Positions 1 to 64,000 of a stretch of 64,000 bases of DNA are shown piece after piece; the stretch's first letter is position 1, and each line of letters opens with the position of its first letter. Position numbers and translations under genes: made by a program. The notes under the pieces were generated by a model. That model was given only the letters and a program-made list of their open reading frames with translations. It was not told the DNA's origin and ran no database searches. The DNA comes from Parvibaculaceae bacterium Mf 1.05b.01 (GTDB lineage Bacteria; Pseudomonadota; Alphaproteobacteria; Parvibaculales; Parvibaculaceae), in NCBI GenBank assembly GCA_000509225.1, contig BAOK01000001.1:1364001-1428000 (forward strand), written 5' to 3'.

Positions 1-109
1 GCCAGATAGCGCAACACATACCTTTAGCCACAGCTGCATCAAGCAGCGTCGGTCTCTAGACATACGATGAAAAGCCCGGCTCTTTAGCATGGGCACGTGC
101 GAGAAGCAC

Positions 110-156
110 AAAAGCAACCCCGTCCCAGGTCGCCGACCTGAGGAGATCGGGGTTGC
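110..156 (-). terminator. Probable Rho-independent terminator
   Basis: On the minus strand a long stem pairs the arm at 148-156 with the arm at 114-122 (GCAACCCCG/CGGGGTTGC). A second hairpin (CAGGTCG/CGACCTG, 126-140) lies inside it. The minus-strand reading ends in TTTT (113-110). It lies about 145 bases beyond the stop of the leftward gene ending at 301, the most likely transcript to end here. The plus-strand reading lacks a proper T-tract. The rest of 1-300 shows no convincing gene. Confidence 0.5.
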
Positions 157-300
157 GTTGTTTGGATCACCCCAAACATTTCCCCAATTTCCAGTCACCC
201 AGAACACTGACCAATATCGCCTTTATGTTCGAGGAACTCAGCGTCGCGCGCCCTCATGCCAAAGATCACCTTGGTTTACGTAATCTATGTGAGGCAGTGG

Positions 301-1311
301 CTAGCGTGTCAGGTGGCGCCGCAGTTCCTCAACCACCGTTTCTAGTGGAATTGAACTTGGCGGATCTTTCTGGAGAGCAGGATCGGCGCTACTGGCCTGC
401 AAGGAATCGGTCGTTGGCGTTCCGAACCCAAGCTCGGGCACGACCCAGTCAATAGCCGTCGACCACCATTTGTGCTGCTTGTTCTTCTCTAACTTATTCA
501 ACCGTGCTGCAAGCCCATCCAGCTGTTTGCGCGGCTGAGGCGCAATTGAGACGACGTCGAACCAGGACTCCGCCCGGTAACAGAACCTGTAGCGCGTGCC
601 GTCGTCATCGGAATAAGCCAGCAACATCCGGTACAGATCGTCTACGGCGTGACGAAGCCCGATCACAGTCACCTCCCTGTCAGTTTCAACGATGGCGAGA
701 TCCTCTTCCGGAAAACGGGTGACATTGATCCCTTCACCTGCGTCAATCTTTTGAATGTCAGCAACGACCTGGCGATGTCTGTCCGCCCATTCACCTTGGA
801 TAGCAAACGGGTCGTCCAGCAGCGTTTCTTCCAACAGACTGAAGCAGTGCTGATAAGCATCCGCCATATTGGCCAGGTGCATGTCGGTCATTGGCGCCCC
901 GTAGAATGGTTCGAACTTCTCTGCCTCGGACATGAGAGTCAGTTCCAACGCCAATGCATCCGGCCCTGTCCACTTCGTCAGGTCACCGGTCGCCGCTGTG
1001 CGCAGGATGAGGTCGCGATACTTCAGCGCCAAATCTGGGTTCAGCACACAGAAGGCAGAGAGCACACCGTCTGCATCAATATGATTGTTGGTGACAATCG
1101 AGAACTCCCCCAACACCTCTCGCCGCTGAGTTGGCGTCATGCCCGCAAGTATCAGCGCCGATCCGGTCGTCAGGTCATGGCGGAGCGGCTCAGGTGTTGA
1201 ATGACCTGGCCAATGGCTGATCGTTCGATAGCCTTCTGCATAGCCATCAGTCATGAGCGTCTGCGCAGGATCCAGCCCAGGGTGAAACGGTTGAAAATTT
1301 AGGTTGGACAT
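301..1311 (-). CDS. Hypothetical protein with a DHH-like motif
   Basis: A 336-residue soluble protein with no signal peptide or membrane segment. Residues 75-82 read NNHIDADG, followed by LSAF. This resembles the metal-binding N-terminal motif of DHH-family phosphoesterases (D-x-D-G with nearby Asn/His), but the rest was not recognised, so no reaction is assigned. The ATG at 1309-1311 follows GGAG by eight bases. It is the last gene of a leftward series, about 70 bases after the upstream neighbour, and a strong hairpin lies beyond its stop. The family call is tentative and rests on this one motif. Confidence 0.6.
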   Translation of the reverse strand: MSNLNFQPFHPGLDPAQTLMTDGYAEGYRTISHWPGHSTPEPLRHDLTTGSALILAGMTPTQRREVLGEFSIVTNNHIDADGVLSAFCVLNPDLALKYRDLILRTAATGDLTKWTGPDALALELTLMSEAEKFEPFYGAPMTDMHLANMADAYQHCFSLLEETLLDDPFAIQGEWADRHRQVVADIQKIDAGEGINVTRFPEEDLAIVETDREVTVIGLRHAVDDLYRMLLAYSDDDGTRYRFCYRAESWFDVVSIAPQPRKQLDGLAARLNKLEKNKQHKWWSTAIDWVVPELGFGTPTTDSLQASSADPALQKDPPSSIPLETVVEELRRHLTR

Positions 1312-1381
1312 GAGGGTGTCTCCATCTGTTTCCGATAAGAGATACCCTCACGCCCAATAAGTAAAGTTTTTTCTTTTCTTA

Positions 1382-1981
1382 TTAAACGAGGAGCCGTTCT
1401 GCAAAAAGCCGCGCGTAGAGACGTGCCCGTGCATTCAGGTCGCCCGGCTCAACCCAGTTTCGGTCCATGCGGTCCCACTCATTCCGCTCTGGGTCCAGCC
1501 CCAGGTCCTGAAGATAGTCACCGTCAGCAATGAAGAATTGTCGACGGTATCCGAGCAGATAACCGCCATGCTCCCTCTTAATGTCGACAGCTTCTTTGTA
1601 ATCCGCCAACCAGATGTTCTGGTGCACCATCATGCGTTTGGGACAAAGGATGGTGCCGAAATCTATCCCGCCTTCATCACCTTCCATCGCATGAGCCAAT
1701 GCCGCCCAGGTTCGAAAACCAAGCTCCATAGCAATGACGTTGAGGCATAGACGGCGTTTAACCTGCCCGATCAGTTCCTGATCCGTTGACGATGCCATTC
1801 CAGGCAGGGCGCGCATACGCCCAACATGAACAGACGAGCCTTTCTCAACTTGTTTGTGTAGTCGACGGGCTTTGGACTTTAAAAATGCCAGGACATCTGT
1901 GACCGTTTCACCCAAAGGATGCTCCTTTGACGGATTGGCCTGCGGTATTTCTGATTCCATCGACCCCAATATTTTGGACAT
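1382..1981 (-). CDS. Hypothetical protein with ELGFxxW motif
   Basis: A 199-residue soluble protein of unknown function. The frame stays open to 2152, but an AAGGAG ribosome-binding site lies nine bases before the ATG at 1979-1981, and the upstream extension is Arg/Pro/Ala-rich and unlikely to be translated. Near residues 86-92 it carries ELGFRTW followed by ALAHAM. This pattern is seen in small alphaproteobacterial proteins sometimes labelled glyoxalase-related; that similarity is from memory and weak. The C-terminal part has several Trp and Tyr residues. It lies between the ABM gene and the DHH-like gene, all leftward. Confidence 0.65.
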   Translation of the reverse strand: MSKILGSMESEIPQANPSKEHPLGETVTDVLAFLKSKARRLHKQVEKGSSVHVGRMRALPGMASSTDQELIGQVKRRLCLNVIAMELGFRTWAALAHAMEGDEGGIDFGTILCPKRMMVHQNIWLADYKEAVDIKREHGGYLLGYRRQFFIADGDYLQDLGLDPERNEWDRMDRNWVEPGDLNARARLYARLFAERLLV

Positions 1982-2158
1982 GGGCGTCACTCTCCTTATC
2001 GCCCCTCTTCCGCTCCATGGGGTCACAAGAAAGCGAAATGTCGAAATCAGACGGTCGCTCAACAGATGGGCGGGTGCTTTCGCTTTCGGCGGACCAGGCG
2101 CGCCCGCAGCGCCTTGCCCGCATCTTCTACGCCGCTCGGACGGGCTTAGCAAGTCGTA

Positions 2159-2461
2159 TCAGGTCCTCACAAATTTGGAGGTACGCGGATCGTCCATCAC
2201 ATAGAGTGTGTATTCATCATAGAAATTCTCACGGCCCAATTCCTGAATACGCAGATGTTCTGGATGGGTCCGCCAAGCTTCCAGCGCCTCCGCGCTTTCC
2301 CACTCGTGAACGGATACTCGCTCGCCATCATCTGCAAAGTATCCCTTCCAGGAAATGAAACCAGGCATGGCACGGGCAATCTGCCCCATCTCATCGGCCA
2401 ACGCGTAATACTCTTCAGCGTTTTCGGGCCTCACCCGCGCCCGGAAAATGGCGACGATCAT
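2159..2461 (-). CDS. ABM-family (antibiotic biosynthesis monooxygenase-like) protein
   Basis: A 100-residue single-domain protein with the ABM/dimeric ferredoxin-like layout. It starts with a short beta strand (MIVAIFRARV), then an Asn-Ala-Glu-Glu-Tyr helix, PGFISWKGYF, and a VHEWESAEALEAW motif with HPEH. Members act as small cofactor-free monooxygenases or haem-degrading enzymes, or have no known activity; the substrate here cannot be read from sequence. Its start overlaps the stop of the AAA_28 ATPase gene by four bases (2458-2461), so the two are almost certainly translationally coupled. Confidence 0.8.
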   Translation of the reverse strand: MIVAIFRARVRPENAEEYYALADEMGQIARAMPGFISWKGYFADDGERVSVHEWESAEALEAWRTHPEHLRIQELGRENFYDEYTLYVMDDPRTSKFVRT

Positions 2462-3042
2462 GGCGTCTTATCTCCTCGAAAAATCAAATCTAATAGAAAG
2501 GCTGCGCGCTCTTCCACGGGCCCCTTTGGCAGGACAATGGGATCATACCCAAACTCTGTAAAACTCATTTCCAGGCGTTCGTATTCTTCGACTGCTTCGT
2601 CAAAGCTTGTTTGCCGTTCTGCGTCATTCTGGAAAATCTCTGGCCAGGGCGGTGTCAGAAAGACAAGGCCAGCATAGCGCCTGGTGTCGATGAGGCTCTG
2701 GTGGTCAGGGTGAAGGCGCCTGCTGATGTAGGAGACAAAGGATATCGCATCGATGAACGACCGGTCGTAGAATACGGGTCCGTCCAGTAACGCCGCTTGG
2801 TCGAAAGCACCAACAGACATCTCGATCGCTTTAAGGGCAAACGCCTCGGGGTCCACCCAGGGCAATGCGGACCCACCTGTCTTCTGCTCCTCACGCACTA
2901 TTTGGCGGCCGGGTTCCTCGAACGTTGGGAACCCGCGCCGCCGCAATTCTTGCAATAATGTGGATTTGCCGCCGCCAGAACAGCCAGAGAGAATGTATCG
3001 TTCAGGCCCAGCTTTCGCGTTTACTTCTGCAGCGATGTCCAT
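2458..3042 (-). CDS. AAA_28-type P-loop ATPase
   Basis: A 194-residue predicted ATPase/kinase-like protein. Walker A is GCSGGGKST near residues 20-28, followed by LLQELRRRG. A phosphate-sensing/Walker B-like segment (PVFYDRSF) and an EYERLEMSF helix follow, the pattern of the AAA_28 family of small stand-alone ATPases. The substrate is unknown. It starts 19 bases after the stop of the sterol-desaturase-family gene and ends in a four-base overlap with the ABM gene, so the three probably form one operon. GGGAG touches the start codon directly, which is unusually close, so the exact start is uncertain. Confidence 0.8.
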   Translation of the reverse strand: MDIAAEVNAKAGPERYILSGCSGGGKSTLLQELRRRGFPTFEEPGRQIVREEQKTGGSALPWVDPEAFALKAIEMSVGAFDQAALLDGPVFYDRSFIDAISFVSYISRRLHPDHQSLIDTRRYAGLVFLTPPWPEIFQNDAERQTSFDEAVEEYERLEMSFTEFGYDPIVLPKGPVEERAAFLLDLIFRGDKTP

Positions 3043-3061
3043 CTCCCATATTTTTCTAAAC

Positions 3062-3901
3062 TCAACCTGCGTCCGCTGGTTTTGCCACGACAGCTGATCT
3101 AGATCCTGTGCCCTGGAATACGGGCCAAGCCAACTGCTCGCCCAAGGTCACTGGCTCCAGGTCTTCAACACCGAACTCCTTTGGAACCTGTCGTGTGATC
3201 TTAGCTGTGCCGAACAACACGTCCCAGAAAAACAGCAGATTGCCGAAATTTCCTTTGTAGTTGGTGATGCCGTCGTCCTTATGGCGACCATGATGGGCCG
3301 AGTGCGTCGCTGGCGTCGAGATGGTGCGCTCGACCACCCACATGACCGGTGACAGCCATTTGATTTTGTACAAGGGACCATCCCACCGCACGTCAGAGTG
3401 GGCACCGAAGATCACGACCATTTTCACAACGAGATAGAAGGCGTAGACATATCCGAGCCCCATGTAAATCAGCGCACCGGAGAGCCAGAGACCAGGCATC
3501 ATGGCGTAATAGAAAAGGTTGTTCCGGTAGACGACGCGGATGCTCAGATATTCAGAATTGTGGTGCGATCTATGCAAGTTATAGAGCCACGGGAACGTGT
3601 GAGATGCCCGGTGCCACCAATATTGGGTCATGTCATCGAAGACAATCAGCAACAAAATCTGAGCGATGATCGGAATGCCGACCAGCATATTTTCCGTTCC
3701 CGGAGCGACGGTGCTTACCAACCATGTTGAACTGAACAGTACCGCGGGCTGCGTAAAAGCAACCAGGGCGAACATAGAGATGATTTCCACCTTGGCATCA
3801 TCCGGCTTCTCCCCGGCTTTTTTGAAGAACCCTGTGCGGATTGCTTCAGCCACTGCAAACGCGATGAAAAAACTCAGTATCAATAGAATTTCCGGTTTCA
3901 T
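3062..3901 (-). CDS. Sterol desaturase / fatty acid hydroxylase superfamily protein
   Basis: A 279-residue integral membrane di-iron oxygenase. The start at 3901 is chosen because GAGGAGG lies five bases upstream; the longer reading from 3970 has no such site. Hydrophobic helices at the N-terminus precede the histidine clusters of the superfamily: HRASH (about 97-101), HRSHH (about 110-114) and HSAHH near residue 205. These ligate two irons and support O2-dependent hydroxylation or desaturation of a lipid. The substrate is not predictable. It is transcribed divergently from a Crp/Fnr regulator and followed closely by the ATPase and ABM genes. Confidence 0.9.
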   Translation of the reverse strand: MKPEILLILSFFIAFAVAEAIRTGFFKKAGEKPDDAKVEIISMFALVAFTQPAVLFSSTWLVSTVAPGTENMLVGIPIIAQILLLIVFDDMTQYWWHRASHTFPWLYNLHRSHHNSEYLSIRVVYRNNLFYYAMMPGLWLSGALIYMGLGYVYAFYLVVKMVVIFGAHSDVRWDGPLYKIKWLSPVMWVVERTISTPATHSAHHGRHKDDGITNYKGNFGNLLFFWDVLFGTAKITRQVPKEFGVEDLEPVTLGEQLAWPVFQGTGSRSAVVAKPADAG

Positions 3902-3981
3902 GCCGACCTCCTCTGGTTGCAGCCCCTTGATAGGCGATCTGAAATCGATAGAATGTATATTTTTTAACATTTGGAGTTTTT

Positions 3982-4674
3982 TTGTCTGGTCAGCTCGATT
4001 ACGGACTTCCGGGGCTTCAGGAGACCCTTCCCACCACGTTGAGGGAGGCGCTCTACGATGCAGCTGTTTCTCTCAATTATTCAGACGGGCAATTGATCCA
4101 GGCGCGCGGCGATACCGATCCGTCGCTGACTATTGTCAAATCAGGCGCCGCCAGATTGGGTCAAATCGGGATCGACGGCAGCTACGCAGGCATGGCCGTT
4201 ATGGGCCCAGACCAGTTCTTCGGTGAATTTACGATCTTCGGCGGGTTGCCCAGGGAATTTGATGCATTCGCTGTTGGTCCAACGGTGATCGCCAAGATAA
4301 GCAAGACGCGATTTGACCGCCTTCTTGATAAGCACAAAGGGATCAGATCCTACTTTCTGGCATTTCTTGCCCAGCGCCTGCATGCCGCCCTTACCTTCGT
4401 GGACGACCTTAGGCGCTTACCCCTGAATGCCCAGGTCGCCAAGACCATAAACATGATGCACCAGGCTGACGGCAAAAGTCCGACTGTCAAAGTTACCCAT
4501 GAAGAGCTTTCCGAGATTCTGGGCGTCACCAGAGTGTCAATTAACAAGGCCCTTCGACAGCTCGAAAAAAGCGGGTTGATCGAGCGGGCCTACGGACGGA
4601 TCGAGATACCGTCACCGGCAAAACTGGATCACTGGGTTCAAAGTCAGTCCCGGCCGAACGCCGCAGAAATCTGA
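3982..4674 (+). CDS. Crp/Fnr family transcriptional regulator
   Basis: A 230-residue regulator. An N-terminal cyclic-nucleotide-binding-like beta-roll (about 25-130, with GPDQFFGEFTIFGGLP) is followed by a dimerisation helix and a C-terminal winged HTH (about 150-215) with VTHEELSEILGVTRVSINKA as the recognition region. The N-terminal cysteine cluster of true Fnr proteins is absent, so it should not carry an Fnr-type Fe-S cluster. It starts with TTG at 3982, preceded by TTGGAG. It lies head to head with the sterol-desaturase-family gene, with 80 bases between the starts, so it may control that operon. The ligand is unknown. Confidence 0.88.
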   Translation: MSGQLDYGLPGLQETLPTTLREALYDAAVSLNYSDGQLIQARGDTDPSLTIVKSGAARLGQIGIDGSYAGMAVMGPDQFFGEFTIFGGLPREFDAFAVGPTVIAKISKTRFDRLLDKHKGIRSYFLAFLAQRLHAALTFVDDLRRLPLNAQVAKTINMMHQADGKSPTVKVTHEELSEILGVTRVSINKALRQLEKSGLIERAYGRIEIPSPAKLDHWVQSQSRPNAAEI

Positions 4675-4748
4675 CAGATAGTCATAACTTTCCTTTCACG
4701 GACGGCTCCCCCTACACTGCTCGCAATGCGTCACGTATGGAGGAAACC

Positions 4749-5621
4749 ATGGCTGCTGCGACCCGTAAAACCAGTACAAAAAAGAACACAGTCAGCCGAA
4801 AGAGCCCCTCGGAGAAAAAGCCAACGCCATCCATGAAAGAAGCAACGCTGATTACCGGCGCGTCTGGTGGTATTGGTGAGGCGCTTGCAGGCGAGTTTGC
4901 AAAGGGCGGCTCGAACCTGATCCTTGTTGCTCGGTCAAAAGACAAATTGGAGGCCATTGCCGCGCGTCTAATGGACGAACACGGCATTGCCGCTATCGCG
5001 CTGCCTGCGGATCTCTCCAAACCCAATGCGGGCCGAAAGCTCTTCGAGGCAGTGATCGCCAAAGGCGTGCATGTAGAAACCCTGGTCAATAATGCCGGGG
5101 TGCTGGAAATGGGGGCCTTCGCCGACATTTCCACCAAGCGACACCTGGAGCTGACACACCTGAATGTCACGACGCTCACCGAACTCACCAGCCTGTTCGT
5201 CCCCGGCATGGTCGAGCGGAAGGACGGCCGTATCCTGAACGTTGCCTCGATCGCTGCTTTCCAACCCATCCCGTCACTTGCCAGCTATGCGGCGACAAAA
5301 GCATATGTGCTATCGCTCACGGAGTCCTTGTCAGAGGAACTCAAACCCCACGGAATTACAGCGACAGCCCTCTGCCCCGGCATGACCGCCACCGACATGG
5401 TCGCGAGCGCAAAGGAGAGCAATGAGACGGCGGCCAAAATCCCCGACTTTATGGTGTCTGACGTCGCCGGTGTTGCCGCCGAGGGCTACGCCGCTTGTAT
5501 GAAGGGTGACGTTATCCGCGTTCCGGGTATGGTCAATCTGGCCGCTGCCGTTGCCGGACGCGCCTCACCCCGCTGGCTGGTGCGGGCTGTCTCCGGCGCG
5601 CTCGGTCGCCTCGCCCTTTGA
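4749..5621 (+). CDS. SDR family oxidoreductase
   Basis: A 290-residue classical short-chain dehydrogenase. GGAGG just before the ATG at 4749 decides this start over an in-frame ATG at 4737. The first ~30 residues are rich in Lys, Ser, Thr and Ala and look disordered. The Rossmann domain follows, with TGASGGIG for NAD(P) binding, an NNAG motif, and the catalytic YAATK (Tyr-x3-Lys) with an upstream Ser. The C-terminus contains a weak hydrophobic segment. Its substrate is unknown; the downstream acyl-CoA ligase suggests, but does not prove, a lipid role. It is monocistronic by spacing. Confidence 0.9.
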   Translation: MAAATRKTSTKKNTVSRKSPSEKKPTPSMKEATLITGASGGIGEALAGEFAKGGSNLILVARSKDKLEAIAARLMDEHGIAAIALPADLSKPNAGRKLFEAVIAKGVHVETLVNNAGVLEMGAFADISTKRHLELTHLNVTTLTELTSLFVPGMVERKDGRILNVASIAAFQPIPSLASYAATKAYVLSLTESLSEELKPHGITATALCPGMTATDMVASAKESNETAAKIPDFMVSDVAGVAAEGYAACMKGDVIRVPGMVNLAAAVAGRASPRWLVRAVSGALGRLAL

Positions 5622-5786
5622 CACAGAAGTGTGAATCAACCCTTTGATTTCGCTACGCTTTGGGCCACACTATTTTCAAACGGTCGGGGGACCGGGATCT
5701 CGTCCAAGAGACCCATTTGACATTGAGGAATACCGGAAGAACCGGTTCGACTGCTCACGCAAATGCGTGAGCTCAGGGAGGAAATA

Positions 5787-7331
5787 ATGGATCACAATAT
5801 TGGGCTGATGCTCGAAAAACGAGCGCATCTGAACCCCAACCTGGAAGGGTGCGTTGAGACTGAAAGCGGACGTCGCTTCACCTATGCTGAGCTTGATGCA
5901 CGGTGCAACAAGACCGCCAACATGCTGTTGGACCAAGGGGTGAAGCCAGGTGACCGCGTTGCCCTGCTGATGATGAACGGTGTGGAGTTCATGGAGTCCT
6001 TTTTCGCAATCGCGAAAATTGGGGCCGTCTGCGTACCGCTCAACTGGCGCCTGACACCTGATGAACTTTGCTTCATCCTGAAAGATAGTGGCGCTCAAAC
6101 CCTCGTATTCAGCTCAGACTTTACAGAAGCTGTTGAAGACATCCATGGGCGCGGTGGCGATGCCACAGACATCTCCCGCTGGATCAGCGTCGGCGAACGA
6201 ACTGCAATCGCAGACGATTATGACGCCTTGCACAACGCCGCTTCAGACAGTCGACCCGCGATTGGCGCAAACGAAGACGACATGCTCTTCATCATGTATA
6301 CGTCAGGCACGACAGGTCTTCCAAAGGGTGCGGTTCATACCCACAATTCTACGCTTTGGGGATCTCTCACCTCTCTTGCGACCAGCGACATGCAGCAGAA
6401 GGACCGCTACCTGCTTGTTCTTCCGCTCTTTCATGTTGGTGCATTGAGCCCACTCATCGCTTGCGTCCATGGCGGCGGTACGTCGGTCATCATGCGCGGC
6501 TTTGACCTGGACGCTATGTGGACCAATATTGAAGCCGAGAAGATCACCACCATGCTGGCTGTCCCTGCCATGCTGAACTTCATGCTTCTATCGCCTGCAA
6601 AAGATACAGCTAACTATTCTTCTCTGCGCTGGGTGATGAGTGGCGCAGCTCCGGTTCCTGTCACTCTCATTGAGACCTATGCAGGGATGGGGATCGAAAT
6701 TCATCAGGTTTATGGTCTTACCGAAACCTGTGGCCCTTCTTGCTTGATCTCACCAGATGACGCGATGGCCAAGGCTGGTTCAACCGGCAAGGCCTTCTTC
6801 CATACCAACGTTCGGGTTGTGGATAGCGACGGCAACGACATCAAGGCCGGCGAGGTTGGTGAAGTCTTGGTCTCCGGTAAGCATATCATGAAGGAATATT
6901 GGAACCGCGCAGACGCCACCTCGGAGACCATCGTCGATGGATGGCTCCACACGGGTGACCTCGCGACTTTAGATGAAGAAGGTTTTGTCTACATTCAGGA
7001 CCGCATCAAAGACATGATCATTTCCGGCGGGGAAAACATTTATCCAGCGGAAATCGAAAACGTTCTTCTCGCGCACCCGAAAATTCAGGACTGCGCAGTG
7101 ATCGGCCAACAGAACCAACAATGGGGTGAAGTTTGCCTCGCGGTTGTTGTTCGCGAAGATGACAGCCTGACTGAAGCGGACGTCATGAAACATTGTGACG
7201 GCAAGCTCGCGCGCTACAAACTTCCAAAAGGTGTTGAGTTTGTTGATGCCATTCCACGGAACCCAACAGGCAAGGCGCTGAAACGCATATTACGGGACCA
7301 GTTCCCGGGCGAGGAAGCAAAAGCCAGCTGA
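5787..7331 (+). CDS. Acyl-CoA synthetase (AMP-binding enzyme)
   Basis: A 514-residue member of the ANL superfamily that activates a carboxylic acid, probably a fatty or aromatic acid, with ATP and loads CoA. The P-loop-like motif MYTSGTTGLPKG lies near 174-185. The YGLTETCG segment (A5) and GWLHTGDLATLDEEGFVYI lead to the hinge DRIKDMI and ISGGENIYPAEIE. The C-terminal Lys in NPTGKALKR is the adenylation lysine. The start at 5787 follows GGGAGGAAATA; an upstream in-frame ATG at 5763 lacks a site. A strong terminator follows. Exact acyl specificity cannot be read from sequence. Confidence 0.93.
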   Translation: MDHNIGLMLEKRAHLNPNLEGCVETESGRRFTYAELDARCNKTANMLLDQGVKPGDRVALLMMNGVEFMESFFAIAKIGAVCVPLNWRLTPDELCFILKDSGAQTLVFSSDFTEAVEDIHGRGGDATDISRWISVGERTAIADDYDALHNAASDSRPAIGANEDDMLFIMYTSGTTGLPKGAVHTHNSTLWGSLTSLATSDMQQKDRYLLVLPLFHVGALSPLIACVHGGGTSVIMRGFDLDAMWTNIEAEKITTMLAVPAMLNFMLLSPAKDTANYSSLRWVMSGAAPVPVTLIETYAGMGIEIHQVYGLTETCGPSCLISPDDAMAKAGSTGKAFFHTNVRVVDSDGNDIKAGEVGEVLVSGKHIMKEYWNRADATSETIVDGWLHTGDLATLDEEGFVYIQDRIKDMIISGGENIYPAEIENVLLAHPKIQDCAVIGQQNQQWGEVCLAVVVREDDSLTEADVMKHCDGKLARYKLPKGVEFVDAIPRNPTGKALKRILRDQFPGEEAKAS

Positions 7332-7353
7332 GGTACACCGCTATTCAAAGTCA

Positions 7354-7386
7354 GCCGGGCACGATGGTTTTGTGCCCGGCTTTTTT
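7354..7386 (+). terminator. Rho-independent terminator after acyl-CoA ligase gene
   Basis: A perfect nine-base stem GCCGGGCAC (7354-7362) / GTGCCCGGC (7372-7380) with a nine-base loop is followed by six T residues (7381-7386), 23 bases after the stop codon. It has no T-run on the minus strand, so it serves the rightward gene only. Confidence 0.93.
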
Positions 7387-7396
7387 GTGTCCGCTC

Positions 7397-8374
7397 TTAA
7401 ATCCACTTCAACCACTTAAACAAGCCATAGAGCCCCGCAGCCAGGGCAACACTTGCCCCACAGACAATCCAAAATGCATAGGGGTATTCCGCGCCAGGTA
7501 GGCCGCCGACATTGATCCCCAGCAGGCCTGTCAAAAACCCGAGAGGCAGAAAGACGGCGGCAACGATTGAAAGAACCAGCATATTGCGGTTCATTTCCTC
7601 TGCACGAGACGCCACCCAAGCATCGTTGATAACGGTGGCACGTTCCCTGGCGGCATCGAGTTCATCCACAAGTCGGACGGTTTGATCTGATATCTCGCGT
7701 ATCAGAAGACGGTCCGCATCTTTAAGGGGCGGCACATCTGTTTGACTTACTCTCTCTAGCGCCGCCCGCTGGGGCGCAACATAGCGCCGCACCACAATCA
7801 ATTGACGTCTTAGCTCGCTGAGCGTTGTACGTCCAGCTGCGCCCCCACCAGTCAGATTTTCTTCCTCAAGTGAATCCAACTGTTCCACCAACTTCATAAC
7901 CATGGTCTCAATCTTGTCGGACATGAGGTCTATCAATTCAAAAACAAAACGGCCGATCGTCGTCGGTGCATCTCCAGACGCACAGGACTCTGATATTTCA
8001 TCAACTGATAAAACATGCCTGACTTGAACGCTGATAATTCTCCTAGGCTCAATCCAAATCCGAACGGAGACCATATCATCCGGTTCAGCGTTCCTATGAG
8101 TGTTCACGCCGCGCAAGACGAGCAGGATGCCTCCTGCCAACTTGCTGAGTCTTGGCTGGGTTTCAGGTGCCAGCAGGCCTTGAACGACAATGGGTGAGAG
8201 TCCCAGCTGACCAAAGACCTCACCGTCGTCGGAGGGTTGGTGGTTTTGCACCCGTATCCATTGGTACTCAGTTTCTTTTTCAGCGTAGCTGCTGGGCAAG
8301 CCGTCTAGAAGCACTGCCTGTCCGTCAGCCTTAATCGTATAGGTGGAAACGGTGGTTTCGCTTGGTGTTTTCAT
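7397..8374 (-). CDS. CorA-superfamily transporter, ZntB-like
   Basis: A 325-residue inner-membrane cation transporter of the CorA/ZntB superfamily. A large soluble alpha/beta N-terminal domain and a long helical stalk (about 150-250) precede two transmembrane helices at the C-terminus. The pore signature after the first helix reads GLLGINVGG, that is GIN rather than the GMN of canonical CorA. Both this and the following PGAEYPYAFW loop fit ZntB-type proteins, which move Zn2+. It converges with the acyl-CoA ligase gene. Zinc rather than magnesium transport is inferred only from the signature. Confidence 0.87.
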   Translation of the reverse strand: MKTPSETTVSTYTIKADGQAVLLDGLPSSYAEKETEYQWIRVQNHQPSDDGEVFGQLGLSPIVVQGLLAPETQPRLSKLAGGILLVLRGVNTHRNAEPDDMVSVRIWIEPRRIISVQVRHVLSVDEISESCASGDAPTTIGRFVFELIDLMSDKIETMVMKLVEQLDSLEEENLTGGGAAGRTTLSELRRQLIVVRRYVAPQRAALERVSQTDVPPLKDADRLLIREISDQTVRLVDELDAARERATVINDAWVASRAEEMNRNMLVLSIVAAVFLPLGFLTGLLGINVGGLPGAEYPYAFWIVCGASVALAAGLYGLFKWLKWI

Positions 8375-8549
8375 ATAGCGCCCCTGATCCCGCGACTCGC
8401 GTGAATTATCGCAATCCTATACCTCTGCGGCTAAGGAGTCCGAGTAGCTCTAATGTGCAATCTGACCCTAGGAATGCTAGGCAATAACCATACATTCGTT
8501 GCAGATTCGGTGCCGCGCCTGATCTGCAGGCCAAACCCGGGGGGCGCGC

Positions 8550-10049
8550 GTGGCCAATAAGAAACTAGAAAACCGGTACGTCAACGATCTGCGCCGTCAG
8601 GAATTTATCCTCAATTCAGCGCGCGGGTTCCGTATTCAGGCCCTTCCAATCGTTCTGTCAGTATTGTTTCTGGGAGCCATCGGTATATCGGTCGCCTCAA
8701 GTTCTCTCATAGGACCTCAGGGGGGCATCAATGCAACTCTGATCCTTGTCATGTCGGCGATCTTTGGCGGCTATATGGCTCTCAACATCGGCGCCAATGA
8801 CGTGGCCAACAATATGGGTCCTGCCGTTGGTGGCAAGGTGCTCACCATCGGCGGCGCTGTTGCCATTGCGGTGGTATGTGAGGCTGCTGGCGCCCTTCTC
8901 GCAGGCGGTGATGTGGTGAGCACGGTTGCCAAAGGCATTATCAGCCCAGAAGGTTCGGTCGACGAAGGTGACTTCGTTCTCCTCATGATGAGTGCCCTCA
9001 TCGCGGCAGCACTCTGGATCAATTTGGCAACAATATTGAACGCCCCGGTCTCCACAACACACTCCATCGTCGGTGGTGTTCTCGGCGGCGGCATTGCTGC
9101 AGCCGGTCTTAGTGTCGTGAATTGGCCCACTATGGCCAGCATCGCTGCCAGCTGGGTCATCTCCCCTGTCCTTGGGGGTGTGATCGCAGCCGCGCTGCTC
9201 GCGTCTATCAAATTGCTCATCCTCAACAAAGAGGACAAGCTTGCAGCTGCGCGGACATGGGTGCCTGTCTTGATCGCGCTGATGGCTGCAACCTTTGCGG
9301 CCTACATGGCGCTCAAAGGGCTGAAACGGATTTGGAAACCAGGACTGGAAGAGGTTCTTCTCGTCTCAGTCCTTGCCTTTGTCATCGCAGGCGTTCTGTC
9401 CATTCCCTATATCAAGCGGCTGTCGGCCGGACTGCGGAACAAGAAGAAAGACATTCCGCGGCTGTTTCATCTGCCACTCATTCTTGGGGCCGCGCTTCTT
9501 TCCTTCGCTCATGGCGCTAACGACGTTGCAAATGCCGTTGGACCGCTTGCCGCAATTGCCTCTGTTGTCACTGAAACATCCGGCTTGCAGTCCAAAGTCG
9601 CCATCCCCTTCTGGGTACTGGCAATCGGGGGCGTGGGGATCGCCATTGGGTTGGCCCTGTTTGGGCCCAAACTTATTCGTACCGTTGGCGAAAAAATCAC
9701 CCGCCTAAACGCAATAAGAGCCTATTGCGTCGCCCTCTCCGCCGCAGTTACGGTTTTGATTGCGACGAATATGGGCCTGCCTGTGAGCTCCACCCATATC
9801 GCCATTGGGTCAATTTTCGGTGTGGGTTTCCTCCGGGAGTATCTCGAAAATCCAAAGCGGAAAGAAGGTCGTCGGAAAGTTCTTTTGAGTGCCACGCCAG
9901 ACGACGCACTTCGTCAACCTGCAATCCGCCAGAAGCGGATGCTTGTGCGTCGGCGATTTGCCTATTCAATCGCTGCGGCGTGGATCATCACCGTTCCTGC
10001 CGCAGCAGCACTGTCGGCAACGATTTACCTAATCTTGGCGATGCTGTGA
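8550..10049 (+). CDS. Inorganic phosphate transporter, Pit family
   Basis: A 499-residue polytopic membrane protein with the duplicated Pit signature: GANDVANNMGPAVG near residue 81 and HGANDVANAVGPLAA near 325. Each marks one half of the inverted-topology transporter. Pit proteins import phosphate, usually as a metal-phosphate complex driven by the ion gradient. The cytoplasmic loop in the middle is Lys/Arg-rich. It starts at GTG 8550 behind a G-rich stretch. Its last 25 bases overlap the convergently transcribed Nudix gene. No phoU-like gene is adjacent. Confidence 0.93.
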   Translation: MANKKLENRYVNDLRRQEFILNSARGFRIQALPIVLSVLFLGAIGISVASSSLIGPQGGINATLILVMSAIFGGYMALNIGANDVANNMGPAVGGKVLTIGGAVAIAVVCEAAGALLAGGDVVSTVAKGIISPEGSVDEGDFVLLMMSALIAAALWINLATILNAPVSTTHSIVGGVLGGGIAAAGLSVVNWPTMASIAASWVISPVLGGVIAAALLASIKLLILNKEDKLAAARTWVPVLIALMAATFAAYMALKGLKRIWKPGLEEVLLVSVLAFVIAGVLSIPYIKRLSAGLRNKKKDIPRLFHLPLILGAALLSFAHGANDVANAVGPLAAIASVVTETSGLQSKVAIPFWVLAIGGVGIAIGLALFGPKLIRTVGEKITRLNAIRAYCVALSAAVTVLIATNMGLPVSSTHIAIGSIFGVGFLREYLENPKRKEGRRKVLLSATPDDALRQPAIRQKRMLVRRRFAYSIAAAWIITVPAAAALSATIYLILAML

Positions 10050-10459
10050 AGATCTGGTAGCAGCTTTTCGAATCCTTGCAGAGCACTATGGATATCTGGG
10101 CCACCCGCGATTTTTCGCGCGTCCGGCAACGTCACCCAATGACGGTCTCTGTTTTTACGCTCTGGCCATTCGTCGTGCTGCTCCGTGAAGTGCAGGGGAA
10201 TATAGGTCACGATTAAATCGCGTGGGCCATCAGGCATTTGTTTGATCGCCTGAACATCGTGCGCGAATTGTTCCAGCATCCGCCCCCGAATGCCTGCCTC
10301 TTCATAGGCCTCCCGAAGCGCAGCCTCAGAGGCTGTCTCACCCTTTTCTATCGCCCCTTTGGGAAATATCCAGCGTTCGTGGGTGCGCGACGTGATCATC
10401 AGAAGCAATGGCTCTGTCTCACGAATGACAAATGGGATCGCGCCAACCTGGCGTAGCAT
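10025..10459 (-). CDS. Nudix hydrolase
   Basis: A 144-residue Nudix-fold pyrophosphohydrolase. The Nudix box is complete (GAIEKGETASEAALREAYEEAG, about 35-56, with the REAYEEAG metal-binding core). Substrates of this family include nucleoside diphosphate derivatives, dinucleoside polyphosphates and inositol pyrophosphates; none can be chosen here. ATG at 10459 is preferred because AGGAG lies six bases upstream; a TTG two codons earlier is the alternative. The 3' end overlaps the phosphate transporter gene by 25 bases in convergent orientation. Confidence 0.9.
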   Translation of the reverse strand: MLRQVGAIPFVIRETEPLLLMITSRTHERWIFPKGAIEKGETASEAALREAYEEAGIRGRMLEQFAHDVQAIKQMPDGPRDLIVTYIPLHFTEQHDEWPERKNRDRHWVTLPDARKIAGGPDIHSALQGFEKLLPDLHSIAKIR

Positions 10460-10639
10460 GACCAACTCCTAGATTGCAGAATCTTGCAAAACCTTACTTG
10501 AGATGTGCGCATTCTCTGCGGATTCGGCACCAATGCCAAGAGCAGTGCCATCTGACCCACTTTTCCCGCTCCTGACAGGAACCGTCAGGGTGACATGCTA
10601 GAGTCTCCACGTGACCGAAATGAGACGGGGTGCCCACCA

Positions 10640-11074
10640 ATGACGAGAAACTCTCAAATCCCATTTGAAGCCGATAGCGTGGCGGGTGTGTTCGATAGCT
10701 ATCAGGGCAAAGTCCGCCAGAAGCTTCTGGCGCTTCGTAGTTTGATTTTCCAGACGGCTGCCAAGACTGAAGGTGTCGGAGACCTACAGGAGACACTCAA
10801 ATGGGGACAGCCCAGCTACCTGACGCCAGAAACCAAAAGTGGCACAACGGTTCGGATTGATGCAATCAAGGACGATCCGGACCACATCGCAGTCTATTTC
10901 CACTGCCAGACAAACCTGGTCCCTACCTTCCGCGATATGTATGGCGACAAGCTGACATTTGAAGGCAACCGGGCACTGGTGCTTGATGTGCGGAAGAAGC
11001 TTCCGGAGAAAGAGTTACGGCACTGCCTCGCCACCGCCCTTACCTACCACCTGGCGAAGAAAAAGAAGGCGTAG
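10640..11074 (+). CDS. DUF1801 domain-containing protein
   Basis: A 144-residue soluble single-domain protein with the YdhG/DUF1801 layout. An N-terminal helix (VFDSYQGKVRQKLLALRSLI) is followed by LKWGQPSYL, the conserved Trp-Gly-x-Pro-x-Tyr feature, and strands including VYFHCQTNL. The function of the family is unknown. The start at 10640 replaces a longer reading from 10595 because the latter adds a charged, non-conserved leader. The C-terminus ends in a run of lysines. It is divergent from the Nudix gene and convergent with the cytochrome b561 gene. Confidence 0.85.
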   Translation: MTRNSQIPFEADSVAGVFDSYQGKVRQKLLALRSLIFQTAAKTEGVGDLQETLKWGQPSYLTPETKSGTTVRIDAIKDDPDHIAVYFHCQTNLVPTFRDMYGDKLTFEGNRALVLDVRKKLPEKELRHCLATALTYHLAKKKKA

Positions 11075-11092
11075 ACGCCAGCCAGGCGGTTT

Positions 11093-11650
11093 CTACGCCT
11101 GCTTCTCGCTTTTCCAGAATTTCAGCATGCGCCCCGTAACACCGTCGCGGACGATAATCAGATGATACAGGGCCGCGATGATGTGCACACCGATTAGCCC
11201 GATAATCAGGTTCGTCGTCAGTTCGTGAAATCCACGAATGTAAACGAATGTAGCTTCCGCCCCGGCACCATCTCCATAAGCGAACAACCCGAAAGGTGTC
11301 ACAAGTGAGTCTGCATTGATTGCGCTCAGAATCCCTGTCGCAATCAGTGCACCGATCAAACCATAGAGCAGCCAATGAGCTGCGTGTGCGAGGAGCTTTT
11401 GGTAGGCCGGCATGTCCGATGGAAGCGGCGGCGCCCCATGCTTCCATCGCAAATAGATGCGAATGCAAAACAGGACCGCCACAATGGTTCCCAGCGTTGC
11501 GTGATCGGAGCGGGACTCGAAACGGTCGAGGTCCGTCATGACGCCGCCAAACTTCTGGGCGATGTAGAGATCGAGCATGATCGCGATCGCCATCAGCCAA
11601 TGAACGATTTTCTGGCCGACAGCAAAATCGGTTCTTTGTACCTGCGCCAT
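11093..11650 (-). CDS. Cytochrome b561 / Ni-hydrogenase-type b cytochrome
   Basis: A 185-residue integral membrane b-type cytochrome. Four hydrophobic helices are visible, with candidate haem-ligand histidines in KIVHWLMAIAI (helix 1), AHAAHWLLYGLIG (helix 3) and IGVHIIAALYHLII (helix 4). Such proteins shuttle electrons from quinol to a periplasmic or dehydrogenase partner, or to superoxide. The ATG at 11650 is chosen because GGAGGG lies nearby upstream; an open extension to 11698 lacks support. It is divergent from a TetR gene across a double operator, so TetR repression is likely. Confidence 0.9.
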   Translation of the reverse strand: MAQVQRTDFAVGQKIVHWLMAIAIMLDLYIAQKFGGVMTDLDRFESRSDHATLGTIVAVLFCIRIYLRWKHGAPPLPSDMPAYQKLLAHAAHWLLYGLIGALIATGILSAINADSLVTPFGLFAYGDGAGAEATFVYIRGFHELTTNLIIGLIGVHIIAALYHLIIVRDGVTGRMLKFWKSEKQA

Positions 11651-11718
11651 GTCACATACCCTCCTGCATTGGCTCTCCATCCGCGCCATATGTCGCAAGA
11701 GCCATTTTCGATATTTAT

Positions 11719-11734
11719 TATGTCACTTGACATA
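11719..11734. promoter_or_regulatory. TetR-type operator O1 with a -35 hexamer inside
   Basis: The inverted repeat TATGTCA-CT-TGACATA is perfect. It contains a consensus -35 hexamer TTGACA (11727-11732) for rightward transcription toward the TetR gene, with A/T-rich sequence at the -10 distance (around 11748-11755). It sits between divergent genes, the usual place for an autorepressor site. Confidence 0.7.
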
Positions 11735-11749
11735 TTTATTGATATTTTA

Positions 11750-11765
11750 TATGTCAAGTAGCATG
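11750..11765. promoter_or_regulatory. Second, imperfect operator O2 overlapping the TetR start codon
   Basis: This 16-base stretch matches the reverse complement of the 11719-11734 site at 13 of 16 positions. It carries TTGACA on the minus strand, which could be the -35 of the leftward cytochrome gene. It covers the ATG at 11763. The two sites form a nearly mirror-symmetric pair 31 bases apart (centre to centre). Confidence 0.5.
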
Positions 11766-12407
11766 AATAAAAATGTTTCACAGGCAGGTCCAGGAAAACG
11801 CCGCCAGCAGCAGCGGGCTGCGGAAACTCGGGATGCTTTGCTGGATGTTGCGACTGAGGCGTTTGCCAACCACACTTTTGACGGTGTCTCAGTTCGAGCG
11901 CTCGAAACCAGCGCTGGCGTTCAGCGTGGCGCCGCCGCTTACCACTTCGCAGACAAGGAAGGCCTCTGGAAAGCTGCGGTTGACCGGATACTCGCGGTTC
12001 TCCAATCGCGCATAGAACCACTGGCTCCTGTTCTCAATGACCTCGGTGATGAGGGAAAACTCCGCGCGGTCATCACAGCGTTTGTGCGGTTTAGTGCTGA
12101 AGCTCCAGAACTCAATCGCTTGATCATTCAGGAAGGGCGCACCGAAAGCTGGCGTCTCCACTACCTGATTTCTACTTTCCATCGCAACCGACTGGCCTGG
12201 TTGCAGGACTTTGTCGGGATCGTCCAAGACCCGCATCTTTTTTATATGACGGTCGGTGCCGCCACGCTGGTTTTCAATGTGGAGCATGAATGCCGCGAGC
12301 TCTTCGGCGTAGACCCAATGAAGGATGACTTCATTCGGGAACATGCCAACCGTGTCGCAGATATGGCTGTCTATCTGCACAAGCAGAAAAAGGCAGAGAT
12401 CCCGTGA
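11763..12407 (+). CDS. TetR/AcrR family transcriptional regulator
   Basis: A regulator of about 214 residues with an N-terminal TetR HTH (GVSVRALETSAGVQRGAAAYHF, the tail giving the YHF recognition signature) and an all-helical ligand domain. The open frame runs back to 11649, but that region holds the promoter and both operators. ATG at 11763 or 11751 is therefore the real start, and the short predicted leader suggests near-leaderless translation. The stop TGA overlaps the start of the SDR gene (TGATG), so the two are cotranscribed. The divergent cytochrome b561 gene is the likely second target. Confidence 0.88.
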   Translation: MNKNVSQAGPGKRRQQQRAAETRDALLDVATEAFANHTFDGVSVRALETSAGVQRGAAAYHFADKEGLWKAAVDRILAVLQSRIEPLAPVLNDLGDEGKLRAVITAFVRFSAEAPELNRLIIQEGRTESWRLHYLISTFHRNRLAWLQDFVGIVQDPHLFYMTVGAATLVFNVEHECRELFGVDPMKDDFIREHANRVADMAVYLHKQKKAEIP

Positions 12408-13240
12408 TGGGCAAGTCAAAAAAGAACCCCACGACCGTACTTGTGTGTGGTGCGTCAGGTGGCCTTGGCACCGTGCTCGCCCGCACGCTTCAGGACAAGG
12501 GCATGACTGTGCGGGGAACCATGCGAGACCCTTCCAAGTCGACCGCCCCCGACATCGATATGCTGGCGATGGACGTGCTCAACGAGCAATCCGTGATCGA
12601 TTGCCTGGCCGCAGCAAAAGAGGCGATGGGCAGTGTTGATGTGGTGATCAATTGCGTGAATGAAATGGTTCTCGGTTCAGTCGAAGAAACCTCCATGGAG
12701 GAACTGGGCCGCGTCTATGACATTAATGTTCTTGGGCTTGCCTCTGTTGCTCGTGCCGCAGTCCCGATCATGCGGGCACAGGGTCATGGGCTTATCATCT
12801 CGATGAGTTCGCTCGGCGGTCTGTTGGCGGTGCCCTATCTCAGCGCTTACACGTCCTCGAAGTTCGCTCTCGAGGCGTTTAGCGAAGCGCTCTATCACGA
12901 AGTTAAGGCAGACAATATTGATGTGGCGATCATGCAGCCGGTCGCCATGTACATGGATCGGGCGGATATTGGCGACCATTTGAAAGTTGCAAAGAGCGCT
13001 CCGGCTACATCAACTACGCAGGCTATTGTGCGGATGATGGCGAAAGACACCAGAGCAAGCAAACTCACCCCTGAAAAAGTATCGTTGGCGATCTATGACG
13101 TGATTAGAGCCAAGAACCGCAAGCTTCGGTATCCACTCGACCGTGCGCGGGTTCTTGGCAAGGTCAAGCGCATCGCGCCCCAATCACTCATCAGCAAAAT
13201 GATCGACGGATTGGTGCGCGACGCTCAAAAGGCATCATAG
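12407..13240 (+). CDS. SDR family oxidoreductase, operon partner of TetR
   Basis: A 277-residue short-chain dehydrogenase. It has CGASGGLG for the dinucleotide (near residue 15) and an Asn-Cys-Val-Asn segment where the usual NNAG lies. The catalytic Ser in SMSSLGG precedes YTSSK (Tyr-x3-Lys). Translation starts at ATG 12407 inside the TetR stop codon, with an alternative GTG at 12404. Coupling to the TetR gene suggests its product or substrate is sensed by that regulator, but the substrate is unknown. The C-terminal third is basic and helical. Confidence 0.9.
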   Translation: MGKSKKNPTTVLVCGASGGLGTVLARTLQDKGMTVRGTMRDPSKSTAPDIDMLAMDVLNEQSVIDCLAAAKEAMGSVDVVINCVNEMVLGSVEETSMEELGRVYDINVLGLASVARAAVPIMRAQGHGLIISMSSLGGLLAVPYLSAYTSSKFALEAFSEALYHEVKADNIDVAIMQPVAMYMDRADIGDHLKVAKSAPATSTTQAIVRMMAKDTRASKLTPEKVSLAIYDVIRAKNRKLRYPLDRARVLGKVKRIAPQSLISKMIDGLVRDAQKAS

Positions 13241-13260
13241 AAACTGGTAGGCGCTTTCGA

Positions 13261-15003
13261 CTATTCCGCAGCCGCCAGCGTCTCCACTGTCTGTGGTCCA
13301 CGAATAAGACCACCTGGACGTTTGTCTGTCACGACACCAGCTTTGAAGGTCACCTGCCCAGACTTGATTGTGTAGTCATAGCCTTCGGCTTTCTGCAGCA
13401 GGCGCTTGCCACCAGCTGGCAGGTCAAAGGCGAGCCATGGCTTGCCGAGCTTGATCCGGTCCATGTCGACCACATTCACATCTGCCAGATAGCCGGGCTT
13501 CAGCACCCCACGGTCGTTCAGGCCATAGAGACGGGCGGTATCGAGGCACTGACGCTTGATCGCGTTTTCCAACGCAATCGTGCCGCGCTCGCGCTTCTTG
13601 ACCCAGTGCTCCAGCATGAAGGTGGGGCTTGCCGCATCGCAGATGGTGCCACAATGAGCACCGCCATCAGACAGGCTGTTCACCGTGTCGTCTGCATGTT
13701 GCAAATCGACAAGGAAGTCGAGATTGCCATCCACATAGTTCAGGATCGGCAGGTAGATGAAGCCTTTGCCCTCATCGGCCATCATCATGTCATAGGCATA
13801 TTCCGGCCCGGATTTGCCTGCCGCTTCCGCGCGTGCCGCAACGCTCTCCTCTGCCTGAGGTTCGTAGTTGAACTCCTCGTCCATCTCGAACTGCTGTGCC
13901 CAGCCTTCGGTGATGATGGCGAAGATTGGCCCTAAGTCCACATTCTCCGGCACCATTGGCTTTTCGCTTAGCAACTGTGCCTTGAAGGCTGGATCTTTGA
14001 GCTTTGCGTATTGCTCCTCCCACGGCAGCTCAGCGATCGCCGCCCAACTTGGGTGGGAAATGAACGGATGCACAGTGCCACGCCAGGCCATGACGATGCC
14101 GTTACCGCGGAGCGCGATCTGCGCCACGATATTGGCGCCCTTTGCGTTCTCCGCCCGCATTTGAGCGATCTGCTCATCCAGCGGAAACGCTTTGGCGATA
14201 GATTGCAGCGCGGCGAAGGTGACAGGCATGCCGGTTTCGCGGCTTAGGTCGCCCATCCATTCAAACTCTTTCCATTCCGGCTGAAGGTCTGACGCCATTT
14301 CAAAAACACCGTGACCTGCCCGGCCCATGGCCCGGCCGATACCGATCAGTTCTTCTTTGGTCGCTGTCGTTCCGGGTACCAGCTCGCCATCAACAGACCG
14401 GTGAAGGATGGTGCGGGAGGTCGAGAAGCCAAGCGCGCCGGCTTTCAGCCCATCCTCGACGATCTTCGACATCTGCTCGACATCTTCGTCGGTCGGGACC
14501 GCACCCGGTTTTTCCCGCTCGCCCAATACATAGGCGCGGACTGCACCATGAGGCACATGGGTTGCGACATCTACCGTGCGGGGCAGGCCTTCCAGCGCAT
14601 CAAGATATTCCGGGAAGGTTTCCCAATTCCACGGCAAGCCTTCAGCCAGAGCAGTGCCTGGAATGTCTTCGACACCTTCCATAAGCCCGATGAGCCAGTC
14701 ATGCTTGTCTGGTTTGGCTGGCGCAAACCCCACGCCGCAATTGCCCATGACAACCGTTGTCACACCATGCCAGCTGGACGGTGCCATCTCATCGTCCCAG
14801 GTTGCCTGACCGTCATAGTGTGTGTGCACATCAACAAAGCCCGGCGTCACAATTTTGCCCGTCGCATCAATCTCTTCGCGACCTTCGGCTTTCACATCAC
14901 CCACGAGCGTTACACGGTCGCCGTCAATTGCCACGTCGCCAACGAAAGAGGCCGACCCTGTTCCATCGACAACCGTCCCACCCCGAATTACCAGATCATG
15001 CAT
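13261..15003 (-). CDS. N-acyl-D-amino-acid deacylase-like amidohydrolase
   Basis: A 580-residue metal-dependent amidohydrolase of the D-aminoacylase type. The N-terminal small beta domain (DLVIRGGTVVDGTG) is followed by the barrel with metal ligands DVHTHYDGQ near residue 60, GNCGVGFAP near 95, and SDGGAHCGTICDAASP near 470 carrying the catalytic Asp. Proteins of this kind hydrolyse N-acyl-D-amino acids or related cyclic amides; the present substrate is unknown. ATG at 15003 follows GGAGGAGAAGCGAA; a TTG-initiated extension is rejected. It is convergent with the SDR gene, with only 20 bases between stops. Confidence 0.9.
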   Translation of the reverse strand: MHDLVIRGGTVVDGTGSASFVGDVAIDGDRVTLVGDVKAEGREEIDATGKIVTPGFVDVHTHYDGQATWDDEMAPSSWHGVTTVVMGNCGVGFAPAKPDKHDWLIGLMEGVEDIPGTALAEGLPWNWETFPEYLDALEGLPRTVDVATHVPHGAVRAYVLGEREKPGAVPTDEDVEQMSKIVEDGLKAGALGFSTSRTILHRSVDGELVPGTTATKEELIGIGRAMGRAGHGVFEMASDLQPEWKEFEWMGDLSRETGMPVTFAALQSIAKAFPLDEQIAQMRAENAKGANIVAQIALRGNGIVMAWRGTVHPFISHPSWAAIAELPWEEQYAKLKDPAFKAQLLSEKPMVPENVDLGPIFAIITEGWAQQFEMDEEFNYEPQAEESVAARAEAAGKSGPEYAYDMMMADEGKGFIYLPILNYVDGNLDFLVDLQHADDTVNSLSDGGAHCGTICDAASPTFMLEHWVKKRERGTIALENAIKRQCLDTARLYGLNDRGVLKPGYLADVNVVDMDRIKLGKPWLAFDLPAGGKRLLQKAEGYDYTIKSGQVTFKAGVVTDKRPGGLIRGPQTVETLAAAE

Positions 15004-15170
15004 TTCGCTTCTCCTCCAAATGACCAATTGTCATCAGGGTATCAGGTTCAGCGGGCGGATCAAATTTGCTGGCTGACCCAAAGCGCATAATCTGACAGGG
15101 ACATTGCCCTTCTTGGGCGAACGTTTTTGGACCCTGCGGAAAATGGGTCTGCGCCCCGCCCGTTCTGGCC

Positions 15171-16223
15171 TTATTCGTCCATGCGGCTGATCCATTCGCG
15201 GATCAGCGCAAGCCCTTCTTCGTGCACGAGACTCCGACCCGTTTCCGGCATCATGATGCCGGGGTCAGTTGAAGCCATCCGGAAAAGCAAAATTGACTCA
15301 TCTGGCTTGCCCGGCGCAATGTCGAACTCAAACCCGCCTGATCCGCGACCCGCGGCAATTGGGCGTTTGAAGACACCGAGCCGCGAGGCATCCTCTTCCT
15401 CCCATGTCAGAAAGAGGCCTGACGTTTTTCCCGGACCTGCGTCCGCATGACAATGGGCACAGTTCATATCGAGATAAGCCCGCGCGCGCTCGTTGAGGGA
15501 CACATGGTCTTCGTCCAGCCAGTTTGCGATGCGCGGGAGCTGTGCAGGATCATCGGGCAGTGGTGAGAGCAAACCGGCCCTCGCCCAGTGGGTCAGCTGG
15601 TTTTCCGACCCGCTTGCATAATCAAAATCGTGATTGATGTTCCGAACCTTCGGGCCGATGGGGATCAGCTCGCCCCCAGTCACATGGCAGCCTTTGCACT
15701 GGTTCACATTGGGAACCGCATATCGGATCGGAAGAACAGTGCCATCCTCCTGCACCCAATCAACGGTGAGGCGTTTGCCTGCACGTTTCAGTATGGCGTC
15801 CGTATCGTCATCGTTCCAAACATAAGGAAGTGCGACCCATCCATCTGTCTGGTGGATGAGCAATCTGGTTTCAATCAGATTGAGACCGTGCACCGCCGAC
15901 ACAGTCGCGTCGGGATAGGCGAAGGTTTTGACGAGGATTGTGCCGACGGGATAGTCCGGCAGACCCGCGCCTTGATAGGTCGCCGCCTCACCATCCGGCA
16001 GAGAGATAAACCGCATCTTCTCTGCATAATCGGTGAAGAGTGGCGTGATGAGGTCATAGGGCACTACGCCCATTGCAGGCTTCTGCGCTGTCAAATCGGT
16101 GAACAGGTCATAATCAGACAACAGTTTGGCAGGTTTCTCCGCCAATGCCGCTGTCCAGTCCACCGCTCCCGCTGACGTTATTCCCCCAACAAGCAGCGCA
16201 AGCCCTAGCAGCAGATGCTTCAC
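15171..16223 (-). CDS. SO_2930/HNE_0200-family diheme c-type cytochrome-like protein
   Basis: A 350-residue exported protein. The signal peptide (about 1-20) ends in TSAGA before VDW. Two haem-c attachment motifs are visible: CKGCH near residue 175 and CAHCH near 256, in a region with GPKVRNINHDF. The family (TIGR03806, HNE_0200/SO_2930) has no known function but repeatedly occurs beside a parallel beta-helix protein, as here, where the start overlaps the upstream beta-helix stop by four bases. A periplasmic or outer-surface electron-transfer role is inferred. A final ESILLFRMASTDPGIMMPE-type segment is typical. Confidence 0.88.
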   Translation of the reverse strand: MKHLLLGLALLVGGITSAGAVDWTAALAEKPAKLLSDYDLFTDLTAQKPAMGVVPYDLITPLFTDYAEKMRFISLPDGEAATYQGAGLPDYPVGTILVKTFAYPDATVSAVHGLNLIETRLLIHQTDGWVALPYVWNDDDTDAILKRAGKRLTVDWVQEDGTVLPIRYAVPNVNQCKGCHVTGGELIPIGPKVRNINHDFDYASGSENQLTHWARAGLLSPLPDDPAQLPRIANWLDEDHVSLNERARAYLDMNCAHCHADAGPGKTSGLFLTWEEEDASRLGVFKRPIAAGRGSGGFEFDIAPGKPDESILLFRMASTDPGIMMPETGRSLVHEEGLALIREWISRMDE

Positions 16224-17476
16224 GACGCGCTTTCCTGGCTGAGCTGAACGGCCTGCAGCTCAGCAGGTCCACCCGCATGGTCAGGCAAGTCTCTGTCGAC
16301 GCCATGCAACCAGCGTGCGGCAAACCAGAACGTCACATCTGCATTCACGAAGCTGACAGGCTCGCCGTCGGTGCTTTCGTTCTCGCCAATGTAAATGCCT
16401 TTGTTCTCGTCAACGCCAAAGAAGGTCTGCATCCAGGGTAAACGGCCATCCCAGACGATATCGGGAATGGGTGTTCCAACGATCTCGGCAATCAGGTCCC
16501 CGATTTCATTGTCCGGCGCAAAGCCGTTTCGACCAATCTTATTGGAATGCACTGAAATTCCGGCCGGGAACGGTTGGTAGAGTTCGTCTTCGGTGTCGTC
16601 GGGATAGGCGACGATCAGAATGGCTGTCGTGGCGTTGTCATCAATCTCATTGCCGAAGAGTTCCATATCCCGGTTCGCCATCACCATGATACCCGTGCCC
16701 ATAGGTGTCTGGCCCACAATGTTACCTTCAGGCGCAAAGTTCGGCGTGTCATTGGTGATGGACTTATTGTTGAACACACGAACAGAGTGGCCGCCTTGCT
16801 GTGGCAGGCCCGGCAAATCAAAGATTAAGATGCCGCCCGTATTGTGGATCGCCACATTGTCATGCACGTCTGCGTAGTAGGAATTCTCAATCTCAATACC
16901 TGCCACATTATATTCCGCGCGAGAATTACGAACGATGATGTGTTGCGACTGTCCCACATAGATGCCTGCGTCCGACGCGCCAATGGCAACACAATTGTCG
17001 ATCAGCACATGAGTGGAGGAGACAGGATAGAGACCGTAAGCGCCATTATTTTCATCCGGACCATTGGTCCATTCCACGCGGATGTCGCGAAAGGTGATTT
17101 CGTCTGAGCCGTTCGCTTTGATCGCATCGCCCTTCACGTCTTCAACCGCAAAACTTTCAAGCACGATCTTGTCTGAGGTTACCAGCAGACCCTCACCACC
17201 AGATTCCTGGCCTTTAAAGGAGAGGATGGTGGCGTCCGGCCCTTGGCCTTTCAGGGTCACCCCATCAATGTCGAGGGAGAGGCCATCGGTCAGCGCGAAG
17301 ATACCTGCGGGCAGGATGATGGTATCGCCGGGGCTCACATCGATCAGCGCTTCCTGAATGGTCTCTTGAGGATCCAGAGCCAAAGCGGCTGAATCAAGCT
17401 CCAGCACCGCGGCACTGACGCTGCCTCCCAACATCAAAAGTCCGACTACTGCAGTGCCGATGAATTTCATCTTCAT
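16220..17476 (-). CDS. Parallel beta-helix repeat protein (TIGR03805 type)
   Basis: A 418-residue exported protein. A signal peptide (about 1-22, ending SVSAA) is followed by a right-handed parallel beta-helix with many short Asn/Asp/Gly/Val-rich turns (IDNCVAIGAS, VRNSRAEYN, VHDNVAIHN, VFNNKSITN). The fold suits polysaccharide or surface-polymer binding or cleavage; no catalytic set is obvious. It is translationally coupled (four-base overlap) to the diheme cytochrome gene, the known genomic partnership of these families. The start at 17476 follows AAGGGTGG. It is divergent from a TetR gene across a perfect 21-base palindrome. Confidence 0.88.
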   Translation of the reverse strand: MKMKFIGTAVVGLLMLGGSVSAAVLELDSAALALDPQETIQEALIDVSPGDTIILPAGIFALTDGLSLDIDGVTLKGQGPDATILSFKGQESGGEGLLVTSDKIVLESFAVEDVKGDAIKANGSDEITFRDIRVEWTNGPDENNGAYGLYPVSSTHVLIDNCVAIGASDAGIYVGQSQHIIVRNSRAEYNVAGIEIENSYYADVHDNVAIHNTGGILIFDLPGLPQQGGHSVRVFNNKSITNDTPNFAPEGNIVGQTPMGTGIMVMANRDMELFGNEIDDNATTAILIVAYPDDTEDELYQPFPAGISVHSNKIGRNGFAPDNEIGDLIAEIVGTPIPDIVWDGRLPWMQTFFGVDENKGIYIGENESTDGEPVSFVNADVTFWFAARWLHGVDRDLPDHAGGPAELQAVQLSQESAS

Positions 17477-17492
17477 TTTGCCACCCTTTCAA

Positions 17493-17513
17493 AATATGAA
17501 ACTATTTCATATT
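17493..17513. promoter_or_regulatory. Perfect TetR-type palindromic operator
   Basis: AATATGAAA (17493-17501), a three-base centre CTA, then TTTCATATT (17505-17513): nine-base arms without mismatch. It lies 16 bases from the beta-helix start and 46 bases from the divergent TetR start, where it can control both genes. Confidence 0.8.
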
Positions 17514-17559
17514 ATGTCTCCTCCCTTGTCAAGAACGGTGAAAAAGCCCAAGAAACCTC

Positions 17560-18171
17560 ATGCGCAAACCGACTCAAGAGAGAGCCCGAAAACGCGTCAC
17601 TGGCATTCTGGCAGCGGCGGCGGACCTGATATCACAGGGCGGTGTTGAAGCGGTCACGACGACAGACCTGGCGCAGCAAGCAGGCGTGCCGGTTGGCTCG
17701 ATCTATCAATATTTCGAAGACGCGAATGATGTTCTGCGCACTGTCCAGGGCGAGTACGCCGCGGAGCTTGTGGCGGCCTGTCATGAGGTCCTGGACAGTT
17801 TGCCGCCGAACACAGACTGGCAGACCTCCACGCGCCTTACGATTGATACCTATTGGGAAGAGCTGTTGAAGCGGCCGATCTACGTGGCGCTTCTGCGCGA
17901 CGCAACGCGGACCCAATCATTCGCAGACTCCCTGGGCCTTGGTGGTCCGGGCGAAAGTGATATTGCCGCCCTCTTCCACCGAAGTCTGGACGTCGGGGGT
18001 GCCATGCTCCCGCCTGCGAAAGCAGACGCCGTCACCGACACGGTGCTTGGGTCGCTCTCAGCGCTTACCGACCTTGCCATGTTGATTGATGACGACACCG
18101 CGCGCGAAACCCGTCGCCAGGAAATGCTCCGCATGATCGAGCTTTATCTTGCGGATATTCTGGAGGCTTAG
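17560..18171 (+). CDS. TetR/AcrR family regulator of the beta-helix/cytochrome pair (predicted)
   Basis: A 203-residue regulator with an N-terminal TetR HTH (AVTTTDLAQQAGVPVGSIYQYF, about 31-52, ending in the classic YQYF) and a helical ligand-binding domain. It is transcribed away from the beta-helix gene across an intergenic region of about 80 bases that contains a perfect palindrome. Autoregulation and control of the beta-helix/cytochrome operon is the simplest reading. Its 3' end overlaps the convergent btaB stop by four bases. The ligand is unknown. Confidence 0.9.
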   Translation: MRKPTQERARKRVTGILAAAADLISQGGVEAVTTTDLAQQAGVPVGSIYQYFEDANDVLRTVQGEYAAELVAACHEVLDSLPPNTDWQTSTRLTIDTYWEELLKRPIYVALLRDATRTQSFADSLGLGGPGESDIAALFHRSLDVGGAMLPPAKADAVTDTVLGSLSALTDLAMLIDDDTARETRRQEMLRMIELYLADILEA

Positions 18172-18818
18172 GTCGCGACCTGACTGCGAAGATCCCGAGG
18201 AACTTCCGCGAGCCTTGCGTAATCCCCATGGAGTGGCTTCAGCTCAGCGCTGCCTAACTCTTCCAAAGCCGGGCCCAGTTCTGCGCGCGGCGCCACATGG
18301 AAGAGGGTCAACCACCAAGTCAGTAAACGCCGGAACCAGCGCGGCAAGCGTTTCTGTTCGCCAAAATCGACAATGACCAAGCGCCCGCCCTCTGCGGTTA
18401 CCGCATAGCCTCGCGCCAGGGCTCCCTCCCAGTCCGGGATCATTGAGAGAGAATAGGAAAAGAAGACACGGTCAAATGCGGCGCGATTGAACAGCGCGGC
18501 AGCGTCGAAATCAGCAGCATCGGCTTGCGCGACCTTGACCCGATCTTCGAGCCCCGCCCGTTTGATCTCTGTGTGGGCGGTCATGAGCATTTCAGCCGAA
18601 ATGTCGAGGCCGTAGAAAAGCGCATGGGGGTAGCGCTTTGCCGCCTTGATAAGATTGCGGCCCGTGCCGCAACCAATCTCCAGAACAATGCCCCCTTCCG
18701 GCGGGGCGAGTTCGGCAATGAGACGGTCGCGGCCGAGTAGGTAATATTTCCGCGTAAAGTCATAGAAGTGACGCTGGTGGCGGTAGATGCTGTCCATCAG
18801 GGCGCTGGTCGCGTTCAT
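18168..18818 (-). CDS. btaB: BtaB-type S-adenosylmethionine methyltransferase
   Basis: A 216-residue class I methyltransferase. The SAM-binding glycine-rich loop LEIGCGTGRNL lies near residue 46, an acidic residue follows the next strand (GLDISAEM), and FFSYSLSMIPDW forms motif IV. BtaB adds three methyl groups to diacylglyceryl-homoserine to give the betaine lipid DGTS. The call rests mainly on context: it lies three bases after the btaA-like gene and is read with it. DGTS replaces phospholipids under phosphate limitation in several alphaproteobacteria. Other small methyltransferases look similar, so the name depends on the neighbour. Confidence 0.85.
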   Translation of the reverse strand: MNATSALMDSIYRHQRHFYDFTRKYYLLGRDRLIAELAPPEGGIVLEIGCGTGRNLIKAAKRYPHALFYGLDISAEMLMTAHTEIKRAGLEDRVKVAQADAADFDAAALFNRAAFDRVFFSYSLSMIPDWEGALARGYAVTAEGGRLVIVDFGEQKRLPRWFRRLLTWWLTLFHVAPRAELGPALEELGSAELKPLHGDYARLAEVPRDLRSQVAT

Positions 18819-18821
18819 GAG

Positions 18822-20111
18822 CTATCCCTCAAACGTATAGAGGTGCACACCACCATAAATGGCGGAGCGGTCGCGGGCGGTATAGTCGAGGCTCTCTTCT
18901 CGCTTGTAAGCCCAGCGGCTCAGCGTCTCGTCAGCCACTCTCCCCGGCAGAATTGTGTCACTGCCTGCAGTGCGGAAGACGACACGGGCACCTGGCTCCG
19001 CTGTACGGGTAATCTCGCTCCAGAGCTCATTCAGTTGTGCGTCGGTCATCCAGTCCTGCGCGTCGAGCAGAACATAAGCATCAAATGCTTCTTCCGGTTC
19101 GTCCGCTAGCAACTCCGTGAAAGAGCGGTGCCTGACTTTCACACGGTCTGCCCGGTCGCGCATGTCAGCGAAATGAGCTGCCTGCAGATAAGGCGGCAAG
19201 GGCCCGGCAGGTCCGGATGAGGTGTTGGCTTCCATCGGGGCATAGCCGCGGCCAAAGGCCTGCCACGCGAAATAGTTTTCGCTCATGGGGAAGTCGCAGA
19301 CGAGTTTTTCGAGCCGGCCTTTGAGCACGGCAGCCATATCACCACCACCGTCGGCTGCCAGCGCTTCATATTGCGCGGGCGGAATACCGAGACCGTAGAG
19401 CGACATTTTTTTGGACGTCACCCATTTCACGACGCGCTTGTCGAAAAGTGGTGCCAGCACGCGGTCGAAGTAGGAGCGCTGTTCGGCAAGGTTCCGGGTC
19501 TTGGTCAGCTCGCTCGGGTCGACGCCCAGACGGCGCGCCATAAAGTGCGCGGCCCCGATGAAGTAGCCCAGAAGCCCGTGATGATAGAGGTCGCGGGAAA
19601 AGAGCGTATAGCGGCGCTGGCCCATCAGGTCGCGCCCCTCCCAGTAGGAGCGGCTTTCCTCATCGAGCTTTGGCTGTAGAAAACGTTTATAGGCTGTGAT
19701 GTTGGACTTGCGGTCCGCATCGCCAAAGAAACGGAAGAAGCTCTCATAATTGGGGAGCTCACGAGCGGCGGCAAGCTTAAGGCGGGTTAGCGCAAGGTGC
19801 GCGCGATTGAGGTCCACCGCGACAATCTCACGGGGGTTGGCTGTGAGGTAGGAGAGCACGTTGCAGCCGCCAGACGCGATGGTGAGGACGCGGGAGTTTG
19901 GCGTCAATGCCAGCGCTTCCATGTCCACTTTCGGGTCTTCCCAGATTTGCGGATAGACGAGGCCCTTGAAGACGAAGGTGAAAAAACGCTCTGTGAAGCC
20001 GGCCCGGCTTGCCGCCTTGTTCTGATGCACGGCAGACTTCAGACGCTTGGTCGTGTCTTTGAGGGCAGCGGAGGAAAGATTGGTCTTTGCGGGCTCTGTT
20101 TTCGCGAGCAT
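18822..20111 (-). CDS. btaA: BtaA: SAM:diacylglycerol 3-amino-3-carboxypropyltransferase
   Basis: A 429-residue DUF3419-family protein. It has a SAM-binding-like segment (RVLTIASGGCNVLSYL near 83-98), DLNRAHLALTRLKLAA, and the family's WEGRDL and C-terminal DAQDWMTDAQLNELW features. BtaA moves the 3-amino-3-carboxypropyl group of SAM onto diacylglycerol, the first step of betaine-lipid synthesis; BtaB then trimethylates the product. The two genes form an operon with a three-base gap. The start at 20111 has AAGG about 11 bases upstream. A single Pho-box-like half site lies about 100 bases upstream on the same strand. Confidence 0.9.
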   Translation of the reverse strand: MLAKTEPAKTNLSSAALKDTTKRLKSAVHQNKAASRAGFTERFFTFVFKGLVYPQIWEDPKVDMEALALTPNSRVLTIASGGCNVLSYLTANPREIVAVDLNRAHLALTRLKLAAARELPNYESFFRFFGDADRKSNITAYKRFLQPKLDEESRSYWEGRDLMGQRRYTLFSRDLYHHGLLGYFIGAAHFMARRLGVDPSELTKTRNLAEQRSYFDRVLAPLFDKRVVKWVTSKKMSLYGLGIPPAQYEALAADGGGDMAAVLKGRLEKLVCDFPMSENYFAWQAFGRGYAPMEANTSSGPAGPLPPYLQAAHFADMRDRADRVKVRHRSFTELLADEPEEAFDAYVLLDAQDWMTDAQLNELWSEITRTAEPGARVVFRTAGSDTILPGRVADETLSRWAYKREESLDYTARDRSAIYGGVHLYTFEG

Positions 20112-20211
20112 GGGGGTCTGCCTTTAGTAGAGCGTGACTGCGAGACCTCGCGGGCCGCGACTCATGTCTGCTGTTCAGCCCCGAAGCTCACGCCTCCATA
20201 GCAGGGCGCCC

Positions 20212-20218
20212 ATGACAG
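20212..20218 (-). promoter_or_regulatory. Possible Pho-box half site upstream of btaA
   Basis: CTGTCAT on the minus strand, about 100 bases upstream of btaA, matches one half of the PhoB consensus. I see no second half at the expected 11-base period, so this is suggestive only. Confidence 0.2.
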
Positions 20219-20340
20219 TTTCGTTGCGGGTGTATGTAGGTGGGGTGACGGGTGTCGCATCGCTCATAGAAGTCCTGTTGTTTTCTCAAAAGTTGCCAAA
20301 ACGAAAACTGTCTTCCCGGGCTTCATCTGCAAATAAAAGC

Positions 20341-20434
20341 TGTCACCACCCGACTTGTTCGGGTGGTCCAGGAGCTACTTCGCTTAGGGTTTCGTTTGGA
20401 ACCCTGGATTACCCGGACAAGCCGGGTAATGACA
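20341..20434. repeat. Paired-hairpin (BIME-like) repeat, copy 1
   Basis: Two perfect hairpins with nine-base stems and five-base loops. The first is ACCACCCGA/TCGGGTGGT at 20345-20367 with loop CTTGT. The second is ATTACCCGG/CCGGGTAAT at 20408-20430 with the complementary loop ACAAG. The unit is bounded by TGTCA and TGACA, with TCCAGG and CCTGGA inside, so the whole is itself an inverted repeat. It lies in the gap between btaA and the OYE gene. Confidence 0.85.
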
Positions 20435-20475
20435 CTGAGTTTTTGATTGTCTGATTTGCTACCAAAAACAAATGC

Positions 20476-20556
20476 TGTCATCCTTGTGCTCGACACGAGG
20501 ATCCATGGTGACTTGCAAAGTCCGCTTGGACCCTCGGGTCAAGCCCGAGGGTGACA
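20476..20556. repeat. Paired-hairpin repeat, copy 2
   Basis: The same architecture directly follows copy 1. It is bounded by TGTCA (20476) and TGACA (20556), with a first hairpin around 20480-20502 containing one wobble pair, and a perfect second hairpin ACCCTCGGG/CCCGAGGGT (20530-20552) with loop TCAAG. The stem bases differ from copy 1 but pairing is kept, which indicates compensatory change. Confidence 0.8.
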
Positions 20557-20577
20557 ATTGAGCAAAACTTCAATGCA

Positions 20578-21873
20578 TCACCGCACCAAAGCCTCGGCCG
20601 TGCGGGCTTCGTTTTTGGCATAGTCGCGGAAGGCCTTGAAGACACCCATCTTCGTGTTCGGGTCCTGGCCGTCGCCCATGCGCAGGATCTGCAGGCAGAA
20701 CCAGCCCTGCTGTCCCCAGCCATTCAGCCCCTTCACAATCGCAAACGGTGAATGCGGCCCAAGCCAGCCGGGGCCGATCTGCAGTGTTTTCTCAAACGCC
20801 GGTGTTTCGGTCATGGCACCCGACAGCAGCTTGTTCGGTACGTCGGCATCCACACAAAGAGGTCGGCCAAGGCCCACCATGTCCATCTCGCCTGATGCTA
20901 GAGCTGCGTTCATGCCTTCGGTTGAGCGGAAGCCGCCGGTGACCATCAACGGCATGGTGGTCGCCTTGCGGATGTCGGTCGCATATTCCAAGAAGTAAGC
21001 CTCGCGGGCGATGGTGCTTTCCGCGCGCTTTTCCGAGCGGTCAGGATTAAGCGTCATGTCGTCATAGCCGCCCATACGTGGTTGCTCATAGGTGCCACCG
21101 GAAATCTCCAGCAGGTCGACGGTTTCCTCGTTCAGCCATTTTGCCACCTGGAGCGAGTCTTCGTGGCTAAAGCCGCCGCGCTGGAAGTCTGCTGAGTTGA
21201 GTTTGACGGCGACGGGGAAGTCCGGCCCCACCGCGCCGCGCACCGCACGGACAACTTCAAGCAGAAGGCGCGCCCGGTTTTCCAGACTGCCGCCCCACTC
21301 GTCTGTGCGGGTGTTCACGTCGGGGGAGAGAAACTCGGAGATGAGATAGCCGTGGGCACCATGCACCTGCACGCCGGTAAAGCCGGTATCGCGGGCAATC
21401 TGGGCTGCATGGGCAAAGCGGCCGATGACGTCCCTGATTTCTTCGCCGGTGAGTGCGCGGGGTTTGCCAAACTGACTACCCGGCATTTCAAGGGCGATGT
21501 CGGACGGGCCCACAGGCTCCTTCGCCACAGATGCCGGTGTCTGGCGGCCCGCATGGCTGATCTGCATCCAGAGATGGGTGTCGTTCGCGGTGCCTGCTTC
21601 CGCGTAGGCGCGCAGCGCGGCAATTGCCTCATTCGACTGGGGGCCATCTATCGCCACATTGCCCGGCCGTTCCATGTAGCGCCGGTCCACCTGCACATTG
21701 CCTGTGAGCAGCATGCCTGCCCCGCCTTCCGCCCAGCGGCGGTAGAGCGTCTCGTGGCGATGGGTCGCCTTATTGTCCGGATCGCCTAGCCCCTCGGTCA
21801 TGGCGGCCTTGCAGAGGCGGTTCTTGAGGGTCACGCCACAGGGCAGTGTCAGCGGATCATTGATGGTGGGCAT
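20578..21873 (-). CDS. NADH:flavin oxidoreductase, Old Yellow Enzyme family
   Basis: A 431-residue FMN-dependent TIM-barrel oxidoreductase. Typical features are PCGVTLKNRL at the N-terminus, WMQISHAGRQ, GVQVHGAHGYLISEFLSP (about 186-203, with the paired His/active-site region), NTRTDEWGGSLENR and VTGGFRS for phosphate binding of FMN. These enzymes reduce activated C=C bonds in enones and similar electrophiles. Without the C-terminal FAD/Fe-S domains it is not a full 2,4-dienoyl-CoA reductase. It ends 21 bases from the repeat block and is divergent from parE. Confidence 0.92.
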   Translation of the reverse strand: MPTINDPLTLPCGVTLKNRLCKAAMTEGLGDPDNKATHRHETLYRRWAEGGAGMLLTGNVQVDRRYMERPGNVAIDGPQSNEAIAALRAYAEAGTANDTHLWMQISHAGRQTPASVAKEPVGPSDIALEMPGSQFGKPRALTGEEIRDVIGRFAHAAQIARDTGFTGVQVHGAHGYLISEFLSPDVNTRTDEWGGSLENRARLLLEVVRAVRGAVGPDFPVAVKLNSADFQRGGFSHEDSLQVAKWLNEETVDLLEISGGTYEQPRMGGYDDMTLNPDRSEKRAESTIAREAYFLEYATDIRKATTMPLMVTGGFRSTEGMNAALASGEMDMVGLGRPLCVDADVPNKLLSGAMTETPAFEKTLQIGPGWLGPHSPFAIVKGLNGWGQQGWFCLQILRMGDGQDPNTKMGVFKAFRDYAKNEARTAEALVR

Positions 21874-22019
21874 TGCAGGGGCTCCAGGTGTTCTTCAGGT
21901 CGGAAAATGTCGGATAAACGATCATAGGAGGCATTCTCTTCCGCATTCAAGCTGGCTGAAGAGTAGAATGAGGTTTGATTCGGTTCCGGGTCGTGCACCC
22001 CCTATTCCTTCGAGTTCCC

Positions 22020-24080
22020 ATGCCCGCCAAAAAGAAAACCACTACAGCCAAGCCCAAATCTGACGACCTTTTCAGCTCGCCCAAAGCCAGCGGCGGTGCA
22101 AAGAAGGCCGCGCCTAAAGCCGCAGCTAAAAAGACAGCGTCCAAGAAGGCTGGCTATTCCGCCAAGGATATTGAAGTTCTTGAAGGGCTGGAGCCCGTTC
22201 GCCGGCGCCCCGGCATGTATATTGGCGGCACAGACGAAGGCGCGTTGCATCATCTCTTTGCCGAAGTGCTCGACAATTCCATGGATGAGGCCGTTGCCGG
22301 TCACGCCAGCTGGATTGATGTGGAGCTGATGGCGGACGGTTCGCTCAAGGTTTCCGACAATGGGCGCGGCATTCCGGTCGACCCACACCCTAAGTTCAAG
22401 AATAAGTCAGCGCTTGAAGTCATCATGACCACGCTGCATGCGGGCGGCAAATTTGGCGGCGATGCCTATGAGACATCCGGCGGTCTGCACGGTGTGGGTG
22501 TTTCTGTGGTCAATGCGCTCTCTGACCGGCTGCTCGTTGAGGTTGCCCGCGATCAGCAGGCTTATGAACAGGAATTCTCGCGCGGGAAACCAAAGGGGAA
22601 ACTCAAGAAAAAAGGTGCTGTGAAAAACAAGCGCGGCACCAGCGTGACCTTTCACCCGGATGCGGAGATTTTCAAAGGCGGGCTTAAGTTCAAGCCTGCC
22701 CGCCTTTACAAGATGGCGCGGTCCAAAGCCTATCTCTTTGGCGGCGTGGAAATCCGCTGGTCCTGCGATCCCGCCATGGTGGGAGACAAGGACCAGACGC
22801 CGATAAAGGACGTTCTGCATTTCCCGAACGGGTTGGTGGACTATCTCACTGTGTCGACGGAGGGTCTTACATCCGTCACTGCAGAACCGTTTACGGGCCG
22901 CGTGAAACGGGAGAATGGTGGCCATGGCACCGTTGAGTGGGCCATTGGCTGGTACAATAGCGACGGCTTTATGTCGTCTTATTGTAACACGATCCCAACC
23001 GCTGACGGCGGCACCCACGAAGCGGGCATGCGGGCGGCGCTGACCAAGGGCCTTAAAGCCTACGGTGAACTCACCAACAATAAGAAGGCCTCCCAAATCA
23101 CCGCTGACGACGTGGTGACATCCTGTGGGGCTCTGCTCTCTGTTTTCATTCGCGAACCGGAATTTGTCGGTCAGACGAAAGACAAGCTCGCAACCGTCTC
23201 CGCCCAGAAGCTCGCTGAAGGTGCCATCCGGGATCATTTCGATCACTGGTTGTCAGAACGTCCGCAGCAGGCGGCGAAACTTCTGGAATGGGTGATTGAT
23301 CGCTCGGAAGAGCGGCTGCGGCGGAAGCAGGAAAAGGAAGTCAATCGCCAGTCGGCGACCCGCAAGCTGCGACTGCCCGGCAAGCTCGCGGACTGTTCGC
23401 AATCGGGGGCTGCGGGTTCGGAACTCTTCATCGTTGAGGGAGATTCGGCTGGCGGTTCTGCCAAACAGGCACGGGACCGGAAGACGCAGGCCATTCTCCC
23501 CTTACGGGGGAAAATCCTGAACGTCGCCAGCGCGTCTGCCGACAAGATGTCTCAGAATCAGCAGATCAGCGATCTTATTCAGGCGCTTGGTGTGCGGCCC
23601 GGCCAGTATTACCGCAACGAAGATCTGCGGTATGAGAAGATCATCATCATGACCGATGCGGACGTGGATGGGGCGCATATCGCCTCATTGCTCATCACGT
23701 TCTTCTTTCAGCAAATGCCCGAGCTTATTCGCAGTGGTCATTTGTTTCTTGCGGTGCCGCCGCTCTATAAAATCGCTCAAGGGGGCAAGACCGCCTATGC
23801 GCGCGATGAGGCGGACAAAGACGCCTTGATGGAGAATGAGTTTAAGGGGCGCGGAAAAATCGAGATCAGCCGGTTTAAGGGCCTTGGCGAGATGCTGCCC
23901 GCTCAGCTTAAAGAGACCACGATGAATCGCGCAAAACGGACCCTGCTTCAGGTCGTGATGCCAGAAGATGAGGTCGCCGAGACCCGCTCATCTGTGGCGC
24001 GACTCATGGGCAACAAGCCAGAGCTCCGCTTCAAATTCATCCAGGAACGGGCTGAATTCGCGACGGATTTGGACATTTAG
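22020..24080 (+). CDS. parE: DNA topoisomerase IV subunit B
   Basis: A 686-residue type IIA topoisomerase ATPase subunit that works with ParC to decatenate chromosomes. An Ala/Lys-rich leader of about 40 residues precedes the GHKL ATPase (DNSMDEAVAGH, DNGRGIPV, then GGKFGG and SGGLHGVGVSVVNALS). The transducer and Toprim domains follow, with EGDSAGGSAKQARDRKTQAI, PLRGKILNV and TDADVDGAHI. The mid-length C-terminus without the long GyrB insert favours ParE over GyrB. The start at 22020 is chosen over an open extension because MPAKKKTT begins the usual basic leader. No parC is in the window. Confidence 0.92.
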   Translation: MPAKKKTTTAKPKSDDLFSSPKASGGAKKAAPKAAAKKTASKKAGYSAKDIEVLEGLEPVRRRPGMYIGGTDEGALHHLFAEVLDNSMDEAVAGHASWIDVELMADGSLKVSDNGRGIPVDPHPKFKNKSALEVIMTTLHAGGKFGGDAYETSGGLHGVGVSVVNALSDRLLVEVARDQQAYEQEFSRGKPKGKLKKKGAVKNKRGTSVTFHPDAEIFKGGLKFKPARLYKMARSKAYLFGGVEIRWSCDPAMVGDKDQTPIKDVLHFPNGLVDYLTVSTEGLTSVTAEPFTGRVKRENGGHGTVEWAIGWYNSDGFMSSYCNTIPTADGGTHEAGMRAALTKGLKAYGELTNNKKASQITADDVVTSCGALLSVFIREPEFVGQTKDKLATVSAQKLAEGAIRDHFDHWLSERPQQAAKLLEWVIDRSEERLRRKQEKEVNRQSATRKLRLPGKLADCSQSGAAGSELFIVEGDSAGGSAKQARDRKTQAILPLRGKILNVASASADKMSQNQQISDLIQALGVRPGQYYRNEDLRYEKIIIMTDADVDGAHIASLLITFFFQQMPELIRSGHLFLAVPPLYKIAQGGKTAYARDEADKDALMENEFKGRGKIEISRFKGLGEMLPAQLKETTMNRAKRTLLQVVMPEDEVAETRSSVARLMGNKPELRFKFIQERAEFATDLDI

Positions 24081-24154
24081 AGCCAATATGGCGGCCAAAT
24101 TAGGCTTGCCGTTCTAACTGTTGCGCTAATACCACGAAACCTGTGGCCGGTTTG

Positions 24155-24182
24155 TTGACATTCCCCTGTCAGCCCTTATGTT
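24155..24182 (+). promoter_or_regulatory. Candidate sigma-70 promoter for the DEAD-box helicase
   Basis: TTGACA (24155-24160), 16 bases, TATGTT (24177-24182). A leader of about 100 bases would follow before the start codon at 24293. The rest of the gap after parE (24081-24292) shows no other gene. Confidence 0.5.
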
Positions 24183-24292
24183 CCGCCCAATTCGTTTGGC
24201 AGCGCTGACCTCTTGCTGCCACGCGTCGCGCAGACTTCCACCATCCGGGTGCCCGTCACGCGACTAATTTACAACGGCAGAAATAGAGACAT

Positions 24293-25915
24293 ATGACAGC
24301 TGACGAAACGGGCAGTGAGCCCAAAAAGACGTTTGATGAACTCGGCCTTGGACCCAAGGTCCTTGATGCTATCAATCAAGCTGGTTACACAGAACCGACG
24401 CCTATTCAGGCACAAGCCATCCCCGAAGCGCTGAACGGTCGAGACATTCTCGGTATCGCGCAAACCGGTACCGGCAAGACCGCCTCCTTCACCCTTCCGA
24501 TGATCGAAAAGCTTGGCCGAGGCCGTGCCCGGGCTCGCATGCCGCGCTCGTTGATTGTGGAACCGACCCGCGAACTCGCGGCGCAGGTCTCAGAGAATTT
24601 CGAAATCTATGGCAAGAACCACAAGCTCACGATGGCCCTGCTCATCGGTGGCGTGTCGTTCGGCGACCAGGAAAAGAAGCTGGACCGCGGTGTCGACGTG
24701 TTGATCGCAACACCTGGACGTCTCCTTGACCATTTCGAACGCGGCAAGGTTCTTCTCACCGGCGTTCAGACGCTGGTGATTGACGAAGCTGACCGCATGC
24801 TCGACATGGGCTTCATTCCTGACATTGAGCGCATCTGTAAACTTATCCCCGGTAAGCGTCAGACTCTCTTCTTCTCGGCAACCATGCCGCCGGAGATTAC
24901 GCGCCTCACCAAAACGTTTCTGAAAGACCCCGTCCGGATCGAAGTTGCGAAAGCCTCCTCCACCGCCTCAACCGTGACACAGAAGCTCATTCCAACGCAC
25001 CGCCTCGACAAGCGCGATGTGCTGCGGGACATTCTGAAGACGGAAGACGTGAAGAATGCCATCGTTTTCTGCAACCGGAAGCGCGACGTAGGTGTTCTTC
25101 ACCGCTCTTTGGTGAAGCATGGCTTCTCCGCCGGTTGTCTACATGGTGATCTGGATCAGTCTACGCGGACACGCACTCTCGCTGGATTCAAGAAAAACGA
25201 AATTCAAATTCTTGTGGCAAGCGACGTTGCCGCCCGCGGCCTCGACATCCCAGCCGTGAGCCATGTGATCAATTTCGACGTGCCAAGCCACGCTGAAGAC
25301 TATGTTCACCGGATCGGTCGGACAGGTCGTGCGGGCCGTGAAGGCGCAGCATTCATGCTGTCGACCAAAGAAGATGGAAAGTATCTTGCGGCAATCGAAA
25401 AACTGATTGGCAAACCCATTGATGCCGACAGTGCATATGGCAAGGACGGCAAACCAGCCAAACCAGCTGCAAAAACGCCTAAGGCAGACACTGAGGCTCC
25501 GAAAGCTGAAGCAGACGCAGCGGAAGCCAAAGAAGAATCTCCGAAGAAACCGCGCAGCCGTGGTCGTCGTAAGAAGACCGAAGAGGCGCCGGAAGCCGTC
25601 GCTGAGAACGCTGTTGAAACGGTTGAAGCAAACACAAGCACTGCTGACGACACTAAAGAAGAGGCGCCCAAGCCAAAGCCAAAGCCAAAGCGTACCCGAC
25701 GCAAGCCTGCGGCAAAGAAAGCAAAAGCAGCTGCCGAGCCTGTGCAGGCAGACGAAGGCTCAGAATCGGACGCCAAGCCAATGCGCGGCAAGAAGGGTCA
25801 AGACCCATTTGGCGGTCACATGCCTGCTTTCATAGCGCGTCCCATTGTTCGGCGGGCTCCAGAGCCAGAAGACGACGAGCCGGAACTGGAAGAAGCTGAA
25901 ACCGAAGACGCATAA
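24293..25915 (+). CDS. DEAD-box RNA helicase, RhlE-like
   Basis: A 540-residue ATP-dependent RNA helicase. The helicase core (about 10-380) carries the Q motif (GYTEPTPIQAQAIP), AQTGTGKT (I), PTRELAAQ (Ia), DEADRM (II), SAT (III) and HRIGRTGRAG (VI). After residue 385 comes a long low-complexity tail rich in Ala, Lys, Pro and Glu with short basic patches, probably disordered and RNA-binding. Such enzymes remodel rRNA and mRNA structure, often in the cold. A good -35/-10 pair lies about 110 bases upstream. The closest family type appears to be RhlE; the exact paralogue is not certain. Confidence 0.93.
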   Translation: MTADETGSEPKKTFDELGLGPKVLDAINQAGYTEPTPIQAQAIPEALNGRDILGIAQTGTGKTASFTLPMIEKLGRGRARARMPRSLIVEPTRELAAQVSENFEIYGKNHKLTMALLIGGVSFGDQEKKLDRGVDVLIATPGRLLDHFERGKVLLTGVQTLVIDEADRMLDMGFIPDIERICKLIPGKRQTLFFSATMPPEITRLTKTFLKDPVRIEVAKASSTASTVTQKLIPTHRLDKRDVLRDILKTEDVKNAIVFCNRKRDVGVLHRSLVKHGFSAGCLHGDLDQSTRTRTLAGFKKNEIQILVASDVAARGLDIPAVSHVINFDVPSHAEDYVHRIGRTGRAGREGAAFMLSTKEDGKYLAAIEKLIGKPIDADSAYGKDGKPAKPAAKTPKADTEAPKAEADAAEAKEESPKKPRSRGRRKKTEEAPEAVAENAVETVEANTSTADDTKEEAPKPKPKPKRTRRKPAAKKAKAAAEPVQADEGSESDAKPMRGKKGQDPFGGHMPAFIARPIVRRAPEPEDDEPELEEAETEDA

Positions 25916-26045
25916 GCCGTAGATGCCTGAAATCAACAATGCCTGAGCACTGCCCCTAACGCGTGTGCAAAGGCCGGCTTGTCGTCTGCCCTTCTCTTTC
26001 TATCAATATGGGTTGAGTTTCGCCCCGACATGACGCATTCTTATT

Positions 26046-26064
26046 TAGTAATTTGCTATTACTA
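26046..26064. promoter_or_regulatory. Palindromic operator before the DUF1329 gene
   Basis: TAGTAAT (26046-26052), five-base centre, ATTACTA (26058-26064): perfect seven-base arms. It ends just before the ribosome-binding site GGGAGGG, placed to block a promoter or the start site. No regulator gene is adjacent, so it would be served from elsewhere. Confidence 0.55.
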
Positions 26065-26078
26065 CTTGGGAGGGTGAT

Positions 26079-27458
26079 ATGGGGAAGCTGAATAAAGCTG
26101 TATTGGCTGTACTTGTTGCGACGGGGGTGGGTGTTACGTCTGCGGCAATTGCCAAAGTACCAGAGAGCCAGGCGGCTCGACTGGGGCGTGACCTGACACC
26201 GCTCGGCGCGGAAAAAGGCGGTAATGCCGATGGGTCGATACCTGCCTGGACCGGCGGTCTTTCCTCACCACCATCGAATGTGGCTTATCAGGCCGGCATG
26301 CATCACCCAGATCCCTTTACCAGCGACCCCATTCTTTTCACGATCGACGCAAACAACGCTTCTCAGTATGCGGATCGTCTGACAGGCGCGCACAAAGCGC
26401 TCCTGGATATTTATGGCAGTTCCTATTTCATGCCGGTCTACAAGACCCACCGGACCTGCACATTCCCCGACAATGTGTTCGCAGCTGCGCGCAATAACGC
26501 CCTTGTCGGCGAGCTTGCCGAGGGTGGGAATGGTGTGACCGGCGCCATCATGTCCAAGCCCTTCCCGATCCCCAACAATGCTTGGGAGATCATCTGGAAC
26601 CACATGCTGGTCTTCATCAACTATAAGGCAACCCGGCAATATGCTGCCGCCGTTCCGACAGCAAGCGGCGACTACACGCTCTACACCGTTCAAGATGAAG
26701 CCATTGTCGCCTGGAACGACCCCACAAAAGAAAAGGCTGAAGACCTGGACAATATCTGGGCGCTCTACATCGCTCACACTGTTGCGCCTGCGCGCCGCGC
26801 CGGGAATGTCACGCTTGTTCATGAAACGATCAACATGGCGCAGCAGCCGCGCCTGGCCTGGCAGTACAGCCCGGGCACACGCCGCGTCCGCCGGGCTCCA
26901 AATATTGCGTACGACAATCCTGGTGTGAACTCTGATGGCATGTTCACGGTCGACAGCCTTGGCGGCTATAACGGTTCTCCCAACCGCTATGACTGGACGG
27001 TGATCGGCAAGAATGAATATTACCTTCCGAACAATAATTACCGGTTGGGATCTGACGATTTGCAATATGACGACATCATTGCAGCGCGTCATATCAATCA
27101 AGAACACACACGCTATGAGCTACAGCGTGCCTGGGTGATTGAGGCGAACCTGAAGCCCGGCACACGCCACGTCTACGCACGTCGGCGGATGTATTTGCAG
27201 GAAGACAGTTGGGGAGTCATTGCGACTGAGCTCTACGACACGCGAGGCCAGCTTTGGCGTACACAGGAAGGTTTCCCGAAGACTGCCTATGAGGTGCCGC
27301 TCTGTGCCGGAGCTGGAATGGCCTATTACGACCTCACCAATGGACGCTACCTCATGGGAGGCATGATCAATCAGGAACCACCGGTCAATTTCTATGCGAC
27401 AGAACTGCGGGAGGACCGCTATACGCCTGCTTCAATCCGCCGGCTGGGCGTCAGGTAA
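26079..27458 (+). CDS. DUF1329 family exported protein
   Basis: A 459-residue protein with a signal peptide (about 1-25, ending SAAIA before KVPES). The mature start ARLGRDLTPLGAEKGGNADGSIPAW is characteristic of DUF1329, and the long beta-rich body ends in a conserved C-terminal Tyr/Arg-rich region. The family resembles LolA/LolB-like lipid-binding folds and is often found near catabolic genes for steroids and other hydrophobic compounds. No DUF1302 partner lies here. The ATG at 26079 follows GGGAGGG. A palindrome precedes it and a strong bidirectional terminator follows it. Confidence 0.9.
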   Translation: MGKLNKAVLAVLVATGVGVTSAAIAKVPESQAARLGRDLTPLGAEKGGNADGSIPAWTGGLSSPPSNVAYQAGMHHPDPFTSDPILFTIDANNASQYADRLTGAHKALLDIYGSSYFMPVYKTHRTCTFPDNVFAAARNNALVGELAEGGNGVTGAIMSKPFPIPNNAWEIIWNHMLVFINYKATRQYAAAVPTASGDYTLYTVQDEAIVAWNDPTKEKAEDLDNIWALYIAHTVAPARRAGNVTLVHETINMAQQPRLAWQYSPGTRRVRRAPNIAYDNPGVNSDGMFTVDSLGGYNGSPNRYDWTVIGKNEYYLPNNNYRLGSDDLQYDDIIAARHINQEHTRYELQRAWVIEANLKPGTRHVYARRRMYLQEDSWGVIATELYDTRGQLWRTQEGFPKTAYEVPLCAGAGMAYYDLTNGRYLMGGMINQEPPVNFYATELREDRYTPASIRRLGVR

Positions 27459-27474
27459 ACAGCTTACAAGTTCA

Positions 27475-27506
27475 CAAAAAAGGGCAGCTCGCGAGCTGCC
27501 CTTTTT
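27475..27506. terminator. Bidirectional Rho-independent terminator
   Basis: A perfect 22-base palindrome (27481-27502; 11-base arms AGGGCAGCTCG/CGAGCTGCCCT) is flanked by an A-run on the left and T-run on the right. It sits between the convergent DUF1329 and aldehyde dehydrogenase stops and can end both transcripts. Confidence 0.92.
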
Positions 27507-27524
27507 CTTTTGAGGCGCTAACGC

Positions 27525-28985
27525 CTATTTCTTGATCTGGCTTGCCAGGTTTTTCTGCGTCTTCGCGCCGTATGGCGGACGGAACATCTCTGCAACCATC
27601 TTAGACTTTGATTGTGTGTAGATTGACTTGGCGTGGCTAAACTCTTTAAAGCCATCGAAGCCGTGATAGGCCCCCATGCCCGACGGGCCAATCCCACCAA
27701 ATGGCAGATCTTCCTGGGAGATATGCATGATCACATCATTAACGGTCACGCCACCCGCAGTGGTGTTTTTCAACACCTTGTCCTCTTCGGCTTTATCCTC
27801 GCCGAAATAATAGAGGCCTAGCGGACGATCATTCTCGTTGATGTAATCAATCGTCTCGTCACTCTCTTTGTAGGTTTTCACCGGAAGCAGAGGACCAAAA
27901 ATCTCTTCCTGCATGATCTTCATATCGTCAGTTGCATCCAGCACGATGGTCGGCGGAATCTTGTGAGTCTGCTGTTGAGAGAAGTCCTCGTTGGCAGGAT
28001 TGACCTCAACAATTTTGGCGCCCTTTGCCTTTGCATCGTCGATGTAGCTGTTGAGACGGTCAAAATGCCGCTGGTTGACGATCGAGGTGTAGTCAGGATT
28101 GTCTTTGAGAGTCGGATACATCTTGGCGACTGACTTCTCAGCTGCACCAACAAATGCGTCGACCTTGCCCTCTGGAACAAAGACATAATCTGGCGCCAGA
28201 CATATCTGGCCAGCATTCAACGTCTTGCCATTCATAATTCGCGCAGCTGCATCTTCTACATCTGCACTCTTGGAAACGATCACAGGTGACTTGCCACCCA
28301 GTTCCAAGGTCAGTGGCACGAGATTTTCAGCGGCGGCGCGCATGACGTGGTGCGCAATGGAAGTCGCACCGGTGAAAAGCAGATGATCGAACGGCTGCCG
28401 GGAAAAGGCTTCGCCAACGGCGGGACCACCGGTCACCACGGCCACTTCTGTTTCATCATAGGCTTCACGGAACAAGCGGGCCATTACATCAGATGTAACA
28501 GGCGTATATTCAGACGGCTTGATGATTGTTCGGTTGCCTGCAGCAAAGATGCCAGACAACGGGACGAATGTGAGATTGACGGGAAAATTCCAGGGGCTGA
28601 TGACACCGACGACACCCTTTGGCTGATACTCAATCCGCGCTTTGGCACCAAGCAGACCCAGGGGGAACATGACCTTGCGCTTCTCAGGTTTCATCCACTG
28701 TTTGAGATGCTTCTTTGAGTGCTTCAGTGGCCCGATTGAGCTCATAATGTCAGTGAGAAGCGATTGTTCGATGCTCCGGTGTCCAAAATCGGCAGCCATG
28801 GCTTCGGCCAACTCTTTCTGATTGTCCACCAGAAGCGCAATGGCACGGTCAATCCAATCGATCCGCCGCTCCAGACTCGGGGCTCCTTCCTTAATGTGGG
28901 CCTCTTTTTGACGATCCACAATCTCTCTGATTGCGCCACCAGCAGAGTCCGCGTCGGAACCTCTTGTATCTTCAGCTACGCTCAT
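27525..28985 (-). CDS. Aldehyde dehydrogenase (coniferyl-aldehyde-dehydrogenase-like)
   Basis: A 486-residue NAD(P)-dependent aldehyde dehydrogenase. PWNFP appears near 130, the catalytic Glu is in LELGGKSP near residue 236, the catalytic Cys is in GQICLAP near 270, and EEIFGP marks the cofactor region. The mid-length chain without long insertions and the C-terminal SKSKMVAEMFRPPYG segment fit the coniferyl aldehyde dehydrogenase (CalB-like) subgroup, which also handles fatty and terpenoid aldehydes. The exact substrate is inferred only by subgroup. It is divergent from the GGDEF gene across a 290-base gap that holds two inverted repeats. Confidence 0.9.
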   Translation of the reverse strand: MSVAEDTRGSDADSAGGAIREIVDRQKEAHIKEGAPSLERRIDWIDRAIALLVDNQKELAEAMAADFGHRSIEQSLLTDIMSSIGPLKHSKKHLKQWMKPEKRKVMFPLGLLGAKARIEYQPKGVVGVISPWNFPVNLTFVPLSGIFAAGNRTIIKPSEYTPVTSDVMARLFREAYDETEVAVVTGGPAVGEAFSRQPFDHLLFTGATSIAHHVMRAAAENLVPLTLELGGKSPVIVSKSADVEDAAARIMNGKTLNAGQICLAPDYVFVPEGKVDAFVGAAEKSVAKMYPTLKDNPDYTSIVNQRHFDRLNSYIDDAKAKGAKIVEVNPANEDFSQQQTHKIPPTIVLDATDDMKIMQEEIFGPLLPVKTYKESDETIDYINENDRPLGLYYFGEDKAEEDKVLKNTTAGGVTVNDVIMHISQEDLPFGGIGPSGMGAYHGFDGFKEFSHAKSIYTQSKSKMVAEMFRPPYGAKTQKNLASQIKK

Positions 28986-29128
28986 TTGTACCTCCGAATG
29001 GCGGCCCCAGCCGCGCTATTATTGCCTCCGCGCGAACAGATTTTGCCTGCTCACACCCATCTGAGTTCCTGGGGGTTGGCATTCTGCTCCCCGGCGCCTC
29101 ACCTGTGTTGGAGACTAACATTGCCTTT

Positions 29129-29144
29129 CATATAGCGCTACATG
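29129..29144. promoter_or_regulatory. Candidate palindromic regulatory site upstream of the aldehyde dehydrogenase
   Basis: CAT-A-TAGCGCTA-C-ATG, symmetric except for one pair. It lies in the divergent region between the aldehyde dehydrogenase and GGDEF genes, about 145 bases from either start. Confidence 0.35.
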
Positions 29145-29147
29145 GTC

Positions 29148-29172
29148 AAAACCGCACGAAACAGCGGTTTTT
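29148..29172. terminator. Hairpin flanked by A and T runs in a divergent intergenic region
   Basis: AAAACCGC (29148-29155) / GCGGTTTT (29164-29171), perfect eight-base arms and an eight-base loop, then a further T. The shape is that of a terminator readable on both strands. It lies between two divergent starts, so it would have to act as an attenuator, end an unseen short transcript, or be a remnant. Confidence 0.45.
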
Positions 29173-29275
29173 CCCAGCCAAATGCCCCAAGGATGTCTCA
29201 AAATTTACGAACGCGTAATAATCCCCGCGTAGATTGATAGGCGTAGGGAAAATCTATTTGATCCGGGGAAGCATC

Positions 29276-30340
29276 GTGACATCTACAACCAACACTTCAC
29301 CAGCATTGGAATATGGCGCAAAAGCCATGCAGCTGATGAGCGACAACAGTATCGAGCCAACCCCCGGCGCATACGGCGTTTGGTACGCCTACGCCTCTGG
29401 CGAGAACCCCGAAATAAACACAAAGATCAATGAGCGCTTTGAGGAATCGAAGCCGTTTGACTCACCCTTCATGTATGAGCTCGAGTCGCTCTTGAGCGCG
29501 CCGGAAGAGCAGCTGGCTGATTCAACCATTGAAGCTGGCGAACAACTGAGCGGCAAGATGGACAATGTGATCGAACTGATCGCAAGTGTTACCGGCGACA
29601 CCAATCGATTTGGAAAATCGATGCAAGGCGTGAGCGACGCACTCACCAGCGAGATTTCTGCTGCTGACCTGGGACAGGTCGTCGAAACAATTGTTGCAGC
29701 CACAAAACAAATGGAAACCCGGTCTCGAGAGCTTGAAGAGAAGCTCACCGAGTCCAAGGGTGAAGTTGAGGAGCTTAGGAGCAACCTGGCACAGGCACGC
29801 AGCGAAGCGCTCACAGACCAGTTGACTGGTATCGCCAACCGCAAAGCCTTTGATGAAGTTCTCCTGAGTTCAATTGCGGAAGCATCGCAAAACGGGTCAG
29901 AAATGTGTCTCGCCATGGCGGACATCGACTTCTTCAAGAAATTCAACGACACATTCGGCCATCAGGCCGGTGACCAGGTTCTCCGCCTGGTTGGCCGTTG
30001 CTTAAGCAATAATGTGAAGGGTCAGGACACACCTGCACGCTATGGCGGCGAAGAGTTCGCAATGATCCTTCCAAACACTGTTTTGGAAGATGCTATTAAG
30101 TTGGCAAACCACATTCGCGAGACCGTCAAATCTCGTGAGTTGGTCAAAAAGTCCACCGGTGAAAATCTCGGTCGGGTAACAATGTCCTTAGGCGTTGCGC
30201 AATTTGGAATGGGCGATACGCCTCAGACCATGATTGCCCGCGCGGATGCCGCACTTTATGAGGCCAAGGAACAGGGCCGGAATCGCGTGGTGGCAGCGGA
30301 TGGTGCGACAGCTGCAGAGCCCGCTCAGGCAGCTGGCTGA
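29276..30340 (+). CDS. GGDEF-domain diguanylate cyclase
   Basis: A 354-residue soluble protein. An N-terminal helical domain (with AYGVWYAYASGENPEI near 30-45) is common in alphaproteobacterial cyclases and may be a signalling or dimerisation unit. A coiled coil (about 145-180) leads to a complete GGDEF domain with the active loop RYGGEEF near residue 250. It should make cyclic di-GMP from two GTP. At the inhibitory-site position five residues before GGEEF the sequence is KGQD instead of RxxD, so product feedback may be weak. GTG at 29276 follows GGGGAAG; a TTG start at 29234 is less likely. Confidence 0.92.
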   Translation: MTSTTNTSPALEYGAKAMQLMSDNSIEPTPGAYGVWYAYASGENPEINTKINERFEESKPFDSPFMYELESLLSAPEEQLADSTIEAGEQLSGKMDNVIELIASVTGDTNRFGKSMQGVSDALTSEISAADLGQVVETIVAATKQMETRSRELEEKLTESKGEVEELRSNLAQARSEALTDQLTGIANRKAFDEVLLSSIAEASQNGSEMCLAMADIDFFKKFNDTFGHQAGDQVLRLVGRCLSNNVKGQDTPARYGGEEFAMILPNTVLEDAIKLANHIRETVKSRELVKKSTGENLGRVTMSLGVAQFGMGDTPQTMIARADAALYEAKEQGRNRVVAADGATAAEPAQAAG

Positions 30341-30506
30341 ATCAGCACCGGCACCATCGATCGTTTTTACGTAGCGTCGGACCGGCTTTACCACTGAAAA
30401 CCCTATTCCACTTCCGTCCATCGTCGCGTACCGGTAAGGTTTGCGCCACTTTTGGCGTGTCCACTGCTGCGTATTTGGGGCATGTCGTCAACTATGACGA
30501 GGACTT

Positions 30507-31301
30507 ATGGAAACGATCACATATGACGTGTCTGAGGGTATTGGCCATCTGACACTCAATCGGCCTGAGGTTTTAAACAGCATCAACATGGAGATGATCG
30601 CAGAGGTTCGCTCTGCGGTTGCTGATTTCGCCGCTGACGACGATGCGCGCGTTCTGCTGGTAACGGGTAATGGTCGAGGTTTTTGCGCGGGAGCTGACCT
30701 TTCCGCCAATGTGGCTGGGGATGATGACATGTCTCGCGGCGAGCGGGTGGCTCACGGCATGGACATTGGGTTTAACCCGATGGTCCGCGAACTATCAGAA
30801 GTGTCCAAGCCGGTTGTAACCGCCGTCAACGGCATGACAGCAGGAGGCGGTGTTGGTCTGGCTTTGGCCGGCGATATCGTCATTGCTGCGCGCTCTGCCA
30901 AGTTCGTTCAAGTCTTCGGGCCTCGTCTGGCCCTCATCCCTGACATGGGATGCACCTGGTTCACCCCCCACCTTGTCGGTCGCGCCCGTGCGCGCGCGCT
31001 GGCGCTCTTAGGTAACAAGCTTCCGGCCGAAACCGCTGCTGAGTGGGGCTTGATCTATGAGTGTGTGGATGATGAAAAACTAAGCGAAACAGCAATGGGA
31101 TACGCAAAACAACTCGCTGCCGGCCCAACCAATGCGTTTGCCGAAATTAAAAAGGCGCTCGATATGGCAGAGCACAATACGCTCGCCCAACAATTGGATT
31201 ATGAGCGCGATACGCAGGGCAAGCTGGGAGACCATCCGAATTTTGCCGAGGGCGTCGTTTCATTTCTCAAAAAGAAAGAACCAGAATTCGTTGCAGGGTA
31301 A
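30507..31301 (+). CDS. Enoyl-CoA hydratase/isomerase
   Basis: A 264-residue crotonase-fold protein. The CoA-binding motif GNGRGFCAGADLS lies near residues 53-65, with the oxyanion-hole strand NGMTAGGGVGLALAGD near 109-124 and a MGCTWFTPHLVGRARA helix. The residue positions usually held by the two catalytic glutamates are Gly/Met-rich here, so hydratase activity is not assured and isomerase or thioesterase-like use is possible. The start follows GAGGACTT. It is followed 29 bases later by a paralogue, presumably in one transcript. Confidence 0.88.
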   Translation: METITYDVSEGIGHLTLNRPEVLNSINMEMIAEVRSAVADFAADDDARVLLVTGNGRGFCAGADLSANVAGDDDMSRGERVAHGMDIGFNPMVRELSEVSKPVVTAVNGMTAGGGVGLALAGDIVIAARSAKFVQVFGPRLALIPDMGCTWFTPHLVGRARARALALLGNKLPAETAAEWGLIYECVDDEKLSETAMGYAKQLAAGPTNAFAEIKKALDMAEHNTLAQQLDYERDTQGKLGDHPNFAEGVVSFLKKKEPEFVAG

Positions 31302-31330
31302 GCTGCAACTAAACACACAGGGAGAAATCT

Positions 31331-32122
31331 ATGGACTTTCAACATGTAAGACTTGAGATCGAAGATGGCATTGCGACGCTGACGCTCAACCATCCTGAAG
31401 TAATGAACGCAGTATCGATGGAGATGCTGCAGGGCCTTGAAGAGGCTATGGACGTGGTCGAAGATCCAGACAGCAAAGTTCGCTGTCTTGTCCTGACTGG
31501 AGAAGGTCGTGGCTTCTGCACCGGAGCTAATCTTCAGGGGCGCAATGAAGGCCCTCAGCCCAAGAACCCGGATGCGGGATCGGCGCTGGAGAAAGCCTAT
31601 CACCCCTTCCTGCGCCGTCTGCGCAACCTGCCCGTCCCCCTGGTCACATCAGTGAATGGACCAGCTGCTGGCGTCGGCATGAGTTTCGCGCTTATGGGTG
31701 ACATGATCCTGTGTGCGCGGTCGTCTTACTTCCTGCAAGCATTCCGGCGCATTGGCCTTGTCCCAGATGGTGGGTCAACCTGGCTTCTGCCGCGCCTTGT
31801 GGGTCGGGCGCGTGCCATGGAACTTTCCATGATGGGCGAGAAACTCCCCGCGGAGACAGCGCTGCAGTGGGGTCTGATCAATCGCGTGTTTGACGACAAC
31901 GCCCTTCCAGAAGAAACAGACAAAATCGCTCGCCAGCTGGCCGACGGTCCCTTCTCTCTTGGTCTGATCCGTCAGCTCTACTGGGAAAGCGATGACAATA
32001 CGTATGAGGAGCAGCTCAATCTGGAGCGGCAGCTTCAACGGAGCGCCGGTCGCAGCAGCGACTTCAAAGAAGGCGTGAAGGCTTTCCTTGAAAAACGACC
32101 AGCTGAGTTTAAGGGCGAGTAA
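31331..32122 (+). CDS. Enoyl-CoA hydratase/isomerase, second copy
   Basis: A 263-residue crotonase-family protein similar to the upstream one and probably derived from it by an old duplication. It has EGRGFCTGANLQG near residue 58, NGPAAGVGMSFALMGD near 109, and FRRIGLVPDGGSTWLLPRLVGRARA near 137. It probably acts in beta-oxidation or degradation of an unsaturated acyl-CoA. The start follows GGGAGAAATCT, 29 bases after the upstream stop. The shared order suggests sequential or heteromeric action on one pathway, which is not proven. A hairpin follows the stop. Confidence 0.88.
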   Translation: MDFQHVRLEIEDGIATLTLNHPEVMNAVSMEMLQGLEEAMDVVEDPDSKVRCLVLTGEGRGFCTGANLQGRNEGPQPKNPDAGSALEKAYHPFLRRLRNLPVPLVTSVNGPAAGVGMSFALMGDMILCARSSYFLQAFRRIGLVPDGGSTWLLPRLVGRARAMELSMMGEKLPAETALQWGLINRVFDDNALPEETDKIARQLADGPFSLGLIRQLYWESDDNTYEEQLNLERQLQRSAGRSSDFKEGVKAFLEKRPAEFKGE

Positions 32123-32145
32123 ACCGTCACTATCGACGACGCATC

Positions 32146-32174
32146 AAGGGCTGCTTCTAACTGAAGCGGCCCTT
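32146..32174 (+). terminator. Terminator-like hairpin between the hydratase and tfoX-like genes
   Basis: A 12-base stem AAGGGCTGCTTC/GAAGCGGCCCTT with one wobble pair and a five-base loop, followed by a pyrimidine-rich stretch. It reaches into the stop codon of the convergent tfoX-like gene. Confidence 0.6.
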
Positions 32175-32574
32175 ACTTCTTTCGGACGCTCTTCTTTGTC
32201 GCTTTTGATTTGCGTTTTGGCTTGGCTTTTTTGGTCCGCCTGGCGGCCTCGATTGCCGCCTTCGCCCACTCGATCAGTTCTTCCGGCTCATCATACAGGC
32301 GATCGGGTATCTCCCAGTAAGACATAGAAATCTTGCGCCCCTCTTTCCCGTCCTTGGGCGGGGCTTCATAGAGGAACGGTGTCATGCCTTCATCATGGAA
32401 GGCACTCTTATTGATGTCATCAGCTTTAAAGTGAAGCGTCTCGCTGGCGATCAGGCCGAACATGAGGTCACGATAGTAGACCCCGGCACCGCCAAACATG
32501 TTCCGAATGCGGATATCACCGAGAGGGTCAAGCACCTCCAGTACGAAGGCTTTGTACTCCGAGCTGACTGCCAT
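32173..32574 (-). CDS. TfoX/Sxy N-terminal domain protein
   Basis: A 133-residue protein with the TfoX N-terminal domain (RIRNMFGGAGVYYRDLMFGLI, LHFKAD, YWEIPDRLYDEPEELIEWA) and a Lys/Arg-rich tail. It lacks the C-terminal domain of full-length Sxy. In gamma-proteobacteria Sxy assists CRP at competence genes; the role of short alphaproteobacterial forms is unknown. It starts eight bases after the stop of the HesB-type gene, so it is the last gene of the Fe-S operon. Confidence 0.87.
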   Translation of the reverse strand: MAVSSEYKAFVLEVLDPLGDIRIRNMFGGAGVYYRDLMFGLIASETLHFKADDINKSAFHDEGMTPFLYEAPPKDGKEGRKISMSYWEIPDRLYDEPEELIEWAKAAIEAARRTKKAKPKRKSKATKKSVRKK

Positions 32575-32582
32575 ATTCGGGC

Positions 32583-32954
32583 TTAGCTGGACGCAACTGC
32601 AGGTGTGATCGTGAAGCTTTCGCCACAGCCACAGGCATCCACGGCATTCGGATTGTTGAACTTGAAGCCGCTGGTAAAAGTGTCCTGCTCCCAGTCCATC
32701 TCTGTCCCGATGAGGAACAGGATCGCTTTGGGATCAATCAGGATGCGCACACCCTTGTCCTCGACGATCTCATCCAGAGGCGCGATGTCCTCTGCATAGT
32801 CCATCGTATAGGCCATGCCCGCGCAGCCACCGGTCTCAACACCGATCCGCACGCCGACAAAGTCTTCCTTGGCGTTGGACATAATGGCTTTTACGCGCTC
32901 CGCTGCGCGGTCGGTCAAGGTCACTGCTTTTGGTCGTTCTCTCACCGTAGTCAT
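32583..32954 (-). CDS. HesB/IscA-type Fe-S carrier (SufA/ErpA-like)
   Basis: A 123-residue A-type Fe-S carrier. The three conserved cysteines are in GGCAGMAY (first) and DACGCGESF (CGC pair) near the C-terminus. It receives clusters from SufBCD and passes them to apoproteins. ATG at 32954 is chosen because GGAG lies five bases upstream. About 130 bases separate it from the sufT gene, an unusually long gap for this operon, filled by a repeated hairpin element. Confidence 0.93.
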   Translation of the reverse strand: MTTVRERPKAVTLTDRAAERVKAIMSNAKEDFVGVRIGVETGGCAGMAYTMDYAEDIAPLDEIVEDKGVRILIDPKAILFLIGTEMDWEQDTFTSGFKFNNPNAVDACGCGESFTITPAVASS

Positions 32955-32983
32955 GGCAACTCCGATCAACTGGTTATTCCAGT

Positions 32984-33017
32984 CGCATTTTCGAACCGCA
33001 AAAGTCTGCCACTTTTG
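32984..33017. repeat. 34-base direct repeat, unit 1
   Basis: Matches the unit at 33041-33074 at 33 of 34 positions. It contains its own hairpin CAAAAGT-N5-ACTTTTG. It lies inside the Fe-S operon between the HesB-type and sufT genes. Confidence 0.9.
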
Positions 33018-33040
33018 GCTCGCAAATGCCTCTTCTCACC

Positions 33041-33084
33041 CGCATTTTCGAACCGCAAAAGTCTGCAACTTTTGCTGAAAATGC
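33041..33084. repeat. 34-base direct repeat, unit 2, within a larger hairpin
   Basis: Unit 2 (33041-33074) has the inner hairpin GCAAAAGT/ACTTTTGC and is closed by an outer stem GCATTTTC (33042-33049) / GAAAATGC (33077-33084). It ends directly at the sufT stop codon. The lack of a T-run on the minus strand argues against simple termination. Confidence 0.85.
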
Positions 33085-33495
33085 TTAGTACATATTCAGC
33101 GCGACACGCGCTTCGTCGCTCATCCGGCCAGGATCCCACGGAGGATCAAACACCAGATTAACATCCACATCACAAATTCCATCTACCGAGCGGATCGCAT
33201 CAGCAACCCAGCCTGGCATTTCGCCGGCAACCGGACATCCAGGCGCGGTGAGGGTCATATCAACCACCACATCCCGGTCATCCGACACGTCGATTTTGTA
33301 GATCAGGCCTAGTTCATAGATATCGACCGGGATCTCCGGGTCATACACCGTCTTGATCGCCCCGATCAGATCATCGGTCAGGCGTGTCAATTCATCGGCT
33401 GGAATCGCCGACTGTGAAGCAGCCTCACCGGCGGTCTCCGGCGTCGCCTCTGATATGGCCTCTTGTGGCAGATCTTCACTCATATCCTGATCCAA
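33085..33495 (-). CDS. sufT: SufT (DUF59/MIP18-type Fe-S assembly factor)
   Basis: A 136-residue protein. An acidic, Glu/Ala-rich N-terminus of about 40 residues is followed by a DUF59 domain with DPEIPVDIYELGLIY (DPE motif near residue 54) and TAPGCPVAGEMP with the conserved Cys. Such proteins aid maturation of Fe-S proteins downstream of SufBCD. The start is TTG at 33495; ATG at 33483 is the alternative, but its nearest purine-rich site is too close. It lies 15 bases after sufS. Confidence 0.9.
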   Translation of the reverse strand: MDQDMSEDLPQEAISEATPETAGEAASQSAIPADELTRLTDDLIGAIKTVYDPEIPVDIYELGLIYKIDVSDDRDVVVDMTLTAPGCPVAGEMPGWVADAIRSVDGICDVDVNLVFDPPWDPGRMSDEARVALNMY

Positions 33496-33510
33496 CTATT
33501 CTTTCGTTGC

Positions 33511-34761
33511 TTAGCTAAAGAACTTGATAGCGCCTGTAATCGCATCTGCCAGGGCATCAACTTCAGCCTTCGTATTATACATCGCAAATGACGCGCGACA
33601 CGTGCCTGTTACATCAAAACGGTCCATGAGCGGTTGCGCACAATGGTGCCCTGCTCTCACAGCAACCCCGGCCCTATCAATCACAGTTGAGACGTCATGT
33701 GGGTGCGCGCCCTCGACAATAAAAGACATGATCGCGCCTTTTTGAGGTGTGGTCCCCAGAACCCGTAGTGAATTGATCTCCGACAGGCGCTCTGTCGCAT
33801 AGGCAAGAAGCTCTTTCTCATGAGCATAAATGGCCTCGAGCCCGATTGACGAGACATAGTCAACGGCGGCGCCGAGCCCTATCGCCTGTACGATCGGTGG
33901 CGTTCCCGCCTCAAACCGGTGCGGCGGCTCGCCATAGGTCACCGTATCCATCTTCACTTCGCGGATCATCTCTCCACCCCCGCGATAAGGGCGCATGGAC
34001 GCCAGCTTATCGCGCTTGCCATAGAGCACGCCAATACCGCTGGGGCCGTAAAGCTTATGGCCGGTCAATGCCAGGAAGTCACAATCGAGATCGCGCACAT
34101 CTGTCACCATGTGGACAACACGCTGGCTCGCATCGATGAGAATGGGAACGCCATGATCATGGGCGATCCGCACCATTTCCTTGGTGGGCGCAATTGTGCC
34201 GAGCGCATTGGACATGCCCGTTACAGCAACGAGCTTCGTGCGTGATGAGAAGAGCTTCTGATACTCTTCGATCAGCAGCTCGCCCTCATCGTTCACTGGC
34301 ACCCATTTCAGCACAACGCCTTTGCGCTCCCGGAGGAAATGCCACGGCACAATGTTGGAATGGTGTTCCAGAATGGAGAGGATGATTTCATCTCCCTCTT
34401 CCAATTCAGACCCGAGACTGTCTGCGACAAGATTGATTGAGTCTGTCGCGCCACTTGTGAAGATGATTTCATCTGATGAGGCCGCGTTCAAAAAGGCAGC
34501 GATCTTGTCTCGTGAATCTTCGAATTTTTGCGTCGCTTCGTTTGAGAGATAGTGAAGCCCACGGTGCACATTCGCATATTCGTTCTCATATGCCTCGCGC
34601 GTCGCCTCAATCACGGCTTTTGGCTTCTGGGCTGACGCCGCGTTGTCCAAATAGACAAGTGGCTTGCCATAAACCTCCCGTGAGAGAATGGGGAAGTCGC
34701 GGCGGATGGCCTCAACGTCGAAGCTTGCTGCCAAGGGAGTGTTGCTGTCGATCATGTTCAT
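33511..34761 (-). CDS. sufS: Cysteine desulfurase SufS
   Basis: A 416-residue PLP enzyme of type II. The PLP lysine is in LTGHKLYGPSG near residue 231 and the persulfide cysteine in RAGHHCAQPLMDRF near 368. It moves sulfur from cysteine to the SufBCD scaffold. Neither sufE nor sufU is visible nearby, so the sulfur acceptor is either encoded elsewhere or not needed. The start at 34761 follows GGGGAGG. It lies three bases after sufD, in the operon iscR-like - desulfurase - sufB - sufC - sufD - sufS - sufT. Confidence 0.95.
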   Translation of the reverse strand: MNMIDSNTPLAASFDVEAIRRDFPILSREVYGKPLVYLDNAASAQKPKAVIEATREAYENEYANVHRGLHYLSNEATQKFEDSRDKIAAFLNAASSDEIIFTSGATDSINLVADSLGSELEEGDEIILSILEHHSNIVPWHFLRERKGVVLKWVPVNDEGELLIEEYQKLFSSRTKLVAVTGMSNALGTIAPTKEMVRIAHDHGVPILIDASQRVVHMVTDVRDLDCDFLALTGHKLYGPSGIGVLYGKRDKLASMRPYRGGGEMIREVKMDTVTYGEPPHRFEAGTPPIVQAIGLGAAVDYVSSIGLEAIYAHEKELLAYATERLSEINSLRVLGTTPQKGAIMSFIVEGAHPHDVSTVIDRAGVAVRAGHHCAQPLMDRFDVTGTCRASFAMYNTKAEVDALADAITGAIKFFS

Positions 34762-34764
34762 ATC

Positions 34765-36072
34765 TTACACCTCCCCCTCGGAGTCTGCTTCAAACCACTG
34801 GGACGCCCGCTCGCTCAGCGCGTCACGGGCGACTTCATGGGAAATCTGCTCCAGCACGTCTCCCAGAAACGCCGAAATCAGCATTTGACGCGCGGTCTGC
34901 TCTTCAATGCCCCGTGAGCGGAGATAGAAAAGCGCATCGCCATCAAGCTCACCGATTGTGCTCCCGTGGGCGCACTGCACATCATCGGCGTAGATTTCAA
35001 GTTCCGGTTTCGCATTCATGGCTGCGTCTCGCGAGAGAAGCAGTGCATTGCTCATCTGTTTGGCGTCGCTCTTTTGCGCATGGGGCGCAACAATCACTTT
35101 GCCCTGAAACACACCTGTTGCTTCATCGTCGAGAACGCCTTTTGCCAGCGCGCCGCTTGTGCAGCCAGGCACTGCGTGATCAACAACAATGGTTGAATCG
35201 AGATGTTGCGTCTCCCGCAGCAAGTAAGCCGTGTTGCTTTCTGCGTGCGCGCCTTCACCAGCAAAATGCAGGGCCGATTGTAGGCGGCCAGCACGACCAC
35301 CTATCGCCAGCGTGTTCGCGATGTAGGATGCATCTGCCCCCACATCTCCCAAAACCGTCGACAGATGAACCGCGTCTATGTCTTCATCTTCCAATCGGAC
35401 GTGGGTGAGCGAGGCCCGCTCTCCCAGATTGAGGTTTGTGACACGGTCCACAAGATAAGCACCACCCCAGCCGATCTGAGCTTCCAGCAAGGTCATGGAT
35501 GCGCCCGCCGCTAGTTCAATAACATTACGTGTATGCGCGACAGTCGCGCCGCCATCTGGGGTGTAGTGGATGAGCTGCACCGGCTGCTCCAGCTGAATAC
35601 CTTCACTCAGACGGATAACTGCGCCATCTCTGGCGCATGCTGTGTTCAAGGCAGCGATAGGGGCCATCGCTTCCGGCCCATTGGCGTCGAAGGCGCTTTC
35701 AAACTTTGTGCCCCGCTCCAATGCAGCCTCAAGCGGCAGAATCTCAACACCTGCGGGCAGGTCATCAAGTTCTGACAGATCTTGTCGGAAAAACCCGTTC
35801 ACAAAGACAAGCTTGTGAGATGCGATCCCTGCGAATGGATTGCTCCGACCTTCCGGCACCAGTACTGCGCCGTCATGGGGCACCGCCGGGTGCCAGTCTG
35901 TCTTGGCCACCAGGCGTGACAGGTCGGTATACCGCCAGGCTTCCACACGTCGATGGGGGAAACCAGCATCGGCAAAACTCGCCCGCGCAGCTTTGCGCCG
36001 CACATCAAGCCAAGCCGGCCCTTCAGCGGCGACGCTGTTTGCGTCCAAATATGTGAGAGCCTGATCGCTCAT
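34765..36072 (-). CDS. sufD: Fe-S scaffold protein SufD
   Basis: A 435-residue SufB/SufD-family protein. The first ~150 residues are helical, then comes a beta-helix core, with the C-terminal SufD features CAHGSTIGELD and LFYLRSRGI and a helical tail (ARQMLISAFLGDVLE). With SufB and two SufC it forms the scaffold that assembles clusters. The start overlaps the sufC stop by four bases (36069-36072), giving coupled translation and balanced stoichiometry. Confidence 0.95.
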   Translation of the reverse strand: MSDQALTYLDANSVAAEGPAWLDVRRKAARASFADAGFPHRRVEAWRYTDLSRLVAKTDWHPAVPHDGAVLVPEGRSNPFAGIASHKLVFVNGFFRQDLSELDDLPAGVEILPLEAALERGTKFESAFDANGPEAMAPIAALNTACARDGAVIRLSEGIQLEQPVQLIHYTPDGGATVAHTRNVIELAAGASMTLLEAQIGWGGAYLVDRVTNLNLGERASLTHVRLEDEDIDAVHLSTVLGDVGADASYIANTLAIGGRAGRLQSALHFAGEGAHAESNTAYLLRETQHLDSTIVVDHAVPGCTSGALAKGVLDDEATGVFQGKVIVAPHAQKSDAKQMSNALLLSRDAAMNAKPELEIYADDVQCAHGSTIGELDGDALFYLRSRGIEEQTARQMLISAFLGDVLEQISHEVARDALSERASQWFEADSEGEV

Positions 36073-36818
36073 GCCGCACTCTCAGTCATGTCAGTGTAAC
36101 CGGATGCTTCCAACTCTGCGGCTAGCTCTTTGCCGCCGGAACGGATGATCTTGCCCTTTGCCAATACGTGCACATGGTCAGGCACGATGTAGTCGAGCAG
36201 GCGTTGATAGTGAGTGATCACAATCATCGAGCGGTCGGGTGCACGCAGACGGTTCACGCCATCAGCAACGATTTTGAGCGCATCAATGTCGAGTCCGGAA
36301 TCGGTTTCATCAAGGACAGCCAATGATGGCTGCAGCAGCGACATTTGCAGAGTTTCCGCCCGCTTTTTCTCACCGCCGGAGAAACCAACATTGAGCGGAC
36401 GCTTCAACATGTCTTCCTCGACTTTGAGCTCTTTGGCTTTCTCGCGCACGAGCTTCAGGAATTTCACCGCATCCAGCTCATCTTCACCGCGGGCTTTGCG
36501 CTGAGCATTCACCGCGGTTTTGAGGAATGTCATGGTGGTGACGCCGGGGATCTCTGTCGGATACTGGAATGCCAGAAAGATGCCAGCAGATGCACGCTCT
36601 TCAATCGACAGCTCCGTCAGATCTTTGCCCTTGTAAGTGATCGACCCTTTGGTGATTTCATAATCCTCGCGGCCAGCCAGCACATTTGACAAGGTGCTCT
36701 TGCCAGATCCGTTGGGGCCCATGATCGCATGCACTTCGCCATCACCAATGGTGAGCGAAATGCCTTTCAGGATGGGGGTCCCGTCTACACTTGCATGAAG
36801 GTCTTTAATCTCAAGCAT
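36069..36818 (-). CDS. sufC: SufC ATPase
   Basis: A 249-residue ABC-type ATPase. Walker A GPNGSGKST is near residue 35, the Q-loop is in FLAFQYPTEIPGV, the signature is FSGGEKKRAE near 149-158, Walker B with LDETDSGLD is near 170, and the switch His is in VITHYQRL. It drives conformational change of SufB-SufD during cluster assembly and is cytosolic. It starts about 26 bases after sufB and overlaps sufD. Confidence 0.97.
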   Translation of the reverse strand: MLEIKDLHASVDGTPILKGISLTIGDGEVHAIMGPNGSGKSTLSNVLAGREDYEITKGSITYKGKDLTELSIEERASAGIFLAFQYPTEIPGVTTMTFLKTAVNAQRKARGEDELDAVKFLKLVREKAKELKVEEDMLKRPLNVGFSGGEKKRAETLQMSLLQPSLAVLDETDSGLDIDALKIVADGVNRLRAPDRSMIVITHYQRLLDYIVPDHVHVLAKGKIIRSGGKELAAELEASGYTDMTESAA

Positions 36819-36844
36819 TCTTATTCGTTCCTTCTGACGCGGGC

Positions 36845-38299
36845 TTATCCCACGCTGCCTTCCAGGCTGATGCCCACCAGTTTCTGAGCTTCAACGGCAA
36901 ATTCCATTGGCAATTGCTGCAGCACGTCGCGGCAGAAGCCGTTCACGAGCAGCGCCACCGCTTCTTCTTCATCCAACCCACGCTGGCGACAATAGAAGAG
37001 CTGATCTTCGCTTAGCTTCGATGTTGTCGCTTCATGTTCCAGTACCGCACTCGGGTTCTTGCTCTCAATGTAAGGCACCGTGTGTGCGGAGCAGCGATCA
37101 CCGATCAGCAGACTGTCGCATTGGGTAAAGTTCCGTGCGTCCTCTGCTTTCTTGTGCACCGACACAAGACCGCGATAGGTGCTCGATGAACGCCCCGCCG
37201 AAATGCCTTTTGAGATGATCCGGCTCGACGTGTTCTTCCCGAGATGGATCATCTTGGTGCCACTATCGACCTGCTGCAGATTGTTCGAAATCGCGATGGA
37301 GTAGAACTCACCTACGGAATTGTCTCCGCGCAATACGCAACTTGGATATTTCCATGTCACAGCAGACCCCGTCTCAACCTGTGTCCAGGAAATTTTCGAA
37401 TTGTCGCCCCGGCAATCGCCGCGTTTGGTCACGAAATTATAGATGCCGCCCTTGCCGTCTTCATCCCCGGGATACCAGTTCTGAACGGTGGAATATTTGA
37501 TCTCCGCATCTTCAAGACAGACAAGTTCTACCACCGCCGCGTGCAGCTGATGCTCATCACGCATGGGCGCCGTGCAGCCTTCAAGGTAGCTCACATAGGC
37601 GCCATCTTCGACGATGATCAGCGTGCGCTCGAACTGTCCCGTATCCGCTTCATTGATGCGAAAATAGGTGGACAGCTCCATGGGGCAGCGGACGCCTTTT
37701 GGCACAAAAACGAATGACCCATCGGAGAAGACCGCCGAGTTCAGCGTCGCGAAGTAATTGTCCGTAACGGGAACCACCGTGCCCAGATATTGGCGCACCA
37801 GTTCCGGGTGATCCTGAACTGCTTCTGAGAACGAACAGAAAATCACACCGGCTTCTGCCAGCCGCTCTTTAAACGTGGTCGCAACCGATACACTGTCAAA
37901 CACCGCATCGACAGCAACGCCTGCAAGCGCCATCTGCTCAACCAGAGGGATACCCAGCTTCTCATAGGTTTCGAGGAGCTTCGGGTCGACCTCATCCAGG
38001 CTTTTTGGACGATCATCGTCGCTCTTCGGCGCCGAATAGTAATAGGCATCCTGATAGTCGATTTTGGGGTAGTTGACCTTCGCCCAATCGGGCTCTTCCA
38101 TGGTCTGCCACCGGCGGAACGCGTCGAGACGCCATTCCAACATCCATTCCGGCTCATTCTTTTTGGCCGAGATGAAACGCACCGTGTCTTCGTTTAGACC
38201 CTTGGGGGCTTTCTCTGACTCGATATCAGTGGAGAAGCCATATTTGTACTTCCCGACCGCCTCATCAACGGCTTCAACTGTTTCTCGTGTGGCAACCAT
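36845..38299 (-). CDS. sufB: Fe-S scaffold protein SufB
   Basis: A 484-residue SufB, full length for the family. Conserved parts include [21 protein letters not shown] near 110-130, the [28 protein letters not shown] core, [10 protein letters not shown] and a C-terminal [14 protein letters not shown]. The core cysteine that passes sulfur to SufD is present in the CVLRGDN region. It builds the nascent [4Fe-4S] cluster. It starts five bases after the upstream cysteine desulfurase gene. Confidence 0.97.
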
Positions 38300-38304
38300 A
38301 TCGC

Positions 38305-39480
38305 TTACCCTTCCGCTGCAGCCAGGCGGGGGCCTGAACCGCTGGTCCGCTTACTCATCTGCACTGCTTTGATCCAAGCGGCGCAAAACTTTTCAATATC
38401 TTTTTCCGACGTCTTCCATCCAAGACTCACGCGCACCGCGCCGCCTGCAAGCTCATCATCAACACCCATCGCGTCCAATACATGAGAGCGGGCGACCTTA
38501 CCTGATGAACAGGCAGACCCGGCACTCACTGCGAGTCCTGCCAGATCAAGCTGCATCAGCAATGTTTCAGCCTTGAGGCCAGGTGCCCCGAGGCAGCTCG
38601 TATTCGGAAGCCGATCAACAGAACTGCTGAAGAACTCAACATCGGGCACAGATGCCTTCAGGCTTGTCTCCAACCGGTCTCTTAAACGCTGCATCCTTTC
38701 TGCATCATCCCTGTTTGCAGCCAATGAAGCTGCAACACCAAAGCCAGCAATGCCGCTTACATTCTCTGTGCCCGACCGACGTCCGCGTTCCTGGCCTCCG
38801 CCCGTCTGGCGCGCAGCAACATGCGCGTCCTCTGCAAGCACGAATGCGCCGACGCCCAAGGGACCACCGATCTTGTGCCCAGACAGGGTCGCCATATCAA
38901 CGCCGCTCGATCTCATGTCGAAGGTTGCTTTGCCTGCAATCTGAACTGCATCTGTGTGCAGCACACCGCGGTGCCCATGTACCAGGTCGGCGATTTCTTT
39001 GAGAGGCTGCAAAACACCGGTCTCATTGTTGGCCGCCATGACGGACACAAATGGATGCTCTCCGGCACCGGCAAGTAAATCCTCCAGGGCAGCGAGGGAT
39101 ACGCGCCCATGATCGTCTACGGGAATTTCTGTAACCGGAACATTTGCTTCTGCGCCGGCAAGCCGTGCAGCCTCGGCGACTGAAGGGTGTTCAACAGCTG
39201 AATAAAGGATGTTGGTCGCGCCGTGTTCCGCCACCTGCCTGAAGGCCAAATGGTTGGCTTCGGTTCCGCCGCTGGTGAAGGTCACGCAATCGGGCTCAAC
39301 GCCAACGAGCCTCGCCACGGACTGTCGTGCGGTTTCAACGAGCGCGCGGGCGTCTCGTCCTTCTTTGTGTACCGAGGACGCGTTGCCGATGCCGTCCATT
39401 GCCGCGCACACGGCCTCATATGCTTCCGGACGCAAGGGCGCGGTCGCATTGTAGTCGAGATATGTACGCTCACCTGTCAT
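38305..39480 (-). CDS. Cysteine desulfurase, IscS/NifS type
   Basis: A 391-residue type I cysteine desulfurase. The PLP lysine is in [11 protein letters not shown] near residue 201 and the persulfide cysteine in [10 protein letters not shown] near 325, on the long mobile loop typical of IscS. It sits between the Rrf2 regulator and sufB, so the operon encodes two desulfurases, one of each class. This pairing is frequent in alphaproteobacterial SUF operons. It probably supplies sulfur for tRNA thiolation as well as clusters, an inference from IscS biology. Confidence 0.93.
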
Positions 39481-39574
39481 CGGCTGGTGCAGTCATTTCC
39501 TGTTTTGCGGCCAAGTTCTAAGTCTTGTTTCTATGACGTATTTCTATGTCAGGGCCGCAGTTTGAAGCTAGGTG

Positions 39575-40069
39575 TCAACCTGCCACATCTAGTGAAAACT
39601 CCCGAGTTTCGGGGGTAACCGTCGCTGGCGTCGCATCCTGTTGATGTGCTGTCCGACGAACCTGACGGTTCATAACATCTTCCAGTGACACACTGTCCAG
39701 ATAGAGATGAATCTGGTGTCCCAATTCGTCCCACAAATCATGGGTCAGGCACCGTGAACCGTCCGAGAGGCAGCCGGTTGATGAATTGGACTTGCATCTT
39801 GTTGCCGACATGGGTTCGTCAACAGACAGGATGACATCCGAGATCCGCGTTTCTGCCATGGTGCGTGCCAGCAGATATCCGCCGCCTGGGCCCCGAACAG
39901 AGCGCACCAATCCGCCGCGGCGCAGCCGGGCAAACAATTGCTCAAGATATGAAAGCGAGATTTCCTGGCGAGATGCAATATCTGCCAATGACACCGGGCG
40001 TCCCTCGCTATGTTTCGCCAGGTCGGTCATCGCCATAACGGCATAACGGCCTTTTGTGGTCAGTTTCAA
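39575..40069 (-). CDS. Rrf2-family Fe-S-responsive repressor, IscR-like
   Basis: A 164-residue Rrf2 regulator. The winged HTH occupies about 1-60 (KLTTKGRYAVMAM, SLADIASRQEISLSYLEQLF), followed by the wing and dimer helix. Three cysteines spaced C-x7-C-x6-C (TRCKSN...GCLSDGSRC) can hold an Fe-S cluster; E. coli IscR has x5 spacings, so the loop differs. It should sense cluster supply and control the downstream suf operon. TTG at 40069 is the start: AAGGAG precedes it, and the open extension to 40201 has no homology. It heads the operon, with 94 bases before the desulfurase gene. Confidence 0.9.
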   Translation of the reverse strand: MKLTTKGRYAVMAMTDLAKHSEGRPVSLADIASRQEISLSYLEQLFARLRRGGLVRSVRGPGGGYLLARTMAETRISDVILSVDEPMSATRCKSNSSTGCLSDGSRCLTHDLWDELGHQIHLYLDSVSLEDVMNRQVRRTAHQQDATPATVTPETREFSLDVAG

Positions 40070-40439
40070 AACAACTCTCCTTTGGCATTGAGCGCGGCGC
40101 CATGCCGCCTCTTCCCACCCACATAGCCCCGCTCGCCCCCAATTAAAGCTTGCGGGGGCCTTTCGAGACCATGACCAGTCCAATATTGCGCACCTCAGCA
40201 TTTAGTTGCGCATTGGGCTGCTGCCTGTGTTAAGAAACGGCGCCTTTTATGGCACCTCAGACAATCAGCTAGGACAAGAAACGGGCGCACCGTCCTTTCC
40301 CCTACCCTGGTAGTCAAGTATTTAGGACTTTATCCCGGGACTTCCAGCTTTAATAGCTGATTATTTTACTCGGGAATAGAGGATTTCCGAAAAATGGCAG
40401 AATACAGCCATTTTTTGCGTGTTCAGGGAACGAAAAGAT
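40070..40439. other. Divergent intergenic region with stem-loops
   Basis: About 370 bases between the iscR-like and hydrolase genes, with no credible gene. Near 40333-40375 an outer pair TCCCG/CGGGA encloses a hairpin CAGCT-N5-AGCTG (40345-40359). CTACC-N2-GGTAG lies near 40303-40314. These could be a structured leader of the hydrolase mRNA or operators for the Fe-S regulator. Confidence 0.35.
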
Positions 40440-41111
40440 ATGCCGGAAGTTATTTTCAATGGTCCTGCGGGACGGATCGAAGGCCGCTACCACATTAGTG
40501 GAAAGCCAAATTCTCCGTTGGCGCTGGTGCTGCACCCGCACCCTCAGTTTGGTGGGACCATGAACAATCCGGTGGCTTATTCGCTCTATCAGACCTTCGT
40601 TGAGCGCGGGTTCAACGTATTGCGGTTCAATTTCCGCGGTGTCGGCCGCAGCCAGGGCGTTTTTGATGGCGGAATTGGCGAATTGTCGGATGCGGCAACA
40701 GCCCTTGATTGGCTGCAAGCCCAGCATGCTGAGGCCCCTCAATGCTGGATTGCTGGCTTTTCCTTTGGCGCCTGGATCGGGATGCAGGTCCTGATGCGCC
40801 GTCCTGAGATTGATGGTTTCATCTCCGTCGCACCACCGGCAAACATGTACGACTTTTCCTTCCTTGCCCCCTGCCCCTCATCCGGCCTCATCACGTCTGG
40901 CAGCGTGGATCAGGTGGCGCCTGAAGCTGATGTGCTGCGCCTTGTTGAGCGCCTCAAAACCCAGAAGGGCATTGTGATTGAGCACCAGTCCATCGCCGGG
41001 GCCAACCATTTCTACGATGACCATATGGACGACATGCTGGGCGTCGTTGGTGGCTATCTCGACAAACGTCTTGCGCCTGCCCCGGCAGCTGAGGAAGAAG
41101 AAGCAAGCTAG
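40440..41111 (+). CDS. Alpha/beta hydrolase
   Basis: A 223-residue small serine hydrolase of a type common in alphaproteobacteria. It has LHPHPQFGGTMNN near residue 31, NFRGVGRS, the nucleophile elbow GFSFGAW near 104, and a late His in GANHFYDDHMDD. The Asp is probably in the GSVDQVAPE segment. Substrates are unknown, though the family resembles carboxylesterases and dienelactone-hydrolase relatives. ATG at 40440 is chosen over an upstream reading from 40419; the ribosome-binding site is weak. It ends in a four-base convergent overlap with anmK. Confidence 0.88.
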   Translation: MPEVIFNGPAGRIEGRYHISGKPNSPLALVLHPHPQFGGTMNNPVAYSLYQTFVERGFNVLRFNFRGVGRSQGVFDGGIGELSDAATALDWLQAQHAEAPQCWIAGFSFGAWIGMQVLMRRPEIDGFISVAPPANMYDFSFLAPCPSSGLITSGSVDQVAPEADVLRLVERLKTQKGIVIEHQSIAGANHFYDDHMDDMLGVVGGYLDKRLAPAPAAEEEEAS

Positions 41112-42232
41112 GCTGGCATCTTCTCCGCTCGGTGAAGCACCCCGCCAGTCTGCGGTTTGGGCACTTTTGTTGTTCCGGGAACGCTGAGTGGCAGGCCCCG
41201 GAGCGAGCGGACAGCCAGATAGGCGAACGCCTCTGCCTCAACGTCATCGCCCCGCCACCCGACACTTTCTGCTGGTTCCACAGGCACGCCCAGCCGCGCG
41301 TGCAGCTCATCCAGAATGGCCGGGTTGTAACGCCCGCCGCCACATACGATCCAGACGTGGGGCTTGGCAGGTAGATGCTCCGTCGCCCTTTCAATACAGG
41401 CCGCAGTAAAGGCTGTAAGTGTTGCTGCACCATCCTCCAGGCTCAGGCCCGCCACCGGGTCCATGGGGAAATCCAATCGGTCGAGAGATTTTGGAGGAGC
41501 CATGTCAAAAAACGAATTGTTGAGCATGCTGGCCAAGATCGCGTCATCGACCTTGCCCGCTTTGGCCAACTGACCGTCTACATCCATCCGGCCCGCCCCA
41601 TGTGACTGCACCCAATCATCAAGCGCGCCGCTGGCGGGCCCGGTGTCGAAGGCCAGAATGTCGTCCGGACCGTCGCCCAACCAGGTCACATTGGCCACAC
41701 CTCCTAAATTCAGGACGGCAATCGGCCGCGGACCTTCGAGGTTTGCCGCCAGGGCTTTGTGATAGAGCGGCGCAAAGGGTGCGCCCTCACCGCCCGCTGC
41801 CACATCCGCGCTGCGGAAGTCATTCACCACGTCGATGCCCAGGGCGGCTGCCAGCTGGTCGCCCTGACCGATCTGGACCGTACGCCGTTCATCGGGCGCA
41901 TGAAGGACGGTCTGGCCATGGAAGCCAATCACATCGATATCCGCGGCCTTGAGGCCGTTTTCATTCAAAAAAGTTGCCACTGCCTCCGCGTGCGCCGCCG
42001 TCAATTTTTTCTCTGCCGTGGTAACAGCTTCAGGTGCGGGGTCTCCCGCCTTCCAATCCGCTGCCGCCTCCACAGCCTGACGCAGGTAGGCGCGTTCTTC
42101 ATCTGAATAGATGAGCGCACCAGCAGGACCCGGGTTCAGGAAGCTTTCACCGTCTGTTTCCAGACCTGCAATATCGATCCCGTCCATGGAGGTCCCACTC
42201 ATCAGTCCGATTGCGATATAGGTCTTTGTCAT
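41108..42232 (-). CDS. anmK: Anhydro-N-acetylmuramic acid kinase
   Basis: A 374-residue sugar kinase of the ASKHA fold. The N-terminal phosphate loop MSGTSMDGIDIAGL is near residue 10, GFHGQTVLHAPDER is near 102, LNLGGVANVTWLG is near 172, and VCGGGRYNP is near 303. It converts anhydro-MurNAc from recycled peptidoglycan to MurNAc-6-phosphate. ATG at 42232 follows GGGG at a suitable distance; the extension to 42307 is rejected. It is divergent from tyrS, and neither murQ nor other recycling genes are nearby. Confidence 0.94.
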   Translation of the reverse strand: MTKTYIAIGLMSGTSMDGIDIAGLETDGESFLNPGPAGALIYSDEERAYLRQAVEAAADWKAGDPAPEAVTTAEKKLTAAHAEAVATFLNENGLKAADIDVIGFHGQTVLHAPDERRTVQIGQGDQLAAALGIDVVNDFRSADVAAGGEGAPFAPLYHKALAANLEGPRPIAVLNLGGVANVTWLGDGPDDILAFDTGPASGALDDWVQSHGAGRMDVDGQLAKAGKVDDAILASMLNNSFFDMAPPKSLDRLDFPMDPVAGLSLEDGAATLTAFTAACIERATEHLPAKPHVWIVCGGGRYNPAILDELHARLGVPVEPAESVGWRGDDVEAEAFAYLAVRSLRGLPLSVPGTTKVPKPQTGGVLHRAEKMPA

Positions 42233-42343
42233 AGCTGGGTTCCCCTGCGATCCCTTGGGCCTTGCCATTTTGGCCGTAATCCGTGATACACCAGCCGGAC
42301 GCCGCACCCAAGCGGCAGTGTTATCAATAAGTGGCCTGAGCGC

Positions 42344-43597
42344 ATGAGCAGTTACAAATCCGAATTCCTGAATGTAATGGAAGAGCGCGGCTTCATCGCC
42401 CAGTGCTCTGACTTTGACCTGCTCGACGAGCGGCTGTCATCCGGCATCGTCACGGGCTATATCGGCTTTGACTGCACGGCGCCCAGCCTACATGCAGGCA
42501 GTCTCATTCAGATCATGATGCTGCGCTGGCTGCAGCAGACCGGCCATAAGCCCATCGCCTTGATGGGTGGCGGCACGACGCGGATTGGGGACCCTTCGTT
42601 CAAGGATGAAGCGCGCCCACTGCTGACCGATGATCTGATCGACCAAAACCTCGCTGGTATCAAAAGCGTCTTTGACAAATTCCTGACCTTCGGTGATGGC
42701 CCGACGGACGGCATCATGGTCAATAACCGAGACTGGCTGGACGAGCTTCAGTACATTGATTTCCTGCGCGACTATGGTCGTCACTTCTCTGTCAACCGTA
42801 TGTTGAGCTTTGACAGCGTGAAGCTACGCCTGGACCGGGAGCAATCTCTCTCCTTCCTTGAGTTCAACTACATGATCCTGCAGGCCTATGATTTTGCAGA
42901 GCTGAACAAGCGCTTTGGTTGTGATCTGCAAATGGGCGGGTCGGACCAATGGGGCAATATCGTCAATGGGATTGAACTTGGACGACGCGCGGACGGGGCT
43001 TCTCTTGTAGGCCTCACAACCAACCTGCTCACCACCTCAAGTGGCGGCAAGATGGGCAAGACCGCGGATGGGGCAGTCTGGGTGAATGCCGACATGCTCT
43101 CGCCTTACGACTACTGGCAATATTGGCGGAATACGGAAGATGCCGATGTGGGTAAATTCCTGCGGCTCTTTACCGAACTGCCGCTGGCTGAAGTCGCGCG
43201 GCTTGAAGCCCTTGAAGGGGCAGAGCTGAACGATGCCAAAAAAGTGCTGGCAACGGAAGCGACCGCCATGGCGCATGGGCGCGCGGAAGCGGAGAAAGCG
43301 GCGGAAACGGCACGGGTGGCTTTTGAAACCGGGGCAGTGAGTACAGACCTGCCAACTGTCGAGATCGCAGCAGCGGATCTTGAGGCTGGACTGGGTGTCC
43401 TGTCTGCCTTCGTCACCGCAGGCCTTTGCGGGTCGAATGGCGATGCCCGTCGGCAGATCAAAGGCGGTGGCGCCAAGGTGAACGACAAGGGTGTTCAGGA
43501 CGAACGCGGCTCCCTCACGAAGGAAGATGTGACCGCAGAAGGCGTGATCAAACTCTCCATCGGTAAAAAGAAGCACGTACTCCTGAAGCCGGTTTGA
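42344..43597 (+). CDS. tyrS: Tyrosyl-tRNA synthetase
   Basis: A 417-residue class I aminoacyl-tRNA synthetase. The HIGH-equivalent motif is HAGS in [11 protein letters not shown] near residue 49, the tyrosine pocket includes [10 protein letters not shown] near 197, and the KMSKS-equivalent is KMGKTADG near 231. A C-terminal S4-type RNA-binding domain (about 345-417) ends in the basic [10 protein letters not shown]. It charges tRNA-Tyr in the cytosol. No tRNA gene is nearby. Confidence 0.96.
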
Positions 43598-43617
43598 CTA
43601 TCCTTATTTTTCCTTCG

Positions 43618-44142
43618 CTACTTCGGCGCAGCGTCCCACAGCAACCGGCATTCTTTGGACATCAAATGGTTAGTGTGTGAGTAGCCAACGAGAATTGCGC
43701 TGATCGGGATTAAAGGCTCACGCAACCCAGCGTTCCAAAGTTTGATTATTTCGTCGGCTGCATCCGCACTCGTCCATTTTTTTAGCCTGGCGTACTTCAT
43801 CTCGGCACCTCTACCGCCAAAATCAGGCGTGCAATTTTCTGGCCACGTTTCCTCAAGGTGGATGTTCACAGCTTCGTGGCTATATCTGGCCAGATAGGCT
43901 TTCTTTAAATCATCAGTCCATCCAGTAGGTATGCTCGCATTGAGATTGGCTTCATCCAGAGCATCATTTTCTCTCTTAGTGATATACGCAACTCGACAGC
44001 ATTCAGCGACCAGTTCCTCGACACACGCATGATCACCAATTTTTAGTGCGCCCCTAACTAGTGGGAGCAACTCGGAGGTTGGAACGCAATGCTCCCTAGT
44101 GTATTCCCCGTTAAGAACACTATTAATCTGCGTTTTGGGCAT
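43618..44142 (-). CDS. Orphan hypothetical protein
   Basis: A 174-residue soluble protein that I do not recognise. It is helix-rich with several cysteines (EELVAECCRVAY, a late ECRLLW) and ends in IPISAILVGYSHTNHLMSKECRLLW. Its A+T content is visibly higher than that of tyrS and rsgA around it, a possible sign of transfer. The start at 44142 follows GGAGGAAGAA; the four residues before it in the open frame are the ribosome-binding site itself. No signal peptide or transmembrane segment. Confidence 0.6.
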   Translation of the reverse strand: MPKTQINSVLNGEYTREHCVPTSELLPLVRGALKIGDHACVEELVAECCRVAYITKRENDALDEANLNASIPTGWTDDLKKAYLARYSHEAVNIHLEETWPENCTPDFGGRGAEMKYARLKKWTSADAADEIIKLWNAGLREPLIPISAILVGYSHTNHLMSKECRLLWDAAPK

Positions 44143-44194
44143 TTCTTCCTCCAATACATGACATCCACATCACATCCTATTGGAGTGACGAATA

Positions 44195-44211
44195 CTGACA
44201 ATAACTGTCAG
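44195..44211. promoter_or_regulatory. Small palindrome between the orphan and VOC genes
   Basis: CTGACA-ATAAC-TGTCAG: perfect six-base arms, five-base centre. It lies 53 bases from the leftward orphan start and about 100 from the VOC gene. Operator function is only a possibility. Confidence 0.3.
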
Positions 44212-44308
44212 GAAACACATCGGCCTTTGCTGCAATATTGAAGAGAGGTCCCTATCTTCTCACAGTGCACAAGAGATTGTGCGACAGTATCAAAGGAGGA
44301 AGACATCC

Positions 44309-44713
44309 ATGACCGACGAAAACCCCAGCATCATCTCTCACGTGTCTATCGGAACCAACAAGTTCGATGAGGCGACAGCCTTCTATGACAAAGTAGTGGC
44401 GACCATTGGTGCCAAGCGGATCATTGAACACGAAGGGGCCGTTGCTTATGGCAATCTGTTCCCGGAATTCTGGGTGCAAACGCCCCATGATGGCGGCACG
44501 GCAGAAACCGCCAATGGCGTGCATTTCAGTTTTTTCGCGACGTCCAAGACCCAAGTCGATGCCTTTTACAAGGCCGCACTCGACGCGGGTGCAAAGGATG
44601 ATGGGGCAGCCGGTCCCCGTAGCGATTATGGCGCGGGATATTATGGCTGCTTCGTCTATGATCTGGACGGCCACAAGATCGAAGCGATGCATTGGGATGA
44701 GAGTGCGGGGTAA
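44309..44713 (+). CDS. VOC family (glyoxalase/dioxygenase fold) protein
   Basis: A 134-residue vicinal-oxygen-chelate domain protein. It has the paired beta-alpha-beta3 layout: ISHVSIGTNKFDEATAFYDKV at the N-terminus, with the His metal-ligand position, then VHFSFFATSKTQVDAFYKAAL and CFVYDLDGHKIEAMHWD at the C-terminus with the Glu ligand. Members include glyoxalase I, extradiol dioxygenases and resistance proteins; no function is assigned. ATG at 44309 follows AGGAGGAAGAC. A paired-hairpin repeat begins 22 bases after the stop. Confidence 0.9.
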   Translation: MTDENPSIISHVSIGTNKFDEATAFYDKVVATIGAKRIIEHEGAVAYGNLFPEFWVQTPHDGGTAETANGVHFSFFATSKTQVDAFYKAALDAGAKDDGAAGPRSDYGAGYYGCFVYDLDGHKIEAMHWDESAG

Positions 44714-44735
44714 GAATTTGATTTGAACACAAGAC

Positions 44736-44827
44736 GTCACCCCCGGACTTGTTCCGGGGGTCCAGGAGCGAATTGCTGAAGCCTATACTTTGTAACCCTG
44801 GATTGCCGGAACAAGTCCGGCAATGAC
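44736..44827. repeat. Paired-hairpin (BIME-like) repeat, copy 3
   Basis: Two perfect hairpins, ACCCCCGGA/TCCGGGGGT (44739-44761, loop CTTGT) and ATTGCCGGA/TCCGGCAAT (44802-44824, loop ACAAG), flanked by GTCA and TGAC. It has the same layout and loops as the copies near 20.4 kb, with different stem bases. It separates the VOC and rsgA genes and may also act as a transcript end. Confidence 0.87.
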
Positions 44828-44877
44828 AGTAGCGTTAGAAGGCAAACTCTTTCGCCAAGTAACAAGACTCCACCAGG

Positions 44878-45936
44878 TCAATCATCCTGCCAGTGGGCTT
44901 TGTCTTTTTTGGCACGCTTGACCATTTTACCGAAGCTGCGGTCGCGGCTGTGACGCTGGGCAAGGGTCTCTGTGTTGCGAACCTCTTCTGCCGCAAGCTT
45001 TTGCCAGCGCTTTAACCGTTCTGCATCCAGGCTGCCGTCTTCAATCGCCACACGAACGGCGCAGCCCGGCTCCTGATTGTGCTTGCAGTCATTAAACTTA
45101 CAAGACACTGCCATTTCCAGAATATCGGAGAAGACCTCTTTGATGCCTTCTTCGACATCCGTCAGCTGGATCTCCCGCATGCCGGGCGTATCAATGAGCC
45201 AGCCACCTTCCGGCAGGCGGTGGAGCGTGCGGCCTGTCGTCGTATGCCGCCCCTTTGAGTCATCCACGCGCACGTCACGGGTCTCGATATCGTCGGTGCC
45301 GATCAGCGTGTTGATGAGGGTGGATTTGCCAACGCCAGAGGAGCCCACAAAGGCAACCGTCTGACCAAGCCCGCACCAGGGTTCCAAGCGTTTGGCCGCT
45401 GTCGCGTCCCTGGCATCCATGGTCTCGACAATAAGGCTGGGATGCAGTCCTGACACAGCCTTGGCAAACTCATCAGGGTCATCAACGAGATCTGCCTTTG
45501 TCAGAATGATGACCGGTGTCACCTGCGCCTCATGGGCGAGCGACATGTAGCGCTCCAACCGCGCGAGGTTGAAGTCAAAATTGCACGACGCCACGATGAA
45601 GAGCGTATCCACATTGGCCGCTATCAGCTGTTCGCCTCGGTGAGACCCAACGGCCTTTCTTTTAAAAATGCTCTTGCGGTCGAGCAGCCTTTTGGGACGA
45701 AAAGTCTCCGGCTCAAGGAGAAGCCAATCCCCCACTGTTGCCTGGGCGCCATCTCCGTCCTTGGAGATATAGGGCATGGTCATGCGATCCAGGTCCACAC
45801 CGATCACATGAATCTGATTGCGATGGACAGACTTCACCCGGGCGGGGATACAGGTCTCCAGATCATCCGCGTCTAATTGACTTGTGAAAAAATTGCTCCA
45901 GCCATAGTCGGCCAGTTCAGAGATTTGAATTGTCAT
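44878..45936 (-). CDS. rsgA: Ribosome small-subunit biogenesis GTPase RsgA
   Basis: A 352-residue circularly permuted GTPase that assists maturation of the 30S subunit. An OB-like N-terminal domain (about 1-100) is followed by the GTPase motifs in permuted order: ILTKADL (G4, near 144), GSSGVGKSTLI (G1, near 199), GRHTTTGRTL (G2) and DTPGM (G3). A zinc site with C and H residues (CKFNDCKHNQEPGC, about 287-300) precedes a basic tail. All expected features are present. It begins at 45936 and a gap of about 390 bases follows. Confidence 0.95.
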   Translation of the reverse strand: MTIQISELADYGWSNFFTSQLDADDLETCIPARVKSVHRNQIHVIGVDLDRMTMPYISKDGDGAQATVGDWLLLEPETFRPKRLLDRKSIFKRKAVGSHRGEQLIAANVDTLFIVASCNFDFNLARLERYMSLAHEAQVTPVIILTKADLVDDPDEFAKAVSGLHPSLIVETMDARDATAAKRLEPWCGLGQTVAFVGSSGVGKSTLINTLIGTDDIETRDVRVDDSKGRHTTTGRTLHRLPEGGWLIDTPGMREIQLTDVEEGIKEVFSDILEMAVSCKFNDCKHNQEPGCAVRVAIEDGSLDAERLKRWQKLAAEEVRNTETLAQRHSRDRSFGKMVKRAKKDKAHWQDD

Positions 45937-46278
45937 TATGGTTCACCAGCTTCTGTCCGCACGCACTGGGCAGGACAGAGAGAAACATGCCGACGACCGG
46001 GTCCATAGGAACGACGAGCCATCGGGATTGGGGCTGGTGCGAAACAGAAACTGCGAGGAAGCGCATCAAGGGCCTGCATGCGCGAGGCCCTGGTTCGAGA
46101 CACGTTCACTCAATGCTCCACTATTGGTTCACACCAACGGTCTGGGAGACACTGACAATCATAAAAATCCCTTCCGCCTTTTCGGCTTACTCATCGCTCG
46201 CTTGGCGAGCATGCCAACAATTCCCGCTGAATATACTGCGCTTTGCGTTTCTTGTCAGGCGTGAATTGCCACGCAAAA
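45937..46278. other. Intergenic region without a supported gene
   Basis: Two overlapping rightward open frames exist here but lack a family, a ribosome-binding site and coding-like composition. A small hairpin GCTCGC/GCGAGC lies near 46195-46210. I see no tRNA or regulatory RNA that meets the fold. Confidence 0.5.
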
Positions 46279-46302
46279 GCCCGGCAACTTACGATGCCGG
46301 GC
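46276..46302 (-). terminator. Terminator of the ferritin-like gene
   Basis: On the minus strand GCCCGGCA (46302-46295) pairs with TGCCGGGC (46286-46279), followed by TTTT then GCG. It lies 27 bases after the stop at 46330. Confidence 0.75.
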
Positions 46303-46329
46303 CTGGTTTTTCAGAAGACGCTGATGCGT

Positions 46330-47466
46330 CTATTCAGCAGCTGTTCCCGACAGTGCGAAGATCGCCTCTTTGCCATCCCCGCCATTGATTTCTTTGAGGT
46401 ACTTAATGCCTTCTTCCGCGATGTCATCCCCCACCATGCGATCCCCTTCCGCATAAAGCTCCTGCATGTCTACATAGGCTGCATAGTGGGGTGCTGTGCG
46501 GTCGGTAATGATGCCCGCTTTCAGGAGTGTCTTGATAAGGGTGCGGAAAATGCTCGTCGACTTGCGCATCTGGCGGCGGGCTTCCTTGTCGCCCATCGCT
46601 TCCATCAGGGCTGATTGCACCCACTGCCAATCGAGGCCGATTTTGGCGTACATGTCCTTTTTCTGCTCAGGGCCGCTCGAATTGCGGAAGAGCATCATAA
46701 AGACTTCCAGCGCCCAATCTTCAATCTGGTCGCGCTCTGCTTCCGGCAGGTTCGGCACCGTGCGGTCCGCCCAGATTTTTCCGAACTTGTGATGGAACGC
46801 TTCATCGGTCATCACCAGCTGCATCAGTCGGGTGAGTACCGGGTCTTTGGCGTTAGAATAGAAGCTTGCGAAGGTGCCCATAGCGAGCCCCTCGAGGACC
46901 ATCTGCATGCCCACAAGCTTCTTCCAAACGACAGGTGTCCCCACCAGTTCTACAAGAAGCTTCTCAAGCACCTGCCCGCAAGGCGTCGGGCTGCCCCACC
47001 GTGCTTTGATGTATTGCGAGAAGCCTGTGACGTGGCGGGCTTCTTCGCGCGTTTGGTTCGCCGCATATTCCTGCGCGCCCGGGTCGCGCATAATGTGGCA
47101 GAGCGAGGCGGAGAGATTGAGCGCACCCTGCTCCCCATGAAGAATGGACGACATGGTCCAGCGTACACTCTCATTCACCAGGAAGACTTTCTGATCCTGG
47201 TTGAGCTTGTCCGACACTGCCGTACGCAGTTCCAGGTTCATGTCTTCAGAAATGAGCATGTCCCGCTCAAGGTCCCACGGTGTCGAGAAGTCGATATATT
47301 TAGTATCGAGCGGATCCCAGAAATGATCGTGGGTCGCAGAGATGATTTTGTCGAACGCGGTTGATCGGCTGCCATAGCGGTCAACTTCCATCATGGCGGG
47401 AAAATCATCCGGTGCGACCGCATCATATGCCGGGTCGATGGTCATGTTTTTTTGATTGTCAGACAT
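46330..47466 (-). CDS. Ferritin-like diiron oxygenase-type protein
   Basis: A 378-residue helical protein of the ferritin-like/R2-like fold. Candidate iron ligands are Glu in HGEQGALN, the pair EEARH (about 141-145), Glu in MVLEGLAMG and DEAFHHKF (about 222-229), giving the ExxH-type four-helix diiron site. It likely activates O2 to oxidise a lipid or hydrophobic substrate; related proteins of unknown function occur in Parvibaculum and sphingomonads. ATG at 47466 follows GGAGGAGGG at a somewhat long distance. A large inverted repeat lies 32 bases upstream, and a terminator follows the gene. Confidence 0.83.
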   Translation of the reverse strand: MSDNQKNMTIDPAYDAVAPDDFPAMMEVDRYGSRSTAFDKIISATHDHFWDPLDTKYIDFSTPWDLERDMLISEDMNLELRTAVSDKLNQDQKVFLVNESVRWTMSSILHGEQGALNLSASLCHIMRDPGAQEYAANQTREEARHVTGFSQYIKARWGSPTPCGQVLEKLLVELVGTPVVWKKLVGMQMVLEGLAMGTFASFYSNAKDPVLTRLMQLVMTDEAFHHKFGKIWADRTVPNLPEAERDQIEDWALEVFMMLFRNSSGPEQKKDMYAKIGLDWQWVQSALMEAMGDKEARRQMRKSTSIFRTLIKTLLKAGIITDRTAPHYAAYVDMQELYAEGDRMVGDDIAEEGIKYLKEINGGDGKEAIFALSGTAAE

Positions 47467-47497
47467 TAACTGGGGCCCTCCTCCAAGGTCTTCAGTC

Positions 47498-47572
47498 GGT
47501 GTGGTGAATTTGAAATACGCATAACATTTGACGGCACCTGCGGTGGCGTATTTCAAATTGGATCACCACACC
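47498..47572. repeat. Large inverted repeat upstream of the ferritin-like gene
   Basis: The left arm 47498-47520 and right arm 47546-47572 pair over 23 bases (GGTGTGGTGA plus ATTTGAAATACGC), with a four-base bulge in the right arm and a 25-base loop. It lies in the promoter/leader zone of the leftward gene starting at 47466. It could be an operator pair or an RNA hairpin in the leader. Confidence 0.8.
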
Positions 47573-47590
47573 AGAAACATAAACTTGCTC

Positions 47591-47660
47591 GTCACCTGTA
47601 CGAAACTGAAGTTCGTTCAGCGGGTGCTGAGAAATGAGACGAACTTCAGTTTCGGGTGAC
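47591..47660. repeat. Second large inverted repeat, perfect 16-base arms
   Basis: CGAAACTGAAGTTCGT (47601-47616) pairs with its exact complement at 47639-47654. Outer arms GTCACC (47591-47596) and GGTGAC (47655-47660) extend the stem past a four-base bulge, and an inner hairpin TCAGC/GCTGA (47617-47630) sits in the loop. No gene is encoded. Confidence 0.85.
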
Positions 47661-47723
47661 TAGAAATGACGATAGCGTCACTTTAGGCCTGAAATCATGT
47701 CCAAGCCAAATATCGGGTCGGCA

Positions 47724-50700
47724 TCAAGGCTGGGGCGCGGGCGGTGGCACCGGCAAAGCCCCATTTTCTGCGGTTGTTGGCGCTTCTGGCTCCATGACTT
47801 CGCCAAACTCAAAGATTCGGCGCAAGAAGCCAGGCGCGAGTGCCGCCAGCGGATTCACGGTGATGACCGGCTGATCGGTCGTGCCCCGCATGGCATAGGT
47901 CGCCGCGAAAATGCCTTCGCCATCTCTGCCGACTAAAATGTCGCCAAGGATTGGCACAGCGCCAAGCGCAGAGTTCAGCGTATAGGCTGGAACAATGGTC
48001 CCGTTCAGATCGAATATGCCTTCTGCGCGCCCGACCTGCCCTTTGATGGTCAGGCCGATGGCCGGTCCGCTCATCGTGGCATCAAGCACGTGGAACCGTT
48101 CCGTCGTCATCTGGAACGGCATATCAAGTTTCACGAACCGGATACCTTCGCCCTGAAGCGTATCGCCAATGCCGGTGAGGGAGCCAACTGTCAGCAGGTT
48201 GGCGAGAAGCGGCGCGTTCACGATCCGCAAATTGTCGACCACCGCATGGCCGTTCAACGGTGCGCCCGGTGCCATATCATCAAACGTACCGCTCAGGGTA
48301 AGCCGGCCGCCACGCATGCTTTCATACATGTCGATGCCTCTTAACACGCGCCCGGCATCGTCCGACTCCGCCATCAACCCCCGTCGCCCTTCCGGTGTCG
48401 GTGTAATGGTTGCCAAAAGTCTGGCACCGCCTTCGAACTCACCGGAAACGACCAGGCGTTGCGTTTCGCCCTTCAAGAGCAAGAGATCAACATCAACATT
48501 CTGAGTGCGCACGCCGCCGTGCGCCAAAGTGGTCGGGAACCGGGCCGTCAAGGAGATGTTTGTTTCCTCTTCCGGCAGGATCTCAGGGAGAGGCGCTACT
48601 TCAATCTCGCCGGTTGCGTCAGCCTGCGCTTCAGTCTCCGGTTTTGTGGTTTCTGTCGCCGAAGCGGCTGCGGTGCTGCCTGAGAAGAGATTGGTAAGAA
48701 CACCTCTTGCATCAAACCGGGGGCCCTCTGCATGCATCTCCAAAACACCATTCTCAAGGCGCATTGCCCGAAAGCTTGCCTCTGTCTCTGTGCCAAGGCG
48801 CGCGTGCGGCAGCACAACCTCCAGAACGTCGCCATTGTCGGCGAGCAAAACCGAGCCGGAGAGATCTATCTCCGCTCCTGCGATCGCGATCGCGTTGAGC
48901 CTGATCTTTCCTTCGTCTTCAAAAAGGAGGTTGAAGCGTCCTTGAGCGGGTGACCCTGCTGGCTTCGACCATAAAATCGTTTCCTGCTTCAGCACCGCAT
49001 CGGTCAACATCATTGCAACAGTGCCGTCGACAAGATCGGGCCCCGATCCCCGCACGGTCACATCGGATGTAATTGGGCCATTGACGATTGTCCCGACACG
49101 CAGACCCAGCGCATCGCGCTGGTCATCATCGGTTGTGCTCAACAGGCGGAAAACACTTGAAGGTTCATTGCCGCTCTCGAAAGTCTCGTCCCATGTCAGG
49201 TTCACCGGCACCCCATTCAGCGTGATGGGTCCTTCCGCCTTCAGCCCCTGACGTTCGACCTGAATAACCAGTTCGCCTCCGTCAATGGAGACACCCTCAA
49301 TAACATCTGGCAGACCGACCTCACGGGCGATGGCGCGGCCAGAGAAACCGACATCGTCCATCGTCACATCTTTAGCAAGCGGAAGCGTCAGCGATGCCTG
49401 GACTTCGCCATACCCGCCGACGATGGCCGGGTCCATTCCGAAACGCGATATGAAGCCCAGCGGCTCATGATCCAGCAGGGCGAGCACGGTCGCTGTCGCG
49501 CCTGCAACATTCATCTCAATTTCACCGGGGCCACCTTTTATGTGCAGGGCCGTGGCGGCAAAATGCCCGGAATTGATCTGCAGCCGATCACGGGCGATGT
49601 CGATATAGGCACGGTCCACCCAGGCGTCGAAACGGTCGCCCTTCAGGTGTCCCCGTCCGCCCACACGTTGGAGAGGCGGCAGCTCACCCAAATATTTTAC
49701 TGTCGCGCCTGACATGGCGAACTCAAGATCAAGGGCCTCGTCAGGCAGCTTCTCCTGCCGGTCCGCCGCCGCAATCATGCCGCCTGCAAGATCGATATTG
49801 ATGCGCGCACTTGTGATTGTTCCACCGCTTACATTTTCAGAGAACCATTCACGGGCTCCCTTTGCCAACGGCACAGGCCAGATGTCCCGTAGACGCGCTG
49901 TCAAAATATTGGAGGCTTCGCCTTGGGCAGTGATGGCGGGCGACTCTGGATGATCGGCTATCCTGCCGGACAGCGCGAGCACACCCTCCCCAACCCGGAT
50001 CGACAGTGCGCTGATATCAGCGGCAAGATTGTCAAAGTCCAACCGGCCCGCAAAAGAAATAGCGTCAATATCGGCGACGCCCTCGGTGAAGCCCTCAATG
50101 TCGAGGAAGAGGTCTTTCGCATTCAGCGCGACGGTCGCGCCGGAGATATGAAATCCTTCCGGCTGATCGTAAACCGCGTTGCCGCTTACGGTCCCTTTAT
50201 TGTTTCCGGCTTCAAATTCCAGCCGCTTGAGCAACAAGATGTTCTGTTCCGGGTCAAGCGTCAGTTCTGCGGTCGCCCCGTCGATTGCGAAAGGCTCTGA
50301 CCGGTCGGGCAGGTGAGCTGTTCCAGCATCAACCGTGAGGTCCAATTCAGCGCCCAGCCAGACACCATTCTTCCCGATTGTGACGGTGCCATCGCCAGCG
50401 ACAGGGGCATCCAGCAATGCAAGGTCAGAAAAGACAGGAGAGTTGCGCGCAAGGGCCGCCGGTACAAAACCACTTCCTTTCACGTCAAACCGCACCCGAT
50501 CAGCCCCGGCGGGCGCACTTCCCAACATTTCCAGATCCAGGCGAGCTTCACCCGCGAACAGCTCTGCATCAAGGTAGGCTGTTACACCGTCGAGGCTTCT
50601 GCTCAGCTCAAGGGTCGCATCATCTGTTTGCCACTCCACCTGGTTCACTTTGTCGATGAAGCGCAAGGAACCGCTGCGAATACCAAAGGACTGCAGCTCT

Positions 50701-51209
50701 CCCAGAAGTCCGTCGTCGCTTGGAGGTGCTGCCAGTTGCGTCATCACATCTTCAAGACCGATCAAAGCTTCTGCATCCGCCTGATCAGGATCGTCAGTGA
50801 GCGACAGTTGGACGCCAGTGTCTGGTCTGCGCACGATCGCTGCGCTGACGCCAACCAGTTCCACACTTTGCAACGCCACATTTCCGCGGAGCAGTGATCT
50901 AGCTCTCAAGTCAATCCGGATTTCCGGGACAGTGACGACAGGCTCGTCTGCCGCGTCATAGAGCTCAGCGCCTAGAAGGCTGATTACCAGCTGCCGGTCT
51001 TCAGGAACCCAGAGAAGCATTGTGTCTTGCAGCGTCAGCCGTCCCTGTTCCAGCTCGGCGTTGGCCTGTTCCAGGATCGTCTCATTGAGAAAGCTGAGCG
51101 GAACTGGCCCGGCGGCCAAACGCCAGACAAGCAGAGCGAGCAGGACCGTCGTCGCCGTCACAAGGACGCCGAGCGCTTCCAATCCGTATTTGACCGCTGG
51201 CCGGATCAA
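47724..51209 (-). CDS. Giant AsmA-like / YhdP-type envelope protein (DUF3971)
   Basis: A 1161-residue protein anchored by an N-terminal transmembrane helix (about residues 13-35, LGVLVTATTVLLALLVWRLA). A long run of repeated beta-sandwich-like segments rich in Asp/Gly/Leu follows, and it ends in an AsmA-like C-terminal domain (RAEGIFDLNGTIVPAYTLNS near 1080) and a Pro/Ala-rich tail. YhdP and its relatives bridge the inner and outer membranes and are linked to phospholipid transport and barrier function. The start is TTG at 51209, with GAGGCGG eight bases upstream; no ATG in frame is nearby. The size fits a YhdP-type protein. Confidence 0.9.
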   Translation of the reverse strand: MIRPAVKYGLEALGVLVTATTVLLALLVWRLAAGPVPLSFLNETILEQANAELEQGRLTLQDTMLLWVPEDRQLVISLLGAELYDAADEPVVTVPEIRIDLRARSLLRGNVALQSVELVGVSAAIVRRPDTGVQLSLTDDPDQADAEALIGLEDVMTQLAAPPSDDGLLGELQSFGIRSGSLRFIDKVNQVEWQTDDATLELSRSLDGVTAYLDAELFAGEARLDLEMLGSAPAGADRVRFDVKGSGFVPAALARNSPVFSDLALLDAPVAGDGTVTIGKNGVWLGAELDLTVDAGTAHLPDRSEPFAIDGATAELTLDPEQNILLLKRLEFEAGNNKGTVSGNAVYDQPEGFHISGATVALNAKDLFLDIEGFTEGVADIDAISFAGRLDFDNLAADISALSIRVGEGVLALSGRIADHPESPAITAQGEASNILTARLRDIWPVPLAKGAREWFSENVSGGTITSARINIDLAGGMIAAADRQEKLPDEALDLEFAMSGATVKYLGELPPLQRVGGRGHLKGDRFDAWVDRAYIDIARDRLQINSGHFAATALHIKGGPGEIEMNVAGATATVLALLDHEPLGFISRFGMDPAIVGGYGEVQASLTLPLAKDVTMDDVGFSGRAIAREVGLPDVIEGVSIDGGELVIQVERQGLKAEGPITLNGVPVNLTWDETFESGNEPSSVFRLLSTTDDDQRDALGLRVGTIVNGPITSDVTVRGSGPDLVDGTVAMMLTDAVLKQETILWSKPAGSPAQGRFNLLFEDEGKIRLNAIAIAGAEIDLSGSVLLADNGDVLEVVLPHARLGTETEASFRAMRLENGVLEMHAEGPRFDARGVLTNLFSGSTAAASATETTKPETEAQADATGEIEVAPLPEILPEEETNISLTARFPTTLAHGGVRTQNVDVDLLLLKGETQRLVVSGEFEGGARLLATITPTPEGRRGLMAESDDAGRVLRGIDMYESMRGGRLTLSGTFDDMAPGAPLNGHAVVDNLRIVNAPLLANLLTVGSLTGIGDTLQGEGIRFVKLDMPFQMTTERFHVLDATMSGPAIGLTIKGQVGRAEGIFDLNGTIVPAYTLNSALGAVPILGDILVGRDGEGIFAATYAMRGTTDQPVITVNPLAALAPGFLRRIFEFGEVMEPEAPTTAENGALPVPPPAPQP

Positions 51210-51493
51210 ATCTATTACCGCCTCATTCTCGCTGCTTAGTGTCTTTGGGTAGATCAGCCTGCAGCCTCAGAGCGCCCAATCATCCCGTCACAGACGCCCA
51301 TGGCCTTCACCATCAAGGTGCCTATCGACTCTTTCCTTAGATGTCTCATAAATATGGCACCAAGGTGTTGAAATATCTCAAACTCCGCTAGTTTCTGCCG
51401 ATGAAATTGACGAAGAATTGAGCCTTCCTGTTCGCCTCCCCATTCGCGGCAGCCCCCGTTTGCTGACGCTTTCTATGAAAGAGACCTGAAAAT

Positions 51494-51964
51494 ATGGCCA
51501 AAGAGCTTAAAGAGGGCTTGAAAGCCCCCGCCTTTTCCCTGCCCACCGACGGTGGCGGCAAAATCCGCCTGGCAGATCTGAAAGGCCAGAATGTTGTGCT
51601 CTATTTCTATCCCAAAGACATGACCCCTGGCTGCACAACGGAAGCTATTGATTTTTCTGGACATGGCGCTGCCTTCAAGAAGGCAAATACGGTGGTGATT
51701 GGCGTATCAAAAGACAGTGTCGAGCGACATGACAAGTTCAAAGCGAAACACGATTTGACCATTACCCTCGCTTCGGACGAAAGCGGCGCGATGTTGGAAA
51801 AATATGGCGTCTGGCAGGAAAAGAAGCTCTACGGCAAAGTCTTTATGGGGATCGTGCGGTCAACCATCCTGATCAATGCGGAGGGCAAAATCGCGAAAAT
51901 CTGGCCAAAAGTTCGGGTGAAAGGGCATGCAGACGACGTTCTGGAGGCTGCGAAGGCCCTCTAG
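51494..51964 (+). CDS. Bcp-type peroxiredoxin (1-Cys form)
   Basis: A 156-residue thioredoxin-dependent peroxide reductase of the Bcp/PrxQ group. The peroxidatic cysteine is C47 in PGCTTEAIDF. The resolving cysteine found five residues later in E. coli Bcp is isoleucine here, and no other cysteine exists in the chain, so it must work as a 1-Cys enzyme. The rest (FYPKDMTPGC, VGIVRSTILIN) is typical. The DUF455 gene follows with no gap: its ATG comes straight after the TAG stop. Confidence 0.93.
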   Translation: MAKELKEGLKAPAFSLPTDGGGKIRLADLKGQNVVLYFYPKDMTPGCTTEAIDFSGHGAAFKKANTVVIGVSKDSVERHDKFKAKHDLTITLASDESGAMLEKYGVWQEKKLYGKVFMGIVRSTILINAEGKIAKIWPKVRVKGHADDVLEAAKAL

Positions 51965-52798
51965 ATGCCGCCATCACCAGACACAGGGCCCTTCGCCACG
52001 GTCGGCGAGGCAGCCATTTCGGTGCTTCTGACGTCAGACGCTGATGCAAAGGCAGATCTGGCACAAAAGGTTGGGGCTGCTTGGGCCGACGGCGCGCTAC
52101 GCTTTGCTTTTGGTGATGCGCCGCCGGCGGACCGGCCAGCGCGTCCAGACCGACCAGAACTGCGCCTGCCACGGGACATGCCCCGGCGGCGCGCGGGCGG
52201 CGAAAAAGGTCGCTTCGCCCTCTTACATTCACTCGCCCATATTGAGCTGAATGCGATCGATCTGGCCTTCGATATGGTGGCCCGCTTCGGGCCGGACCAG
52301 CCTCGGGAATTCACCTCTGACTGGATCAAGGTCGGCAGCGAAGAAGGTAAGCATTTCAACCTCTTAAACGATCGGCTTAAAGCGCTAGCCGGCACCTATG
52401 GGGATCTGCCCGCCCATGACGGGCTGTGGGATGCCGCTTTCGCCACCCGGCATGACCTTCTGGCCCGGTTGGCTGTGGTGCCGATGGTGCTGGAAGCACG
52501 TGGTCTGGACGTCACGCCGCCCATGATCGACAAACTCGTCCGGGCTGGCGATGAGGCAAGTGCGGAGATACTCGGCATCATCTATGAGGATGAAAAGGAC
52601 CATGTGGCAGCGGGAAGCCGTTGGTTTGCCTCAGAAATCGCGGCGCAAAAGCTGGATGCGACGGCCACCTTCCACGAGCTGGTCCGGCGCTATTTCAAGG
52701 GCGATCTGAAGCGCCCGTTTAACGATGCTGCACGGACGGCGGCAGGTCTGTCTGCTGGCCTTTACGAGCCGCTAGCCGACACCCCCAAATCGTCCTGA
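51965..52798 (+). CDS. DUF455 ferritin-like protein
   Basis: A 277-residue helical protein of the DUF455 family. Metal-ligand-like residues appear in LLHSLAHIELNAIDLAFD (Glu and His), SEEGKHFNLL (Glu-x2-His), and EDEKDHVAAG, the pattern of a ferritin-like diiron protein. The family is sometimes mislabelled rhamnosyltransferase; the fold suggests a monooxygenase or tRNA-modification-type role, similar in architecture to MiaE. Its first codon adjoins the peroxiredoxin stop, so the pair is one transcript, consistent with a role in handling reactive oxygen. Confidence 0.85.
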   Translation: MPPSPDTGPFATVGEAAISVLLTSDADAKADLAQKVGAAWADGALRFAFGDAPPADRPARPDRPELRLPRDMPRRRAGGEKGRFALLHSLAHIELNAIDLAFDMVARFGPDQPREFTSDWIKVGSEEGKHFNLLNDRLKALAGTYGDLPAHDGLWDAAFATRHDLLARLAVVPMVLEARGLDVTPPMIDKLVRAGDEASAEILGIIYEDEKDHVAAGSRWFASEIAAQKLDATATFHELVRRYFKGDLKRPFNDAARTAAGLSAGLYEPLADTPKSS

Positions 52799-53012
52799 CT
52801 GCCTGACAACGTTCAGAGGAACGGGCCTCACCTCGGCGAGATTCAAAGATTCCAAATTTCAGGTAGAGATTTGGGTGTGGAAAACTCATTTTTGTCGCAT
52901 GAGCTTTAAGGTTAATACGATATGTTAAGGTCCATCTGTTGAAATCTTTGTCAATATAGGATGGAATTGCGTCCTAGTTTGCCTGTGGGGTTACAAGGGG
53001 TTGTCGAGGGGC

Positions 53013-54392
53013 ATGATTGAAACCATCTCAAGATTGATGGATAGGGCGCGCGTAATGGTCGCCCACCTGTATGCAGAGCGTCAGATTTATCTGCGAAGCC
53101 ATGGACATGTGCAGTTTATTTCGCTGTCGCCACTGGCACAGATAGGCATGGCCGCTATTGCTGTGGGCTTTCTGTCGTGGGTAGCGTTCACGTCTGTGAA
53201 TGTTGTTTTCAAAGAACAGATTATCGCATCGAAGGATCGCCAGTTTGTAAAAGTCCAGGCTGCGTATGAAGAACGCATTGCACAGATGCAGGCGTCTTAC
53301 GACGACCTCAATGGTCAGCTGATTCTGGCACAAGAACGCTTCATCGCAACGACGCAGGAACTGGAAGCAAAGCATGACCAGATTGCCGAGGTTCTGAACC
53401 ATCGCGAAGCTGCGGTTCAGTCGCTTAATTCATTGCGCACACGCATTGCTGAAACACAATCAAATGGATCAGGTGGCAGCCGAAGCAACAAAGTGATGAT
53501 GTCGCTCGCAGAGGCACCTGGTGCACCGCGCGTTTCTCGCTCTGAAACGGTCACGACCTTAGGAACCGCTGGCCAGTCATCCAGCCTTTTCAATGTTCTT
53601 TCAGGCGAGACACCGCTCATGTTTGGCGGGCTTCTGAGAGGATCGGTTTTCGGCAGCGACCCAAGTTTCGATCTCGACACCCGTCTATCCAGCCTCGATC
53701 AGGCACAGCAGAGTCTGATCAATTCCATGGAAGAAGCGACGGATAAGGAAATTCGCGAGCTTGAGCATGTGATTGCCATGACGGGCGTTACGTCGCCGGA
53801 AGAATTCATGGAGCGGGTTGATGCAGACGGCATCGCCAGCGGCGGTCCTTATATTGATCTCGTTGGCAGCGATGGACTTGCAGGTGGCGGCACCGCGACC
53901 TCGTTCAATCGTCAGGTACAGCGCATCGCGCAGAACCTTGACCATCTCGCTGCATTAAATTTTACGGTGGGCCTCCTTCCCCTGGCCTCTCCCCTTGAAA
54001 ACTATCGCATTACAAGTGACTTCGGGCCACGGATGGACCCGTTCAAGCGTCGTATGGCATTCCACTCCGGATATGACATGGCGGCGCCCTATAACACACT
54101 TGTTTACGCACCTGCCCCCGGTGTGGTCACCTATGCAGAAAGGCGCGGTCCCTATGGTCGCATGGTCGAAATCGATCATGGAAATGGGTTCCGCACTCGC
54201 TACGCTCACCTCAACAAGATCAGCGTAACCGCCGGTCAAGAAGTGGGCTTTCAGGATTTGATCGGGAAAGTTGGATCTTCTGGTCGATCAAGTGGTCCGC
54301 ACCTCCATTACGAAGTGTGGTTCGACGACCAGATCAGAGATCCATCAAAGTTCATTGAGGCAGGTAGGTATGTTTTCACGCACGAAGGATAA
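53013..54392 (+). CDS. M23 family metallopeptidase, LmdC/DipM-like
   Basis: A 459-residue membrane-anchored peptidoglycan endopeptidase. A short cytoplasmic N-terminus and one transmembrane helix (about 45-68, IGMAAIAVGFLSWVAFTSV) lead to a periplasmic coiled coil (about 75-145) and a C-terminal M23 domain. Zinc and catalytic residues are HSGYD (about 343), DHGNGFRTRYAHL and HLHYE near 425. The start at 53013 follows GAGGGG; an in-frame TTG at 53001 is possible. Its last 23 bases overlap the bactofilin gene, a known M23-bactofilin pairing that shapes the cell in stalked alphaproteobacteria. Confidence 0.92.
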   Translation: MIETISRLMDRARVMVAHLYAERQIYLRSHGHVQFISLSPLAQIGMAAIAVGFLSWVAFTSVNVVFKEQIIASKDRQFVKVQAAYEERIAQMQASYDDLNGQLILAQERFIATTQELEAKHDQIAEVLNHREAAVQSLNSLRTRIAETQSNGSGGSRSNKVMMSLAEAPGAPRVSRSETVTTLGTAGQSSSLFNVLSGETPLMFGGLLRGSVFGSDPSFDLDTRLSSLDQAQQSLINSMEEATDKEIRELEHVIAMTGVTSPEEFMERVDADGIASGGPYIDLVGSDGLAGGGTATSFNRQVQRIAQNLDHLAALNFTVGLLPLASPLENYRITSDFGPRMDPFKRRMAFHSGYDMAAPYNTLVYAPAPGVVTYAERRGPYGRMVEIDHGNGFRTRYAHLNKISVTAGQEVGFQDLIGKVGSSGRSSGPHLHYEVWFDDQIRDPSKFIEAGRYVFTHEG

Positions 54393-54930
54393 TGAGAAGC
54401 CAGTGAGCGCTCAACCAGCACCACAGCGGCGGCCAAACTCACGGACGGCACCGTCAATTATCTCCAATGACCTGGTGGTTCAAGGCAATCTGATTGCCGG
54501 TGGCGATATTCAGATTGACGGCACGGTTGAGGGCGATATTCGCTCTGCTTCCATCACGATCGGTGAACAGGCGTCCATCAGCGGCGAGGTTGTAGCGGAC
54601 GATATCGTCATTCGCGGCCGCGTAGTTGGTGGCATTCGCGGACGCCGCGTACAGCTTTGCTCTACGTGTCATGTCGAAGGCGACATTCTTCACGAAGCCC
54701 TTGCTGTTGAAACAGGCGCGTTCTTCGAAGGCAACTGTCGTCACTCAGACGACCCTTTGGCAGAGAACGCTCAGGCAAGTGAGCCTGCGCGCGCGGCGGC
54801 TACACCGCAGCCAGCCCCTGCTCCAGCAGCAGCTACAAAGTCCAATCGGAGCCCGGCACCAAAACCTGCTGAGAGCCCTGTCGTGGTCAAAGATGGCGGC
54901 GTTGTTGTGAAGCGGCCAGCAGCTGAATAA
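54370..54930 (+). CDS. Bactofilin
   Basis: A 186-residue cytoskeletal protein. A disordered basic/Pro-rich N-terminus (about 1-35) is followed by the bactofilin beta-helix (about 36-130, with NDLVVQGNLIAGGDIQIDG, short Gly/Ile/Val turns and a CHVEGDI repeat) and a Pro/Ala-rich tail. Bactofilins polymerise without nucleotide and recruit wall enzymes. The ATG at 54370 follows GGTAGGT and overlaps the upstream M23 gene by 23 bases, so the enzyme and its scaffold are made together. A terminator follows. Confidence 0.94.
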   Translation: MFSRTKDNEKPVSAQPAPQRRPNSRTAPSIISNDLVVQGNLIAGGDIQIDGTVEGDIRSASITIGEQASISGEVVADDIVIRGRVVGGIRGRRVQLCSTCHVEGDILHEALAVETGAFFEGNCRHSDDPLAENAQASEPARAAATPQPAPAPAAATKSNRSPAPKPAESPVVVKDGGVVVKRPAAE

Positions 54931-54951
54931 ATTCAGCGACAATTGGTTCAG

Positions 54952-54983
54952 AAAAGCCCCGAGCAGGAGCCGCGGGGCTTTTT
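54952..54983 (+). terminator. Terminator after bactofilin gene
   Basis: AAAAGCCCC (54952-54960) pairs with GGGGCTTTTT (54974-54983), ending in a T-run, 22 bases after the stop codon. Confidence 0.9.
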
Positions 54984-55020
54984 CTTTGAATATTTTAAAT
55001 TGTCATATTTGCAAATTTAC

Positions 55021-55046
55021 TAGTGACTTCCTATATTCTCTCACTA
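55021..55046. promoter_or_regulatory. Candidate operator of the TetR/Rieske operon
   Basis: TAGTGA (55021-55026) and TCACTA (55041-55046), 14 bases apart, lie just before the ribosome-binding site AAAGGAGAG and the TetR start. The position is right for autorepression, but the arms are short. Confidence 0.45.
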
Positions 55047-55062
55047 TCAAAAGGAGAGAATT

Positions 55063-55656
55063 TTGGGTCGTCCAAGCCTGCAGGAACAGAGAACAACCGA
55101 AATCCTTGCCGCCTATGAATTGTGTGTTGCCCGCCATGGCCTCGACGGTGCCACACAAGAACGCATCGCGGCAGAGGCTGGCGTGAAACGCACGCTGTTG
55201 CGCCATTATCTGGGCAACAAGGACGAGATGGTGGAAGCGTTGATCAAACATGTGGTCACGCGCTTTAACTCTGAAACAGACCAAATGATCGCGGCGCTTC
55301 CCAAAACAGATCGTCCAAAAGCATTGTTGGACATTCTCTTCGGTCCCCTCGGTGTCTCCGAAACAGCGTCGGTTCTGACCATCAATGCTTTGGGTGCCGC
55401 AAGCGATCGGTTTCCCAAAGCTCGAACGGGTCTGCTTGAGGTGATCACACGCATGCATGATGCGGTCGCCGAAGAGCTCATACGAGACTATCCCCGTGTA
55501 GATAAGACCGCTTGCCGTGCAGCTGCCTTCGGCATTTGCCATCTTTACTTCAGCATTGACAGTTTGATGATGCTCGACCCGCCTGAGGATTGGTTAAATC
55601 AAGCGCGCCAGGCTGCCAATGTCCATTTGCAGGCCCTGGAGGAAACACTCAAATGA
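55063..55656 (+). CDS. TetR/AcrR family regulator, first gene of the Rieske operon
   Basis: A 197-residue regulator with an N-terminal HTH (GATQERIAAEAGVKRTLLRHYL, about 26-47) and a helical ligand domain. TTG at 55063 is used, with AGGAGAG just upstream; the protein then begins GRPSLQEQ, as in many TetR proteins. The stop TGA overlaps the ATG of the small membrane-protein gene (ATGA), and that gene overlaps the Rieske gene in the same way. It probably represses its own operon and responds to the oxygenase substrate; the ligand is unknown. Confidence 0.88.
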   Translation: MGRPSLQEQRTTEILAAYELCVARHGLDGATQERIAAEAGVKRTLLRHYLGNKDEMVEALIKHVVTRFNSETDQMIAALPKTDRPKALLDILFGPLGVSETASVLTINALGAASDRFPKARTGLLEVITRMHDAVAEELIRDYPRVDKTACRAAAFGICHLYFSIDSLMMLDPPEDWLNQARQAANVHLQALEETLK

Positions 55657-55916
55657 GTGAAAACATAAAATGGCGCGCCATCCTGGTCCTTGCTGCCATG
55701 GTCTTTGCAGTCCTGTTCGAGCAAGCCTGGCCTTGGGGAATCCTGTTCACTTTGTGGACATGGCCCTCAATCCGTGAGGGCCATCTCACCCTGGGCGACG
55801 ACCTGTTCCGCGAAGACGATCCGGTCCTCTTTTGGTTCTCAACCCTCTTCATCCTCGGCTTGTGTGCCTGGCTTGTTCTCTCTGACCTTCTGTCCCTACT
55901 GGAGTATCTCCCATGA
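55653..55916 (+). CDS. Small two-helix membrane protein
   Basis: An 87-residue protein with two hydrophobic helices (about 8-32, ILVLAAMVFAVLFEQAWPWG, and about 62-83, FWFSTLFILGLCAWLVLSDL) separated by an acidic loop, EGHLTLGDDLFREDD. I do not recognise the family. ATG at 55653 overlaps the TetR stop by four bases, and its own stop overlaps the Rieske start by four. Such tight coupling suggests it acts with the oxygenase, perhaps as a membrane anchor or as a substrate/electron-transfer partner; that is inference. Confidence 0.8.
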   Translation: MSENIKWRAILVLAAMVFAVLFEQAWPWGILFTLWTWPSIREGHLTLGDDLFREDDPVLFWFSTLFILGLCAWLVLSDLLSLLEYLP

Positions 55917-57076
55917 TCAATGAAGACCCCACTCGCATGCCGGTTCTGCCGGTCTCTGCATATACTTCACAGGAATGGTTTGATCTGGAACAGAAATTGA
56001 TTTTTTCGAAGGTCTGGACCTTCGTCGGATTTCCTGAAGACTTGGCGGACACGGGCGATCACCTCACTGTGCAGGCGGGCCTCAACAATATCCTTGTCAT
56101 TCGGGGCAATGACGGGACCCTCCGCGCTTTCCACAATATTTGCCGGCATCGAGGCGCACGTATGCTCCGCCCCCATGGCAAATCCGCGTCTGCCATCACC
56201 TGCCCCTACCATGATTGGACCTATGATTTTGACGGAAACCTGCGGGGTATTCCGAACAAAAGAGAGGAGTTCCCCGATCTTGATCCTGCCTGCCTGAGCC
56301 TGCACAAAGCATCGATCGCCCTTTGGCGGGGCATGGTGTTCGTGCACCCTTCAGCCAAGGCGCCCTTGATTGAAGAGTGGTTTGGTCCGATGGAGCCGTA
56401 TGTCGGTCCCCATCGACCTGAGCAAATGATGGAGATACAGGGAGCTGCAGACGAAACAGAAATCAAGGCAAACTGGAAGTTCGTTGCAGAGAACTATATC
56501 GATGCCTACCACCTACCCCTTCTGCACTCAGGCACCCTTCCGATGTACGATCACCGCAAGGCAGAAACAGGGTTTGTAGGGGATCATTTCGCTTTTTATG
56601 AACCTCTCTCGCCGGACTATGCAGAGAACCTTGAGAAAAATGCCCCAAGCCCGCTGGTGGATTTCGGCGCCGACCACCGCCTAGGTGCCTATGTGCCTCT
56701 ATTGTTTCCTAGTATCGGTTTGAGCGAGACGGAAATCAGCTGGTCAATCTTTCATATTGTACCACTGGCGCCCGATCGCACGCTGGTGCGGACAAGAACA
56801 AAGCTGCCTGTCGCCTCACAAGGCGCATTTGCGAAGGCCGAGCGCCGGTCTTCCAGCTTCTGGAAAGACAAGGTAGGTGGCAAATATGCGGGGGACCCGG
56901 CGACGGATCCCATGGCAAGCGGCGACTTCATGGCAGAGGATGTGTTTGCGTGTGAGCAGCAGCAAGCCTCTCTGAGCTCGCCCTATTTCTCCGTTGGTGC
57001 GTCAGCAGACATTAGCGAGAAGCCGGTGCGCGACTACCAAACGATCATTCAGAAATGGATGTCCGCGACACCCTAA
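55913..57076 (+). CDS. Rieske non-haem iron oxygenase, alpha subunit type
   Basis: A 387-residue ring-hydroxylating-type oxygenase. The Rieske [2Fe-2S] ligands are ICRHRGA (C-x-H, about 68-74) and CPYHDW (C-x2-H). The mononuclear iron site is in [12 protein letters not shown], about 192-203, with D-x2-H-x4-H. It lacks an adjacent beta subunit, reductase or ferredoxin gene, so electrons must come from elsewhere. Homotrimeric alpha-only enzymes of this kind demethylate or hydroxylate small aromatics, sterols or quaternary amines; the substrate is unknown. The ATG overlaps the membrane-protein stop by four bases. Confidence 0.92.
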
Positions 57077-58201
57077 TCCAGGTCAGCCACTTCTGCGGTC
57101 GTGCCGTCGACACGGGCAGCAAGGGCTGCGGCCATGAAGGGATCGAGGTCGCCGTCCAGCACGCCATCCGGATTACCAGTCTCCACGCCGGTGCGCAGGT
57201 CTTTGACCATCTGATAGGGCTGCAGGACGTAGGAACGGATCTGGTGGCCCCAGCCGATTTCCGTTTTTGACGCCGCTTCGGCGTTGGCTTCTTCCTCGCG
57301 ACGCTGCAGCTCGGCCTCATACAGACGCGCGCGCAACATATCCCAGGCGGTTGCCCGGTTTTTATGCTGGGAGCGTTCGTTCTGACATTGCACGACAATG
57401 CCTGTCGGTTCGTGTGTGATCCGCACGGCACTGTCGGTCGTGTTCACGTGCTGTCCGCCCGCGCCACTCGCCCGGTAAGTATCAATGCGACAATCGCTTT
57501 CATTCACTTCAATCTCAATCGTGTCATCGATGGCCGGGTAGACCCAGACTGAAGCGAAACTCGTGTGACGGCGAGCGTTAGAATCGTAGGGCGAAATGCG
57601 CACAAGCCGATGCACGCCGCTTTCGGTTTTCAGCCAGCCATAAGCGTCCTCACCTTTAACAAGGATGGTCGCTGACTTGATGCCCGCTTCTTCCCCATCA
57701 TGGCGTTCGATCAGCTCAACCTTGTGCCCCTTGGCTTCTGCCCATCTTGTGTACATGCGCAGCATCATGGAGGCCCAATCCTGGCTTTCTGTGCCGCCTG
57801 CCCCGGAATGGATTTCGACGTAGGAGTCCAGGCTGTCAGCCTCGCCGGAAAGGAGTGTGAGAACCCGTTGGCGTGCGGCGATATCGCGAGCGGCTTCGAG
57901 TGCGGCCTCGGCCTCCTTGATGACGTCTTCATCCCCCTCGGCTTCACCCATCTCGATCAGCTCGAGATTGTCGTTCAGCTCCGCCTCGAGGCTTTGATAG
58001 GTTTTGATGCTGTCTTCAAGCTTTGTGCGTTCGCGCATAAGCGCTTGAGCCTGCTGGGGATCGTCCCACAGGGTAGGGTCTTCAGACCGCGCGTTTAGTT
58101 CGTCCATCTTTTTCTGGGCAGTGTCCCAGTCAAAGATGCCTCCTCAGCAAGGCCAACGAGTCTCTAATCTCGTCCGCGATCGCTATTGTTTCTGCGCGCA
58201 T
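57073..58201 (-). CDS. prfB: Peptide chain release factor 2, with programmed +1 frameshift
   Basis: About 375 residues after frameshifting. A short first frame starts at ATG 58201 (23 codons, [19 protein letters not shown] then RRHL) and meets TGA at 58132-58130. The AGGAGG, CAT, CTT, TGA, C context is the classical autoregulatory shift site. After a +1 slip on CTT the reading continues [10 protein letters not shown] into the main frame. The main part has the [14 protein letters not shown] catalytic GGQ loop near residue 245 and the RF2-type recognition region. RF2 reads UAA and UGA. Its stop overlaps the Rieske gene stop by four bases, convergently. Confidence 0.96.
58130..58144 (-). promoter_or_regulatory. 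prfB programmed frameshift signal
   Basis: AGGAGG (58144-58139), three bases, CTT (58135-58133), then TGA (58132-58130) and C. Spacing and slippery codon equal the E. coli RF2 site. When RF2 is scarce, the internal Shine-Dalgarno-like element and slow UGA decoding favour the +1 shift. Confidence 0.95.
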
Positions 58202-58410
58202 GAATGAACGTCCTTCTTAATCCGCGGCGCGACCATAGCGGCGTGTACCTGATTTGACTAGGTCTTGGGCTCATAAACATTTAATGCACGAGCGCAGTCC
58301 GCTGGTGCTCCAAAAGCACACGGGATTTGCCGAAGCTGACTATGCCTGGGTCGACCTAAAACCGACATCGGTCGCCTAGGCAAAACTATTCTCTAAACGG
58401 CAGTGGGTCG

Positions 58411-58767
58411 CTAGAGATTTTGTGTAACCAAATTTGCGGCCATATCATGTAGGTCACGGCGTAGGTTGGCTTCCTCGTCTTCCAAGAACTTTTCTTTTGA
58501 GACCATGCTACCCGTCATTGTCATCACCAAGTCAGTCATCGAAACGACGTAAACATCCTCCTGTGGCTTGCAGGCTGCAACGACGATCTCAGTCGCCTTC
58601 TCGACAGCCACTCCACCGCCCCCGTTATTCGCTGATAGAGTCTCTACCTGATTGAGGACACAGGCTTTGTATTGTTCATTTTCAGCCCCTGCGTTGATAA
58701 GCGATTGCCCCAGGCCGCATCCAGCCAAAAGCAACAAGGCCATCACGGTTGCAATTTTCCACATCAT
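58411..58767 (-). CDS. Small lipoprotein of unknown function
   Basis: A 118-residue protein with a lipoprotein signal (MMWKIATVMALLLLAGC, Cys near 17), so it is diacylated and membrane-anchored after processing. The mature part has CVLNQVETL and VVAACKPQEDVY with two further cysteines that could form a disulfide, and a C-terminal amphipathic helix. No family recognised. The start at 58767 follows AAAGGAA; the open reading to 58869 is rejected. The gap before it (58202-58410) and the following 148 bases contain no gene I can support. Confidence 0.75.
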   Translation of the reverse strand: MMWKIATVMALLLLAGCGLGQSLINAGAENEQYKACVLNQVETLSANNGGGGVAVEKATEIVVAACKPQEDVYVVSMTDLVMTMTGSMVSKEKFLEDEEANLRRDLHDMAANLVTQNL

Positions 58768-58915
58768 GAATTTTTTCCTTTGTATAGAAGAGAGCCCTGG
58801 TGGGCGTATAGGGATTGAAAGTTTGGATATCGAAGGGTGGATATGCTTCTGTGCAGAGACCGGCGCCATCTATGTCAACCTTTTCAAGAAATCTGCTGGC
58901 GCCCAGCTGTTTCTT

Positions 58916-59623
58916 CTAGTGTTCTACTCGATGCCGGATCATCGATATATGCGATTTGGTTTCGAGAGGGGTTTGGTTTGAGGGGCGTGGTTTCGCGATA
59001 AAAAGATGGATCAACGCTTCCGCGGCTAACAGGTTCAGAACCCAACAAGACACCATAAAGCAATCTCTTAAGAAGCCTGTGGGCTCGATGCCAAATGCGA
59101 CGATCAACGCCATTCCAAAAAACGCTTGTGTTGAGGCGCCCTGGCCAATGGCATAGGCCCTAAGCATCGAAGCAGCATGCTTTCCAAAAGAACCCGCCTT
59201 GACGGCAATGATTGCCCATCCAAGCAGTCCGATCATCGCAAGACTGAGAATAATCCGTATAAAGAATAGGAGGTTGCCTTGCAGAGCCTCGGGAAAGGCA
59301 AAAACAATTGTCATCCACAAGCCGCTGATTGCCGACAACAACCCGGCAACTACCGTGATGCGCCCGATCACGCGATGCATTGTCGGACGGTGGCGTCTCA
59401 AACTTGGCAGAAACTGTGACGCGCCTGCTATGCAGAACACGAAGCTACCAGAGACATGAAAAATGATAGGCCAAGGATCGGCTAAGGCGCGTGGATTTAC
59501 GGGAAGCACAGAAGGGCCACCGGCAAGTTCAACAAGCCGAACCAAGCCACCGAATGCGGGGACTGATGAGAAGACAATAATCAATGCCAGTGTGGTCCAT
59601 TCACGTGCGGTCAAAACGTTCAT
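58916..59623 (-). CDS. DUF2306 family membrane protein
   Basis: A 235-residue integral membrane protein with about six to seven helices. The DUF2306 pattern shows in WPIIFHVSGSFVFCIAGASQFLPSLRRHRPTMHRVIGRI near 50-88, with histidines in the second and third helices, and in HAASMLRAYAIGQGASTQAFFG near 148. The function is unknown; the conserved histidines suggest a haem or metal. It is divergent from a LysR regulator, with 216 bases between the starts, so LysR control is plausible. Confidence 0.85.
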   Translation of the reverse strand: MNVLTAREWTTLALIIVFSSVPAFGGLVRLVELAGGPSVLPVNPRALADPWPIIFHVSGSFVFCIAGASQFLPSLRRHRPTMHRVIGRITVVAGLLSAISGLWMTIVFAFPEALQGNLLFFIRIILSLAMIGLLGWAIIAVKAGSFGKHAASMLRAYAIGQGASTQAFFGMALIVAFGIEPTGFLRDCFMVSCWVLNLLAAEALIHLFIAKPRPSNQTPLETKSHISMIRHRVEH

Positions 59624-59839
59624 TCTACGCCCTCTAATTCAACCCTAAGTCGAGATCAATTTTCGTTGGTAGCGGCAGGCCATCATTGGGCTGACCTGTT
59701 CGATTGGCATCCGGTCGGTTCCGAATATCAGTCCGGCACCGCGTATCCGATTGCATTTGCAGTGGAGATGAGGGGTGTCTAAATCTTCAAAATCAAATTT
59801 GGAATTGCCTAAATTGACACTTGTGATATTCATTTCTGC

Positions 59840-60742
59840 ATGAGAAATCGAAACTCATCGTTCGACTGGTCGCGAGCACAATCCTTTCTTGCTACCGCTG
59901 AAACGGGATCGTTTTCCGGAGCCGCCGAACTTCTGGGAATGTCTCAACCGACGGTGGGCCGACACGTCGCCGCTCTTGAGAGTGATCTCGGTCTGTTGCT
60001 ATTTGATCGAGTCGGAAAATCTTTGACGATCAGTGACAAGGGTCTTTCCTTGCTCGCGCATGTGAAAGCGATGAAGGAAGCGGCGGACCTGGTCAGTCTT
60101 TCGGCATTGGGGCACGATCAGACGATCGCAGGTCCTGTCAGCGTCACCGCAAGTGATGTCTTTTGCGCCTACCAGTTACCACCAATCATCGAGCGCATAC
60201 GGCTTGCCTATCCCGAGGTTCAAGTGGAGATCGTTTCATCCAACAATGTGCAGGATTTGCGGCGGCGTGAGGCGGATATTGCAATCCGCAACGTTCAGCC
60301 CAAACACGCTGACCTCTATGCTAAGCGCGTACGGACCACAAAGGCCTATCTCTATGGAGCAAGCTCGTATCTCGACGTTATAGGCCGCCCGGCAACACTC
60401 AAAGATATTGGTGAACAAACAACCCTTATTGGGGATGTCACAGGGCGCGTCTTGGAGATGTTGAGCGCGACAAATGGAGCGATCACGGCAGAGCAATTCA
60501 GCATCATTGGCAACAGTGGGGTAGCGTTGTGGGAGATGGTCAAGCGCGGGCTGGGCCTCGCCGTTATGTTCGAGGATCTCGCGGAAGTCACGCCCGAGGT
60601 CGAAGCAATTTTGCAATATGAAGTCTCCGCCGAAGTTCCCCTCTGGCTAGTCACCCATGCTGAACTCAAAACTAACGCAAGGATACGCGCCATCTTCGAT
60701 ATCTTGTCGGAGGAGCTTACCGGCAACGCGGTAAAAGGATAG
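59840..60742 (+). CDS. LysR family transcriptional regulator
   Basis: A 300-residue LysR protein. The N-terminal winged HTH is clear (SRAQSFLATAETGSFSGAAELLGMSQPTVGRHVAALE, about 11-47) and the effector domain follows from about residue 95 (VSVTASDVFCAYQLPPII). It starts at ATG 59840 without a good ribosome-binding site. TTGACA at 59814-59819 is only about 20 bases before it, so translation may be nearly leaderless, but this is uncertain. LysR proteins usually control the divergent gene, here the DUF2306 membrane protein. Confidence 0.9.
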   Translation: MRNRNSSFDWSRAQSFLATAETGSFSGAAELLGMSQPTVGRHVAALESDLGLLLFDRVGKSLTISDKGLSLLAHVKAMKEAADLVSLSALGHDQTIAGPVSVTASDVFCAYQLPPIIERIRLAYPEVQVEIVSSNNVQDLRRREADIAIRNVQPKHADLYAKRVRTTKAYLYGASSYLDVIGRPATLKDIGEQTTLIGDVTGRVLEMLSATNGAITAEQFSIIGNSGVALWEMVKRGLGLAVMFEDLAEVTPEVEAILQYEVSAEVPLWLVTHAELKTNARIRAIFDILSEELTGNAVKG

Positions 60743-60801
60743 CTCAGCGTGCGTCGAACAATATCCGCCTCCGGCTAAACCCGGCTGTTCAGCGACGGCG
60801 C

Positions 60802-60963
60802 CTATTTTGGCTGCTCCTGACCTGTACGCAGACTTTGGGCGGCGCATCCGATGCCAGGAATGTTTGGTGCCGCGCTTTGGGCCTCAATCCGCCCCCTGAT
60901 CCGGTCCACGTAGTAGACTTTGTCGCCGAGAACGGCACCGCCGTAGCCATAAGTGGATGGTCA
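60802..60963 (-). other. Coding-like in-frame stretch after the PBP1A stop codon
   Basis: Beginning at the mrcA stop TGA (60963-60961), the same frame stays open for 52 further codons to TAG at 60804-60802. The peptide begins PSTYGYGGAVLGDKVYYVDR and ends TGQEQPK. Its codons and amino acids look genuine rather than random, yet it has no ATG, and its only early GTG is at codon 18. It may be a readthrough extension (TGA followed by C), a decayed gene, or chance. Confidence 0.35.
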
Positions 60964-63591
60964 GTAAAGGCCACCGGTACCGTTGCCAAGTGGCGTCGAT
61001 GTCCTTGAGGTCACCGGTTGCCCGTCTGGCCCGACAATGTCCCCCAGATCAGGCACACCGGTGTTCACCGGCTCTGCCGCCCGAGGCTCAGTGCCCTCTT
61101 TGAACGCTTCGAGAATTACATTGCTTTCGCCGGGTCCAGCCAGGAGCCCTGTTTTCGCATTCACCCGGACAAGGTTGATCCCTGCCGGGATACGGAACGG
61201 AACCGGCGCCGTATCAGCGAGCGCTGCTGTCATGAAGTCTCTGAATATGGGCGCAGCGACCTTGCCGCCGGTTTCTCCACGGCCCATGGGACGCGGACTG
61301 TCAAAGCCTACAAAGACGCCAACAACGAGGTCTGATGAAAAGCCAACAAACCAGGCGTCGCGTTCGTCGTTGGTGGTCCCCGTCTTACCTGCGAGAGGAT
61401 GCCCAACGGAACGAACCGATGTGGCTGTTCCCCGTTCAACAACGCCCTCTAGCATGGAGACTACCTGATAGGAGGTTTGAGGGCTCAACACCTGGGCGCG
61501 TGTGTCGGGCAGCTCAGGGGTGTCCTGATTTTCCCAGGCATCTGCGACGCATCCCTCGCAGCTGCGCTGGTCGTGGCGGAACACGGTTGTTCCCCGACGG
61601 TCCTGAATCCGGTCAATCAATGTTGGCGTGACCTGGCGGCCGCCATTCACCAGCATGGCATAGGCACTTGTCATGCGAAGGAGTGTCGTCTCGCCGGCGC
61701 CCAACGCCATCGAAAGAACCCGCGGCATGTTGTCGGTAATCCCGAAGCGGCGGGCATAGTCCCGCACGGTTCCCATGCCGATATTTTGCGCCAGGCGCAC
61801 AGTCATGACATTTCGGGATTTCTCAATTCCCAGACGCAATGTGGAGGGTCCGTAGAACCGGTTCCCATAATTCTCCGGCTTCCAGAGCGCCAGCCCCGGC
61901 CCCTGGTCCATCACGAAGGGCGCATCGAGCACCATGCTGGATGGCGTGAAACCGCGATCAAGTGCGGCTGCATAGACGAAGGGCTTGAAGGCAGAGCCCG
62001 GCTGCCGTGTCGCCTGCACCGCCCGATTGAATTCAGACAGTTCGTAGGAGAAGCCACCCTGCAGTGCCAGTACACGACCGGTGTGGACGTCCAGCGCGAC
62101 AATGGCCCCATTCACCTGTGGAAGCTGTCGCAATGCGTAGTGTGTGGGCTTGCCGTCGTCACCGAGGACGGGCTCGACATAGACGATGTCACCAATCGAG
62201 ACCACGTCATGTGGGCGTTTCACTTCCGCGCCTACACGCTTGTCGTCAATATATTTCCGCGCCCAGGTCATTTCTTCGAGCGGAACGGTCGAGGTCACAA
62301 TCTCATCGCGGAATGCGCCGGAAATCTCCCTGGTCGGACGCAAACCGATCTTGGCATAGTCTTCTGATAGGCCAATGACGGTAGCCAGCGTCCAGGGTGC
62401 CAAATCCGTGGCGACATCAATTTCACTGAGTGCGGTTGTCCAGGTGGTGTTCGGAGCCAGCGTGTCAACGGGACCACGCCAACCATGGCGTTGGTCATAG
62501 GCAACGAGCCCCTGGCGCAACGCATCGCGCGCTTGGCCTTGCATTTTGGTGTCGAGGGTCGTGCGAACCGACAGGCCGCTTTCATAAAGCTTTTCTTCGC
62601 CATAGCGCTCATAGAGATCGCGACGGACCTGCTCCACGAAATAGTTCGCTTCCACGAGCTGAGCCCCAAATGCTCGCGGCGTCACCACAAGATCTTCCGC
62701 CCTGGCAACCGATGCCTGATAGGTTGAGATAAAGCCATTGTCGAGCATCCGCCCGATTACCCAGTTCCGGCGGCCAATCGCTTTTTCACGACGGCGGAAC
62801 GGATGGTAATTGTTCGGCGCCTTCGGCAGCGCAGCGAGATAAGCCGCATCCGCCAGGCTGAGTTCGGTCAGGCTCTTATCGAAATAATTGAGTGCTGCAG
62901 CTGCCACCCCATGCGAGCCCAGCCCCAGATAAATCTCATTGAGATAGAGCTCAAGGATCTGATCCTTGGTGAAAGCCCGCTCAAGCTTCAGTGCGAGCAG
63001 GGCTTCCGTCACTTTGCGCTGGAAGGTGACATCGCTGGTCAGAAGGAAGTTCTTCGCCACCTGCTGAGTGATGGTCGACGCACCCACAAGGCGTCGATCA
63101 TTCATCACATTCCACACATTGGTCACGACAGCCCGCATGATGCCACGGGAATCGACGCCAGAGTGAGTGTAGAAATTCTTGTCCTCAGCGGCGAGGAAAG
63201 CCTGCACCACATGTTCGGGGATCGTTTCGATGGGCACAAAGATGCGCCGCTCACGGGCATATTCTGCAATCAGGCTTCCATCGCCCGCGTGGACGCGGGT
63301 CATAATGGGTGGCGCATAATCTGCCAGATGGTCATAGGACGGCAGGTCGTTGGAAAGGCGCCATAGCATATAGAATCCAGCCAGCGCCGCGCCCAAGCCC
63401 AGCACAACCAGACCCGCAAATAGAGTGGCAAACACACGCAACATGCTTCGATTGGCCCCTTTCGCCGCATTCGGTGCCGGTGATGCCACCGGCTCAGCCC
63501 CATTGTCCCGGCGTCGCGCCGCGATACCAGACCATAGGTTTACCACGGCTGTGCGCAACCGCGAGATGTAGTCTTGTGAAAATAAGGCCAA
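60961..63591 (-). CDS. mrcA: Penicillin-binding protein 1A
   Basis: An 876-residue bifunctional class A PBP. A cytoplasmic N-terminus leads to a transmembrane helix (about 55-78). The transglycosylase domain (about 90-270) has EDKNFYTHSGVD and GASTITQQVAKN. An OB-like insert follows, and then the transpeptidase domain with the SxxK serine in QPGSAFKPF near 530, S-x-N-type motif KSRNVMT near 592, and KTGTTNDERDAWFVG near 732. The C-terminus ends NGTGGLY, usual for alphaproteobacterial PBP1A. The start is TTG 63591 or ATG 63444; no strong site decides. It makes and cross-links peptidoglycan. Confidence 0.95.
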   Translation of the reverse strand: MALFSQDYISRLRTAVVNLWSGIAARRRDNGAEPVASPAPNAAKGANRSMLRVFATLFAGLVVLGLGAALAGFYMLWRLSNDLPSYDHLADYAPPIMTRVHAGDGSLIAEYARERRIFVPIETIPEHVVQAFLAAEDKNFYTHSGVDSRGIMRAVVTNVWNVMNDRRLVGASTITQQVAKNFLLTSDVTFQRKVTEALLALKLERAFTKDQILELYLNEIYLGLGSHGVAAAALNYFDKSLTELSLADAAYLAALPKAPNNYHPFRRREKAIGRRNWVIGRMLDNGFISTYQASVARAEDLVVTPRAFGAQLVEANYFVEQVRRDLYERYGEEKLYESGLSVRTTLDTKMQGQARDALRQGLVAYDQRHGWRGPVDTLAPNTTWTTALSEIDVATDLAPWTLATVIGLSEDYAKIGLRPTREISGAFRDEIVTSTVPLEEMTWARKYIDDKRVGAEVKRPHDVVSIGDIVYVEPVLGDDGKPTHYALRQLPQVNGAIVALDVHTGRVLALQGGFSYELSEFNRAVQATRQPGSAFKPFVYAAALDRGFTPSSMVLDAPFVMDQGPGLALWKPENYGNRFYGPSTLRLGIEKSRNVMTVRLAQNIGMGTVRDYARRFGITDNMPRVLSMALGAGETTLLRMTSAYAMLVNGGRQVTPTLIDRIQDRRGTTVFRHDQRSCEGCVADAWENQDTPELPDTRAQVLSPQTSYQVVSMLEGVVERGTATSVRSVGHPLAGKTGTTNDERDAWFVGFSSDLVVGVFVGFDSPRPMGRGETGGKVAAPIFRDFMTAALADTAPVPFRIPAGINLVRVNAKTGLLAGPGESNVILEAFKEGTEPRAAEPVNTGVPDLGDIVGPDGQPVTSRTSTPLGNGTGGLY

Positions 63592-63726
63592 TTTGATGCG
63601 CTATGGTTAATAAAACGGGGGAAACCATCAGTTTTCAGTTTGTACCCATCAATTATGGCAGTCATTTGGCCCCCCGGGGATAAGTGGGCAGCATCTCTTT
63701 TTGTGTTCTGATTCAGAATTCCGCAT

Positions 63727-63754
63727 TTATTAATTGAACATGTTCATTTAATAA
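63727..63754. promoter_or_regulatory. 28-base palindromic operator at the right-edge gene
   Basis: TTATTAA, T, TGAACATGTTCA, T, TTAATAA: symmetric over 28 bases apart from one pair. It overlaps the -35 box of the promoter at 63734-63762, an arrangement that favours repression. Confidence 0.75.
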
Positions 63755-63762
63755 CCTATATA
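63734..63762 (+). promoter_or_regulatory. Sigma-70-type promoter for the right-edge gene
   Basis: TTGAAC (63734-63739), a 17-base spacer and TATATA (63757-63762). The expected start of transcription near 63769 leaves a leader of about 30 bases before the ATG. Confidence 0.75.
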
Positions 63763-63798
63763 GACCTCGAAGCCGATGACAACCTGAGGAAAAGCCCG

Positions 63799-64000
63799 AT
63801 GACCGCCCCTTCAATCGACAAAGATTTTGCAGACAAGTTCATCCACTCCGTCAACCGACCGCTCGAATATGGCGTCTATTTTCTGTTTCATGACTGGTGG
63901 GCTGAAGCACCTCAGTCGGCGATCGACGCCTATCTGGAACAGATGAGAGCACTGCCTGGCGCAAAAGAGGTACTGGCAGAGCGTTATCTGGGAGAGCCCA
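63799..64000 (+). CDS. Partial gene cut by the window edge
   Basis: The first 67 codons of an open frame beginning ATG at 63799, eight bases after GAGGAAA, running off the right edge. The visible residues start MTAPSIDKDFADKFIH, with a Trp-Trp pair in FLFHDWWAEAP and AYLEQMRALPGAKEVLAERYLGEP at the end. I do not recognise a family with confidence; a distant Coq4-like resemblance is too weak to name. The strong promoter and operator suggest a regulated gene. Confidence 0.7.
   Translation, partial: MTAPSIDKDFADKFIHSVNRPLEYGVYFLFHDWWAEAPQSAIDAYLEQMRALPGAKEVLAERYLGEP

Follow-up and report, generated by a model that had tools for sequence, protein, structure and literature searches.

A conserved pair of a probably exported diheme cytochrome and beta-helix protein, with a divergent TetR gene and a possible P460-like heme domain

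The window analyzed here is a 64,000-nucleotide stretch of DNA from Parvibaculaceae bacterium Mf 1.05b.01, and it contains two overlapping genes on the minus strand next to a divergent regulator gene. The upstream gene of the pair (16220 to 17476; 418 amino acids) codes for a parallel beta-helix protein of the TIGR03805 family, scoring 402.3 bits against a curated cut-off of 141.5, and the downstream gene (15171 to 16223; 350 amino acids, GTG start) codes for an SO2930-family diheme cytochrome c that passes TIGR03806 at 405.8 bits (curated cut-off, 313.3). According to the open reading frame list, the beta-helix stop codon and the cytochrome start codon share four bases (16220 to 16223, minus strand), an overlap through which the two genes are likely to be translationally coupled. 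Both proteins are probably exported, as suggested by signal-like N-termini that were judged by eye. On the plus strand, a gene for a 203-amino-acid TetR-family regulator (17560 to 18171) matches TetR_N (PF00440) at 45.1 bits, over a cut-off of 24. The original prediction had described this layout, including the TIGR03805/TIGR03806 identity of the pair, the four-base overlap, the divergent TetR gene, and a CxxCH-bearing protein, and each element holds; the CxxCH-bearing protein has two such motifs, CKGCH at residues 176 to 180 (15684 to 15698, minus strand) and CAHCH at residues 255 to 259 (15447 to 15461, minus strand).

A perfect 9-3-9 palindrome had also been predicted between the TetR gene and the pair. 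It is present and exact, AATATGAAA-CTA-TTTCATATT at 17493 to 17513, 16 bases upstream of the beta-helix start codon, and we propose it as the TetR operator. With up to three mismatches allowed, no further copy occurs elsewhere in the window, and no match was obtained in 100 dinucleotide shuffles. Across the 3.82-Mb genome, the 7-3-7 core TATGAAA-N3-TTTCATA has one mismatch-free copy, which is the operator locus itself, and two additional sites with one mismatch. A promoter scan of the gap gave a single sigma-70-like match, TTCAAA-16-TATTAT (17488 to 17515, plus strand; a consensus match only, with a shuffle mean of 0.2), which overlaps the palindrome and faces the TetR gene. A TTGACA on the minus strand at 17528 to 17533 can be seen by eye and is absent from the output of the scan.

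The pair recurs in nature, as had been claimed: the beta-helix gene is upstream of or fused to the cytochrome gene in 66 of 70 loci fetched by the cytochrome, and the cytochrome is present in all 13 loci fetched by the beta-helix. Of 397 genomes sampled from the phylum, 44 have the cytochrome family above its cut-off; an order-level search covered the same 40 genomes as the family-level search and made no additions. Gene order and close spacing in the window are as in relatives of the TIGR03805/TIGR03806 pair, whereas the window copy differs in lying under a divergent TetR gene with a conserved operator. To describe the neighborhood, open reading frames were clustered for 80 loci in 30 lineages, over a span running from 7 kb ahead of the cytochrome gene to 5 kb past it. 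Among clusters found in at least three lineages, TetR was the sole adjacent partner judged to be conserved besides the pair (7 of 30 lineages). A TonB-dependent-receptor-like family, recognized by eye, has 12 members in 7 of the 30 lineages and was judged unremarkable without a statistical test. Two further clusters, in nine and six lineages, run on the opposite strand over the pair and look like shadow open reading frames; the remaining clusters, such as DapB, span three to four lineages each. A Pfam scan of ten neighbors returned nothing relatable to the pair. With no conserved partner beyond TetR among the 30 lineages, the neighborhood was dropped as a guide to function.

A divergent TetR gene is found in 19 of 79 pair loci and is lacking from the other 60, and 10 of the 19, the window included, come from the window's own family, which was sampled most densely. 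Because so few loci have it, TetR is a lineage-specific control and not a constant or intrinsic part of the pair. Nevertheless, TetR and the operator are conserved together. The pattern TGAAW-N3-WTTCA lies within 450 bases upstream of the beta-helix gene in 17 of the 19 TetR-bearing loci (L017 and L025 are the exceptions) and in 0 of the 60 pair loci without a divergent TetR gene, and the remaining sequence of the same loci, 1.01 Mb, has three matches. These figures place the operator in TetR-bearing loci beyond chance (for the association, Fisher 2e-15 over 79 pair loci, with kinship uncorrected). The original prediction had named a lack of palindrome conservation beside orthologous pairs as one outcome that would count against it, and the reading of the pair as being under local TetR control is supported by this outcome. 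Divergent TetR genes and operator variants occur jointly in several alphaproteobacterial lineages, the TetR-bearing rows fall into four separate supported clades in the cytochrome tree, and the genes past TetR vary from lineage to lineage.

In 8 of the 16 TetR-bearing genomes searched (G000, G004, G006, G014, G022, G037, G039, and G563), the pair is the sole place where the strict operator pattern is found, a restriction that fits a dedicated local repressor; five of the 16 have zero copies. A backward control pattern matched one place across all 20 genomes. Extra operator sites are present in G637 and G723, one of which lies 14 to 15 bases before an acetyltransferase-like gene in both. Judging from the TetR family at large, the regulator would bind the operator, and a small ligand would induce the pair. 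Among other palindromes at loci lacking TetR, the TTGGTAC type alone stood out. Different clades may control the pair with different regulators: TetR in some of the alphaproteobacteria and another protein acting at TTGGTAC-N4-GTWCCAA in some of the gammaproteobacteria, a tentative idea that belongs to the broader reading given below.

We regard a P460-like domain in the cytochrome, which the original prediction missed, as more promising for finding the function than the operator by itself. The cytochrome divides into a beta domain at about residues 29 to 199, with heme 1 at its C-terminal end, and a remainder that forms the C-terminal cytochrome c domain and carries heme 2. Lys99 (codon 15927 to 15929, minus strand), within the motif YPVGTILVK, Glu118 (15870 to 15872, minus strand) on the strand after it, Trp136, and the heme 1 CxxCH are each invariant in 84 of 84 aligned rows. 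Counted by eye along the PxGxxxxK pattern, Lys99 lines up with the lysine that crosslinks the heme in cytochromes P460; Lys78 of Methylococcus capsulatus P460 and Phe61 of M. capsulatus c'-beta occupy the same PxGxxxxK/F position. Glu118 is a candidate for the distal carboxylate, with Arg120 as an alternative position, and the alignment register of the two to P460 Asp102/Glu96 is ambiguous. Met325, found in all 81 rows without a gap at this position, may be the sixth ligand of heme 2.

Structural and profile comparisons both bear on this likeness. Among 999 chains re-aligned by VIA, P460 takes the top two places (Z 5.9 and 5.8), weak scores given that the tool's meaningful level is 8, and seven of the nine best rows are P460, aligned within cytochrome residues 17 to 215, with rows 3 to 9 (Z 4.4 to 4.6) tying with unrelated chains. 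Methyltransferase-, START-, and FBPase-like folds for the N-terminal domain, in rows at Z 3.4 to 4.5, were dropped. P460 is absent among the 50 Foldseek matches listed for the cytochrome model, none of which falls under E 0.3; the model has low confidence at residues 164 to 181, around heme 1, and at 253 to 333. When a 76-row alignment of the N-domain was compared by hhalign with 34 aligned P460 rows, the score reached 42.9 (probability, 88.7; E 2.5e-6); 300 column shuffles gave at most 19.8, and the reversed control gave 13.1. The score was 32.2 with CxxCH masked and 24.0 (probability, 8.2) with FPxGTxLVK masked, while the cytochrome's own C-terminal domain reached 21.3 over ten columns against P460, indicating that one motif carries much of the signal. 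With 13 rows only, the probability was 34.7 over 32 columns. The profile alignment places FPxGTxLVK on FPxGTxLVK and GW on the P460 GW/GDW, and a relaxed alignment places CxxCH on CxxCH. In Pfam, the window cytochrome is not listed for Cytochrome_P460 (PF16694) up to E 10 and so lies below the gathering cut-off, and weak matches come from 8 of the 13 members of the alignment, the best of them at E 0.073. A phmmer search of the PDB gave no match for the cytochrome or the beta-helix protein, and the A1 profile retrieved solely NapB (E 0.26) and cytochrome c-552 (E 1.4).

Taken with the conserved residues, these results support, short of proof, a resemblance of the N-terminal domain to the P460/c'-beta fold. 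Compared with cytochromes P460 from Nitrosomonas europaea (2je3), M. capsulatus (6hiu), and Nitrosomonas AL212 (6amg), the window protein has a weak fold match over residues 29 to 199, the in-register lysine of FPxGTxLVK, the GW, and a domain-terminal CxxCH; it differs in its sub-threshold Pfam score, its second heme domain, and its beta-helix partner. We know of no P460 with a beta-helix partner. Cytochromes c'-beta (6hih, 7s5o, and 7ead) share the superfamily fold and the motif but carry Phe or Met in place of Lys where the crosslink would form; this holds for the three c'-beta proteins tabulated in the review PMC11928373, which describes the characterized P460s as having a single heme in each subunit and no second heme domain.

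The beta-helix model aligns best with the A-modules of the mannuronan C-5 epimerases AlgE4 and AlgE6 (2pyg and 5lw3; right-handed beta-helices; Z 33.8 to 34.0 over ~305 residues). AlgE-type epimerases have the catalytic stretch YG-x-DPH, whereas the window family has YGxYPV in all 76 rows covering the stretch, so this AlgE-type feature is absent there. An acidic set, Asp169, Glu195, and Glu197, is invariant in 77 of 77 rows. The polysaccharide lyase RbmB matches at Z of about 31, and the A2 profile retrieved one alginate lyase from the PDB (E 0.001). NosD, the periplasmic beta-helix subunit of the NosDFY copper system (7o0y and 7osf), aligns at Z 29.0, and the window protein passes PF05048 (38.6 bits; cut-off, 23.6) but scores 35.1 bits against the TIGR04247 cut-off of 300, which argues against NosD membership.

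We somewhat favor a model in which the module is a periplasmic oxidoreductase of the P460 type, repressed by TetR, that carries an additional heme for electron transfer and works with the beta-helix protein. TetR on the palindrome would shut the promoters of the exported pair and of its own gene, and a ligand freeing TetR would induce a two-protein periplasmic redox complex, probably lipid anchored in some lineages. The cytochrome would be a P460-type heme enzyme, its heme 1 held by the N-terminal beta-sheet domain, with Lys99 positioned for a porphyrin crosslink and Glu118 or Arg120 on the next strand, and heme 2 would pass electrons onward to the respiratory chain. The beta-helix, an alginate-epimerase-type fold without the catalytic DPH, might bind or present the substrate or scaffold the complex. 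With P460 as the analog, the substrate oxidized would most likely be a small nitrogen compound (hydroxylamine, for example) or else a different small molecule that binds to an open heme site; against this, a TetR regulator would be unusual for a hydroxylamine enzyme. More broadly, and with slightly less confidence than an even judgment would allow, we posit that TIGR03806 is an unrecognized branch of the P460 superfamily that extends across alpha- and gammaproteobacteria, outside the nitrifiers and methanotrophs from which P460 has been characterized, consisting of diheme enzymes that join a lysine-crosslinked catalytic heme to their own electron-transfer heme, form complexes with a pseudo-epimerase beta-helix, and are switched by clade-specific regulators.

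The most serious competing explanation, which we consider rather unlikely, keeps the P460/c'-beta fold and makes the cytochrome a plain electron carrier or gas-binding protein, with a structural Lys99 and neither crosslink nor turnover. The review PMC11928373 lends it precedent, for the superfamily there takes in c'-beta proteins that are proposed to bind gas, along with one lysine-crosslinked P460 that lacks the distal carboxylate and does not oxidize hydroxylamine; the weak fold match and the ambiguous carboxylate register also suit it. Nevertheless, lysine in all 84 rows at the position where the three tabulated c'-beta proteins have Phe or Met, together with the invariant Glu118, argues against it. 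It is less probable still, indeed improbable, that the beta-helix is an enzyme acting on a polysaccharide or oligosaccharide, with the diheme cytochrome merely its electron acceptor and TetR sensing a sugar-derived product. The epimerase and RbmB similarities favor this view, and the acidic set could form an active site, but the family lacks the DPH, lyases and epimerases involve no electron transfer, and no recurring third gene beside the pair points to a polysaccharide.

Another objection concerns regulation: the palindrome might serve only TetR autoregulation, or the main TetR targets might lie elsewhere, such that the pair is not a regulated target. The lone promoter match facing the TetR gene and the extra sites in G637 and G723 are in keeping with this idea, to which we give very little credence against the placement of the operator so near the beta-helix start codon, its persistence with TetR beside the pair while the genes past TetR vary, and the exclusive occurrence of its strict form at the pair in half of the TetR-bearing genomes searched.

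A P460-type heme site, if the favored oxidoreductase model is true, would give the pair a testable chemistry and would mean that the crosslinked hemes of P460 also occur in a protein that has two hemes and is partnered by a beta-helix. TetR, with its single strict operator in half of the TetR-bearing genomes searched, is an independent handle on function, and the ligand that releases it is probably close to the substrate. Given an apparent catalytic heme site and a recurrent TetR/operator switch in alphaproteobacterial relatives, both chemistry and inducer are now testable. A literature search found no published function for the pair, in agreement with the original prediction, and no link between the TIGR03806 family and P460 in the titles or abstract openings of the papers listed. 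PMC3584217 and PMC5847202 each mention TIGR03805 once, and PMC4837345 places SO_2930 among the outer-membrane or extracellular c-type cytochromes of Shewanella oneidensis.

In the window, two genes on the reverse strand encode a diheme cytochrome (15171-16223) and a beta-helix protein (16220-17476), which belong to TIGR03806 (405.8 bits) and TIGR03805 (402.3 bits), respectively, both well above cut-off. As the original prediction stated, the two open reading frames share four bases, and a divergent TetR gene (17560-18171, forward strand; TetR_N match) is separated from them by a perfect palindrome, AATATGAAA-CTA-TTTCATATT (17493-17513). Between this palindrome and the start codon of the beta-helix gene lie 16 bases. 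A genome-wide search located the exact TATGAAA-N3-TTTCATA core once in this 3.82-Mb alphaproteobacterial genome (G000), inside the palindrome. Among the named relatives found, the nearest is a Rhodobiaceae MAG, FE80, with 95% identity between the two beta-helix proteins.

We propose that TetR, bound to the palindrome, would repress the pair and its own gene until a ligand binds. Both pair proteins, judging from signal-like ends, adjacency, and fusion, would be exported as a complex in which heme 1, in a P460-like domain, would oxidize a small molecule, heme 2 would hand electrons onward, and the beta-helix would present the substrate or hold the complex together. This reading, taken whole, is one that we slightly favor. 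Regulation by a TetR through a conserved operator is in itself nothing unusual; the combination is what is new here.

Pair loci were drawn from overlapping samples: genomes of the same family, class, and phylum, where 9 of 40, 15 of 386, and 44 of 397, respectively, exceeded the TIGR03806 cut-off, and named genomes, from which 13 loci were fetched by the beta-helix. Operators were counted in 79 loci, including the window, from 83 large loci fetched, excluding L027 (same genome as L020) and those with no beta-helix match (L026 and L142-L144). TetR genes of the window's kind lie divergent to the beta-helix gene in 19 of the 79. The palindrome had been expected to be kept near orthologous pairs, a check set beforehand, and it is: TGAAW-N3-WTTCA occurs in the 450 bases preceding the beta-helix gene in 17 of the 19 TetR-bearing loci and in 0 of the 60 TetR-less loci, with three sites elsewhere in the same loci (1.01 Mb). 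The exceptions are L017, which by eye has a one-mismatch form (TGAATATCCTTCA), and L025, a broken copy that lacks the motif. The drift of the motif across loci is of the kind expected for an operator: the window has AATATGAAATAGTTTCATATT, L021, L023, and L024 have AAAAGTGAAACTATTTCATTTTT, and L029 has AAAAGTGAAACAGTTTCATTTTT. Fisher's test for the association gives 2e-15 over the 79 loci, which overstates independence through kinship because TetR-bearing cytochromes fall into four supported clades of the cytochrome tree, the label needs four changes, and a single TetR origin would be compatible with that tree. We regard control of the pair by TetR as very likely.

TetR also looks dedicated to the pair, as suggested by a stricter pattern, ANRTGAAWNNNWTTCAYNT, searched in 20 genomes (16 with TetR-bearing pairs and 4 of the family with no cytochrome match). 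The strict site is single and at the pair in 8 of the 16 (G000, G004, G006, G014, G022, G037, G039, and G563); G077 has two sites and G637 and G723 have three each, one of each set being at the pair. Genome-wide, the strict pattern is absent from five (G003, G020, G038, G196, and G565), of which G003, G196, and G565 carry the looser TGAAW-N3-WTTCA at the pair, and from the four family genomes. The backward control matched one place over all 20 genomes. G637 and G723 are congeneric species. In both, the second operator-like site (around 1501-1519 of loci L187 and L193, respectively) precedes by 14 to 15 bases a gene that looks acetyltransferase-like (GNAT, by eye), and the third is flanked by genes that look LysR-like and P450-like by eye.

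Another palindrome, AATTGGTAC-N4-GTACCAATT, is common to several gammaproteobacterial TetR-less pairs, and therefore the pair seems, from these motifs, to be wired to different regulators in different clades. It occurs with at most two mismatches in 7 of 7 Microbulbifer loci and with one to five in L100, L102, L108, L110, L111, L121, and L125. Sites of the TTGGTAC-N4-GTWCCAA type lie upstream of the beta-helix in these seven and in L033-L039 (zero to five mismatches to a 22-base consensus). All of L085-L144 together (754,678 bases) contain seven places with at most four mismatches, six of which can be the pairs named. With TTGGTAC-N4-GTWCCAA and at most one mismatch, five of the six genomes of family f189 have the pair site as their sole match and the sixth lacks it; this uniqueness says little because the backward control matches up to three times per genome. 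In many of the genomes, that control is about as frequent as the motif.

Adjacency and fusion across loci point to one complex of beta-helix and cytochrome. The beta-helix is upstream or fused in 66 of 70 cytochrome-fetched loci (L017-L026 and L085-L144; in broken pieces in L025), the other four being L026, a short fragment, and L142-L144, below the family cut-off; the cytochrome is downstream in 13 of 13 beta-helix-fetched loci. Single open frames of 885 to 1075 residues fuse the two in L099, L101, L103, and L138-L141. A second, separate cytochrome copy sits beside the fusion in L099 and L101, and L142, L143, and L144 hold divergent cytochrome-domain copies in very large open frames (1204 to 2371 aa) with no recognized TIGR03805-type beta-helix. 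No adjacent third gene recurs widely in the neighborhoods of the fetched loci.

For the N-terminal domain of the cytochrome, the profile evidence for likeness to P460 is stronger than the structural re-alignment. Profile-profile comparison of 76 N-domain with 34 P460 sequences gave a probability of 88.7 (E 2.5e-6) and a score of 42.9, against a maximum of 19.8 in 300 column shuffles, 13.1 for the reversed profile, 13.5 for the beta-helix alignment, and 19.5 for the TetR alignment. Masking CxxCH lowered the score to 32.2, and masking FPxGTxLVK lowered it to 24.0 (probability 8.2); the cytochrome's own C-terminal domain scored 21.3 against P460 over ten columns, and a 13-row N-domain profile reached a probability of only 34.7. 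In the AlphaFold model (13 sequences), confidence is poor at residues 164-181 and 253-333, and block-mean pLDDT values are 85 to 93 in the stretches 21-60 and 71-100. None of the 50 Foldseek matches listed for it is a P460. Structural re-alignment of 999 chains from the Foldseek ranking placed P460s first (9hrk, Z 5.9, 109 residues, 4.3 A) and second (6hiu, 5.8), which on the scale of the tool itself is a weak match. P460s fill seven of the top nine rows, the lower five of them (6e0y and 6e17, 4.6; 6e0x and 6e0z, 4.5; 6w6n, 4.4) tying with unrelated chains. We judge kinship with P460 to be likely. We describe the cytochrome as working like the P460 superfamily and as probably a distant branch of it, a wording chosen over "a cytochrome P460" because the PF16694 cut-off is not reached.

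The crosslinking residue of Methylococcus capsulatus P460 is Lys78, according to a review (PMC11928373); in PDGAILVK (counted by eye from Cys140, Cys143, and His144), it occupies the same position as Lys99 in PVGTILVK of the window cytochrome. M. capsulatus c'-beta has Phe61 there, judging from its F61V and F32V entries, which have VLVV and VLVF, respectively, at this place. Lys99 is lysine in 84 of 84 covering rows (85 rows; the gap is the second short segment of L144), and Glu118, Thr119, Trp136, and the heme 1 CxxCH are equally invariant. The same review describes hydroxylamine-oxidizing P460s as combining the crosslink with a distal carboxylate, Asp102 or Glu96 (PMC11928373). The strand after Lys99 carries Glu118 and Arg120 (83 of 84 rows), candidates for that position, with neither fixed as equivalent by the alignment. 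Elsewhere in G000, a gene for an ordinary member of the Cytochrome_P460 family, which carries FPDGAKIVK, is present (G000:C1:650941-651351; L148). In another genome, a 1049-aa open frame encodes a protein that has several CxxCH motifs and, at G065:C1:3636945-3637226 (L154), a Cytochrome_P460 domain (28.7 bits, just above cut-off; PDGAILIK); P460 domains are thus found linked to additional heme domains.

The beta-helix model is better than that of the cytochrome (mean pLDDT 79.0, pTM 0.84), and its fold matches the AlgE6 and AlgE4 epimerase modules (Z 33.8 to 34.0), the RbmB lyase (about 31), and NosD (29.0). The catalytic stretch of AlgE is YG-x-DPH, whereas the beta-helix reads YGxYPV there in 76 of 76 covering rows, which rules out an AlgE-type epimerase. 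Asp169, Glu195, Glu197, Asn190, Asn207, and Asn212 are invariant (77 of 77 rows), and the acidic cluster among them may bind a ligand or metal. Elsewhere in the window (18168-20111, reverse strand), a methyltransferase gene adjoins a DUF3419 gene, an arrangement that resembles the two-gene BtaB/BtaA set for betaine lipid synthesis.
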